From positions 27,355,501-27,419,500 of the forward strand of contig NC_081818.1 of assembly GCF_030704535.1 (NCBI RefSeq): a DNA stretch of 64,000 nt. The letters run 5' to 3'. Within the stretch, counting starts at the first letter, position 1; each line of letters begins with the position of its first letter. Position numbers and translations under genes: made by a program. The notes beneath the pieces were generated by a model. The model had not been told where the DNA came from. It saw nothing but the letters and a program-made list of their open reading frames with translations, and made no database searches. Of this stretch, positions 1-64,000 are shown piece after piece. The stretch comes from Vitis vinifera. Taxonomy: Eukaryota > Streptophyta > Magnoliopsida > Vitales > Vitaceae.

Positions 1-86
1 AACTATTAATTTACAATTTGAATGTCTAGTATATTTCTTGAAATTCTTGACATATTAACAGTTATGGGTTTTTCTCCTTGTCTCAG

Positions 87-1421
87 GAAAGAAGATTACA
101 TGGTATATCTAGCTTGTCACAAGATTCAAATGGTGTGTTTATTTCAGCATCCTGCATGGATAATAGGTACCTCCTGATTCTGTTTAGCATCTTTTCTCAG
201 TAACTGCATTAGCTTCAATTCAGAGGACAGTCACATGCGCTTAAAATGACTAGTACCAGGGGTTCATGCTTTCATGTCACCACCCCAAGTATTTTATTCT
301 GTCATGGAAACCTTGAGATCAAGATATATTCCCAACTTATCACCATAAAAAAGCTTCTAGATGTCTAATTCAGATTTTTGTTATTGGTTTGTCAGGATTT
401 ACTTGTACAATGTACTGAATCTTGAAAAGGGTCCAATAAATTCTTTCTCTGGATGTCGAATAGAATCCTTCTATGTAAAGGTAAACATTTTTTTCATTGA
501 CGATAGTGTCACACTCTATTGTAAAACTGATGACCTACCTTTGATTTTGATTTGCAGTCAACAATTAGCCCTGATGCAGCTCACATACTTAGTGGTTCCA
601 GTGATGGAAGCGCCTACATATGGCAGGTACGGTTTCTTTTCATAAGCACAGGCTTTTGGAGTCCGACCTTGTTCAAGATGTAACATCATTATTTGTGTTA
701 AACCAGGTGAACAAGCCGCTAGCAGATCCCATATTATTGAAAAGTCATGAAGGAGAAGTCACAGCAGTAGATTGGTACATGATCTTGACACCAAATGGTT
801 CTGGTCCCTTGTTTTCCTTTACAAACAAGTAAACCATTTTTGCGAAATTCCTTTGCAGGTGTTCATCTGAGCTTGGAAAAATAGCAACTTCCTCAGATGA
901 TTACTCGGTAAGCAAGACAAGTATATGAATCATCTAAAATTAGTATATTTGGCAATGTTTCTTCTGGTGCTCAACTAAATGTATGTTTAACATATGTAAT
1001 GATGTCCAATGATTAGTTTCTATAAACCTTTATTTGTCAGGTTCGCGTTTGGGACATGCAGAGCAGTTGTTCCTCAAGCTCAAGATCTCCATCTTCCATT
1101 AGAAGGAGAGGAATGGCAATCCCAAACATGGAACCTAGAAATATTTTCATGCATGAAGAACCATCGAGTTCCACAAAGGATTCTAGGAGTTTGTGTCCAC
1201 CAGATGAAGTAGCAGACCAACTCAACTCACATAATCCAATTACAATGCCCAAAATCAGTACTCCTGAATCCCAAAAGCAACAGTTTTCATTGGAACTGGA
1301 TTTGCAAGAAACTTTTGAGAAAACCCCAGATGCTGCATTGAAGAGCCCAGCTTCTGTTTTGAACCCTCCTCCCTCCTTGAAAAGGAAAACAATCAGAGAT
1401 TACTTTCTAGCGTCTTCATGA
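87..1421 (+). CDS. DTL: CDT2/DTL-like WD40 protein, 3' half (last six exons)
   Basis: Probable substrate receptor of the nuclear CUL4-DDB1 ubiquitin ligase (CRL4-CDT2), which in other eukaryotes destroys CDT1 and other PCNA-bound proteins in S phase. Exons read as 87-166, 396-480, 558-626, 707-774, 859-907 and 1041-1421, all with GT-AG borders and continuous phase, giving 243 residues of the C-terminal part. The first exon carries [18 protein letters not shown]. Later exons give WD-repeat signatures such as [30 protein letters not shown] and [14 protein letters not shown] Ser-rich, low-complexity tail follows and ends in [13 protein letters not shown], which resembles a degenerate PCNA-binding (PIP) box. 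The 5' exons lie outside the window. The family call rests on remembered similarity to plant DTL proteins and is fairly firm; the ligase role is from the family. Confidence 0.8.
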
Positions 1422-2912
1422 AACTTACTAGTTCATTCCTCAAGACTATTTTTGTCATACAGCACTGCCATGATTCTTTTTGGTCAAGAAAAAGGTGGAG
1501 CAGCAGCTTTTCGGATAATTGAGAGAGTAAGTTCTTTCTGCTTTTCTGTTGCTTTCTATCCTTTATTTTATTTCATTTTCAAAATTGGAGTATTGTTTCC
1601 TAAGAAATTTGAAAAGCTTGATAGATGGTGAAGACAATGCAGTGACTAATTTTGGCTTTCCTTTAATTAAGAACCCCATTTACGAAATATGATCAAAGGA
1701 AACTTCACATTTATTCAATGCGATCTAGTTTTAAAACCTTCAAAAATTTTCTGAAGCAGCATTGGAAGAGTGCACTTTTTCAAAGGAAGTCTTGACATTT
1801 TGAAAATTTTGGAATTTACTCTAGTATTGTTGGCTTGTGAATTTGCAGGGTGGTATATGAAATGTAAAGCGGGATTTCATCATCAGCATGGCAAGAATAA
1901 AACAAAAGTATACAGATACATGTAATGAAGTTGGAAGGATTTTGATGTAGATTTTTTATTCATTACAAGGGATTTCATTCATTTGTACCGCAATAGGAAA
2001 AGGCAAAGTGGAAGTACAGTAAAAGACAAAATTAGGATCTCACCATTGTACTTGAATCTTAAGATCTATTTTCTTATCCCCTGATTTATATACTTGATCT
2101 ACACTTTCTATGGTGGACATTGGGAGTTTGATAGATATCATTGTTTTTTCCTACCAAATCATTCAGAACTTATATAAAGACAGAAAACTGCTAGCCCATA
2201 CGATTATTGTAACAATGCTATGAGTGATACAGTGAGCCGTGAGGATGAGAATGATCTCACCATGATTAAATTCAAGTGTGATATTGTGCCATCCATTTCA
2301 TAAGTAAACATAGATAATATAATGACAATAATCATCTAAGATTAGAGTATAGAATTACATTTAGCTGCATGAAATTCAAAACTGATACACAGATTTGCGT
2401 TTGGAGTGGAACTGTACAGTCTGGGGCAACGGAGTGTCAGCTTAGAGGTCTGGGAGGTGGAACGGTTGAGGATCTGCCAACAGAAAGGTGCAGGTAATTT
2501 TGAAGGAGGGAGAGTAATGAAAATTCTTGGCAGAAGCAGGCAACATAAAATGCAACATTAATCTTCCACACCTAAATTGAGGTCCATGCCCATTCCACCT
2601 GAAGTTCTTCTACCTAAATTTAACATGCTTGTCGAGTTCGAAAAGTCCATTTCAGAGAGTTCTACATGTTTTTGTTTTCCTGTAGTCCAATGTTATCCTC
2701 AATTGTTTCCTGTTATAAGATGATCTACAATCAAATCCTGCCAGTCCCTTTCAACCAGCTGAATCATTCTGTGGAATGGGTGATGAGTTCATATCCAAGG
2801 CAGACTAAAGCATGAGACACTAAGAACCAACTAACATCCAATAAACAATAAACTTGTGAACAAGTGCCCAATCTACTGACCTTGTAGGGCATAATCTTAT
2901 TTGTTAGTTTTT
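1422..2912. other. DTL 3' UTR and convergent spacer
   Basis: Non-coding stretch between the convergent DTL and MKK3 stops. A GTAAGT at about 1528 and an AG at about 1848, after a T-rich tract, could be a 3'-UTR intron of DTL. No other gene is visible. Confidence 0.4.
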
Positions 2913-5900
2913 CTATTGGATGATGTAGAGATCTTGTTTGGTTATGAAGTAGCGGCCAATGGCATCTCCCGGTTCCATGATAAACTGCTCCTGAAATGTT
3001 CCCATCCGATTGCTAGAAATTTCGATTGAAAGATCTTTAAAACTAGGCAAACCTTCTACTTGTACACCATCTCCACATATGAGGAACTGATTCCCAACAA
3101 TAAAGGATCCTGATACACGAATGGCAACTCCATCTTGTCCATGACCACGGCACTGAAGTTTTTCCACAACATGCACAAGTCGTTCAGGAGGCCAGTCACC
3201 CACTAATGTACTTCGAATGCCCGACAAAGTAGCAAAAATATCATCTGAACCAACAGATTGTTTACCCGAGAAACTACAAAGGATAGAGGTTTCTGTTAGT
3301 AGAGGAGAGAAGCCAAAGATTGAACCACTACCAAAGTGGATAATTATAACCACTAAGCATAGAACAACATGCCACCGCACGCAGAGTCAAAAACAAACAA
3401 ATGAAGCCATTATTTATTTTGATTGAAAATTATCGGTAAAAAATTTTCCATGGAAAAACCATTTCATAGGCCTAATAGATATTGGATATATCAACATGAA
3501 GCTTGGGGAAATTTATCCCGTTTCTTCAGTAAGCTTCCTGTAAAAAAAAAAAAAAAAAAAGCCTTTAGATTTAAAATCTATTTTTCTTTCCTGGTGTCTG
3601 TTGAAGCAAATAGGGCATAAGTTATTTTCAAGATCATGAATTTACCTAATTTTGTTCCAAACACACATGAAGCTTTCAATTAAATCTCATATGGTCGAAC
3701 ATCAGTAGCTAATATATTTGAATCTCTCTTTGTAAAGCTGCCAAATCTAACTTTCACTTTATGAAAATCATAGGAAAAAATGGGACAGTGAGAGTACCTG
3801 AAAGTTGAATCTTTCTTATATAAGGTCTTTGTATGTTGCCAAAGGTCATCAGGCCCATCAAAAAGTAAGTAATAGTGTATCATCAGCATCTGGTCAGCAA
3901 ATGTAAGTGAAATTAGTATTTGTTGAATTGGAAGCAAAAGTGCCCAGCTTTTATTCTGAATATCGGTTTAAGCTTCAACTGTATGAATGTCCAGGTCTAA
4001 ATCACTGGGTAAAGCTAGTGTAATAGTGGCTTAAATCTAAGTAATTTTTTTTAAACTTAAAGCCAAATAATTTGAATGGATTGAAGCCATATGAAACTAA
4101 ACTGTTCCTCTCTTATCTCTTAAATGTTTTATAGAAATAAAACATATAAATTCCTCGCTAACATTAGAAAAGACTGAGAAGCCAATGGAAAAATTACTTT
4201 AAGACACCGAGGTCCTCCATTCCAGTTAAAGGGCACTTTTTGTGTGATGAAATTTTTTTTAATATAAACACAAATCCAAAAACGAAGTATTCATAAGTCC
4301 AAAAACTGCTGGAAGAATGACAAGCAGATGTGATTGATCATCCACAAAAAAGGGACACCAAGATGCTGCCCCTCTGTCCATTAATAGAATTAAAGTGGAT
4401 GGATGAGAAGAAGTTCCCCAGGGAAACCCACAACAGAAACAGAGGGTGAAAAAAATAAGGTTGCTCCAAGGAGGCTGTCAGATCAACGCATATAACCCTA
4501 TACCAGAGGGAATTATTATAGAACAGTAAGAACATAGGGAAGAAAGATTATATTCACAAAATGACCATTAAAAAAATAACCAGATCAACATTCAGGAATA
4601 GAAAACAAGAAAAATAGAACCAGACATGTTTGCATTAGAGATTAGTTAAAGCTAGGCCCAAAGAAAGACAAGACAAGGGGATGATTGTAGAGATGGCTCG
4701 AGCCACTGCAATGATTGCTAGTGAATACATTAGAAAGTTGTGACATGGGTCCTGATTGAAAGTGCTACAAGTAGAAGGGGAACCAAAAAGAACATTGCTT
4801 GAGATAGTGAGAAAACAGGCAATGCCCTGTGGACTTGAAAGTAGATATGATTCTAAGAAGACAAAAAATGCAAAAAATATTTGCATTTACAACCCCAAAT
4901 AGTCAGAATGACAAAAGTTAGGTTGATTGAAGCACAAGTTAATCAATGCCAAATATTGATCACTTTCTGGAAATCTTCAAAAAAGCAAAGTTGGGCTATA
5001 TCCACATGGATAACTTACCATTTTGCCTGCTCTTTCATATAGTTCTAATAATTTCCCTTTTAGATTTCAACTGTCTTTATTTTGTAACCTAAAACTACTG
5101 CTACAAATAATTCCTTTTAATGGAGAAATATTGACCACAAGTTATTGGATCTTTCTAAGCACCATATATCTTCTAGTCATGGTTTAGAAATAGGAGATCA
5201 GGAACAAAAACGTTCAATTTTAGGCATCAGTATGATATGAATCTAGAGCACCTGCTTTTATTGCATTACACAAAGCTTTCAATTCAAATGATTTGTGATT
5301 GGGATGATTTTAACGTAGATAACCACCCTAAATGGATCACCAAGTGGGAGTTATTATATCACCAAAAAAATAACGTCTCAGTCATAGTGGTCATATGGCC
5401 ATGTTTTGTCTGTAAGACTAGAAGCAAAATACGGTGCCCCCTTTCTAATTTTTCCCATAGGTCATCTGGGCATCTTGAACTTTGGTGATCTAAACATTCA
5501 TATCTATATTCATATGAAAAGAAATCCATTCAGATCCACATCCAACAAAAATGTCCCCAGGTAATTTAAATAGCATAGATGTTTGCCCCTTCCATCTATT
5601 GTAGAGCTGCCAAATTCGTACAGTTGTTAGCACATTCTAACAGGTTAATAATTGGAAAGTGCAAGGTACTTACATCTGCCAGATCCTTCATCTTTTGTGT
5701 TGGGTCAAAAATGCTTCGGACAAATGCCGTTAAATCTACTCTGGCATGCTCATACTTTGTAATAAATGGGTGGGAAAGAAGCTGCAGCCAAGGATACAAA
5801 TTATACAATGTTGAGTTTGAATTATCCTCTTTTGATTTAGTTCACAATCTCTATAGAAATACTATAGTTTGAAAGCTTTGTAAAATACCATGTAAGTTAC

Positions 5901-8795
5901 ATGCCAAAATCACAGTACTAAACAACTAAGCCATGAATCAATAAATACACTGAGAGGGTATTTGGACTGCCTATCGAAATTGATTTGCTTATTGTACTTT
6001 ACATGGCATCTGAACATACAATGATACAAATAGGTTGCACAATATTGAAACATCAGGGTTATTACCAGAACAAGGATATAAGATCATGTATTCAAATCCT
6101 AACAAAAAAGCTCAAAGGACTGATTCAAATTCCATGGAAAATTCAAATACCCATAAAGTTTCTCTATCTATAAATACTGCATCAGGTATCTGCCTTTTGC
6201 TCACCTGCTCTGCTGTCGGCCTTGCATCTGCATCCTTCTGAAGGCAAGCATCAATAAATGAGCAGAACTCAGCTGAAAATATGTGTTTTGGTGGAGATGG
6301 TGATGGATCATCCAGTATCTGCCATGAAGAAACAGGAATTGTTAGTTGCAATGCGAAACACAAGAATGCCATGCAGATAGAAGTAACTAATTAAATTAAA
6401 CTGACAGTGTTTAAATATTTTAGCATCAACCATGAATCTACAAACTTTTCAAGGTTTTGATTACTAAGAATGTCATGATTGCTAGGGTACTAAATTTTAC
6501 ATACAGGTTAAAGCAACCATTAAAATTTACATGCCCATCTCCTTTTCTTCCTGTGCAGAAGAAGTCCAAACTTCAGAGATTCTTAATATGACCAACACTT
6601 CTATACAACCAAATACTAATGCAGATAATATGTACAAAATTTGTTTGGTTTACACCAGATAAATACTCTAATAATGTAAGTTTATAGAATGTTTGTAAAA
6701 GTTTGAAAGCTCCAACTTCTAATTACTTGAGAAAGATAGCACAGAGAAACCTTAATCAAATAGAGAGAGAGAGTATGTTACCTGCAACATAAGATTAACA
6801 GGTCCTTCATTAGCTGTATATGGGAATTCCCCTGTACCACATTCAAAGAGTGCAAGACCAAGGCTCCAAATATCAGCTGGATAAGAATAGTTCTCATTCC
6901 GAATTCGCTCAGGTGACATATATGTAACAGTTCCAACAAAAGTAGCACACTGATAAACCACATTTAGAGCAACAAACGAGATATAGTCATAACCAATATC
7001 TGTGCCCATGTAAAACAGGAAAGTAAGAACCATCAATTCAAATAAATACACACTAAGAAAAGCATCAGCAAAGTAACTACAACAGATTGATATAGTACTA
7101 GACTTACCATTGCCACAGAATTCTCTAAGCCAGCACTTATACCAAAATCTGTTATCTTTGGCTCCCCCTTAAGATTTACTAGCAAATTTGCTGGCTTTAT
7201 GTCTCTATGAACTAAATGTCGAACTCCATGCAAGTAGCATAGTCCCTTGAAGACAAATGCAAAATATTTAAACTTACATGAGAAAGAACATATCTTCATA
7301 TATCAAACTTCTGTAAAGCAGAAAACCTAGCTGAACCAAAGAATTTATATTTACATGTAGTAGCTTTCGAACCATAGATGAAAGAACTGGTTCTGGTATA
7401 CATTTCTGCACCCGTATGACATCTGCCAAGGACCCTCCATCCATGTACTCTAAAGCTATACTTATCTGTCCAGAGTCTGGAGTATAAAATGCCCCATGAA
7501 ACTCCACAAGGCCCTCATAACAAGGTGCCTCACACAGCATCCTTATCTCAGTGAGAAGCTGTTGCCTTTTCTCCTGGTATGCAAAATAGGAATGTTTATG
7601 TAAGACAATATGATAAGTGCATAATATCGCACAGCATCCACATCTCAGTAAGAAGCTTCTGCCTTTTCTCCTAATTTGTGAAATGAGAATATCTGTGTAA
7701 GAAAAGACAGCATGTGACTGGTATCCCTTTGCAATCTAATCTACTAATTATATTGTCAATAAGCAGAATTCTGTTAGCATTGCTGACTCTTTAGATATTT
7801 TTCATGGATCACAGGGATTGATATTGTTCTAGGTCAGGAATCCAAACATTGCCATCCTTCAAGACAGATATTAATGATATTGTTCATGTGGTGGTGTAAT
7901 AATCAAAACTAGTGGGATGTAAAACAGTAGCCAAAATGCTGTCAATCATATTGAGTTTTATGTTACCACTTATAGATGCAGGTAGCACTTAAGAACTCTG
8001 ACAAATTCATTGAACAGAAGAAGTACTTCTCAAATTGTACCGAAACAAAAAAAAATCCTTTCCCTTCACAGCATGGCAAAACACCAGGACCAAGAACCTA
8101 AGTGTGTTTTTTTTTTTTTCCTTTTTTGGTTAACTGTATGTTAAACAAAACCAAACAAATCCTGAAACTGGCAATATGGAAGTTGAATATTTTTTTAGTG
8201 CCTTAAAGAGTAGTGATACAGTATCTCAACCAATTGAGCTAACACTACTAAAAGTAGTATGTAAAAACCATGCTGCCCATATAATTCTGTCCAGTAACTA
8301 TGGGAGCCAGAAGTAATAAAATGCACATTCAAAAAACAAGTGAGATACACAAACCTTTTCAAAAATATTAATCTTCTTCAACGCAATAATTCTATGAGTG
8401 GGTATATGGATAGCTCTCTGCACAACACTGCTTGCACCACTACCTATGGCTCCAAAAATCCTCATCTCATGGGAAGCACACCGATAAGTCCTTTCTTTAT
8501 AATCTGCTTCATCTACTGGAGAAGATGAGCACTTTAGCAACCCGAGCTCATTTATATTGTATACTCCACATGATTTGCTCAATAAGTTAACTGTTCCACC
8601 ATCCGACAGCTTCACAAAACCAATAATTTATTAGTAAAAAATCTTCATGTCGCATTGCCAAATTGCCAATTTCTCCGACAAAGAGAATCTCACCATATAA
8701 GAATCACAAGGGTCCAAAGTTGATCCAGCTGATAAGCCTTTATCGGGATCAAACAATGGTGAAAGTTTCTTTTTCAATTCCTCTAATCCAGCCAT
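2913..8795 (-). CDS. MKK3: MAP kinase kinase 3 (MKK3) with C-terminal NTF2-like domain
   Basis: Dual-specificity kinase that phosphorylates MAP kinases, in plants acting in ABA, jasmonate, dormancy and pathogen signalling. Nine coding exons on the minus strand: 8694-8795, 8355-8609, 7355-7573, 7108-7245, 6782-6949, 6205-6318, 5674-5781, 3798-3889, 2913-3273. They join in phase to 518 aa, close to the 520 aa of Arabidopsis MKK3. Start is [11 protein letters not shown]. Visible motifs: Gly-rich loop [11 protein letters not shown] (about 87-97), ALKK lysine (about 112), [10 protein letters not shown] (205-214), DFG (225-227), plant S-x5-T activation loop with S235 and T241, and [10 protein letters not shown]. 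From about residue 365 an NTF2-like domain follows ([28 protein letters not shown]), which marks group B MKKs. No key residue is missing. It converges on DTL. Function is from the family. Confidence 0.95.
7533..7701 (-). repeat. Tandem duplication of the MKK3 exon 3 start
   Basis: About 72 bp spanning the 5' end of MKK3 exon 3 and its acceptor (7533-7604) recur 97 bp away at 7630-7701 inside intron 2. The second copy keeps an AG acceptor and an open frame reading [14 protein letters not shown], against [14 protein letters not shown] in the real exon, but no obvious donor follows. It looks like a decayed pseudo-exon. Confidence 0.75.
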
Positions 8796-9850
8796 GATTA
8801 ATTACTATACTGGTCCTTTTTTCCCTTAAGAAAAGCAAAAGAAAACCATCAATGCCCCTTGATAGCTATACTGTGCATGGTGAAGCCAATCTATGAAACA
8901 AAAATGAATGAGCCATCTCAACCAGACAAGCTTCAACATTATCTTATATTCAATCATGCTCCATTTGGTTGCTAAGAAATCAAAAAGAGAAAAGAGTAAG
9001 TAACACTTGAAAACATACAGTTTCTGATGCTTTCATTCCCAAAAAGCGCGCCACTTTTTGACTCAACTAGGCCTTTATTTTCCTTAAGTTTCTTCACAAC
9101 CAAACAGAGCATCAAATCCATTTCCTTGCGACTGATTCCATGCTCCATGCTTGTGACATTGTGAAGTCACAATAATTCCATCAATTCTATTGTGATTTAC
9201 AAAAACTATTGTGATTGGAACTTCGAATTCGTTATAGCAGTAAAATTATCAGAAATTATAATTCTTTAAATAAGGCCAATTTTCGCTTTCCAAGAGCAAC
9301 CCCATTTAGCTCGATCACATTGGCTGTATACCCAAATAACGTTATCAATTGATTCCATTGCTTATCAACACACAATTAAAATGATTCAACATCTATGAAT
9401 ATCCCAAAACCCCCAATACAATTCTTGTAGAACTAAACATCTAATCATGACCTGCGCACACACAATTAAAAACCCTAAACCCTAACTTCAATCAAATCAG
9501 GCAATGTTTTCCATTCAAAAATTACATCAAACAATTCATTATCAATAAAACCCTAAAAATTCAAAAAATAAAATTATTGAAAATTTTATTTGCATAAAAA
9601 AATAAAAATAGAATTGACAATCAAAGTTTCAAAATTTTACTTACAGTAACAGTTAGGTTTCCATAATTGGGATTTTTGGTGTGTCAAGGATCACTGCTTC
9701 TGCGATCTTGGCATTCAAGGGAAGAGAATGGATTCCGTGCAGTGGAGTGCTATGCAGTTTTGGTAGGTTCAATACGATTACGTGGCGTCTTGTGATTCGT
9801 TGAGAAAAGTTCAGGTGCTGTAGGTTGGATGTAGATCTAGTATACGGACC
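8796..9850 (-). promoter_or_regulatory. MKK3 leader: probable 5' UTR with an intron
   Basis: On the minus strand a GTAAGT donor lies at 9639-9644, next to a more mixed-composition block at 9645-9850 that could be the first, non-coding exon. A plausible acceptor lies just upstream of the ATG, near 8826-8830. The region between is AT-rich and holds a small MITE. Transcript ends cannot be set from sequence alone. Confidence 0.4.
8958..9110. mobile_element. Small hAT-like MITE in the MKK3 leader
   Basis: The ends GCTCCATTTGGTTGCTAAGAAA and, read from the other strand, GCTCTGTTTGGTTGTGAAGAAA form an imperfect inverted repeat of about 22 bp around 153 bp. I could not find a clean target duplication, so the exact borders and the superfamily are uncertain. 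Confidence 0.45.
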
Positions 9851-9899
9851 ATCAGATACGAGCGAATCAAGCCATTGTGGTGCGTCCTTCACAGGAGGC

Positions 9900-10449
9900 C
9901 CGAAATTTAATGGGCTTGTCAAGATCTGGTTGGATTCGGTTGGGCTTATTATCTATTTGAGATTTCAAAATTTCAACGTTTCTAAAATTAGAGACGTGTC
10001 TATACTCATTATTGGATTCATTCTTATTTTGCTACATCCGGATAAATAAATAAAAAATAAAAATAAAAACCCGGAGAGTGAGTTTGACGGTATTTTTAAT
10101 CAAAGTGTTTTCTCCAATAGTATTTTTTAGAGAATCGCTTGTCAAGTATTTTTTTTTAAAAAAAAAAACACTACAAGTGATTTTTTAATATTATAGATGA
10201 TTTTTCATATTTTTAAAAATATTTTTAAAAATTCTTCAGGTTAAAAATACTTTTTAAGAAATCACTGTTAAACAGACTTTAAATACAATTGATAACAACC
10301 TAATTATGAAATTTTTTATTTTAGTTTTAGTTGTGGGTAAAGCTGCTAAAATGCTTTAAATAAAATAAGTGGAGTTATTTTTGAGTTCTCTAAGTTTTAA
10401 CTAAACTAATACAAAATCTAGTGAGATAAAGGGTTAAAAAAAGCCAAAA
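9900..10449. other. AT-rich spacer
   Basis: AT-rich DNA upstream of MKK3 with T and A runs and loosely inverted tracts at 10100-10260. I see no gene. Confidence 0.5.
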
Positions 10450-12424
10450 TGGTAGCCGTTTGGATATCCCTTTTTGGCTTACTAATTGCAATCAAATGTT
10501 GCTTTTGGGGAAGTGCTTGAGTTGAAGCATCTTTTTCATCTACAATACCTTAACTACTATTTGTCTCATTGGCATTTGTTGGATCAATTGATGTTGTCTC
10601 AAATTTCAGTTGTTCTAAAGTATTGAAATCTTTTCCTCAATCTTCTCCTTTCCATAATAATTGTTCTTTACACATTTTAGTAGAATAATTCCAATAAAAA
10701 TCAAATTTTGACTTAAAAAGTATTTTGTTCCAATATGGACATCAAAGACAATATTCTTTCTTACCTATACTAAACTTCATGAAAAATGTTTTCGTAGCTC
10801 TTATATCTAATTTAGAATCTTTCATGTAAAAATAAGCAATGACACAAAAATATGTCAAAAAAATCATAATCATTAGCAATGGTTTAAACTATACCTCAAT
10901 AAGAATTTTGCCCACGATTACAAGTAATGGTACATGACCAATAAGTGATATACGTAAACAATTGTCTCTAACGCAAAAAAAAATTCTCAATTCAACATTT
11001 GACAATGTATATCAAACTTTTTTCCAAAAAGTTTGATTTATACTGTTTGTTACTTCGCTATATTGTGGTATATTTCAAATTGGGAAGTGTTGACCAATGC
11101 CCTTATTTTGACACGGAAAAATAGATCGCTTTTGTATTCACCACATTTATTTAGTTTAAATCGTTCAATCTTTATGTGATTTTAATAATCTTTTTCCATT
11201 TAAAAATACTCTCAAAACTTCATCGTTAGTTTTCATGACATACACCCAAACTCTTCTCAAGAAGTCATCAGTGAAATATATCAATAGAATGGATTACAAT
11301 GCCAAATTTCACACTATAGTAAAAAATTACAATACAGATAAAATTTTAGTTTGTACGTTTTTGTATCCTTCACTAACCTTTGCATCACCAAGTTTTTTAA
11401 AGTCTTTTAACTTGTATGTCCCAAAAGCATAAGCCATAGTCTTATAATTTCTAGTTTTTCCATCATCTTTAGCGATTATAGCTTTTGATTTAATAATTGT
11501 TTTCACCTTAAAATTGTACAAGTTATTCTTTCTTATTTCTTTTATAACCATGAGTCCATTTAACATGACTTTCAAAAACCCATATTTCATTATGATGGTG
11601 AACTATACGAACTCTAATGCTCCTAACGAGACAAAACATTTCTTTAAACTTGACATATAGCAGACATTTGCAAAGTTTTGGTTGATCCGTCATGAGTCTT
11701 AAACTAAATTGAGTATATTTCTATTATGTTACAAGTATTACTATTGCTAAAAAAAAACAACTCTATTATATAGTGTTTTTGAAGCTAGAAATCCACTCCT
11801 TATAGTGACACATGTGATAAGTGTTACTAAACTCTAAATTCCACTCACTTGAGTTGCATATCAAAGATAAGCTAACCACATCAAAGCTTGACTCAACATC
11901 TCTATACTTGGCAACACATCGAAGATCATCTCACCTTATTATTCTTTTGGAGCTTAGGACAATCCTTCCTCCAATACCTCCCTTTATGACAAAAAACATA
12001 TTCATCTTTTATGGATTTGTCTTTAGATTAAAAGTTGTCTCTTTTATTATTTTATTAAAAACATGTATATGATCATTCATAAACATATACTCAGTTGACA
12101 TTCGAAGAAAGAAAGTTTTTCCTTCAAATAAAGTTAGTTTTCTAAATTTCATATACTTACCCTCTAATGTCTTCCATAGATTTTTGTAGATATTTCCTTC
12201 ATTACAAAGTAATTTTTTTTTAGGTTTAATAAGACATAAATGAATAGAACTGCATGCTTGATGATTGATCTTTACCCATTTTTTATCATTCACATTTTTA
12301 GATTTCTCTTTAAGAGCAATATATAAATTATGCTGACACAAATATTCAATACCTCACATTGTCACATCCCAAAGTTGTTAATTCCATCAAATTTATGTAG
12401 CTTGAATTTCTCATTGGTAGCCAT
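10450..12424 (-). mobile_element. Decayed Ty1/copia retrotransposon (gag to integrase), no RT seen
   Basis: Read on the minus strand. Gag begins at 12424 with MATNEKFKLHKFDGINNFGM and then a stop where copia Gag normally has Trp. Gag similarity continues through 12341-12009. A zinc-knuckle relic (FCHKGRYWRKDCP) lies near 11940-11990, having lost its first Cys and its His. The GAG-pre-integrase signature NLYNFKVKTI falls within 11327-11590, and an integrase trace (RRVWVYVMKT) near 11220-11270. The similarity fades at KPKRDI near 10465, the linker before reverse transcriptase. Many frameshifts and stops are present, so it cannot encode proteins. The family call rests on motif order and is solid; the exact ends are not. 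Confidence 0.75.
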
Positions 12425-12800
12425 AGTGTTAACGAGTGAAGCCTATTTGCCATTTTTCTTTTAGCTAGTAATCAAACTTGAAAACAAACAAACCTTGATA
12501 GACTTGGTCCTTATAACAATTGTTAGAATCAAAGACTTGGTCTTCTCATATGAAAATCAATTGACTATCAATAAGCTTAAGTTAATTTTCTCTATATGAT
12601 TTAAGTCACACCAAATCTCGAGCCAACAATCTTTGGACATACTTCTTGGGCCAACACTAAATCTCAAGGCACACAATCTCAAGCTTACATCATGAGTCAA
12701 TATCAAATCTTGAGCCAAGACAACCTTGGGCATATTTTGCAAACCTAATATTTAATTATAAGTACCTCACACAGTAATTAATCGTGTATTATACCTCTTA
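12425..12800 (-). mobile_element. Possible 5' LTR and primer-binding region of the copia relic
   Basis: Just upstream of the Gag start in element orientation, near 12495-12525, is a decayed sequence resembling the tRNA-Met primer site context of copia elements. Beyond it, 12530-12770 repeats the word 'aaatctTGAGCCAA' with variants. No second LTR was found, so this is tentative. Confidence 0.35.
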
Positions 12801-13751
12801 AGCCATCATTGTTGTTTTTTTATTTTATTTTTTGCCGGAGGAGTGGCATTATTATCAACCTAATAGAAATGAACTCTAGTACTTAAAAGAAGTTTCTAAG
12901 ACTCACTTATTAATGAATCACTTCTTAGGATTTTTTACTTAGATTCTATGTAATCATTTAAAGATCATAGATAATGTTATGATTTATATATCCAAATATC
13001 TCAATACAATGATGGTGAGACATTTAAACTATACCCCACCTTATCAATGGGGATTTTTATTTTTTAAATTTATAAAAATTCCATCATAAAAACATAAATA
13101 AAAAGGTATTTGGTAAAGCAATATAATTACGTAATATAAATTAATGATTCAATTTATGTTATATTAAATATGTTTAATAAATAAGTTAATACTATAACTT
13201 AAAATAAAAATAAATTTAATAAATAGATTTAATAACTTTTAATAATTTAAATACAATTCAATTTAAAATTATCCTAACTCATCAAATATTAAATTCTATC
13301 AAATGCAGTTTAAGTCAAATAAGTACCTGTTTTTCTTTTATTTCAATTTATTATCATTTCACATCTGTTTTTCAACTTCTATTCCACCACTCATCATTTT
13401 ATGCCTCATAACTAGTGATGCCAGTAAGTTTCTCTCCAAATTTTCTTCTTCCTATCCCTAGAATCACGCACACATGTTCCCATCTAATACTTATATTAAT
13501 CCAATTGATATATGGTAATCTTGAATAAATGATATATGACCCTCTTGAATAAGTCACCTCTGATTTCTTTCAAGTTTCTTCTCGAATGAATTATCTAAAT
13601 CCAAACCGTTATATATGCATGATGAGGTATAAATTGTTAAACAATAGTATAAACAAATATGATAAAATAAATAAGATTACAAACAAATGAGATTAGAGTA
13701 TAAATAATAAGACTTAAAAATATATATGTAACATTACCTGATCATTAATGA

Positions 13752-13846
13752 CACATTTTCAATATCCACCGAAAAAGTACATTTTCAATATCCACCGAAA
13801 AAAGTATATTTTCAATATCCACCGAAAAAAGTACATTTTCAATATT
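13752..13846. repeat. Minisatellite, about 29-30 bp x 3.3
   Basis: The unit 'cattttcaatatccaccgaa' followed by an A run and GTA is repeated three times and then breaks off. Copies differ only in A-run length and one C/T change. Confidence 0.85.
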
Positions 13847-15209
13847 GTATATAGACTTTATTATTTATGATGGAAACAAGGTTAAAAGAGAAAAAGAAGT
13901 AACGATAGTGACCGAGCTAGGAATATGCCTTAGAAGGGGCACAAATAAAATAATTATTTCGAAGTAAAAATATAGAAAGATAATGATATATAGTATAGTG
14001 AAAATCATGTTTTTTCGTCAAGGGTTCCAAGCCCTTATTATAATTTTAATTTTTAGAGAGGCATGTGCTCTTTTTAGGCCTTAGCTAGCTTTGTCGGTGC
14101 TAGCTTCGCCTAATGAGTAAACCGGAAAAAAGTGTTGGCTTCGAGTAAGGAAAAAGAAAACAGTATAAAGTTAACATAACCAAATATTTCCTTTTTACTA
14201 TCATTATTATTATTTTTTTAAATTCTTAATTTAGTTAAATCACCTTTTTATCCACTAAGTTTGGGCAAAGAAAATGGTGATAGTACATAATTGATTAAAG
14301 TTATTTCCTTACATATCATGGGCAACCCACATAATAATTTTTCTCTACCCTCAATAAAAAATGAGTGGAAGTTAGTTTTTAACATCAATGGTCACATAGG
14401 CCGTATAATCATAATATGATTTCAATACTTCATTCAAAGGACCAAAAACATATATACATGTGGCTAAATCTACTTTGGTCTCTTTCTCTTGACCATCCAC
14501 GATTTCGGCCACACACTCTTTAAATCTGATCATCATGATGATCACCACCAGTGAGAGCATTGATGATGAGTGTGTAACAGCTCTTGTTGACTTGACATGA
14601 TTTACAAGGACCAGCCACGTGCCTCCCAATAAACTATTGTCAACATGCATGCTTTTTTCCTTCTATAATTTTCAAACCAAGTTGTAGAAACATTGACATT
14701 TGTATGGCTACCCTATGCCCTATCCACCCATGATGATCTCCTAATGGGGGAATCTGGAAACACCCCACTTTTTCATTTTTTTAAATGGTGATGATGTATT
14801 GGGTTTTTTTTATTTAATTTATCAATTCAATCAATAGTTCCTTTTTAAAAATTTATTAAAAAATATATATATAAGTTTTATTATATTGAATAAAGTATGT
14901 ACTAAACAAATAATTTAAATGATTATATGATTAAAAGGGATGAAATCACTTTCGTATTGTAAATATAATCCTCAACTTTTTTTTTAATTTTTAAAAATAT
15001 TTTTTTTGGACAAAAATATCCTTACTTTTTTTAAAAAAAAATTATATTTTCTTTAAAACATATATGTAAATGATTAATATATTGAGGAATATTTATGTCC
15101 AAAATAAGTTATTTAAAAAAATGGAAGGGGTTAGATTTACAAATATAATATACTTTTATCTATTTTAATTAATTAATTCTAATTTAAAAGCTAAATTTAT
15201 TGTATAAAC

Positions 15210-15606
15210 TTAGGGCTTGTTTGATAATTGTTTTTTAAAATAGTTTTGAAAAAAAGTTTTTGAAAATTATTTCATGATATTTTGTAAAATAAAAGTTAGT
15301 TTAGAACCTAAAATATTTTTAACCTATTTTTAGTATTTTTAATTATGTTTTAAAAATAATTTTAATGTATAGTGTTTATTTTTAATCATTCTAAATAATT
15401 GTATAATTATTTTTTAAAATAACCTTAAAAAAATAAGTTAAAATAATATAAAACAACTAAAAAATATTCTCTAAAAATATCTTGTTCTGTGTTCTTAAAA
15501 TAAAAAACGAAATATAGTTTTTAGTTATCAAATGAGTTTTCCAAATTTTTTTATTTTGGAGAACAAAAAAATTGTTTTTAAAAAATAGTTGTCAAATATG
15601 TCCTAA
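15210..15606. mobile_element. MITE-like unit with imperfect inverted ends
   Basis: The left end TTAGGGCTTGTTTGATAATT and the right end, read from the other strand, TTAGGACATATTTGACAACT, followed on both sides by a T6-A4 tract, form a roughly 30-bp imperfect inverted repeat around 397 bp of AT-rich DNA. No target duplication is clear. Similar 'TTTGATAA/TTTGGTAA' ends are typical of plant hAT-type MITEs. Confidence 0.45.
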
Positions 15607-18600
15607 ATACTAATTTTGAAATTATTTTCTATTATTTTTTAAAAAGTTCACAAGTTAAATAAAAAGCTTAATATATGGTAAACTATAATTTTTACAAAAT
15701 ATTTGTTTTATCAAAGTATATGTATGAAGAAAGAAGTTTATACTTAATATGTTGAATTTAATGTTATTTAATAAAATTATTTCATTTTCAATTTTTAACT
15801 TATAAATCTACAAGAAAATAGAGAAGATCATATAAAAGGTGATCTAACACAAAAGATACAAACAAAATACACTCAATGCATAGAAGATAAATGAAAGGAA
15901 AAACAACACTTAACAATCAAATTCATTTTCAATTTATTTCCAAAACAATAAAAGAAAAGTTTATTGTTGATTTCTAAATTCCTTTGAAAAAATTAAATCT
16001 ATGGTTACATAAAGTATTAAGAAAAGAAAAAAAAAAGTATTAAAAAATAGTTTTTTCATATTTGATTTCATCATAAAAAAAAAATCAAATAAAATATAAT
16101 TAAAAATTGTCAAAATTTTATATATTTTTTAATTATTTAATTTTTACATAATAAAAGAAAATAAATAAAATGAATTTGAAGAAGCATATAAATATAATTT
16201 ATTAAGTTTAAAACTATTTTTTTTTCTTTCCTTTTTTTTTTTTCTCAACCATTTTCTCTCAAATTTTTCGGAAACCAAAATTACCTAAGATTTCTCTCTT
16301 TCAAAACAAAGAAAGTGAGATTAGTTTTGAAGTAATTTTACTCTTGGATATGATAAAAGCATCTTGCACCCAACCAATAAAATGTGTATCCTATACGGAG
16401 TCACCACATAGACCAGCTTGGAGACATTTTGGACTATCAGACCATCAATGGAATTTTAGAATTCAAAATCTAATTAATTTTGCTGTCTGAATGAATGATG
16501 CTTCCTCTATATAATCAAGTTTCCTTTCTTTTCTATATTTCCTTTCAAGTTGTAAGTCAAATTGATGTTAACTTCTTTAAACAATTAATTCTATTGCATT
16601 ACTCCTTTTAACAAAATCAATGGAACTAATTGTTCTACCAACTTTGGATTATTTTTACTCATCGTATTAGGAAAAACTTTACTGCTATACTTGTTTTTTT
16701 TTTTTTTTAATAATTAAAAAAATTAAAATATTAAGAAAAATACTTTTTTATTTGGATAACAAGGAAAAATGTAGAAAAAATATTTTAACAAATAAAAGAG
16801 CAAATACTTCAAACTTTTGAAAAATTTTAGAACACGTGTGTTATTTAATGTCCATTTGGATATAATTTTTTTATTATCTATTTTTAAAAACATAAAATAG
16901 TAACATCTTTTATATAAAATAAAAGAACTTTTCGCAGTTTTACATTAAAAAAGCATCAAAAACATTTTATTATTTCAAAATATTTAAATGATTTTTATGA
17001 CTACAAACTAAATTACTTTCAAAATAAGAATTAATCAATTCATGAACACATCGTGAAGTTACAAAATTTGTATTTAAGAAGAGAAATAGATTATACCAAC
17101 CTACAAAAACGAAATGGTCTTTCCATAACCAGTCATCCATGATATCAAATAAATCGTTTTCGTCTTTGACAAATTTGTCAACAACTATAGTCAATAGTGA
17201 TTATACTTTTTATACTAGAAATTCTACTTCTTTTATAAAGTTATTATTATTTTCTATTTTTAAAAAACAAAAATGAGAAATATATGTAAATGAACACCTA
17301 ATAATTTGATTTTCTTTCTCTAAATTTGTCTTTGGACTATTAATTCATGCTTAGCTTTTAAGGACATGCCCACAAGCTTATTCATCATTGTAGGTGTAAA
17401 GTTTGATGGAAAAAAAAAATGGAAAATGATATATATCAACATCTATTCAAAATCAATCACTTAAACCCACATATTTCAATTGAATATGATGTATAAAAAA
17501 ATATCAATCAGTCAATCAATCGTCTCTCTAATCATTTGGCCCATCTTCACTCTTTCTTAATTAACTTATACACACATATTCCTTGTTATCTCCTCCCCCA
17601 TCTTTCTCCAGCTTCCAAACCCATTACTGCAAACCCACCCATCGATTGTGTCTTTAAGAATCCAACAGGCATGCAGAATGAAGCTTCTTTTAATATAGCA
17701 CTTTTTGAGAGTGGCTGAGTGGCCATTATAAATCAAGTGTTCAAGGCATTAATATATTTTATCATATGGGGTTTATTGATGGAGACTGAGAATCCTCCTT
17801 AGATGCTTGTAGGGCATGGTATGGTAACCCTCCATTTGTTTTGGCCATGACCCTTCAGCTACCATGGCATTAAACAAATAGTAAAGAAAAAAAGAAAAAG
17901 AAAAGTGGGCAATGGTCCAATGGAGGGGTGCTGCTTCCTTTTTCAATTTATTTGCAGGCTTCTCCATTGAAAATTCAAAATACTCAAAGTATAGGGAGAG
18001 ATCTTATTTAAGTTCACACATGACTGTGTATGATAGACTACAAAAAGTAGATTCATGTACCTTGCATTAATCATATATGTATTGAAATGATCATTTCATT
18101 TCAAAATCACTCTTTTCAATCAATTTATAAATTAAAAAAATAATATAAGATAAAGTTGGATGGAGGTTATGCTAAAAAAAAGAGAGTGACCATATATTAA
18201 AATAATTGAAATCATTTTCAATTATTTAACAAATTTTAGTGATAGTCCCCAGCCAAGAATCCATAAATCATCATTAGGGTTTTCTGATCATCACAACCCT
18301 TTGCCTTCCAACAAGGTGCCAACTTAATAATTGGGACAATAGTCACCTTTTTAATTGGAGATTGATGCAAATTAATCAAAATAACCCTACCCATATAAAA
18401 TATATCACAGCACATTTTTCTCAGATTAAACACTCCAATTTTATTTATTTTTATTTATTTATTTATTTGGACTTTGGTGGGTTTTGATAATTGGGGTTTC
18501 ATATAAATTTACCACCTAAAGTCTGGCAATCTCATCAGCATTCATTTTCAAACTGCACTTTAGTTTTTCATCTGACAGTTTTTGATTATATGCAAGTTGT

Positions 18601-19849
18601 CGCCTTGTCGGCAAGGAACAAGAAAAGATAAAGAGCGGAGAAGTGAAAATGACAGGGACCCAACTTCATTTATTTTGGTATACCGTTTTTTTTTTCCCAC
18701 TAAAAAAATTCAAGTACATTTGTCTGTAACTACACTGACAGTGACTTCACACACAAGATTATACTATAATCCACATTGATACATAGCTGAAATCAATAAT
18801 AGAGAAGCTCACAGTGAAATCTCTCAGCTGGGCTGCTGGGGGAGTACTCCATCGCTGATGGTTGTCCCCAATAATAGATGCCTAACACAGCCCTACTACT
18901 GTTTCCACCCGTGTGACACCCAGTACACAGAATCCATGTGCCTGCACCACAGAAAAGGGAAACTACAGCTTCTTCAAACAGTTTTGATACTATACATAAA
19001 CATTGGAAATCCGATTTTTTTTTTTAAAAAAATCATCGATACCTCGATAAGGCCCGAGAACCCCGACACCCATTGAGTTTAAGCATATCAATAAGCCAAA
19101 GAAAAAAACTTAAAAGATATATAGATGGTTGATATGATTGTATAGATGGAATTTGAAGAATCCGATGGTGATAATCGAGGACAAGATGAGAGAGTGAATA
19201 GCTATATGTATTAATGGTTTTTGCTTCTTAAATTCGAGAACAAGTGGGTAGGCCATAATGTGGGTGAGGAATGTATACGATGACTTATTAACATAAATGA
19301 CAAGTACATTGCTCTAAGTAAAGTGGAACAGAAATGTATGTTTGTACAATAAAGTGGGCATGCATTGCTCATATATCACATGATATTAAGGCAGTACCTC
19401 ACATTTTGTGGTTCTCTTATTTCATCTCTCCTCCGGGAAAAGAGGAGAAAAGGGAAGAAAAATGTTATGTTTGTGGATTGGATTCATCTCCCTGTTGCCC
19501 CAGTGAATTATGTACAACAAGATTCTTTGAGAAAAAATGGGCTAGAATTATTTTTAGCATGTAAACCAAGATAAATAGGACCCTCTTCAATTCCCTTAAT
19601 TAATTCATTAAAGTACAACATAAAATCTCCAATCATGCCTCTTTCTTTGTTGTAACAGTGAAACCCTATTTTTATTATATATTGGTTTTGTTATATGATG
19701 CGGGAGTGTCTGGAGATATAACACTACTTTCCCTTTTGACAACAAGTCTCCAAGCCAGAAGTATGGTAGAGGAGAAAGAAAACTAGAGAAAAGGAATATT
19801 ACCTGATAATACTATAAGGGCAGTGCCACACAGTCACAGTCATACTTTT

Positions 19850-20962
19850 TTTTTTTTGTAGCCCCATTTATACCTCTTGTCTTTTGCTTTCCATTCCTTC
19901 TCCATTAAATGCTCTTTGCCTCCCTGTTCTCTCATCTGCCTCACCCTTTTGTCACTGTATTTGCAGGTTTCTCCTGTCTCCTGCATCTAGGGTTTCCTCT
20001 TTGAACTCTCACATGATCTATCAAAATTCCATCTTCCAATGACTTCAACTTCTTCTTCCTTGGGAGAATCAAAGAACAAATCTTGAAAGAGATCACACAA
20101 GGGGAAAGAGAAAAGGTAACATTCTTTTCTTCTGATCAAAGAAATCTATGGATCATGAAAAGGCAAGTACAAGTAGCTTCAGCTTTGATCCTTCTATTTT
20201 TGTTTGTTTTACTCATTTATGTACGCTTGTAGTGTGAGCCATAGAAATACCGCCGTAAGACCTTAGGCTAAAGGGTTTTGCTATATAGAAATTGATAGGA
20301 GAATAGCAGATGTCCCTCTATGTGAAAAATAAAGGTTGATATTGCACCAGGCTACTGATTTCAAAAGAAAGAGATCTGTTGGTACGTATATTAGGTGTCT
20401 GAGGTTTTGCAACTGATTGCTGTGATATCTAGGAGTTTGAGGGAATGGAAAAGGACTAAGATACTGTGATAAAAATATATGTAGCCTGAATTTCAGAAAA
20501 AATGAGTCCAAATTCATCAGAATCCTGGAACAGGAGATGAGTTTTGGTGCTGTTTTCTTTCTTTTTTCTGGGATCATACCCCAGATGAAAGATTTAGACA
20601 GTAGCGCTAAATTCAGGGAAAAAAATAACAATTAGAGTGGTGGTAAAGCTACTATATCAAAGAGGACAATCTATTGATGTAGATGGTGTTTGGTGTTTCT
20701 CCAGCAACCACATATATGAGAACATAAAGCATGGATAAAGCTAATGTACGGATAAAATCAATCCTAGCCCTCCCAATAAGACACAAAGTCTTTGTTCCAG
20801 TGTAAACATTAATTCTTAGTTTATTCAAGATATGATGAAGTAATTGCATTGTTTCTTTGAAGAGGAAATGATAGATTTTATTAATCTATTTTCAAGAAAT
20901 TATTCTGAAAAAAAAAAGAAAAAGAAAAAAATTGGTTGATGGGTTCTTCCTTGCTTAATTCA
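19850..20962 (+). promoter_or_regulatory. LBD gene leader: probable 5' UTR exon and intron
   Basis: A C/T-rich block at 19860-20115 ends in AAAAG/GTAACA, a plausible donor. A strong acceptor (ttcttccttgcttaattcag) ends at 20962, nine bases before the ATG at 20972. If this intron is used, the upstream in-frame ATG at 20939 is intronic and removed. This is inferred from splice-site quality only. Confidence 0.5.
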
Positions 20963-20971
20963 GTACTGAAG

Positions 20972-21484
20972 ATGGCTTCTTCCAGCTACTCCAACTCACC
21001 TTGCGCTGCCTGCAAGCTCTTAAGGAGAAAATGCATGCCGGGTTGTATTTTTGCACCATATTTCCCACCTGAAGAGCCTCAGAAATTCATCAATGTTCAC
21101 AAGATATTCGGTGCAAGCAATGTCAGTAAACTTCTCAATGAAATTCTCCCCCATCAGAGGGAAGATGCAGTGAACTCTCTTGCCTATGAAGCTGAGGCAA
21201 GGATGAAAGACCCAGTCTACGGCTGTGTTGGAGCAATCTCAGTCCTCCAAAGACAAGTTCTTCGTCTCCAAAAGGAACTAGATGCCACCAATGCTGACCT
21301 GATCCGCTTCACCTGCAATGACATGTCTTCTTCACTGTCAGGGCCAGGTTCTTCCCAGTTTGGAAGACGAATGAGTCATGGAGGTGGAGGTGGAGGTGCT
21401 TCTTTTAATCAGAATTCTGGTTTGCCTCCTCCTTATCCTTCTCCATGGGATAACAACCCTTCAGGAGACAGCCATGAGAGTTGA
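20972..21484 (+). CDS. LOB-domain (LBD) transcription factor, class I, LOB/LBD25-like
   Basis: Plant-specific nuclear DNA-binding protein of the LATERAL ORGAN BOUNDARIES family, which patterns organ boundaries and lateral roots. The 170-aa protein starts MASSSYSNSPCAACKLL. The zinc-finger-like C block has C11-x2-C14-x6-C21-x3-C25. The GAS block (FGASNVSKLLNEILP) and DPVYGCVGAIS follow, then the class I Leu-zipper-like coil LQRQVLRLQKEL. The tail has a Gly run and a Pro-rich end. The coding region is one exon. The start at 20972 is preferred over the in-frame ATG at 20939 because a good splice acceptor ends at 20962 and family members begin MASSS. Which LBD this is cannot be settled by eye; the LOB/LBD25/LBD11 branch fits best. 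Confidence 0.92.
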   Translation: MASSSYSNSPCAACKLLRRKCMPGCIFAPYFPPEEPQKFINVHKIFGASNVSKLLNEILPHQREDAVNSLAYEAEARMKDPVYGCVGAISVLQRQVLRLQKELDATNADLIRFTCNDMSSSLSGPGSSQFGRRMSHGGGGGGASFNQNSGLPPPYPSPWDNNPSGDSHES

Positions 21485-23181
21485 TCAGTGAGGGAATATA
21501 TAAGATTTTATGTGAATTATTATTAGGAGAAGACCCATCTAGGGTTTATGCTCTCATGGTATAATATATTATGCTAGCTATTTTGTGTATGCTTCTGTAT
21601 ATGCCATATGGGACTAGTGCTCTTCATCCATCATAGTGGATGGCTATTGAATGTTTCTGAAGTTTTTGCAGTCAGATTCTAAATGTAATATGTGGGGGTT
21701 TCTGAGTAAATCTCCAGAGCACATATATATATGAAGGTGATACCAGTAGTGGTTGGTTTGATTGATCTTGTGTTGGGTTCTTACCTACTGCCTTTTCTTG
21801 CTTCTGACATTATCAATTGTTTAAACATGTAAATAAGGAATTTCTAACTCTTAATCCATTGAGAAAGAATTTCTTTAGTTCATGGTTCATACCAACCATA
21901 TCAATACACTCTTGGGAGTCAATCAGAGCTGAGCATCAATCCATCATATACTCCATCGAACCATACATATAAAATATTATTGATCATACTTTAGTTTATT
22001 CAAAGATGCTAGAATTAATTAAGGTTTAATTCTTAGACTACCAACCTAACTTTCATCAAATTATTATATATGCAACCACCCAACTGAGAGACCAACTTTC
22101 TTTAATTGGCTGTTCATAAAGCCATTAACCGCTACTTTTTAATCCTAATTAGGGTCTTGTTAGTTAAAACTGCCACATGGAAAAGACCCCATTGGTTTAC
22201 AACTTGACCTTTACATGAATTAACATTAATTTTAATTATTTGGTAGCTAATGTTATTGACTAGTATAATCCGTGTTCCACTGCCCCCTTCCCATGTTCAT
22301 ATATCCATGTAGTCCATTAGAAATTAGCAAAGGAAAGTACAAATGGCACTGCTTCTTACTTAATTAATTTCATAATCCTCCAAAAAAATGAAGTGATGGG
22401 TAGTTAAGTCAGTAGTTAAGTTGATATGAAGGCCTAGTTTGTAGGAAAACTGGCTAGTCACAAGCTCAAGTGTGAACACATGAAATCTGGTGGGAGATCT
22501 GTAGGCTTTTTAACATCAGTTTTCAAGCTTTCATTAATGATTCTTTCATCTTTGCTTCTGTTCTTTTTCTCCTTGTTTTTCCAAGGAAAGTGGCACTGTA
22601 AATTTGTTGACTTTTTCTTGCTTGAATACTGCCTTTTTTTTTTTTTTTTGGTTATATTTTTTAACCATGTTCTGTTGCTTTGTGAGGCTTCAGGGTTAGT
22701 CCACCCCCCCTCCCCCTCCCCTCCTCTCTCTCTCTCTCTGCATCATATCATTGTCATTGTCTGAAACAGTGGGCTGCAACAGAAGCCTACACTCTTATAG
22801 GGATATAGGATCCATGGAGGCAGTGTTTTCCCATGTGAGGGTACGTGCACCTACAGAATTATTAATTCCAAAGCATATCATAAATGGATTTTTCACCTTT
22901 ATCTCTTCACCCAAGCCCCCACTCTTCACTATTTATCAGTACCCTTCTCACACATCTTCGGTAAGCACGGCCCCAATCTCTTCATGATAACAACTGATTC
23001 AATTCCCACCAGTACTGTTTCATGTCTTTCTATTGAATTTACATGGATTCAGAGAAAACCCATGTACTAAAACTTTCTTACCAGACAATCTTTCATCATC
23101 AGACATGATCTTCTTTTGGGTTGCAGAAAAGTGAATTAGAGAAGACAACCGTATCAGAAAGTGAAGAAAGAAGAGTCACAC

Positions 23182-23203
23182 GCATGTGCGCCTACGCACA
23201 TGC
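23182..23203. repeat. Perfect 9-bp inverted repeat containing CATG cores
   Basis: GCATGTGCG and CGCACATGC face each other across a 4-base loop. The right arm contains CATGCA. It could be a hairpin or a paired protein site; no function is shown. Confidence 0.5.
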
Positions 23204-24082
23204 ACCACCTTTTCTGCTAGGCATGTTCTTTCCAAGACAGGTCAAGAGACCGAAAATTGCTAGTAATTAACTGATAGATTTTGGATTTAAAATGCTTAAA
23301 AAGGATTAAGAATGACAAGAGAAGGATAATGTAAGATGAAGAAAATGGGAAGATATAAGAAAATCATCTGGAAAAAAAAATAGATAATTGGGGGACAAGG
23401 AAAGGGGAGAGGCGGAAAATTATTGAAAGGAATGACATAAAATATGCTACATGTCTCGGAATATTGTCATGCAGGAAGATGCACGCGCAGTGGCACACAT
23501 GGAAAGTATTCAAGACGTGTGAACTGTGAAGTGCAGAAAGATGAAGGGGTCCTAGCTAGTTGTTTCCTGCTGGGTCTTCGCTCAGTCTTCGTCTGCCCAT
23601 TTGAGAATGGGTCACATCCATCCTTCTCCACTTCCTGGGCCATCCCCAACCGCCCAAAAGATCGCCCTCAACACCTCCACTGCAGTGCTACAATCTTGAT
23701 TGACTGATTGGACGTCTTCAAAATTGAGCCTTTCCTCAGCTGAAAGAGAATGATTTATTTCTATATATGCATAAAAGCCTTTTTTAAAGAGAAGGTGGTC
23801 TCCTCTCATCTCTCCTCATCATTCATTTTTATACAATTGGTATATATCCCATGTAGCCATACGTATGTAAATGATGAGTTTAAAACTTTTATTGAGAGCT
23901 CAGCTGTCTAACTCGGAACGGGGTAGTTGAAGATTTTGATTCATATTTATCATTAGGTTAAAAAAATTTAGGGTTGATTTTATTTATCAACTAAATACAT
24001 CTAATTCTTATAAGTCTAAATTTTATCATACACTTTATTTATTTTGAGTTAAAGAAGAGGGGAGTGAAAATAAAAAATGAAA

Positions 24083-24087
<5 letters not shown>

Positions 24088-24127
<40 letters not shown>
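24088..24127. repeat. (AT)n microsatellite
   Basis: An uninterrupted run of about 20 AT dinucleotides, just upstream of the hAT insertion. Confidence 0.95.
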
Positions 24128-24128
<1 letters not shown>

Positions 24129-24364
24129 CAAAATTTTAAATTGATAAAGGTTAGATATATTTAATCGAAATTTAAGAAAAGGTATAATAATTTCTTCTCC
24201 ATGCCCCTAGGCCTCCAACCACCGCTAAAACTCTAATCATTGATGTATATAAATTAGAAAAAGTACAAAAGAAAAGGAGCCCTCATGGTATCATAATTGG
24301 CTCATTTTTGGGACATTGGCTCAAGACATATATAACACACCAAACATTATTATCACATTAGTAA

Positions 24365-25521
24365 CATGGTTCAAAATCTCGGTCGAGACCGGTACGACTC
24401 GGCCGAGTCGTATCCGCCTCGACCATGGCCGGTACCGGACCGATACCCGAGTTGGAGTAGAAATTGTGGAGAAGATCAGAATCATCAGATGAGAGGATCA
24501 AAACCCACGAAAATGAAAAATACAGAGTTAGAACCCTGCATCTTGGAGTCGCCGGCGAGGTTGAAGAAGCACGCCTGCTTGTTCGGATTGCCCAAGTTCC
24601 CGCCGGAGATGGAACTGAGCGACATGAGGAGCAGAGTCGCCGGACTTCGGCACCGCTGTTATCATCGACGGTCCTGATGGGTTTGCAGTCGGGACAAACT
24701 GTGTTATGGAACTTCTGCAAGGATTTGCCTCCAGTGATCATGTAGGCTGACATCCCACTTCTACAATCACCTGTTGAGGCACCACAATCCAGAGGGGCAG
24801 AGGCCAAGCTTTTCACCGAAGGCATGCTGTCCTAACTCACTCTCAAATCGCTTTCCAAAACCATTTCACGCCGGAGGGTTATGGGTATTTGGAGGATTTA
24901 GGTTTTAAATAATTTGTATTTATTTTTTAATTAGATTATGAGTATTTGATGGGATATGGATTTTAAATAATTTGATAAAAATTATAATGATAAAAAATAA
25001 ATAATAAATATTAGACTTATATCAAATAAATATTTATATAAAAATTAAAATTAATGAATACATTTTATAAGAAAAATTATATTTATTTTTTTAAAGATGA
25101 ATTATGGTTTTATTTTTTTAATAATTGAAAACATTTTTAAAAAAATTAAAAATATTTAATTTAAATAATTTTTTATTAAAAAAATTTACTTTTTATTATT
25201 TTCATCTTCAATAAGAAATATTTATCATCAAGTAATTAAATTAAAATATTTTTAAAGATTTTTAATATTATTATAAATCATCCCAAAAATATGCTTTTAT
25301 TATAATTTGAATAATTTTAATATAATATAAGTTTATTTTATTAATTTTTTTACTCTACTTATTTGTATTTTATTTTTTTAATAATTTTCATAATTTTTTA
25401 AAATTATTTTGAGCTCTTAAATTAAATTTTTGCGTATCACCCGATACCGATCCGAGATACCGATACCGATGTGCCTCAGGACCTCCCGAGTCAATGACCG
25501 ATACCGCGACTTTGAACCCTG
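24365..25521. mobile_element. Non-autonomous hAT transposon with 8-bp target duplication
   Basis: The left end CATGGTTCAAAATCTCGGT and the right end, read inward from the other strand, CAGGGTTCAAAGTCGCGGT are inverted repeats differing at three positions. They are flanked by identical 8-bp direct repeats ATTAGTAA at 24357-24364 and 25522-25529. A CA(G)GG terminus with an 8-bp duplication is the hAT hallmark. GC-rich subterminal zones carry repeated CGATACCG / CGGTACCG words at both ends, as expected of transposase-binding sites. The 1157-bp element has no recognisable transposase. Its middle is very AT-rich (24890-25430), while 24470-24850 is GC-rich and may be captured host DNA. Confidence 0.85.
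24470..24850 (-). pseudogene. Possible captured gene fragment inside the hAT element
   Basis: A GC-rich block bounded by AT-rich or repeat DNA, with long overlapping open frames on both strands. On the minus strand an open frame starts MPSVKSLASAPLDCG and holds a Cys pair (VCPDCKP). A second minus frame of the same block reads LSSISGGNLGNPNKQACFF, so any original frame is now shifted or was interrupted by an intron. I do not recognise the source gene. Composition is the main reason to think it was captured. Confidence 0.4.
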
Positions 25522-25529
25522 ATTAGTAA

Positions 25530-26430
25530 TGAAAATTTCATTTTCTTTGTTACTTATTGACCAAATCTTTTATCAATTTTGGCTCACTCATGTGAACCCA
25601 TATAAAAAATGCTTCGGTTAGAGACTTCTCCATAATGAGAGGACAATGATATTCTCTTTTGTAATCATCTTTGGGTTTACATCATGAGATGTGTTGGGTT
25701 TTTTTGTTTTTTTGTTTTTTTTAATTATTTTTATTTTTCTTTAGTCTATTATTTGGTCCATTATAAATCAAAATCCTCGTTCAAAAATGTATTTATGGAA
25801 TTGGATAAATTCATAATTACCGATGATTAGCGGGTTCATTCATAACTCATAATAAGCTAACTATATCATTACCTTGTTGAACTATTGACGTTTGTTTACC
25901 TCTTGACACTTTTGACTTTTACAATACGATATATTACTTTGACTTTAAGTATTATAATTTTGCATTACATTGTTTTACTCTAAATCTTAAACTCTAAACC
26001 CTAATTGACAAAATTTGTTATATTTATAAGAATTATTATGTTCATTGTAAAGTATTCACCAAATCTATAAAAAAGATTGTCATTACTTAAACAATTTCGA
26101 ATAGTCTCAATTAGTTAGCTTTTAAAGACATTTATTCCATCATCTTTTTAGCTATGGATAATACCAGTAGTTATATTATTGAAATTATTAGAGTACTAAC
26201 TAATCCTTTTCACTATGATTTTAGAGCTGATGATAATTATATTTTTGATTTAAAAAAATGAATGAATTATGAACCAACTTTCTTTTAGGAAATGTAAGGG
26301 TGGTGTTAATAATATCATGTGGGGAAAGTGAAAATTGAACGTGGTCTGTCTGACATCTACTTTTAGGGGGCCACGTCTAATGTCAGCCCAAAACCACTTC
26401 CTAGCGTCCGTTTTGTGGCCCAAAACCAAC
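25530..26430. other. AT-rich spacer upstream of the oleosin cluster
   Basis: No open frame of note. From about 26370 the sequence begins to resemble the upstream region of the intact oleosin gene at 32920, so the local duplication unit starts near here. Confidence 0.5.
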
Positions 26431-26530
26431 TTCTAAGGGCTGCTGTTTGTTTTCATGGAAACTGCGCAAGAAAACAAGAGTAGTCTGGCATGTAATTGAT
26501 GTTCTTTCCCACACGTTGAAACTTGTTCCT

Positions 26531-26536
26531 CATGCA
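26531..26536 (+). promoter_or_regulatory. RY element upstream of the oleosin pseudogene
   Basis: CATGCA lies 103 bp before the ATG, followed by a CACCTGTCATCACC-type block shared with the other oleosin copies. RY motifs are bound by the B3 seed regulators ABI3, FUS3 and LEC2. Confidence 0.55.
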
Positions 26537-26633
26537 AACCCCTCATCGACACCTGTCATCACCCCCCTCTCCCCCTCCTCTTTATGTCCCTCTCACTCGC
26601 TCCAAACCTGTTCCTTTCTCTCTACGCATCCCC

Positions 26634-27044
26634 ATGGTTCGAGGTGGTGACCAGAGACGCCCATCAGCCTCCAAAGTCCTAGCAGTCATCACTCTCCTCC
26701 CCGTCGGCGGAACCCTGCTCCTTCTCTCCGGCCTGAGCTTCATTGGATCAATGATCGGCCTCGCCGTCGCCACCCCGCTCTTCCTCATCTTCAGCCCCGT
26801 TCTGGTCCCCGAGGCCATCGGGATAGGCCTCTCCGTCACCGGAGTTCTCAGGTCGTGAGCCTTCTGAATGACGGCGCTTTCGTCGCTGTCATGGTTGTTG
26901 AATTATCTCCGGCAAGCCGCTGATTCGTTGCCGAAGCGTTTGCGAGTTGTGACTGATAAAATGGGCCAGAAAATGAAGGAAATGGGACATGAGATGCAGA
27001 AGCAGGCCCATGACGGCGGGCCCATAGTAAGGCGGTTTTTATAG
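26634..27044 (+). pseudogene. Oleosin pseudogene with two in-frame TGA codons
   Basis: A former oleosin, the structural protein that coats seed oil bodies. The frame starts [18 protein letters not shown] and has the full first hydrophobic arm and the proline knot P48-x5-S54-P55-x3-P59. Codon 75 and codon 78 are TGA where the intact paralogue at 32920 has GGA (Gly) at both sites. The frame stays open afterwards for 58 more codons (LSSLSWLLNYLRQ..., QKQAHDGGPIVRRFL) to TAG at 27042. Translation would give a 74-aa product lacking the second hydrophobic arm and the C-terminal helix. The promoter block with CATGCA is intact. No frameshift is seen, so inactivation looks recent. Confidence 0.85.
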
Positions 27045-27559
27045 GTGGGGGAGGCCGTTATGTGGTTTAATTTCGATACTATTTTCAAATGCCCTTAAAA
27101 AAAATTATCAAGTTAAAAATAGTTTTAAAACTATTTTATTTTAATAAATATTTTTTTTTTTAAAAATGCATTTTAATAAAAATCCGGTACTTAGCCATCA
27201 ACGGGAACATGGAGCAAGCCACATGTCCCATGTTTAGAGCGTGTTTGCAAATAGTTTTTAAAATGCAAATTTTAACAATAATTTTTAAAAATAGTTTTTA
27301 TGATATTTCACATCAAATATCGAAAAAAACTCTATTTACTTAACCATGTGGATCCATTTCAAAGTCATGAATTTAGAGTAAACAATATCTATATTACAAA
27401 CAATATTTGTATATGGAATGAAGTAAATTATTACAAATGGTATCAAAGTAGATTTTGATCTGATGTAAAAGTTTGTTTGATTCCATAACCGATATATGTG
27501 AGAACCCTTTGAACTCAAAGCAAATAATATTTACGTGGGAGTTTTTTATTAGGATTCTA

Positions 27560-28990
27560 ATTTAGACTTCTTTTTAATAAAAATATTTTAAACCTATTTT
27601 ATTTTAATTTGAAATAAAATTGTTATTGACAAAACTATAAAAAATGTTGATTGAAATTTTTTGAATGTCTTGTAATGTTTAAACTTAAAGATTTTTATGA
27701 AAATGATTATTAAATTGTATCTTCAATTTGAAATTATATTTGAAAATTTTGATCTATGAAATTGTATTTATATTTTTTATTGGGCTTTGAGTTCATTAAT
27801 ACAAAAGAATTATGCTAATAATCACAAGAAATATTTAAAATTTGAGATTGGTAATCATGTTTTCTTAAAAATTTCGCCTATAAAGTTTATAACGAGATTG
27901 AATGGGTAAAAGAAACTTAGTCCTTGGTTAAAAGGAAGCTTACTCCTTAGTTTGTAGGACCATTTGAAATCTTACAAAGAGTAGGCATTTTGGCTTATAA
28001 AGTAGTCTTATCCCTAAGTTTGTCTAAGATCTATAATGTAATCCATATCGACTTTGAGGAATTATGTTTTAATCCCTCTCATGTTGAGAAGTTAAAACTT
28101 ATTCGAATTTAGTTGATTAGACTTATTAAGAAGTACTCATTCAAATTGTAAATCTATAATGGACAAAATATTACTTTTGGCTATTATCAAGTTGGTAAGG
28201 GTCAATAGAGCAATTATAATATTCAAGAGATTACTTGGAAATTAGAGGAGGAAATGAGAGAAAAACATCCATATCCATTTTAAGACTCAAGTGAGGAGTA
28301 GGTTCTACAAGATTTAAATTTTTCAAGATTTTGAGTGTTTTTTTAGGTAATAGAATTATGATAGATTTTCTAAAAAACAATTTTTTTTCTATATGTTATT
28401 TTGAATTAAAATGTTTTTTTTTTCTCTATATGAATAAAATATATTTTGCATGAAAAATATATGAGATTATTTTAATTGTTTATAATAGAAAAATATGGAG
28501 ATATTATATTTTTTGTAAGTTCAAATAAAATAATACATAATTGTTTAACTTTTATTTGTTTGATCATAGTCAACCAAAATATTATTATTGACTTTTACAT
28601 TCCTTTGTGAGGAATATAATTGTATTGAACTTAACCTGTAAGGGTTTGGTTAGAGGTTACTTGATTATATTTATCTTAAAAATGAATAAATTTGAGGCTA
28701 ATTACCTATTTTTAAAGTTTCACTTAATCAGACATTATTTATTATTTGATAATCATTAAAAAAATATTTTAAAACCATTTGATTATGATTTAATATAAAA
28801 TTGTTATCAACATAAATATGAAAAATTTGGTTGAAAATTCTTTTAATGTCTTAGGGTTTTTAAACTTCAAGGAATTTTTATGAAAATCATTGTTGAATTA
28901 TATATATTTTAAATTATATTTGAAAATTTTGATCATGAAACTATACCAATATTCTTGATTGACCTTTGAATTAATTTCTTTTTATCGACT
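27560..28990 (+). mobile_element. Ty3/gypsy remnant (integrase C-terminus) between direct repeats
   Basis: Between about 27800 and 28340 the + strand, with frame changes, reads like the end of a gypsy polyprotein: HVFLKISPIKF, FEILQRVG (shifted), LSKIYNVIHID and TWKLEEEMREKHPYPF. It is flanked by two diverged direct repeats of about 230 bp (27560-27800 and 28740-28990) sharing 'aaattatatttgaaaatttt' and 'tttttatgaaaat'. The repeats may be LTR-related or part of the internal region. No complete protein is possible. Confidence 0.55.
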
Positions 28991-29965
28991 ATTTTTCAAG
29001 TACTCTTGTTTCGTACAAAGACCAATGATTAAGATGGAGATTTTTGCGTTTGAACTTTTATTTTGGTACACTATCTAAATGTTAAAAATTAGTTACTATT
29101 TGAATCATTTGAGTTTGAAGTTGTTTGATTAATAGGAAAGTGGTTAATATGTTAATTTTTTTTTCTTTTTAAGCTGAGTTTTAAGAAATATAATATCTTT
29201 TACTTACTCTGAACAATAATTTGGTACTTAATAATTTTTCAGTTACAAGATGATTATTTGAATCATTTGCACTTTAAACATTCGAGCTTAAAAAGTGAAA
29301 TAACTATCATATCCTTAAAATAGGTCTTGCATCGTGATGGAGATTTCCATATTTTTTCCTATTATAAACAATTAATGGAATTGAGTCGCAGAAACAACAC
29401 AATAGTAACCAATATAAGAGGATACAAGAAATCTTCCCGACTTGTATTACTCAAATAATTAGAAGGTTACAAAAAATTTTGTGTTCCAACACTTCAAAAT
29501 TTTGTGTAAGTCAGAGAATCAAATCCCACATACAACCTCAATATCTCTATCCCCTTTCTCTATTGCAAGAGCCTTTTTATAGCAGGCTTCAGCATCTTTA
29601 AATTTTGAATTCAAACAAGCTGTTTGTTTGGGGTGATGGTTATACAACTCTCAAAACCACCCAATCGAGCACACCTCTTTAGCCTAAGGTGCCTATTCAT
29701 GTTTCACATAGCCCATATCAACAAAGCCTTCACTTGATGCTCCTTTGTTGAACTAGTGTTTGTTGCTAATGGTGTCTTTTCCAAATGGGTGCCATATAAC
29801 CACCCTTTCAACTTAGCTCAGTACCCTTTCTTTCATCAAGTTATCTTAAGAGTCATGTCCAACCCATCATTGTTACAAGGCAACCCATGTCCTAGCCTAT
29901 CAATCCATTAATGTGCATCACCCTAGCTACACGCTGATGCCTACCCTTTGTGCCATGTCTAGGTA
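28991..29965. other. Non-coding flank of the foldback element
   Basis: The part from 29380 on is less AT-rich and resembles diverged repeat DNA, but I could not assign it. The same type of sequence resumes at 32107-32400 on the other side of the foldback insertion. Confidence 0.4.
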
Positions 29966-29975
29966 CCCATGGCAC

Positions 29976-30794
29976 GGACTTTTCTCAATAGTACAGTAGT
30001 TTAAAAAAGTTATGCTTAAATTATTGTAGTAGAAGAAGTTATTACAAATATATGGTAGTTTTTGCCACATAGGAGAGAGGAGAGAGGAGAGAGGAGAGAG
30101 GAGAGAGGAGAGAGGGGATAGGAGATAGGGTGATAGGATATTATAAAAGGGAACTCGTCTCTTGAAGAGACGAGTTCCATGAAAAAAAAAATATATATTT
30201 TTTTAAAAAAATTCCCATTTACTCAAGGGAACTCGTCTCTTCAAGAGACGAGTTCCATGAAAAAAGACAAGGGAAAGACGAGTTCCCAGGGAAATTTTTT
30301 TTTTTTTTAAATATATTTTTTATTTAAAAAAAAATCCCAAATTAAATAAAAAAAAAAATTTCCTAAAGGGAACTCGTCTCTTTGGGAAATTTTTTTTTTT
30401 TTAAATATATTTTTTATTTAAAAAAAATCCCAAATTAAAAAAAAAAAAAATTCTTAAAGGGAACTCGTCTCTTGAAGAGACGAGTTCCCATGTAAAAAAA
30501 AATATATTTTTTTTAAAAATATATATATTAAAAAAAAAAAATTCCTAAAGGGAACTCGTCTCTTCAAGAGACGAGTTCCCTGGGAAAAAAATTATTATTT
30601 TTTTTTAAATATATTTTTTGTTTAAAAAAAAATTTCCTAAAGGGAACTCGTCTCTTCAGGAAAAACAATATTTTTTTTTTAAAAAAAAATCCCAAATTAA
30701 AAAAAAAAAAAAAAAAAAAACAAATTTTTTTTAAAATATAATTTTTTTTACATGGGAACTCGTCTCTTGAAGAGACGAGTTCCCTTTAGGAATT

Positions 30795-30842
<48 letters not shown>

Positions 30843-30928
30843 TTATTATTATTATATATATATATATTTAAAAAAAAAAAATTTACATGGGAACTCGTCT
30901 CTTGAAGAGACGAGTTCCCTTTGGAATT

Positions 30929-30968
<40 letters not shown>

Positions 30969-31093
30969 TTGGGATTTTTTAAAAAAAAAAAAATTTCCTA
31001 TGGCAAAAAAAAATTAATTTAAAAAATTGGACTTTAAGACGAGTTCCCATAGGAAATTTTTTTTTTTAAATATATTTTTTATTTAAAAAAATC

Positions 31094-31144
<51 letters not shown>

Positions 31145-31206
31145 AATTCCAAAGGGAACTCGTCTCTTGAAGAGACGAGTTCCCATGTAAATTTTTTTTT
31201 TTAAAA

Positions 31207-31238
<32 letters not shown>

Positions 31239-32096
31239 AAAACAAAAAAAAAAAATTCCTAAAGGGAACTCGTCTCTTCAAGAGACGAGTTCCCATGTAA
31301 AAAAATTATATTTTAAAAAAAAAAATTGTTTTTTTTTTTTTTTTAATTTGGGATTTTTTTTAAAAAAAAAAATATTGTTTTTCCTATGGGAACTCGTGTC
31401 TTGAAGAGACGAGTTCCCTTTAGGAAAATTTTTTTTAAACAAAAAATATATTTAAAAAAAAATAATAATTTTTTTCCCATGAAACTCGTCTCTTCAAGAG
31501 ACGAGTTCCCTTTAGGAAATTTTTTTTTTAATATATATTTTTTTTTACATGGGAACTCGTCTCTTGAAGAGACGAGTTCCCTTTAAGAAATTTTTTTTTT
31601 AATTTGGGATTTTTTTAAATAAAAAATATATTTTTTTTTAAAAAAAAATTCCCCAAAAGACGAGTTACCTTTAGGAATTTTTTATTTATTTAATTTGGGA
31701 TTTTTTTTAAATAAAAAATATATTTAAAAAAAAAAAAAAATTTTCCCTGGGAACTCGTCTTTCCCTTGTCTTTTTTCATGGAACTCGTCTCTTCAAGAGA
31801 CGAGTTCCCTTGAGTAAATGAGAATTTTTTTAAAAAAATATATATTTTTTTTTTCATGGAACTCGTCTCTTCAAGAGACGAGTTCCCTTTTGTAATATCC
31901 TATCACCCTATCTCCTATCTCCTCTCTCCTCTCTCTTACCCTCTCTCCTCTCTCCTCTCTCCTCTCTCCTCTCTCACCCTCTCTCCTCTCTCCTCTCTCC
32001 TATGTGGCAAAAACTACCATATATTTGTAATAACTTCTTCTACTACAATAATTTAAGCATAACTTTTTTAAACTACTGTACTATTGAGAAAAGTCC
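29976..32096. mobile_element. Giant foldback (inverted-repeat) transposon, probably MULE-related
   Basis: The left end GGACTTTTCTCAATAGTACA and the right end are exact inverted copies over about 98 bp. They are flanked by identical 10-bp direct repeats CCCATGGCAC at 29966-29975 and 32097-32106. The whole 2121 bp is one inverted repeat: a left arm to about 31003, a loop near 31004-31040, and a right arm from about 31041. Outer arms hold GGAGAGA (left) and TCTCTCC (right) arrays, inner arms a ladder of 31-bp palindromes. No protein can be encoded. The 10-bp duplication and long inverted ends fit a non-autonomous Mutator-like foldback element, but the superfamily is inferred. Perfect ends and duplication suggest a recent insertion. 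Confidence 0.88.
30149..31889. repeat. Ladder of 31-bp palindromes separated by A/T homopolymers
   Basis: Each unit is GGGAACTCGTCTCTT, one central G or C, then the exact reverse complement of those 15 bases. Full or nearly full copies start near 30149, 30227, 30459, 30550, 30753, 30888, 31156, 31263, 31387, 31482, 31553, 31776 and 31857. Half units occur near 30280, 30368, 30641, 31038, 31657 and 31748. Spacers are runs of A, T and TATATA, and are mirrored between the two arms. Every unit can fold on itself, and the arms can fold on each other. Confidence 0.9.
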
Positions 32097-32106
32097 CCCA
32101 TGGCAC

Positions 32107-32580
32107 ATCCATGTTGTCTTCTTTGTCTAGGCAGCCATGTACTAACCCATTGCAAGGTCATGCTATGCTTGTAGGCCACAAGAGTCAACAAGTCAAACCC
32201 ATGTCATGTCCCTCACTCTACCTCCTATCAACCATGCACCGCCATGTCTATATTCTTTTTTATTGCTACAATGGTACCAAGTCACGTCTAAATCCTACCT
32301 TGGTGCAACAACGAGCTGTGACGTTATGTGTCAAGACGCCTCATATGGCACAAGGCATTGCTTCCTTGTGTTGCAGTTAGGAGCCTAGGAGGGGCAGCTG
32401 TTTCATATGTCATGGAGCCCATGTACAGGTGTTAGCAAAATCAATAATTCTAAACACTTAATTTCTAAAAAAATTGATATCTGGAACTCAAAATTATTCT
32501 TCTCATATAAATAAATTAATAAAAATTACTTTGTTTATGTTTTTAATAATATAAATAATTTTAAAAGATGGTTATAATTT
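32107..32580. other. Spacer between the foldback element and oleosin 2
   Basis: Continuation of the unassigned repeat-like DNA seen left of the foldback insertion, then AT-rich sequence. No gene. Confidence 0.45.
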
Positions 32581-32786
32581 AAGAATAACGTTCAGTGGTT
32601 CTTTTCCGCTCAACTCAGAAGAGAACAGGTTAGCGGGGCAAGTCTGTACAAAATCAGCCCAAAACCTCTTTCCAGGCTCTAAAACCAGCTTCTTAGCCTG
32701 CTGTTTGTTTCCGGGGAAAAGGCGCAAAGAAACAAGAAAGCTGTGACACGCAATTGATTCCTTTCCAAACGCTGATACTTGTTCGC

Positions 32787-32792
32787 CATGCA
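32787..32792 (+). promoter_or_regulatory. RY element and promoter block of oleosin 2
   Basis: CATGCA lies 133 bp upstream of the ATG. Two CACCTGTCACC blocks follow, then a TTTATATC TATA-like box at about 32850. The 32640-32800 region matches 26400-26540 upstream of the pseudogene. Confidence 0.6.
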
Positions 32793-32919
32793 GACCACCT
32801 GTCACCACCTTCGCCAACACCTGTCACCGCTTTTCCTGTCACCCTCCTCTTTATATCTCCCACTACTCCACCGCTCTCCCTCGCCAAACCCATTTCTCTC
32901 CGTTTCTGTACAAATCATC

Positions 32920-33342
32920 ATGGCTGAACGTGATGAGCAGAAAGGCCCATCAGCCTCCAAAATCCTAGCTGTCATAGCCCTCCTCCCTCTAGGAGGCACC
33001 CTGCTGCTTCTATCCGGCCTGACATTCGTGGGGTCAATGGTCGGCCTCGCCGTCGCCACCCCACTCTTCCTCCTCTTCAGTCCCGTTCTGGTTCCAGCGG
33101 CAATAGGGATCGGCCTCGCCGTCACCGGATTTCTCTCGTCTGGAGCTTTAGGAGTAACAGCCCTCTCGTCGCTGTCGTGGTTCCTTAACTATCTCCGGCA
33201 ATTGGCGGCTGGGATGCCGGATTATTTTCAGAGGGTGACTGACAAACTGGGCCGAGAAACGAAGGAAATGGGCCAGGAGTTGCAGAGTCAGGCCCATGAA
33301 GGCTGGGGCAAGCCGACAAAACGAATACAAATTGGGCTATGA
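32920..33342 (+). CDS. Oleosin (oil-body protein), cluster copy 2
   Basis: Structural protein of the oil-body phospholipid monolayer, preventing coalescence in seeds. A single exon encodes 140 aa from [19 protein letters not shown] short polar N-terminus (about 12 aa) is followed by a roughly 70-residue hydrophobic hairpin with the proline knot P48-x5-S54-P55-x3-P59. An amphipathic C-terminal region follows ([21 protein letters not shown]). There is no 18-residue insertion of the high-molecular-weight type, so it is a low-molecular-weight form. The ATG fits the family length and follows a TATA box and an RY motif. Compared with its paralogues the tail after AHEG differs ([12 protein letters not shown] against GGPIRKLGY). 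Seed expression is inferred from family and promoter. Confidence 0.93.
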
Positions 33343-34320
33343 GCTGGGCGTGGGACGTCAAGCATTTGGGCCCTGGGGTGCTCTGTGGTTTTATTTCATT
33401 TTCTACGTTGGAGAATAGATGGCTAGGTTTCATTTTGCTGTACGCGTGTTTGCTTTGAGGCATAAAATAATAATATAATATGTTTATTTTCATTTAGTTT
33501 CAAATTTTTAATGAACTAATCAGCAGTCTTTTGCAATATTTGATGACACGTCATTTCAATTTTCATCATCGCTCACACCTTTAAGACCTTTTAGATTAGA
33601 ATTTGGGAATGCCTATTGCTGGAAACATTACTAGAAAACAATTTTTAAAATCTAAAAAATAAAAAATAACACATGGAAAATCTTTTATTGTTAATGATTG
33701 TCTGATATTTTTTTAAATACATTATTTTTACAATAAATGTAAAAGATTTTCGAGGCCCGAAACAAAATACTTTGTGTTAGGAATTAGGGACAAAGGACAA
33801 TCTTAGATAGACAATTTTTTCATGAGGCTTAGATTTTAAAAAGGTTTAGATGTTTATTGGTGTTTATTCTTATAGAATTAAGAAATAATTGAAAGTATTA
33901 AATTAACTTATATTGAAAATTTTGTATTATTATATATATATATATATATATATATTTGAGATCAATTTAAGGTATGTTTAGTTTAGGAGTGTTTTAATTT
34001 TTTAATAAATTATTTTAAAAAATCATTAAAAATGTCTATAATTTTTAATAATTATAATTTTTGCATTAAATATTTTTTATAATTTTTTTACAAAAATTAT
34101 ATTTTAAATAACTAATAAAAATAATTTATTAATATAATTTTAAAATTTTATTTTATTTTCCTCAATTACTTTTTAGAATTAAAATTAATTTTAATATTTT
34201 TTGTCACCTTTAACCATTCTATCCAAACTTAAAAAAATATTATTTTATTTATTTATTTATTTATTAATTATTATTTTTACAACCAAAGATCACATAATAA
34301 TACCCAAAGCCCACTTCGAA
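33343..34320. other. AT-rich spacer between oleosins 2 and 3
   Basis: Contains a (TA)n run at about 33932-33953 and homopolymer tracts; no gene visible. Confidence 0.6.
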
Positions 34321-34407
34321 AACCTAATGGTTGGTACTGCAGATGAGCACAAGAGAAACGTGGCAAAGATGTCTTGCCATGTGGTACAAACACGCATACC
34401 TGGCTCC

Positions 34408-34413
34408 CATGCA
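34408..34413 (+). promoter_or_regulatory. RY element upstream of oleosin 3
   Basis: CATGCA 120 bp before the ATG, followed by a CCACGTCATCACC block that includes an ACGT core suited to bZIP factors. Confidence 0.55.
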
Positions 34414-34527
34414 AAGCCCCTCATCACCACCTTCCCACCACGTCATCACCCTGTACTGACTCCTCATCCATAAAGCATACCCACTTCAACCCTCCTCTCA
34501 CTCCTCTCTTCAATCTCATAATCATCC

Positions 34528-35001
34528 ATGGCCGACCGCCCCCAACCCCATCAGCTTCAGGTTCACCCACAACACCTTTACAATGCTGGTATCAAGACCC
34601 TCCTTCCCCAGAAAGGCCCATCAACCTCCCAGGTTCTAGCGGTCATAGCCCTCCTCCCCCTCGCCGGTTTTCTGCTGCTTCTCGCCGGCCTCACTTTCGC
34701 CGGCAGCGCACTAGGCCTCGCTGTAATCACCCCTCTGTTCCTGATCTTCAGCCCTGTTTTAGTCCCTGCTACCATAGCCATCGGGCTTGCCGTTGTCTCC
34801 TTTGTTACGTCGGGAGCTTTTGGAGTGACGGGACTGTCGTCGCTGTCATTTGCAGTGAACTCTTTCCGACAAGCTGCCGCTCCGCTGCCTGGGTACTTGC
34901 GGAGTGCGATGGATAAATTGGGGGAGAAGACCAAGGGTTTGGGGCAGGGGATCCAGAAGCAAGCCCATGAAGGCGGGCCCATTAGAAAACTCGGCTACTA
35001 A
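34528..35001 (+). CDS. Oleosin, cluster copy 3
   Basis: Oil-body structural protein of 157 aa in one exon. The N-terminal arm is longer than in the neighbours (about 33 polar residues, [17 protein letters not shown]...). The hydrophobic hairpin carries the proline knot P69-x5-S75-P76-x3-P80. The C-terminal amphipathic part is [22 protein letters not shown] with tail PIRKLGY. This C-terminus keeps the K-x-AHEG motif common in seed oleosins. The gene lies between copies 2 and 4 in the same orientation, 1.2 kb after copy 2 and 0.4 kb before copy 4. All key residues are present. Function is from the family. Confidence 0.93.
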
Positions 35002-35219
35002 GCTTGGGCCTTTTGGGCTTTGATGTGGGTTTGGGCTGTAGGAGAGTTGAGAATGAGTTTTATTTGTGTATGGGCTTTTCTTTAATGTACTCGTATGGGG
35101 TGTGGTATTTGGTATCTGAGTAGAGACTTTATGTATGTTGATTTTATAATTGAACGTTCAACCTCTTTGCCAAGCTTGAAGTTTAGCCCATTAGCTGAAT
35201 TTGAGCAAATATGGATTCC

Positions 35220-35307
35220 CATGCAAGCCTATCCAACCTACAGAATAGCGACGAAAGAATGTGGCGGCGGCAAACCCCCTCCAAAATTGATACTTGTCTC
35301 CCATGCA
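35220..35307 (+). promoter_or_regulatory. Two RY elements upstream of oleosin 4
   Basis: CATGCA at 35220-35225 and again at 35302-35307 (103 bp before the ATG), then CACCTGTCACC and a CATATATAG TATA box near 35354. Confidence 0.6.
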
Positions 35308-35404
35308 AGCCCTATCATTGCCGCCTTCCGCCACCTGTCACCTCCACTGCCCCATATATAGCCGCCACCCCACCACCGCTCTATCCAAACCTCCATTATC
35401 ACCC

Positions 35405-35821
35405 ATGGCTGATAGCCCACCAACGTACGAAGTTGAAATCCAGTCACAGTACCATGAAAGAGGCGGCCTTTCAATTTCTCAAATTCTAGCACTCATCACA
35501 CTTCTTCCCACTGGCGGCACCCTCCTCCTCTTCGCTGGCCTGACCTTCGCTGCCAGCATGGTTGGGCTCGCCGTCGCCACCCCGCTGTTCCTGATATTCA
35601 GTCCAGTTCTCGTCCCGGCGGCTGTCGTCGTCGGGCTTGCTGTGAGCGGCTTTATCACGTCCCAGACCTTGGGAGCGACGGGAGTGTCGGCGTTGTCGTG
35701 TGCATGGGATTACCTTCAACGAGTATTGGAGTCCTCGCCGTTGAAGGGTGTAGTGGATCGGATGGGAAAGGGCCATGCCCTAAAAGACGGCCCCGTTAGT
35801 TTGGTTCAATTCGAAACATAG
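35405..35821 (+). CDS. Oleosin, cluster copy 4, with a divergent C-terminus
   Basis: Oil-body protein of 138 aa in one exon, starting MADSPPTYEVEIQSQYHER. The hydrophobic hairpin is intact, with proline knot P60-x5-S66-P67-x3-P71. The second arm is more diverged (SQTLGATGVSALSCAWDYLQ). The amphipathic tail is shortened: DRMGKGHALKDGPVSLVQFET lacks the ETKEMGQ..QKQAHEG helix seen in copies 2 and 3. It may bind oil bodies with altered stability, or be relaxing in function. A polyadenylation-like CAATAAAAAG lies near 35969. The start codon is set by alignment with copies 2 and 3 and by the TATA box about 45 bp upstream. Confidence 0.9.
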   Translation: MADSPPTYEVEIQSQYHERGGLSISQILALITLLPTGGTLLLFAGLTFAASMVGLAVATPLFLIFSPVLVPAAVVVGLAVSGFITSQTLGATGVSALSCAWDYLQRVLESSPLKGVVDRMGKGHALKDGPVSLVQFET

Positions 35822-35979
35822 GCTGGTTTTGTTATGGTAGACGTATCCAGTTGGGGCTTGGTGCGTTGGATCATGTACATCCCATCCTATTTGGCTATTA
35901 AGTTAGTAGAATTGTGTTCAACTATTTGCATCTCTGTAATAGTTTAGCACCCACTGCTATTCATATCAATAAAAAGTTT

Positions 35980-37516
35980 GAAATACATAAAATGTCTTTA
36001 ATATCAACATTTTCTTTCACATGGACACCCCCGCAGAAAATATCTTGAACATCTACTCTCTTTATTCAGACACAAATGGAGTGGAAAAGATGACCAAAGA
36101 CTGAATTGGATCAGACCTTACTAGAGAAGCCCATTCAACCATCATAAAGTTTAGAACTTTATAAATAACAATAAAGAAAATACATAATTAAAGAAAAGAA
36201 TTGTGCAGCTTTATATCATGTAATGTGTCTTCCAGACTTGCACCTATACCTAGTATTGATAATTTCTATTCGAGGATCCATAGTAAACCATGTCTTAAAC
36301 TTGGTCCTCTAATCAAATTTCTACATGTCATACACGTATTAATACGAGAGTTAGTGCTATTAATGATCATACATTGGTATCTTGATTCTCATAAGAGTTA
36401 ATATGGAATAAGTCCAATCCCATGGTTGTGGTCTTACAACAACTCTCACGAGTCCTCTAAGGGTACATGTGACCTATACCTTGCAACACTTTTTATCGTA
36501 GGTTCACTCATGGGAAAACCCTTCCTAATATCACATTGGTATCTAAGGGTACATGTGACCTATACCTTGCAACACTTTTTATCGTAGGTTCACTCATGGG
36601 AAAACCCTTCCTAATATCACATTGGTAGCATTATCATCATACGAATAGGGAAGAAACTCTCCCCTCAAAATTAATGCTGTTTACAAGTTACGGAGTATGA
36701 ATTGTTTTTACCAACCTTTTTCATAGGATCTCAATCATAAAGGTTAGGTTACCTTGGAGATGATACCCTTATGGGCTTAATTCATCCCCCTCGATGATTA
36801 TAGATCTAACTTAGTTGCTAGTTCTAAGAGAACCACTCTTTTAATAGATTGGTTCTTTTTCTCATCCTACATACTTATATCAATTTATCATATATTATCA
36901 TATCTTTCACTTTCTTCACATCATTATTATACTATAACTTTCTATACATTCAAGAACAAATTAGTAGCACATTAGGTATAGAAATTGTTAGAAAATATCT
37001 AGTATTTTCCAATTTTTATAAATACATTCCCCATTTCTTCTTTAGAAAAAAAAAAAAAAATTCTTAACGTTTTTCCTTCTTAATATTTGTCATTTTCTAC
37101 TTATTTCTTCATTATTATCAATCAATCACTGAATTATCCTTCTTTCAAAAAAACCTTTATGGTACAACTCTAATCCGTTCATAGTAGTATCTCCTCTATG
37201 GGCATGTTCACAGAAAGACTATGAAACACTCAAATTGCCCAGAAAATATGAAGATTAAGGATAAAAAGACACAGAAACTATGAGATCGGGAAGAAAAGAA
37301 TGATCTGTAGATATTTTTGGATTATTTTTAAAGATGAAAGGATTATTGAGGATCAGGTAACCTTTGTGTATATATCGTATTGAAAATATTAAGGCTCATA
37401 AATCCTCAAGATTAGAAATATTTAAGATAATTAAATTACACATTAAGTTAAGATTTTGTTATCACAAGACAGCTGCAGTTAATTTAAACTAATGAGATGA
37501 AATATATGAGGGATTT
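35980..37516. other. Spacer between the oleosin cluster and the SWD2-like gene
   Basis: Non-coding. Includes a perfect 86-bp tandem duplication and, around 36230-36800, sequence of repeat-like character that I could not assign. No gene. Confidence 0.5.
36456..36627. repeat. Perfect 86-bp tandem duplication
   Basis: 36456-36541 is repeated without a mismatch at 36542-36627 (tctaagggtacatg ... cacattggta). Identity of the two copies points to a very recent event or to gene-conversion-like slippage. Confidence 0.95.
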
Positions 37517-40500
37517 TCATTGAGAAATATGTTCGGATTGAGGTCCAGCTTCAGGATCTGTGTTACCGGGGTCTGCAGTTGATTTTGAGGCGTTGGGTAT
37601 CCAAAAGGTGAGTACAGTGGATGCAGCCACGAACATGGCTCGGCGAGGAGCCCACTTCAGGCAAGACGTAACTCCTATGTTGCTGTTCCAGCATGCCACC
37701 TATGTTCATGGATTAAAACCAATTGTTAGAAGTAGAAGTATATGTCACATATTTCTCAGTTTTGAACAGTAACGATTTATTCAAAAGCATCCGGTGAGAA
37801 CCTAAGAACAATCAATAAGTTGGTTTACATTCAATGCCAATCAACCCTACTGGAACATTAAAGAAACATAACCAGTGCAGTCAATTTGGAAATATTAAAG
37901 AAACCCTGGTGCCTGTGTTTAGTACGAACCATTAAGAATGGACAAGGATTAGGGCAAAATATTTTGATGTTGCCGGTGAGATGCTTTGGAGCATAGGTTT
38001 CAACCTACTTACAATTATTTGTGTGAATAAGCCTTCACACACCAATGGCAGGTAATCTTTTAGGCATGGTTTTCATTGCCCAGTTGAAACTCAGCAAGGC
38101 TGCAAGGCCTGGACCCATCAATTGAATCACCCAAAAGGGATGCCCCTAGAGTTCAATTGGTGTATCATAGAACACAACATATCAACTTGTTCATCTAATG
38201 ATTAAGTTCTAGCACTGTACCAAAAGATAAAAATAAAAGCCCTATAACCAGATGCATTGGCACTAATCCTTCACCAATCTAGCAGTATACTAGCTGGGTT
38301 TGAGTGACTGCCTAAATGAAGGCTAAATTTAGAAACAGGCTTGGGATGGGTGTCATTGCTTTTCAGATAAAGACGGTAAAGCCCAAACCAGAACACACTC
38401 CCAGATTTCTATTGATTTTTTTTGATGAATAAACTCCCAGATTTCTATTGATAAACAAGCAATGAAAAAAAAAGCTTCATACAAGAAAGGAATAAAATAG
38501 AATGCTACCTCATGTCGCATGCTGATGCTCCAGGCATGCAAGGTTCCATCACCTGAGCCTTTAAAAAACAAACTAAAAATCAGTTCCGAGCTTCCAAACA
38601 GAAAAGAGAACATCAACATGGGAAGTCTCATATAAGTCAAAACTTGCAAGTTTTATCAACTAAAAAGGTAATTTAACCATCTATTAGACTGCAATAGAAA
38701 AAGATACAAGGATGTTTATCAAAAGAGCAGAAAACATATTGCATTAGAAATAGTGTTTAACATGCTACTGTAAGCCGTGCCTTGAACAAAAAAGTTTTTA
38801 AGACAAACAGAAGTTTGTGAAAGACAGACTTCACCAAAAAAAGGTAATTTAACTATCAGTATTAGAACTGCAATAGATGAAGATATGAGGATATTTGTCA
38901 AAAAGGCAGACAACAGATGACATAGCAAGAATATTTAACATTTCAGTGTCACATGTACCTTGAACAAATAGATAAACATTAGTGAGTGAGTGAGAGAGAG
39001 AGAGAGAGAGAGAGGATAACTTCCTCCATCAGAAGAATCAGTTCTGTATAAAGTAAGCTGCTGAGGAAATTAACAGCTGTAACTTTCAGCACAAAGATGT
39101 GAAAGACATATTTTGGGTAAATGATGATGCTTGCAAGATGTCAGTACATCAGATGACTTGTATGCAAAGTGATGAAAAGCATTGTTAATATTACCCCAAA
39201 CCAGTCCCATATCATCTCTTAAAACAAAGGTGATATATGGTATATTTCAATATTAGTCACTGCTAGACCAATATATCAACATATTAAGAATCTTTAATTT
39301 TCATAAGGTCAGGAGTCAAATTAATTTGTAATGGTTGCATTATTGTAAACACAGGCTAGTTAAATATAGGAGAACCACCCAGAGGTCATTGTTTCAGCTC
39401 TTTTCTTATTTGGTAACAGCAGCTCAATTAGGTAACCCAATAGGAAAAGATTCAAGTTCTCTTACCCTGGATGGCTCAGTTAATAATGGAAACCAAAAAA
39501 GGAAAAAAAAAAGGCCAACACCCATGGGATATAGACCTGTGGAGGCAAGGGACATTGTCTACATTGGTCCCCAGACCAGCCAACCCCAAAGCTGATCACC
39601 CAGTTAAATGAGGCCCTCCATCATTAGGGAATTGCTTATGTGATGAAATGTGCATCCTGAGAGACCTGGGCCGTGTTCCCAGTTGACTTCTTTCTTTATA
39701 CTTCCTCCATTTCCTCCTTGTGTATCCTCCTAAGGGGGTGTGATGCCCAAGCCTCACAACAAGGACCTCATGCTTATTGAATTTGATATCACACCAATTT
39801 AGGTTCCAAAAAGACAAGTATAAAATGGAGTAAGGCTCAGATACCTGAAACCACATATTGGCCATCTGGGGTAAAAGTTGCCTCTATGGTTGTACTTGGA
39901 GATGGTTCCAAACTGAACCCACAGCGCTGCACCAGGGGAAATATTAGACTTCACAACATTATCAATAATATCCCTAATAACACAATAAAAAAATATAATG
40001 AAACTTATTAGGCAAGGTGCCAAGTGAACAGCAATACACTCAACTGGCTTCAACAAGAAGACTACAACATCCCTTTTTTTTCCTTATAGACAATGAACCA
40101 ACAAAGAAGACCATCAAAATAGACTAACCTTCTCTCCTCCATATGCATCAAGAACATATATGTTGTTGTTTGTGGTTGTCAAAAGCATGGATTTGCCATC
40201 ATTGCTGAATTTAATATCACAGACCTCAGCTGTATCTCCTCCGACAAAAAAGGTATCGAAGGGTCCCTACAAAATTTGAAATGAAAATCAAGCTTGCAAC
40301 AAAATAATATGAAATGAAAGTTGATACTTTTAGGTAAAAACCTTGTCATAAGAACGTGAATCAAACAATTTAATAGCACCCCCTTCCATTGCCACCGCAA
40401 AGACAAGGCCCTGTTGGTCATATGCGACAGTAGGTCGACCACGTAGACGTAAAATCCCCTGAAAACTATAACAGTAAGCACAATCACAATCATGTAATTT

Positions 40501-43500
40501 TCCCCGGATAGGAGTACAAAATGGCATGACTTCAATATTAAACTACCCAACTCCAAATCGAAATTACTCTCTTTCAGTTTTGCATCACTAATTTGTGGTG
40601 TGGCAAGAAAGTTTAGTTGATGAAATGTATGCCTATTTAAAACTTCTATTAGTTAAAAACCAATGTGTATGTTATTATTGTAAATAATGACTGGAATTTT
40701 AAAGATGGGTCTAAAGCAAACAAAATTGGTCAGCTATCACATATCATATCAAGGACCCACTGATGCAGTCATGATCCAATTTTTTGAAAGCAAACCCCCA
40801 AGTCCTAAAACTTATACAGGTGCATGTTTTCACCCCAAATTTTCACATACCATTGTTTATAATGACCTTAGTTCAATATACATGTCCCGGGATTTGAGAT
40901 TGTTTCTTCCTTTATCATTGGTAGGAAATAATGATTATCATCAATATGTTCTTCTAATCATCATTTCCTAGCAGTAACAGCGGGAAAGCAATATCAAATG
41001 CTAGTTCAATAATGATTATTATCAGTATGATTTTATCTTTGACTCCAAATAACTTTTCTGCTGTATTCCCAAAATTTCCCATGCTTTGTTGGACAGTAGC
41101 AATATATGCATTGTATTTCAGAAAACTTCATTCTTCAATTCAGTCAAACCAAAAAGCTACTCCTAAAACAAAATTTTGAAAGATGATCATATTGATAAAG
41201 TAAAATCTCAATCCTTGCTAATACCAATTGCTGTTCAGAAATTTGATGTCATTTTAATCATTAGTAGCTTACATTTGCATTTTTTTTTGATTGGAAACGA
41301 TACAAAGATTTATTGATAGATAAAAATAAGTACAAAAGAAGGATGAGGAATCCTCCCGCCAAAGAAAGCTAAACTATAGAAAAATACACTGAAAAACAAG
41401 CGAACACTCTAAAAAGACCACTCCTTATGGAGTACACACTGCTATCCAATCTAGTTGTATCACATTAAGGGGAGTCCCCTTAAAAACCTTGGAACAATAA
41501 GCCCAAAGAGAAGCAAAAAAAAACAATAGAGTCCCAAAGATACTCTGAATTCCTTGCTTTATCCTAAAAAATCCTCGCATTTCTTTCCCACCACACAATC
41601 CGAATAAGAGCGATGCTTGCAGCTTGCCACAAGGCTTACATTTGCATTTTCAATATGAGATAGTCAAAATGCCTTTAAACTATGCATTTTTTTTTCTCTC
41701 TCTTTATTCCTTAAAGTTTTCACAGATTAGGGGGAGGGTTTGTTAGAGCTTTACTTAAACAATCTTAGTAAATTAATCTCTCAAAATTTATAAACAAGAT
41801 TAGCAGATTTTATCTTGCAAAATTTAAAATAAAATTACAATAAAAAGTGATAGGACTTCCAAAATTGCTGCTGCTACACAAATTATTGAATAAACTTTTA
41901 AGCTTTACAAATCAAGTCCAAGCCAGCAAGATGCAAACTGATATTTGGCCTTATATTTCTTGCACCACATATACCAGTTTCAGTGAATTGTCCTTTAAGT
42001 CATCTGGAAAAAGAAAACCTAGAGTGTTTTAGTTATTCCTCACCTTATATTTGCATTCAGTTTGTAAGAACTAACACTAACCTGGCAAGAATTTACACGA
42101 AGATCCCAAATCCTGACACTGTGATCAAGAGAACCAGACATGAAGCTGTCATTAATAGGAGACATGCAGAGGGAAACAACCCTACAGAGAACAAATATTA
42201 GAAAAAAATCAGCATCATAAACTTGGGTCCACTAAAAGATATAAGAAATATTCTACTAGCTTTAATAACCGTATCATTTGCAATGCAAATAAAATTTAAC
42301 AATAGCAAAGAAAAAGAGGAGAATGAGGGTACAGAACAACTCTCTACAAGAGTTATTAGACAGAGACTGGAAATCAACAACCCAGGTTAATTGTCCTAGT
42401 TCAACTGCCAAGTCAATTTATTGGATGACTTAACAGTAAAAGTGCCATTGTAGGTATATGAACATGGAGACTCAATACTAATATGTGGTGAAGTTTTAAA
42501 CAAGCAGATTAGTGGTTTGAGGTGTCAAATTTGTTGTATCTGCTCAAACAAATATTTGGTTTGAAAGAGTAATTTTTAAAAAACGAACACTGTTATCCTA
42601 AGAATGCAGTTCACCAATTTTTGTTTATACTTTATACCAGACGATTTAACCAATATGAGCAGGTTCCAGCAGGACAGTCAATTCTAACTCCTAAACAGTC
42701 AATTGAAGAACTGAGATGGGCAAATACTGTTCACCAATCGACCAGCTGGTGTGGTCAAGTTTTGATAGCACTGCTCTCTAGGCTTCCCTGTGTGCAACAC
42801 AAGAGACGAGTCTGAGCATATTTACGCAGTGTCATTCAAACTCCAATATGTCCATCCTATAAACTCAAGAAGATAAATCTATGGAAATATTAGACCATAG
42901 AAACATATGAATGCATGTGCAAAGGTATATGATCATATAAAATGAATGCAGATAATCAATGATCAAGTTTTGTATTATATTGAACATCCATTATTGAAAA
43001 CTGCAAATATTGAAAACAAACTTATAAAATCTTGAGTCCAAACCTCTCTTTATGCCCTTTGAAGTAGCGAAGGCACCGATTATCGTACATAGATAGATAT
43101 CGTAGGGATTCTAGCAAGAGAAACATAAATAAACAGTTTCCACCATTTTCTCACATAGAACAATAGAATCAGGACTCAAAACAATCAACTTTATAACTAA
43201 AACCTCACCTCCTGTAGAATCTAAATTGTGTCTTGAGGAACATATAACAGAGCTTGGGTGGTGGGTGAAACATATACGATCAGCACCATGTTTCTTATGA
43301 TAGGTGGTTTTCAGCAACCTGAAGGTTATGAAAAATGGTTTAAAAAAATGAAAAACAAATCTATTGAATTTAATCAGGAGTTAAGTTGTCATAATTCAAT
43401 TCACAGCATTTTTCAAATTTCTTTCACATTCTTAACAAAGGCATTGGCTGATCGACTAATTCTTTATTTCAATTATTCTCAAAACAACAATATCATCAAA

Positions 43501-46500
43501 TGGTCCAACAAGACATCTAAATGTTATTGCAATAAACCCAAGTAATAAGCCAACAGCAAGCATAATGTCATATATGTATGGTAGTTTGTGGATACTTAAA
43601 CAAGTACCCCTTGGTCATGTTTGTGTAAATTTTCTAAGTATCCAACCAACTTATTTATTTTTTATTTTAGGTAAAGGACATGGAATTGGATGGTCCCAAC
43701 CAAGTAATCAAAGTCATTGTTCTACCACTAGTCTAATTTAATTGTACATAGACCTAATATAGAAGGCATAAATACATCCACGAATATGATGAGTATTGTT
43801 AACCTAACTAAACATGAATTTTTATTTATCCTTACAATCCTGTACTAGTGTATCTTTGTGGGTGTGTTTTTTTAACTAGATAGATCTCATCAAGACGCTT
43901 CCTATATCCACTTATCTTTCAGGAGTATATCTATGTACTTTCTTATGATCATGGTTTAAACAAATTGATTCAACCTTAGACCCATTTGAATGTAGCGGAC
44001 AACGGTGGAGCCCGAGAATTGATGTGTATTCGAATCATAGGAACAAGTAATCGCAGTTAACCTCCTTTTGTTAACCCGAGAAATAAAAAGGATATTTCTT
44101 ACAAGCAATCTCATTCAAATATGGTAGATTAAAACGGGACACCAAAATAAATGACTACTAAGCCGTATGAGGTAGGAAACTCTCAAGTATGGTTCTAAGG
44201 GAAGGAATTGACTTGCCTATTCTGACCAGGGAGAACAGGCCTGATTGGAGCTAAAATATGTACTCCAATGAAACATATTTGATATGATTTATGCACCATA
44301 AGATACTTAAATCATCCACTTGACCCAAATCGATGTTAAGGCTTTAGCCATTAGTTTAACTTGTATTGAGAAAAAGTAAGACAAGGATATCATTTTTTTT
44401 TTTGATAACCGTGTCCAGGCCAGTTTACGCGCACCTCGACTAATCCCACGGGGCCTTGAAGTTAACGACCGGGTTAGGGAAATGAGGAATGATCATTATG
44501 AAGTAAGAAAGAAGCAATGCAAACATGGGAAATGAGACATGAAGCAAGATTCATTAAGTTTGCATGGAAATTTGGAATTCAAAATTGGGTAGCAACATGT
44601 ATTCTGACTTTGAGGTGGAACTTGGAGCACTTCTCAAAGTCCATTTTAGGCAAGCTATATATTGTTTCGAAGCTCGGGAAGTTAGGAATCCAATGCTTTG
44701 AACGGTGTGCAAATCGAAGCTAAAACGAGGAAGTCATGCGCATTTGAAGTAAATTGGTTAGAGAAGAAAGTTGAATTTGAAATTAGTAACTTGAATTCGA
44801 AATGGTTTTCATCCATTTAAAACTCAAAGGAATGCAAGGAGACTTTTGGCATAAGCTAAGTTCAAATCCCCCTATCTATTTTGAGCAAGAGGCACACATT
44901 TCAAACCTGAAAACATGGACTTTTTGCATAGGCAATGGGTGAGTTTGAAATTCCCTGTGAATTTCAAACTCACCATCTTGATTTTGAAATGGGCCTTTTC
45001 CTCCCACTTATGAGTTCGAAATTGATTTGGAACTCATCCAAATTTTGAACTCAGCCACTAGTGATCGATTTTGAGTTTCGAGATACATCAAAACAAGTTT
45101 CAAATGTCTCCATCCAATTCAAAATGCATCGTACTCTTTTGGAACTCGTATTTTTTTTGAGTTTTCTTAGGTTGTTTATGACTTTTCTTTGTAATAAATG
45201 GTCAATGAGAGTGTCACATGTTACGTCGTTTAAGTTACCATATAAACTCTCTTAGTTCTAGGTTGAAGAGATTTGTCGGAAGTTTGACAATTTGTGGGAA
45301 AGAAGATGAGAAGTTTGGTTTGTTTCTTTTCTTTTTTATTGAATATATTGTTTTTATTTTCTTTTGATTCAATTCATGGATTTTTACTCTATTATGGATT
45401 GTGAATATGACATCACCCTCATGGGACGCTAAAAAGCTAACTCGGGGCTTGAAACATGAAAACCTAAAGGCTAGAAACTTATAGGAGCAATGGGTAAATT
45501 GTTGTAACAATGAGATTAATTAATAGTTGAGTTACAATTTATCAATTTTTGATCCTATCCTTGTGAGCTAGTTTAGGGAATAATATAGTAGGTTATTACT
45601 CGATACTATGATTCTTGGTTACTTTTGATCATTAGTTATCTTGGTCTTCCCTATCGTTATCTGTCCTTACACAAAGCTAGAATAAGTAGGAAGAGTTAAA
45701 AAGTCAAACCTTAAATCGGTAATTAATCTCATTCATTTGATGGTTTTAGAAATTTATTTTAAAAATGAAAAATTAGGTTTCAGATGCAATTCTGAGTTAT
45801 AGAGCACAAGTTGATCACGAGCGGTTAAGGATTCCAAAAACCTAAGATCACTCTACTTAAAGAAACTCTTGTTTTCTCTATTTCTATACCTTAAGTTGGA
45901 TTGTGGAAAATCTAATACTTGAATCAATTGAATTAAAAATTAATATTCATTTTGTTATTAATCATAGTTTCTTTCGCTTAGTTTCACTTCATAAAAGTTA
46001 ATTCAGATATTGGCTTTTTTACTTTAGGATTTAAATAAAAGTGATTTATTTATCATAACATTGACAAATTCCACAAGCTAGTCCTTGAGGCCGATACTCG
46101 AAGCACTACAAAAGCCTAGCACTTACTCCGGGTAATTATATTGAAAAAAATGAAACTTTCAAATTATACACAACAATATCGCCGCACTCCAACATTTAGC
46201 ATACAAATCAAGATTCAAAGTTAACCCGAGTCTAGAACTCCACTATGCATCTTCCATTGTGGAATTTGAAAGCACAAACTTGTCCATCAGAAAGAAAAAA
46301 AGTGCACTTACTTGGCATTTGCGATATCATACAATCTGACCGAGTCATCCTCACTGGCTGTGACCAAGAGATCGTCGGTGCGATGAAAATCGAGAGAATT
46401 TATTTTTCCGACCTGAAGACGATTTCAAGGGTAAAAACGAGGTCCGAAGCTGGCAAACTAGTGAGTTTTGATTTGAAAAAAAAATAAAAATCAAAACTAA

Positions 46501-46607
46501 TTGCAGGAAAAGAACTTGCAAGTAGAGAAACTCACGAAATCAGAAAAAAGGGCTCCGATTGACATGCTGCGAACAGTGTCGTCGTCAAGCTCAGTGAGCG
46601 ACATCAT
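37517..46607 (-). CDS. S2L: SWD2/WDR82-like WD40 protein (COMPASS-type subunit)
   Basis: WD40 protein related to yeast Swd2, human WDR82 and Arabidopsis S2La (APRF1)/S2Lb, which act with COMPASS-like H3K4 methyltransferases and in transcription termination and flowering control in the nucleus. Ten exons on the minus strand: 46536-46607, 46312-46412, 43209-43318, 43044-43110, 42082-42181, 40342-40458, 40129-40266, 39845-39926, 38509-38558, 37517-37699. They join in phase to 339 aa. It begins [19 protein letters not shown] and includes [69 protein letters not shown] and [24 protein letters not shown]. Either of two adjacent Mets may start it. Intron 2 (3 kb) and intron 5 carry transposon pieces. 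The C-terminal extension suggests the S2Lb branch, but this is not certain. Confidence 0.93.
38982..39014. repeat. GAGT/(GA)n microsatellite in SWD2-like intron 8
   Basis: Three GAGT-type units run into about 12 GA repeats. Confidence 0.9.
41285..41633 (-). mobile_element. 5'-truncated LINE in SWD2-like intron 5
   Basis: About 350 bp with a T-run at its left edge (a poly-A tail on the minus strand), flanked by a direct repeat GCTTACATTTGCATTTT at 41267-41283 and 41634-41650. The 17-bp duplication, tail and lack of inverted ends identify a 5'-truncated non-LTR retrotransposon. Confidence 0.85.
43319..46311. other. Large SWD2-like intron 2 with unassigned repeats
   Basis: Three kb without a coding exon. 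Holds a SINE-like piece near 44391 and, from 44500 to 45900, text rich in 'gaaattgaattt/ttgaactc' words that looks repeat-derived. No reverse-transcriptase motif was found. Confidence 0.5.
44391..44480. mobile_element. SINE-like segment resembling the Au family
   Basis: A T-run followed by AACCGTGTCCAGGCCAGTT, CGCGCACCTCGACTAATCCC and ACGGGG recalls the widely shared plant Au SINE as I remember it. Ends and target duplication were not found. Confidence 0.35.
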
Positions 46608-47037
46608 CGTCGTTGACAAACTCGGAAGTATATGGAGAGATATATTGATGGGAAGATTCTGGAGTCTTCAATCGCCGGAGAGAAAAGGTGCGTGGATACT
46701 GTCGAGATTCGCTGCGCGTTATTAGGGACCTAGTTTAACGGCGCCATCCCAATGTTTCTGAAATTGCGATTTGCAAGGCACACCCTTGCTAATCGCCCGG
46801 TTCTTATATACTCGCGATGGGTTGAGCTAAATGGGTCCTTTTTTCTTATTTAAACGTTATTTTTTTTAATAAAAGCATTTTTAAAGCTTATTTTGGGTGA
46901 TTTTAATTAATGTTTTTATTAGCAAGGTTTCTATTAGTTTTTAAGGGTTAGTTTCATTAAGAGCTTCAAGGCTTAGAAAATTATTTGAAATATGTATTTA
47001 ATAATTCTCCAAAAATAAATTTTGTATATAAAATATA

Positions 47038-47613
47038 GGGAGAATTATGTTTTGGGGATAGATGGACCTCAAAATTAACAAAAGGTTTATGTAACTCTTC
47101 AAATTAAGTTTAAGACCCAATGAAAGTATGAAAATTGAGTTGAAGGATATCATCATTCAGTATTTCAAAAAATGTCCTTTGTTGATTTTGAGAAAAAAAT
47201 TAATATTTTTGAAAAATACTTTTATTTAATTTAATATTTTTGATTTAATTTAATATTTTTAAAAAATAATTTTATGTAATTTAATATTTTTTAAAATACT
47301 TTTATTTAATTTAATATTTTTTTAAATACTTTAATTTAATTTAATATTTTTGAAAAAAAAATTTTAATTTAATATTTTTGAAAAAAAAATATTTAATTTA
47401 ATATTTTTGAAAACTACTTTTATTTAATTTAGTATTTTTGAAAAAAAAATTATTGAAAAAAAAATTATTTAACTTAATTTTATAAAATATTTTATGTGTT
47501 CTTAAAGGGTATATTTGTCCGTTACTATTTCATATCCTTCAACTCAATTTGAAGAGTTATATGGACCTTTTTTTAATTTGGGGGTCCATCTACCCCCAAA
47601 AGATAATTCTCCC
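47038..47613. mobile_element. Mutator-like MITE with 9-bp target duplication
   Basis: The ends GGGAGAATTATGTTTTGGGG and, from the right, GGGAGAATTATCTTTTGGGG continue as an inverted repeat of about 75 bp (TAGATGGACC, AACTCTTCAAATT). An identical 9-bp duplication TAAAATATA lies at 47029-47037 and 47614-47622. The 576-bp element has no coding capacity. A 9-bp duplication fits the Mutator superfamily. Confidence 0.85.
47190..47480. repeat. AT minisatellite inside the MITE
   Basis: About nine irregular copies of a 25-40 bp unit built on 'ttatttaatttaatattttt' plus GAAAA tracts fill the centre of the MITE. Confidence 0.75.
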
Positions 47614-48440
47614 TAAAATATATTAATCAATAAAATTTGAAATTAATAGTGATTTAGTGTATTTATACTAAATTTAAAAGATGTGAATGAAGTTAAACGT
47701 TATAATAAAAAAAATATTTTTATTTTTTTTGAGTATTTATCAAAATGAGTTTGTTTGACTATACGATTTAAAATTAGTTTCTTGTTTTTTTTTAACATTT
47801 TTAAAATTTATAACATTATTTAGTCGTTATTTTTTAAAAATAATTTTTAAAACTAAAATTAAATAAATAATAATTTTTAAAAAACAAGTAATAGTTATTT
47901 TTACTAATTTTTAAAAATAAAAGAAAATATGATCATTTAATTTTTTTAAAGTTATTTTTAAAAATTATTTTTTATTATTTAATTTAAAAATAATTTTTAA
48001 AAACATGTTGCTATATAGTTTTAAAAATACAAAATCTCATTCATATATTGCTTTATGTTTTTATTTTAAAAATAAAATTAATATTTAATAATTACAAATA
48101 TTAATAATTATAAATTTAATATTTATCAAATATATAAAATATAGATATAAACTTTTTTATAATTTTAAACTGTTACTTTTATTTTTATTTTTAAATTACA
48201 TGCGATATAATAAAATTTTTACATATAAAGAAAATATTAATAATTTATTTAAAAGAGAAAAAAATATAGTTACATTTTTCTAAGAAAAAATAGAGTTGGT
48301 GGTTTGATGGGCTGATGCTGGACTTCCAACAAGCACATTGGACGAAACGTCGTCGTTTTTCTTGATACTCTTGAAAACTGGTTGCAGAGGCAACAAGTAA
48401 CCACTGTCCCTCCTGCTTTTCCGTCGACTCTTTCCTCGAT

Positions 48441-51400
48441 ATGGACTCCTACGCACCTCTGCTTGAGCGAACTCGAGTCCCTCAACCATCACTCCAAAGA
48501 TTGGCTGTAATTTCGATCTTCGAGAAGCTTCGGTCCGCTCCATCCTACATTGACTCCGACTCCGATCCTGGAACAGACGCCATCTCTCAGTGTCTTCACT
48601 CCAGCTCTCCCGCCGTCGTCGACCAAGCCGTCCGAGAATTATGCCGACTCGTTACCGACTCCAAAATGGAGCTCTCTCGCGGGTTATTGGAGCTCCAATC
48701 TGCTATCGAAGGTTCCAATTCGCGTTTCGTCAACGTTTTCGTTAAGGCGATAGGGTTTCTTGTCCATTTCGGATTCCAAAAGAACATTTCATTGTTTCGG
48801 GTCGAATCACCCGAGTCTCACCCTTTCGTTAAGGTCAGAGCAATTACAGTCAGGGCGTGTTTGGTTCTTATGATTCTTTATGGTTTGGTTAAAGGGAAAA
48901 TAATGTAAATTTGACAATGTGTTTGGCAACGAAGCTTCAAATAGTTAGCAAGCATTTGCAGTATTCTAAACGGTGATTATTGATTTTTTGAAATTCAATG
49001 CAATTTGGGTTGATGGGTGGCAGGTACTTTCGGGGGGAACGGAGGTTCACTCTGAACTGGTGCAGCAAGTTTTACTGTTTATATCTCAGAATAAGGGATC
49101 GCGGATGGTGGAAGTTTGTGATTTCTTAAGACCCTTTTCGAATTTTTCAGTTTTGCGCATAGCATTTTCGGACTCATCAGCGTCTTCATTTGTAAGACAT
49201 TTAATATCATCTACGGCATCACTTTGTTGCTCATTTCCTCGTGAGGCTATGCCAGTTTTCAAATTGTTGATGGGATGCCTGAGATACTATCCACAAAAAA
49301 ATGCGGAAGTAAGTTGCATTTTGATTTTATTCTTCCTGCAATATTTCAGTTGCAGCTGTCATTATTTTGTTGAAATAAATAGTTAGAGTTTGTCAGTAAA
49401 TCTAGTGTGACTTCTGACTCATTGATTTCTCATATTCTGAACATATACAGGATTTTAAAATTTTTATTAATATAATGGAATACATGGTGGACGCCTATAC
49501 AGTGGTTTTGAAGCACTTGGTTGGAGTGCCCTCGGTATGTTTTTAAAACTTCAATTCTATGTATCATTGAGTTCTGTAGTAGAGTTTCCTTGCTTGACTT
49601 CTGTTGTTCCTTCATTGCAGTTTCAGGGTTTAAATAGTTTACTTGAAAATGATTGATAATTGTTCTTAATTTGGTTTCTGCTGCCAGGTTTCATATCTCA
49701 TAGTTTTTTTTTTTTTTTTTCCGTCTATTTTGGCAGCTAAGCAACGAGGCTCAACTGTGTGGTCTGGAACTGTTGGAAACTGTCCACTCACAACATTCAG
49801 ATCATCACAAGCATTTTGGTGGGAGTGAGCCTATTGTTGAACTATCAAAGCGGTTATTGGTTGTGCAGAAAGAGCTTGGTTTACCATACATTCCTGAACT
49901 ATTATTGCTTATGTCATCCTTATTTGTAATTCTCATTCGATCAGAACTTGAGCATGAACAACTTCCTGTATTGAAACTCGTCCTCTTTCTCTTGAAGTGG
50001 AAAAATGAAAACGGTATATTCACTCAATCTTGTCTGGGTGGTTCTATTATCTCACTTGCTTAGAGTGAATAAATATTGAATGATCCACTTGCCCTGAAAA
50101 GACCAGGCAGTCTTTCCATGGAGAACAAGGGGGCGGGAAATCCCTTTATTTTCCTAACAGAAAAGTCGGTTCGTTTGAAGCTGAGCCAAAATCTGCCCCT
50201 GGCCAATCCTTTTGTTCTGTTGCATCGTAGTTAAAACTTTTACAACCCTGAGTAGGATTCTTAGGCTTAATTTTCATGTCATTATGAAGTTTGAATGCCT
50301 GGAGTTCTGGTCTTTGATTAAAATAGTATGTTTTCTCATTTTGGATCCATGGCTTCCATTGATGGCAATGGTTTGTTTTTATGTCATATGCAATGGTTTG
50401 TTTTTCATTGATCATTAGATGCCTTGTATAAATAAATATATGCAAAAACCAAATTTTAAATATACATATCCAATATTTCATGTTTTTTTGGTCTTTGATA
50501 TAGATAAGGAAGGAATGCATATTTGTCTTAGTATTTCTGATATTTCCTTGATATTATTACTATTTTTTATATTTTCATCATCTCTCTCATAAAAGCCTTT
50601 TTAGGGAGACATTTTTGAAACATCCCAGTATCTCTTTAAAATCTCTATAACTTTTCTCATCATGGTAATGGAAAGCATACCTTGCTTTTGTATTTCTTTG
50701 CCTATGCTATGTGTAAAATCATTTGTAATTCAAGAAATGTTTAATGGGTTGACTCCAACTAATGCATTATTTTAAATATTTATTTGAAAATGCATAAGTT
50801 TTAACTAATTTTAATTATATTTGATTTTCTTTTGTATTTTTGTTGGTAAACCAAACATGAGAAAATAATTTTCGTTATCACTTTTTTCCTTTGCTTAGTA
50901 ATTTCTAGGAACCAAACATAACCTATGTCTTCATGCTTTATAGAATACCACATGGTAGCGATAATCTGTTTATTGATCTTGCTTATTGTTACACTGTAGC
51001 CTTTGTTTATCAACGATTCAAAATGCATTGCAGAATATTGTAGTATCCATGTTTTCCTTCTTTTACTGTTACCTCACTTACAGAAAATAGTTTATGCTTT
51101 TGCAGAATATATGGTTGGTAGAGCTCAGTGTGATCTGAGTGAAGAGCTTTTATTTGTTTTCCCTGTTATCAACTTTGTTTCATCTCCTTCTACATCTGTT
51201 AAGGAAGCTGCAACAGATTTGCTTTTCATGCTGGAAAAGGTTCTAGTAAATTTTGCGATAGCACCAAAAGAAGAGCCATCCTTGCAAGGGGGATTTCCAT
51301 CCATCAGCAGACCTGCATCTATAATTTTTAGACTTTTGCAACAGCTGTGGTTTCAGGTTTATTTATTTATTTATTTTTATCTCAATACTGAAAATTGTTT

Positions 51401-54400
51401 GGTTTGAAGTTTTAAATGGTTTTCTCAAATTCTTGTTGCCATTGTTAAAATTATGTGGCTACTTAAGTGCTTATTCTGGCAATGGTGATGTATTTGCCCC
51501 AAGGCATGGATTTCACATGGACAAGGTGGTTTATAGAAGTTCTATATGAAGGATGTTGAGAAGTTGTTATGGCTGATATCTTCTATATTCTTGAGGACTT
51601 TCATTAAATGGATTTAATATCAGTGATCTATTTCTTTCTGTTCTGTTTTTCAGGATCAATCTTTATCACCCAGTTCCTTCTTTCTAAATTTTGCTTCTAC
51701 TGGAAAAACTGATGTCAAAGAAATGAACAATGGATCAAAGTCATGGCTTTCTCAATTAGGGGATTACTCCTTATGGATTGTTGAAAGACGGAAATCCTTT
51801 CTTCCTATATCCCAGTCTCAGGAGATCTTTTTAACTGGTAAATGTTTGTAAAGGATTTTTATTAGATGTGCTTAGTAAGATAGTTTAGTTGGTCTTCGTT
51901 TTCGTCAGTAGGATAAATTCATCTTCATTTTTAACATCATCATCCTTGCGTTTGTCCTTGTAGAAATGCCTCTGTTATTGAGTGCAATAACTTGTGGTTT
52001 GTTCATGCATCATTCGTTGGGATGTGCTGCTATAGATTCTTTGGCTGCCATTGGCATTATGGATCCTAAACTGGGAGTTACAATGCTCCTAACCATTCTA
52101 TTTTTCAATAACATAATCTCCAGTAAAGGTATTGGCTTCCATGATATGTTGGTGAGTTCTTTGGTTGGTAGCTTCAGATCATTTCTTATGCACTTAAGGC
52201 AGGGCAGATTGCCTTTTCCTTTTGTTTATGCCATTTATCACTATCATCTAATAAGTATCTTTGAAAATTGTCACAGCTAAAACTTTTGGGAATGCTCCCA
52301 TCGCTTGCTTCTCATTCTGTCATGATTCCTCTTGTAGTTCAAACCATCTTGCCAATGCTTCACGAGAATGCAAAACCGTATGTCTTTGTACACATCATCC
52401 TTTATTTGTTTTCATTTTGTTAAAATCATTTTTGTAGTTATCTTACCACATCTTGTTCTGGTGAGTCATTGCTATGGAATGAATGGAGTGGGCATGTTGT
52501 TGATCTCTTTTGCTTTTTCTTTGTCAGACATTTATAAATTCCTACTATCCTCTTTCAAAGAATTCCCTCAATCTTTTTTTGAATATGTAATTTCCTAGAT
52601 AATGAATATATAGTGAAAAATGACATGAACATGTATACATGTTTTTTTTGGATAGGTATAACCATATACACATACTAAATGCTCAATATCTCAACACATG
52701 GTTGTCACTTTTTTCCAACACTAGATGCATATTGGAATAAATTTTTATGTCTTAGTCTTGAGATAATAGAACTACTTAGAAGGTGGGTTGAATTGGTGGT
52801 CTAAAAATGAATCCCCAAATTAATACTTTATTATCAATTTTAGTTTGTTCTTTTAGATTAATTATTTATTGAGAGCAATCAATCCCATGCAAATATAAAT
52901 ACAACCAATCGCACAAGTGAACATAGGGATGTAACATGGAAAAACCACCTAGCAACCTACTAGGTGTAAAAAACTATGGGTGGTCAATTGAATGCTACAT
53001 AATCCACTAATTATGAGAAAATGATACACGTATTTACCTAATCGGATGCACTTGCTTCCTAGGGTCTTATATCGTTAACACTTACACTCCTTTTCCATGT
53101 CCCTGATGCAACACTCCCTCTATGCTCCTTGGTGGATTCCTCGAAGCCTTTATTGAAGTTTTACAATGAGATCTTTAACCTTTGTTGTAATTGAAAGTTG
53201 CTCTCAAGAAAGATTTTGAAAGTTTGATAGTTGGGGAATTAAACTTTTAATGAATGACTATGCAGTCTTAGGGTTCATAAAAGTCCATCACCACTTTTAA
53301 ATAAAACATCTCTATTTAAATTTATAAAACCTTTTTTAGAAGTATGGAGAGTTTCCTAATTCTAAAATATTCCAAAGATCTTTTTTAGAATTAAATACCA
53401 ATTTAGAGATAATCACAAATTTAAAATTTTCTAAAAAATATTCTAAAAATTATTTTTAGAATCAAACACAAATTTAGAGATAAACACAATTTTAAAATTT
53501 ATTAAACCAAATTTTGGAATTAAAAATATAGTAGAAATCAAATTAGGAAATGGAAAGTATTCTCTTTCTAATTTCTTGTATTAGTCATTCCAAAAGCTTT
53601 ACCAATTTTAAATACATATCTTAAATTTTACAACTCCAAATAACCCGAATCCGAATTTGATGAAGTTCGAAGTTGTCTTGAAACGAATAAGACTCAAGGA
53701 AGTAAGTTGTATCTAATTAGTAAGAAAATAACAAAATTGCAAAAATACCCTAACAATCTCCCGTTTTGGAAATTTTATGAAAAAATAGAAAAATACAATG
53801 GGGTCCCTTATAACTCTTATAAAATCTCATTGAACCCAATCTTAATCTTAGTCTAAATCATTTCTTATGTAGCGATATCAATTTCCTATAATCTACACAC
53901 ACTTAAACAATAAACCCGTGAAAAGTATAGTGTGGTAGAAATAGAAAAATAATATAATCAATAAACTTGATGAACCTTTTTACTCCCCCTTTTGGTCACA
54001 AAAATGACAAATATAATAAATTTAAGAATGATAAAACAATCATAGAGGAGTAAACTATCAAATATCCAAATTCAATCCAATAGAGAGAAAACAAAGTTCC
54101 AAAAGATAATTCAAATAACAACAAAATATTTTCTTTCTAATACATCAAGAAAATTGTAACTCTATGAAACTCTAAATCTTATTGACCCCACTTCCTAAAA
54201 TATATTCTATCGTTACAAGGAAAGTTCAAATTATACCCCAAAGTCCAAAAAATAAAGATTGAACACTTTTGGTACTTCCTAGAATACCTAAACACTCTTA
54301 GAATTTTTATTTATAGAAAATTAGCTAGAAATTAAGTAGTTTGGATATGATAGAACATGAAAAATCATTCATCAAATTATGAAGAGAACCAAAATAATTT

Positions 54401-57400
54401 AATTTCTAGAATTCAAAAGATTTTCAAGATTGAATAGGATAAAATATGAGTGAAGAAAGAGAAACTTCAATTTCAAGAAATAGAATCATTAATGACCCGA
54501 GATTCTTATACCATCTCCTTTCATTATTTCAACTAATTTAATGTTCAAAAGTAGATACATTCAATTTGAAATTCATCCAGTTGGATTTCTGTTTAACACG
54601 ACTTAATTTATTTCACATAAATATTTATACGTATCATGTGACTTTATAATTCTCCAAAAATTTTGAATTTCTCAATTTTAATCTTTTTTTTTTTGCGGGA
54701 CAATTTTAGAATAATTGCACGTTCCACTTTAGGGATTTTTCCACTTTTGCAAGTGATGACATTCTCTCTTGGATTACAAATAATGGATTTTGAATTTATC
54801 CAAGGTAGCCTTTTTCACTTTAGGAAGTTTTAAATATTTTATTTTATGCACATAAGGATTCAAACATGTTGAATACTTTTGGGACCCATAGATTAATAAG
54901 AAGAAATAACTCGATTTTATTTCCTTTGAAAAACAAGAAGAAACAAATCCATATCACTTTAGAATTTCTAGAAATACTAAATCAACATCATAAAGTATTC
55001 AAATAATCTTTACTTATCAAGATCATTCTATGGATCAATTAAAATGTTCCTAATCATAACAAAGAATAATAAATTCATGTCCATCTTCCCTAAATTTCAT
55101 AAAACTCAGAAATTTTTTAAGAAAATGATAATTAAAAGAGTATATCGATTTTCTAGGGTCATGAATCCAAATTTTAGAAACCCTAAAAATATTTCTCCCC
55201 CTAAACATAAGACCCTAAAATCTGGATAAAATACAACCTTGATCTAGAATACAAAATATACTCTAAAGAGTAACTAACTCCCTCTAAATATGAGATCCTA
55301 GGTCTTATTTTAATGACATTCAATCTTTTTAGTGTTCTTTTTCTTTAAGGAGCTGCAGCATCCAGTTTCATTAATTGTTAATTCTTTCATAATCAGAGTG
55401 TTATATGCTACAGCCACTCGTTTGCTTTGTAAGACCTGGGAGATCAATGATCGTGCCTTCGGGAGTTTGCAAGTAAGATTTTTAATGTGCTTCTTTTATT
55501 GTCCTCTGATGCCAGACCTCCATTTGTTTGAAGTTGGGCACAAACTTTGGAACAAGTCACAAACTATATTGACTAAATTTACCTATTATGTTCTATGAAC
55601 ATAAAGGGTTTTCAATTCTTTTTTGGAAATTTTCTTTTCTTGAATCTTTTCTGATTTGTTAACTAAGGGAAGCTAGAAGAGAAAGTTATGTCCACCATTT
55701 TCTAATCTGATTTTAGGGTATGTTGAAATGCTATTTGTATATGTAGAAATGGTTCTGCACTTCTGTTGTTTCTGATTGTCTCATTTTTTCTTATTGCATT
55801 TTATAGTAATATTTACCCTTGCTAAGTGGAGAAGTGTGCAATGGATATATATTAGTGATGTGATACCTATGGTAATAATTAGGTATTATTTTGATTCATT
55901 TATCTTATTTTTTTGTATGCATGTGTATGTATACTGATTTTGGGTGAGGATAAAATTAGTGTGGCTGTCAGAAAATTTTCTATTATTTGTGTTTTCCTTT
56001 TTCTTTCTTTTTTCTTTTTTAAGATATAACCTTGCACTCTTTTGTCACTGAATGTTTTTGACCTGAGAAAAATTGATTGTTTCCCTGAATCAAAGAATCA
56101 TATTCTCAGTTTAATCGGGGGAGGGAATTCAGAGGGACATGCTTGGCCAGGCCATATACATTGTTCAATGTGCTTGGGCACTGCAGGTTGGCCTTGTATG
56201 TGGCTCTATCGTGAGGCTCAGGACTGTCTAGTAATTTGTTTTTTCATTGGATAATACAGCCTACCTTAGCTTAGCCCAGATCCCAGCCCCCTCCCCACAC
56301 GCATGCACACACATGCACACCTGTTTTCTTTGATTGTTATGATTTGTGATCTTCACAGAATTGATTGGAAGTTTACTGCAAGGCTAAGATTGTAAGTTTC
56401 TGTTTTGATCTGAATTTGAATTGGCTGTAAATTTGTCCCTGGTCAATCCTTATGGTCCTTCACAAGGACTGCTATTTAGTTTAAAATTGGTCATGCTGGA
56501 CAGACCTGGCCTAAATTTGCTCACCTTTTTGAAAGCAGTTGTAATTTGTGCAGAAGGTTGGTTCTTGAAGGCTGATTCAGCGATGAATTGAAAGGAAACA
56601 CTAAAGTTGAAGTGCTTGTGACACAATGATTAAATATCTATTCCACACTGATTGTTCCTGTATACTTTGGAACAGTTTTTGGCATTACCTTTTTATATAT
56701 TCTCTTTGTTTTTACCTATCAAAAAAAATCTATTCCACACTGATTGAAATGACAGATGATAGATGACTTGCACCTTGATTCTGATTTTAATAACATGATT
56801 TTGTTGAAACTAAGTGAACACCATGTATTAATTAAATGCAGATCATGCATTTCTTTTCCATATGGAAACTGTGAATGAAAACCATTAAATTACAATGCTC
56901 ATATACCAATCTCAACTACATTGCTTTCTCCTATTGTTGTGTTGTTACTGTTGGTTCAGTTCCTTTTGGAGAAATTTTAGTTCAATCTCTACTTTTGTTT
57001 CCAGGGGGTGTTGCTTCCAAAAGGGTTCAACGAGTTCATGTCTGAGAGAAATATCTGTATAAGTATGGCTGCTTCCATTCGGGATGTTTGCAGAAAGAAC
57101 CCTGATAGGGGTGTGGACCTTATCTTGTCTGTTTCGGTATGGCTTTCTAGAAACTGTTTTCTCTGTGCTTTGTTCTGTGCATGCTGTTCTAAGGCCTCTC
57201 CTTTTTGCTTTGGTTCTACAGGCTTGCATTGAGAGCCGAGATCCTGTAATTCAATCTCTTGGCTTTCAAAGTCTTGCTCATCTTTGTGAAGCTGATGTAA
57301 TCGGTAATCCTGATTGTGTTGTATAATCACATTCTTCTGCTTCGAGTTTATATCTGAAAAGCTTTACCATATTTCCATTCAGTGTTTTAAAAGGTTGTCA

Positions 57401-60400
57401 AGGCTTACGCATTAAGGTTTTGCCTCAAGACTATGCAAATTAGCCTTCAGGCTATAGTCTTAGTATAAGGTAATTGAGGCTTATGCCTTATTCAATTTAG
57501 GCTTACAACCTTGAGGCTATTGAGACTTAAGCTTTAAATATTCAAAGGGTTTTAATGGGTTTATAACTGTTATAGGTTTTTTCTATGTAATTTGTAAGAA
57601 GTTTAAGCCTCAATATTCAATGGTGTAGATTTATAAGTTTTGCCTATGGTTCAAGACTACAGTTAAACCTTTTTCAAAGTAAAGACTTAATTGGCTACCA
57701 ATTAACCCTTTAGATGGTGCATTTCAACAATTACTTTCTCGATTCTTGAAAATGACACCCTTTTTGGCTTTTTTCAAAGCTTTAGGAGCCTACGATAGGG
57801 GGACCCATTTTCACAATACTTGTTTGTGCTAGCCATGGAGGTGTTCAATTGCCTTTTGAGGAGGGGTAGGGAGGACAATTTTTTGTTTGGTTTCAAGGTG
57901 AATGGTAGAGTCGGAGAGGGAATAGAGGTCTCTCACTTGTTGTTTGGCTATGATATTTGGTGTTTTGTTCAGATAAAAAAAAAGTATTTGGGTGTTCTAT
58001 GAGGCCTCTCTAGCCCAAATGACCTAGTTAAGCTGGTTACTTATGTGGTTTGAGGCCATTTTGGGCTTCAAAATAAATCTAATCAAGACCAAGCTCATTC
58101 CTATGGGAAGGGTGGAGAACTTGGATGAGTTAGCTTTTGAATAGGTTGTAAGGTGGGTAATCTTCTAGCCAATTGTTTGGGGCTTCCTTTGGGGGACCCT
58201 CATAACTTGTTGGGGGCTTGGGATGCGATGGAAAAGAGGTATCATAAAAGATTAGCAATGTGGAAAAAACAATATATCTCCAAAGGGGGAAAACTTACTT
58301 TGATTCAAAGCACTTTATCTAGCTTGCCTATTTGCTTCATATCATTGTTTAGGATGCCGAGGATAGTGAGTTTGAGGTTAGAGTAGATTTAAAGGGACTT
58401 CCTTTGGAGTAGTGGGTCTTTAGAGAGAAAGCCACATTTAGTGAGTTGGACTACTGTCTTTTTAGACAAGAGTAAGGGAGGCTTGGGAGTTAGGTGTCTT
58501 TCCTCACTTAATAAGGCCCTTATTTGTAAATGGAACTGGGGTTTTACAATGGAAAGGGAGGTTTGTGGTAAATATAGGGAGGTTGAAGGGGGGCTTCTAA
58601 GGAAGTGAGAGATAGGTACGGAGTGGGGTTATGGAAGGCCATAAGGAGATTGAGGGAGATAGTCAATAGTGGAGTCTCCTTCTCTATGGGCAACGACAAG
58701 AGGGTAAAATTTTGGAAGGATATATGGTGTGGGGATAAGCCTTTGATTTGTTTCTTTTCCTTTCTTATTTGCCATGGTTAATTCAAAAAAGGCGTGGGTG
58801 GCAGATTTGTGGTTTCAATCTAGCGAAAGGGGTGCTTGGACTCCTAGATTCTCTAGGCGGCTAAATGATTGAGAGATTGAGATTGTGGAACTTATGCAAG
58901 CTAAGGTGGTGAATGAGGAAGGAGATATAAAGTGATTTGGTTAGAGGCAAGAAGTGGAACTTTCTCTGTTAAGTCTCTCTACTCTATTATGAAGCCTAGG
59001 AGATCAATGCCTTTTCTAGTAGGGGTGGTTTGGAATGGGTGGGTTCCACCTAAGGCTAGTCTTTTTGCTTGGGAGACATCTTAGGGAAAAGTCTAGATCA
59101 GCTTCAGAGGAGGGGTTGGATGTTGGCTAATATATGCTTCCTTCATAATATCGAGGAGGAGACTATTGACCACATTTTGCCACATTGTGGCAAGGTGAGG
59201 TCTTTGTGGCATGTTTTATTCTCCCTTTTTGGCATTTCTTGAGTGTTACCTTCCTTGGTAAGGAAGACTGCTAGATTGGCGTGGTTGCTTTATTGGGAGG
59301 AAATGGAAAAAAGTGAGGAGCAACTCTTTTGTGCCTATTTTGGACAGTTTGGAATGAGAGAATAGAAGATCCTTTGATGATAGGAGCTTTAGGACCAAAG
59401 GCTCAAAACTATGTTTCTTTGTAATTTGTTGTCTTGGACAAAGTTGTATATAGCTGAAGGCCAATGTCCTTATTTGACTTCATTGATTGGTTGGCCTTTT
59501 ACTGAGAGGGGGAGTAGTTTTTTGTTATCCCTTGTCCTTTTTTTGGCGCCTTCTGGCGACCATTGTATACGTCTTGTGTATTTTGGTGCACCCTTTTTGG
59601 CGTTTTAAAAATGGATGGTTTTTTTGGTCCGGAGCATATATAAACATTCCTTAACATACTTTTTTTTCTAGGGCAAAACAGTCTTTCATGTACTTTTTGT
59701 TGGATTGGGTCAAGGTGTCTATAGGAAACTGTTCCTTGTCCATCTTGGACCTGGTGGAGTGTTTAGGTTCAAAGTAAGCTCTACACAGGGCAACTATGTT
59801 ATTTTATTTAAATAACAAATGTAGCATGTATCATTTCTGAATTACCCTCAAATATTTACCATTTTCTCCTCAGCACCTGTAGGCTCAGGCAGTGACATGT
59901 CATACAACGGCCGGAGGGATCCTCTTCAACTAAAGCACAGATTTTCTTCATTTTCAAAAAGCCTAGAATATATCCCTGAAAGTTTTTGATGACAAAACAC
60001 CTTTTAGAATGGATGGTTTTTTGGTTTGGAGCATATATAAACATTCCTTAAGATACCTTTTTTTTTTGCTAGGGAAAATCAAGTTTTATGGCAAAACATT
60101 TTTTCGAGAACTTGTTTGAACAGTCGTTGATGTACTTTTTGTTGGATTGGGTCAGGGTGTCTATAAGAGACTGTTCCTTGTTCATCTTGGACCTGGTGGA
60201 GTGTTTAGGTTCTAAGTAAGGCGTGCTGCTATTTTTTGGCTTTTATGTATATATTGCCAAGTTATATATATATATAACTTGTTTGAACAGTCTGCAAAGC
60301 AACAAAGTCTATCGTGGTTTAAACAGTTGTGAAGAATTTTTTTAAGACTACCTGTTTTCAAGTTTTAATTGATTTGTTTTTATTAGAAGATAGATAACAA

Positions 60401-63400
60401 AAGCACCTAAAGTGGGTAAACCCTAGTAGAAAAGGGATGTATTGCAAAAAGCAAAAGAGGCAAAAGACAATGGGCGAAGATTGCCAAGTTTTAGTTGAAT
60501 TTTATATGTATTTTTTAAATTTTATGAATTAGACTTGTTAGTCATGGATATAATGTTTGAAAGTTCTAATAATAATAAAAAAAAATCATACAATGTGGTG
60601 AAAGTTTGGTAATTTTTTTTCTTTTGCACAGATTTCTATACAGCCTGGGATGTCATTGCAAAGAATGTATTGGGCAACTTGGTGGACCCAATTATTGCCC
60701 ATAGGTAAGCCTGTCTAGGTGTAATATCTTTATTCTGTTGGGGGTTGGGTTTCAATCTTAAACCTTTATATTGATATGTTATTCCATCGAGAAGAGGTAA
60801 AAGAAATGATGCATCTCTACCTGAAAAGTAAATTAAAAAAGGACTACATTTACTTGTAAACCTTCAATTGGTGCCATAAGCATTCCTGCTTCTGGACAGA
60901 GCTGCAATTGAAGCATGGGATTTGTGTGTACTTGTAAAACTATATATATATATTTTTAATTTTTATTTTTTGTATAGAGGTATTTGCACCTAAAAGAAGA
61001 TATGCTTTAGCCATTGAGACTGAGCTTTTAGCCTTGTTGGAGGGCGTGAAGTAGGCTAAACCCGTGGTCTTCCCATTTTCTAGTGAAGGGAGACTCTGCT
61101 GTTGCCCTATCTTGGGTAACTAGGACAGAAAGAGCTTATGAAAGTCTGATTAGTGGCTTCACTAGATTTCCTACATTGCTTAAGAGTTGGGATGTTCCTT
61201 TTGTTGCGTTTCTCACTTGACTAATCATGTGAGGAGCCAAGCATTTGATTTCTTTTGTAGGGGGTTCTCTACCAGCCTGAGAAATTCTGATTTCTTTTAT
61301 AAAGCAGAATAGGCTTTCTTTCCTTCTTTTGACCAGATTTAGTACAGTAGATTGTGTTCCTGGGAACAATTCCTCATTTTTCTATATACTTACTAATTTA
61401 TTGGCAATCAAAAGTTTGTTCCTGATAGAGAAATAAGAAATAAAAAGAAATAAATAAATGAAGACATGCTTACCTCTTGTGAACCCCTTGTTACAAGTAC
61501 AAACCACTGTTACTTTTAAGCTAGTGTGTGTTTGCAAACTTGTGACAATGTATTAAAATGTGGTCCTAATGTTGCAGTATGCAGTTTTGCACTTAACTGC
61601 AATCATATGCTTAAGTATCCTTTTAAGGTAGCTATGTTCAAAACATGACAATTGTTACTGCTGTAGTACTACATATTTTTTACCTCATATCTGGTGCATT
61701 TGCAAGTGATAAACATATGCAGCATAGACACCTTTTTAACTGTGCTTGAGTAATTTTTTAAAATCTTGATATACTTAAATGCTTCCTAATCTTTTTTTGT
61801 TGGCAGTGTATGCCTTCTTTTAAGATGGGGTGCTATGGATGCTGAAGCATATTCAGAAGCTTCAAGGAATGTTTTGCAAATTTTATGGGAAGTTGCTTCT
61901 TCTAGACACACTGGTCATGGATCTCTATGGGCAAAGGCAAGGACCTCTGCATTTGAGGCCTTAATCCATTATGAGGTAAATTTTGTGAATGTTTGGTCCT
62001 ATTGCTTGTCACTTAAATTTTCCCCATGCATGGGTCTTCATTTTTCATTTATTTATTTATTTTTTTACTTTTTCTTTTCTTGTTGGGTGGGTGAGATGCA
62101 TTGTACAATTTTATGGCCACTCTTATTGATAGGTTAAAAGGAATTTCAAAACTCATCTGCTGCCTCTACTTCCTCTTTTGTCTGCGTCTATCTTGATCAC
62201 TTGACTCAGTAATCTGATAATTTTTCTGCACTTTATAACATTTGTGGTGTGCAATCATGTAGATTTCACTTCTGTTCTTGTAATGTATTATCAGGTACCA
62301 CATATTGAAAAAAGTATTCCTGATTTCAAGAAAAGGAACTTGGAGTTGCTTATCTCCGAGACAAATCCTGGAGCAATCAGGACTATGGAAGAATTTGAAG
62401 TCAAGATTATAACCTATGAGCACATGTTAAGAATGCATTTCATCTATATTTTCTATCTGTTGTACATGCTGAAGGAAATAATTAAGTTTTCAGTACTCTG
62501 ACCTTTTTCAATTTGCTTCAGTACTCGGCGTAGATTAATAAAGGAGAAAAAAGTCATGGTAAACAAGATTGAGAAGTTGCTCGATGTATTCCCTCAGGCT
62601 ATTTTCTCTTCAGGTATCAAGTGTGCTGAGCTATAATTCTTTGTTTGTATCATTTAAAATAAATGTTGGTTATTTGTAAGTGTCTGGTTTGTTGGATGTG
62701 AGCAAACTTCTAAATGAGAATGCTTTCTCATTCTCCATTATCTTTGTGGCCTCATTTCGACTTTTTGAGGATATATAAGTAGCTTTTTTGATGAGTAACT
62801 GGCACAGCCTATATAAAATCAACAGAGTTCAATCTTTTCAACAACTTAAGTGAAGATGATTCAGAAGGACAATTTATATCTTTTTTTTTTTTTTTTTTTT
62901 TTTTGATAAGCAAGACAGAAGGATAATTGAAACTTGCATTTTGTAGATTGAATAAGAAACTTGAAAGTTATGTCAAATTCAACCAGAAATGATAATTTTT
63001 TCTAATAAATTTAGGCAAATAGAAGATTTTAGTGGTGTGATGGTAAAGTAGTAAGATTGCTTATTCTTTGTGATTCTCTATCAATATAACCTGTGCAACT
63101 AAAACCTTCTAAGTTATTCATTTGCAGGAAAAAACAGTAACTCTAAAGTGTTACCTGGTGCAGCGCTTTTATGCCTTTCCTTCACTCCCAAGGGTGTGAG
63201 TTATCAAGGGGTATCAAAAGTGAGAGACTGATAAATGCTAAAAGGCTTTTGTTGTGTTTTTTTTTATGTGCCTTTACTTTAACTCTTCATTACTTGGTGT
63301 TAAGGGATCGCAAGAGGTACATACTAGATATGAGAATGCTGTAGTTGAAATAGCAGCATCTCTTCAGCTCTCAAGAAATATTTTGCTTGCACTTCTTTCA

Positions 63401-63704
63401 CTGCAATCGTGGAAGCCCTTCATGCAACGATGGATGAGGGCTAATATATCGTCCTTCAATGCTAAAGCACCAACTACCATTTTGGATAAAACTTCTAAAG
63501 CTGCTAATGCTATTCTGAAGGTTCATTATCCTCTTTTACTTTCATCTTGCCTATGTCATTTATTTGCATCAGTTTGAAAATCTTTTTTTGTGCATGATGT
63601 ATTCTTCCTCCTCCATTATCATGCAGAGTATGAGAAGAATTGCAGAAGAATCAATCCCCCGATCTGCTGAAAACATTGCACTAGCCATAAGTGCCCTATG
63701 CGTG
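48441..63704 (+). CDS. RST1: RST1 (RESURRECTION1), N-terminal half; gene continues past the window
   Basis: Large ARM/HEAT-like protein with a DUF3730 (focadhesin) region. In Arabidopsis RST1 links the cytosolic RNA exosome to the SKI complex and affects wax synthesis and embryo development. Eighteen exons: 48441-48833, 49024-49308, 49451-49534, 49737-50013, 51106-51356, 51654-51837, 51964-52151, 52277-52377, 55397-55472, 57005-57136, 57222-57303, 60632-60704, 61807-61975, 62295-62425, 62522-62613, 63128-63219, 63305-63520, 63627-63704. All junctions keep phase and give 968 codons of an expected 1,800 or more. It starts [20 protein letters not shown]; later segments include [38 protein letters not shown] and [12 protein letters not shown]. 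Several introns are swollen by LINE and other insertions; no exon is broken. The 3' end is outside the window. Confidence 0.88.
50790..50930. mobile_element. MITE end in RST1 intron 4
   Basis: Ends in GGAACCAAACATAACC, whose reverse complement matches the GGCTATGTTTGGTTCTTGGA found at 63797. Both look like termini of one MITE family. The other end here is unclear. Confidence 0.35.
52750..55330. mobile_element. Unclassified transposon-derived insert in RST1 intron 8
   Basis: The 3-kb intron 8 contains typical plant-repeat phrases such as TTAGAAGGTGGGTTGAATTGG near 52774 and ACTCCCCCTTTTGGTCACAA near 53980. No conserved protein motif or clean terminal repeats were seen. Borders are approximate. 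Confidence 0.4.
56655..56727 (+). mobile_element. Very short (73 bp) LINE insertion in RST1 intron 9
   Basis: Ends in TTTTTACCTATC plus an A-run and is bracketed by a perfect 19-bp direct repeat ATCTATTCCACACTGATTG at 56636-56654 and 56728-56746. This is the signature of an extremely 5'-truncated target-primed insertion. Confidence 0.85.
57378..57720. other. Repeat-like block in RST1 intron 11
   Basis: Begins CAGTGTTTTAAAAGG and repeats 'aggcttacgcc/ttaaggc'-type words, as hAT-like non-autonomous elements often do. The opposite end was not found. Confidence 0.35.
57720..59625 (+). mobile_element. Decayed LINE (reverse transcriptase to 3' end) in RST1 intron 11
   Basis: The + strand reads, with stops and frameshifts, the C-terminal part of a plant L1-type reverse transcriptase and its downstream zinc-binding domain: [12 protein letters not shown] then [25 protein letters not shown] (the catalytic FADD box, ruined), [48 protein letters not shown]. 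The first Gln of the RQGDP box is a stop. It is in the same direction as RST1 and cannot make an active enzyme. This LINE type is very common in grapevine, which supports the species guess. Confidence 0.85.
59612..60216. repeat. Direct repeat pair in RST1 intron 11
   Basis: 59612-59780 and 60010-60216 share 'ggagcatatataaacattcc', 'tactttttgttggattgggt' and 'ttggacctggtggagtgttt'. The second copy has about 45 extra bases that the first has lost. A third scrap, AACTTGTTTGAACAGTC, recurs at 60278. The unit overlaps or abuts the LINE 3' end. Confidence 0.75.
60975..61340 (+). mobile_element. LINE RNase H-like fragment in RST1 intron 11/12 region
   Basis: Lies in the intron between exons 12 and 13. 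The broken frame reads [14 protein letters not shown] and, after a shift, [21 protein letters not shown], resembling the RNase H domain found at the end of some plant LINEs and copied widely in grape. It is a relic. Confidence 0.45.
62875..62914 (-). mobile_element. Minimal LINE stub in RST1 intron 15
   Basis: A run of about 24 T followed by GATAAGCAAGA, bracketed by near-identical CAGAAGGACAATT (62862-62874) and CAGAAGGATAATT (62915-62927). It is essentially a poly-A tail plus about 11 bp of element on the minus strand. Confidence 0.65.
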
Positions 63705-63796
63705 GTAATAGTTTCAAGATGGTGGTAAATGTTGTTATTTATTCTTATGCATTCAGATTCCAAGAGCCTGAGCTTAGGCATATTCCATTGGTTAGG

Positions 63797-64000
63797 CTAT
63801 GTTTGGTTCTTGGAATATTTGAGGGGAAAATGTGAGCTAAAGAAAATAGAAAGGAAAAGTAGAAGAAAAGAAAATGTGAAGAAAAATAAAAAGTAGATTT
63901 CAAGTCAATAAATTATTTTTATACGTTACTTTAAACTCGTTTAACTTATTTTAACTTTTTTAAATAAAGATTAAATAATTAAAAATATATAAATTTCTAA
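63797..64000. mobile_element. MITE left end at the window edge, in RST1 intron 18
   Basis: GGCTATGTTTGGTTCTTGGA followed by purine-rich 'gaaaatgtgag/aaagaaaa' text, the usual start of a plant MITE; the right end lies outside the window. Confidence 0.4.

What the first reader, a model, noticed from the sequence alone, without database searches (positions are those of the whole stretch)
29976..32096. Giant foldback element built from a ladder of nested palindromes
Seen directly: 2121 bp flanked by an exact 10-bp duplication (CCCATGGCAC), about 98 bp of identical inverted ends, and two roughly 1-kb arms that mirror each other. Inside each arm the same 31-bp palindrome (GGGAACTCGTCTCTT, centre base, reverse complement) recurs every 70-140 bp, separated by A/T homopolymers. 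So it is self-complementary at two scales. Known: 8-11-bp duplications and long inverted ends occur in Mutator-like and foldback elements. Inferred: the palindromes may be transposase sites or the product of replication slippage, and any transcript would be a long hairpin and a strong small-RNA source. I do not recall a described family with this architecture.
Basis: partly seen in the sequence, partly recalled or inferred. Interest (0 to 1): 0.85.

Follow-up and report, generated by a model that had tools for sequence, protein, structure and literature searches.

The report
Foldback jumping gene with palindrome ladder
This is a gene-less jumping element that very likely borrows the enzyme of a larger plant transposon found elsewhere in the same genome, and its ladder of DNA palindromes turns out to be a family hallmark whose sequence differs from lineage to lineage, as would be expected if a transposon protein reads it.

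Summary
In detail: 2,121 bp, 10-bp target duplication, 119-bp perfect inverted ends, about 13 copies of a 31-bp odd-centred palindrome. It belongs to a mobile high-copy family (about 240 ends genome-wide), not an artefact. Autonomous-size partners were found: three of three fetched 13.6-14.3-kb elements with the same ends carry a MuDR-type transposase gene and a plant-mobile-domain (PMD) gene, with the same palindrome ladder near the ends and between the genes' 3' ends. The window element is therefore best read as a non-autonomous foldback MULE. New: a sister MULE family (transposase 75% identical) and a distant one (46%) each carry their own ladder 3' of the PMD gene. The sister palindrome shares the core GTCTCTT-S-AAGAGAC but has different, symmetrically changed outer arms; the distant palindrome is unrelated in sequence. 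Palindrome architecture persists while sequence turns over, resembling VANC target arrays of Arabidopsis VANDALs. Best guess (inferred): arrayed dimer-binding sites for an element-encoded protein, PMD or transposase. Palindrome centres also flip C<->G between related copies far more often than other sites vary C/G, a signature of local inversion, template switching or conversion. Protein binding, small RNAs and anti-silencing are untested.

The parts
29966..29975 (.). target-site duplication, left copy (CCCATGGCAC)
   Evidence: a diverged empty paralogous site has one copy
29976..30094 (+). left perfect terminal inverted repeat (119 bp), starts GGACTTTTCTC
   Evidence: its first 24 bp recur at 238 genome places with at most 3 mismatches
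30072..30140 (+). 7-bp GGAGAGA minisatellite next to the unique end (limits approximate, overlaps the inverted repeat)
30149..30919 (.). left-arm ladder of 31-bp palindromes and half-sites between A/T runs
30920..31153 (.). centre of the foldback, with one partial half-site
31154..31887 (.). right-arm ladder, imperfect mirror of the left arm
31907..32004 (-). right minisatellite (limits approximate, overlaps the inverted repeat)
31978..32096 (-). right perfect terminal inverted repeat (119 bp)
32097..32106 (.). target-site duplication, right copy

Best explanation
SHOWN: the element has the ends and palindrome ladder of a MuDR-type MULE family whose large members encode a MURA-like transposase and a PMD protein; it has no gene of its own. 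It is a foldback, non-autonomous member. INFERRED, about 0.9: that transposase moves it in trans by ordinary cut-and-paste. INFERRED, about 0.5: the ladder is a dense array of symmetric, family-specific binding sites for an element-encoded protein bound as a dimer (transposase or PMD), used for transposition-complex assembly, expression or escape from silencing; the gene-less copies persist because they keep both the ends and the array. INFERRED, about 0.6: palindromes extrude or foul replication, so template switching or local inversion flips their single centre base and lets arrays grow, shrink and rearrange.
For: Family: 129+109 ends with at most 3 mismatches, control 1. Of 20 complete copies examined (chosen from the best end matches, so biased to young ones), 15 have an exact 10-bp duplication, 2 a 9-bp one, 3 none or imperfect; 7 of 20 have no mismatch between their 99-bp ends. 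Partner: 3 of 3 fetched large elements have the same ends, duplications of 10/10 or 9/10, transposase and PMD sequences and ladders. Ladder as a trait: own ladders 3' of PMD in the 75% sister (L064) and the distant family (L066, L067). In the listed range, 3 of 3 loci of the 70-77% class have the sister ladder 2-3 kb 3' of PMD. Core GTCTCTTSAAGAGAC 2,347 times, flanked C..G in 1,540 or T..A in 587, so at most 220 non-complementary. PMD and transposase are convergent in the window's family, tandem in the sister class and in L066; in the six stretches read the ladder lies on PMD's 3' side. Centre flips: 6 of 13 orthologous centres vary C/G against 3 of 1,729 other columns (the Fisher test used the two columns that vary C/G only); 695 of 1,979 same-flank pairs flipped against 45 C/G differences in 59,370 arm sites.
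Against: No binding, expression or transposition data. Palindrome arms vary more between related copies (25 of 272 columns) than the ends do (4 of 189), so no special conservation of single arms is visible. Perfect arms are a minority in several arrays: 4 of 34 in C7, 3 of 17 in L064, 2 of 13 in L066, 1 of 13 in L067. Mirrored arm mutations are not in excess: 16 both-arm deviations (7 of them mirrored) against 15.5 expected, which goes against strong hairpin-templated repair and shows no site-by-site compensation inside the sampled elements. The covariation between families may be only one or a few ancestral changes. The control MULE without PMD or ladder (L065) has altered transposase motifs and is weak. 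In the distant family only 4 of 17 listed loci had a perfect palindrome nearby. Centre flips could also come from short gene conversion between ladder units.
Confidence: 0.6

Rival explanations
1. The ladder has no function. Palindromes plus A/T runs slip and template-switch during replication or gap repair; the foldback derivative is just a by-product carried along by the ends.
For: Copies vary in length (0.9-4.8 kb, leaving out L048 with its extra DNA) and in half-sites, 4 to 50; homopolymer lengths vary; ladders rearrange between positions; centre flips; arms are not more conserved than the ends.
Against: Sister and distant families with other spacers also carry odd-centred palindromes of 25-29 bp 3' of PMD; sister palindromes share a core and are mostly symmetric in the changed part.
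Confidence: 0.27
2. The ladder acts as RNA: hairpins in 3' transcript regions end, stabilise or hide transposon mRNA, or feed small-RNA silencing; the foldback is a Mu-killer-like silencer (name recalled).
For: Ladder lies 3' of PMD and, in the window's family, between convergent genes; predicted fold of the window element -1,329 kcal/mol against about -362 for 10 mononucleotide shuffles.
Against: The window's family also has ladders near both outer ends; no clear wobble-friendly bias on the sense strand in small samples; no transcript or small-RNA data.
Confidence: 0.15
3. Assembly artefact or a chance inverted duplication.
For: Very long homopolymers are hard to assemble (general knowledge).
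Against: 238 ends genome-wide; 17 of 20 examined copies have their own 9-10-bp duplication; a diverged empty paralogous site.
Confidence: 0.01

Closest known systems
PMD-carrying MULEs (Ikeda et al. 2017, PMC5418596, passages read)
   Same: MULE transposase together with a plant mobile domain; the authors speculate about TE anti-silencing.
   Different: They report fusions with transposases in several grasses and Amborella, and two captures. Here PMD lies on the strand opposite to the transposase in the window's family, hence a separate gene; in the tandem families a fusion by splicing is not excluded. Palindrome ladders are added. The term 'palindrom' has 0 occurrences in that text.
VANDAL21/VANC target arrays (PMC5735166, passages; PMC10398659, abstract and section list)
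   Same: Arabidopsis transposons whose noncoding regions, terminal ones included, carry dense motif arrays that diverge fast between related elements (that VANDALs are MULEs is recalled).
   Different: The VANC21 motif is 9 bp and arrayed in one orientation; 'palindrom' has 0 occurrences in the 2017 text; no VANC homologue was looked for here; palindromes here are 25-31 bp with a single, mostly C/G centre.
Tm1 Mutator/foldback family of nematodes (PMC3169594, passages)
   Same: Foldback ends, repeat-built inverted repeats, mostly 8-10-bp duplications, a putative transposase in some members.
   Different: About 14-bp internal motif; no palindrome ladder or PMD in the 12 passages shown (the one place with 'palindrom' was not among them).
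FARE1 (recalled; described in PMC4486113) and MuTAnT (PMC4486113, passages)
   Same: Plant foldback MULEs with modular long inverted ends.
   Different: MuTAnT is mostly short and targets TA repeats; no palindrome ladder in the four passages shown. The FARE paper is not held.
Grapevine Mutavine families (PMC2528002, section 8 and passages)
   Same: Same host genus by inference, MuDR-type transposases, large elements.
   Different: Duplications there, when found, are always 9 nt; here mostly 10. Identity with a listed Mutavine family could not be tested.

Membership tests
MULE (Mutator-like) superfamily | MuDR-type transposase (MULE domain, MuDR DNA-binding domain, SWIM) in a relative with the same ends | tested here: met
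   PF10551, PF03108, PF04434 in the C3, C9 and C7 elements (C3 and C9 scanned in pieces) with matching ends
MULE (Mutator-like) superfamily | 8-11-bp target-site duplication | tested here: met
   10 bp in 15 of 20, 9 bp in 2 of 20, none or imperfect in 3 of 20
MULE (Mutator-like) superfamily | the transposase mobilises this element | not testable with these tools
   needs a transposition assay
Foldback-type non-autonomous element | most of the length is long, modular inverted repeats with internal repeats, no coding capacity | tested here: met
   longest stop-to-stop frame 87 aa
VANC-like anti-silencing target array | family-specific motif arrays in noncoding regions that differ between related elements | tested here: met
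VANC-like anti-silencing target array | bound by an element-encoded anti-silencing protein, with loss of DNA methylation | not testable with these tools
   no binding or methylation data; PMD is only a candidate
VANC-like anti-silencing target array | presence of a VANC homologue | not tested
   no VANC search was made

The most novel reading that the evidence does not exclude
PMD-carrying MULEs have evolved a palindrome-addressed system: each family's PMD (or transposase) dimer reads its own ladder of odd-centred palindromes 3' of the PMD gene, protein and address co-evolve, and gene-less foldback copies spread by keeping the address. This would be a second, independently evolved transposon anti-silencing or self-recognition code beside VANC.
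Probability: 0.3. Interest if true: 0.87.

Novelty: new variant of a known kind. Interest (0 to 1): 0.72.

Why it matters
What the plant-mobile-domain protein does for MULEs is left open in the papers whose passages I saw (PMC5418596, PMC8616336). Linking PMD to a lineage-specific palindrome array in the same elements gives a directly testable target. It would also offer a second case of rapidly turning-over recognition arrays in plant transposons, and a natural readout (single-base centre flips) for palindrome instability in plant chromosomes.

Tried and rejected
Quasi-palindrome repair as the keeper of palindromes: mirrored deviations not in excess (16 against 15.5 expected). Structure of the PMD exon: mean pLDDT 38, discarded, no fold search made; no solved relative at E up to 1 for the PMD profile, and only chance-level hits, best E 0.28, for the transposase half. 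L048 (5,115 bp) was looked at as a possible gene-bearing copy and set aside: repetitive frames, no family search made on it, inner inverted repeat ends at 3,149, other sequence beyond. L065 as a PMD-free control is weak: its frame reads ISNCH and QIDAIF where C3 and the sister read ISDRH and QIDGTF (that these are catalytic motifs is recalled); its lack of PMD rests on the frames and the list, no profile scan was made on it. L069 (82% class) showed one core palindrome, flanked C..A, in the 1.5 kb fetched, so ladder presence there is open. In the distant family only 4 of 17 transposase rows of 42-48% identity within the listed range (contigs C1 to C9:19.06 Mb) had a perfect 25-bp palindrome within 6 kb; counted by hand, degenerate copies not seen. 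Sense-strand wobble test too small to decide. Palindrome letters in the literature: one paper, by its listing a Brassica miRNA study, not opened. Passages of three further papers (PMC9168764, PMC3310237, PMC2955051) showed modular or tandem-ended elements but no palindrome ladder.

Full report
OBSERVATION. It holds 22 exact half-sites and 13 odd-centred palindromes with at most 3 mismatches; no half-site with at most 2 mismatches lies elsewhere in the window. It aligns to its own reverse complement at 1,914 of 2,276 columns against about 54% in 20 mononucleotide shuffles. A generic detector of recurring palindromes gives 13 here and 1 in each of 23 overlapping element-free slices. The longest stop-to-stop frame is 87 aa, so no gene is apparent.

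IT IS A MOBILE FAMILY. The 24-bp end occurs 238 times with at most 3 mismatches, control 1; of 347 candidates for the 99-bp end, 40 were scored and 19 of these, the window's own two included, are identical to it. Of 20 complete copies examined (the window and 19 fetched from the best end matches, a choice that favours young copies), 15 have exact 10-bp duplications, 2 have 9 bp, and 3 none or imperfect; lengths run from 889 to 5,115 bp. In 7 of 20 the two 99-bp ends do not differ. A joined-flank query found a 68% similar stretch on C18 that runs through the insertion point; its alignment has a single CCCCTAGCAC where the window has the duplicated CCCATGGCAC. This is a diverged paralogous empty site, not an allele.

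THE AUTONOMOUS-SIZE PARTNER. Three large elements with the same ends were fetched: C9 14,285 bp and C3 13,640 bp, C7 14,090 bp. Duplications match 9/10, 9/10 and 10/10. Each holds transposase sequence with MULE, MuDR DNA-binding and SWIM domains and, on the other strand, PMD-domain exons (PMD of C7). The stop-to-stop transposase frame is 860 codons in C7 and 791 in C3; the C9 copy carries one stop. Whether any copy is functional was not tested. Ladders of the window's palindrome lie near the left end, between the 3' ends of the two convergent genes, and near the right end, where C7 has only two exact half-sites. The window element's last 123 bp match the C9 right end at 99%. The window element is best read as a gene-less foldback derivative.

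THE LADDER IS A FAMILY TRAIT. The sister family at C18 (L064; transposase 75% identical) has no window-type half-site within 3 mismatches but has 17 palindromes AAGGTGTCTCTT-S-AAGAGACACCTT (at most 6 mismatches, 3 perfect), 54-114 bp apart, 3' of its PMD gene. A distant family (L066, transposase 46%) has 13 palindromes TAAAACCACAGTTA-S-TAACTGTGGTTTTA (2 perfect) in the same position; a further locus of that class (L067, transposase 43%) has 13 (1 perfect). Centres in these three arrays are C or G in 41 of 43. The detector scores 10-16 in all six ladder-bearing stretches (C9, C3, C7, L064, L066, L067) and 1 in L065, a copy with altered motifs and no PMD seen. Genome-wide the sister core TGTCTCTTSAAGAGACA occurs 587 times, control 0, and the distant 25-mer 137 times, control 0. 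In the listed part all 3 loci of the 70-77% class carry the sister ladder 2-3 kb 3' of PMD (with; read by hand). For the distant class only 4 of 17 listed loci have a perfect 25-mer within 6 kb.

SYMMETRIC CHANGE. The core GTCTCTTSAAGAGAC occurs 2,347 times. The next bases outward are C..G in 1,540 and T..A in 587, leaving 220 of any other kind. Three of the five arm bases outside the core differ between window and sister consensus, and the partner arm differs to match (consensus). This is consistent with selection for symmetry, but may reflect few ancestral events, and inside the sampled window-type palindromes paired changes are not in excess.

GENE ORDER. Read by hand, both capped lists: among 14 transposase matches of at least 89% identity, 10 have a listed PMD within 5 kb and all ten are convergent; for four none is listed. 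Among 16 matches of 70-77%, 15 have a PMD directly downstream on the same strand. In the six stretches read, the ladder lies on the 3' side of PMD, as if PMD and ladder inverted as one block in the window's family (inference).

CENTRE FLIPS. Perfect 31-mers have C or G at the centre 499 times and A or T 7 times. Among seven related copies, 6 of 13 orthologous centres hold both C and G (gap-containing columns included, read by eye), while 3 of 1,729 gap-free other columns do (two C/G, one A/C/G); the Fisher test used 2 (p about 1e-12). Among three copies of another subfamily, 1 of 13 centres varies C/G and two vary with T, against 1 C/G column of 2,611 others. Among 1,979 same-flank pairs, 695 centres are flipped and 96 differ otherwise, against 45 C/G differences in 59,370 arm sites; pairs are not independent. 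A/T centres (8 of 362) are about as common as ordinary arm differences (1,144 of 59,370), so no selection on C/G is needed. Of 14 flank groups with three or more members, 11 hold both C and G; the largest that does not has 14 members, all G, and by its flanks is the outermost palindrome. I cannot explain that exception. Local inversion by template switching at a hairpin is my preferred cause; short conversion tracts between ladder units are not excluded, and the lack of mirrored arm changes speaks against extensive hairpin-templated repair.

WORKING MODEL AND LIMITS. Shown: family, gene-bearing partners, lineage-specific ladders. Inferred: mobilisation in trans, dimer binding, anti-silencing. 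The closest working analogy is VANC and its motif arrays (PMC5735166, passages; PMC10398659, abstract); the closest relatives in content are PMD-MULEs (PMC5418596, passages), whose authors speculate about anti-silencing. Foldback MULEs such as Tm1 and MuTAnT (passages) share the outline. I saw no description of palindrome ladders in PMD-MULEs in the listings of searches or in the passages opened; these cover open-licence PMC papers only, and most listed papers were not opened. Identity with a named grapevine family (PMC2528002, section 8) could not be tested; that paper reports 9-nt duplications only.

Noticed in passing
G000 C5:2092845, 2200731, 2308610: Three ends of one variant type spaced 107,886 and 107,879 bp apart, suggesting a large tandem duplication or an assembly repeat.
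   Followed up: no
G000 C19:7928530-7941067: Two distant-class transposase matches with identical scores and two PMD matches in mirror orientation within about 13 kb: an inverted pair of elements or a large palindrome.
   Followed up: no
L048:1008-6123: A 5.1-kb copy whose inner foldback ends near 3,149 and which carries about 3 kb of other repetitive sequence before its outer right end: insertion or captured DNA.
   Followed up: partly
G000, places such as C3:1877390/1877501 and C8:14859454/14859565: Several distant-class palindromes sit in pairs 111 bp apart, away from listed transposases: perhaps short gene-less derivatives of that family too.
   Followed up: no
C9 large element, element coordinates about 3.6-4.4 and 11.0-12.1 kb (similar in C3): A second, AT-rich inverted repeat (79-83% in C9) lies near the 5' ends of both genes, perhaps a shared promoter module.
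   Followed up: no
L065:6541-9123: Open 860-codon MULE transposase frame with no PMD or ladder seen in the fetched 9.9 kb and with altered motifs: possible domesticated gene.
   Followed up: partly
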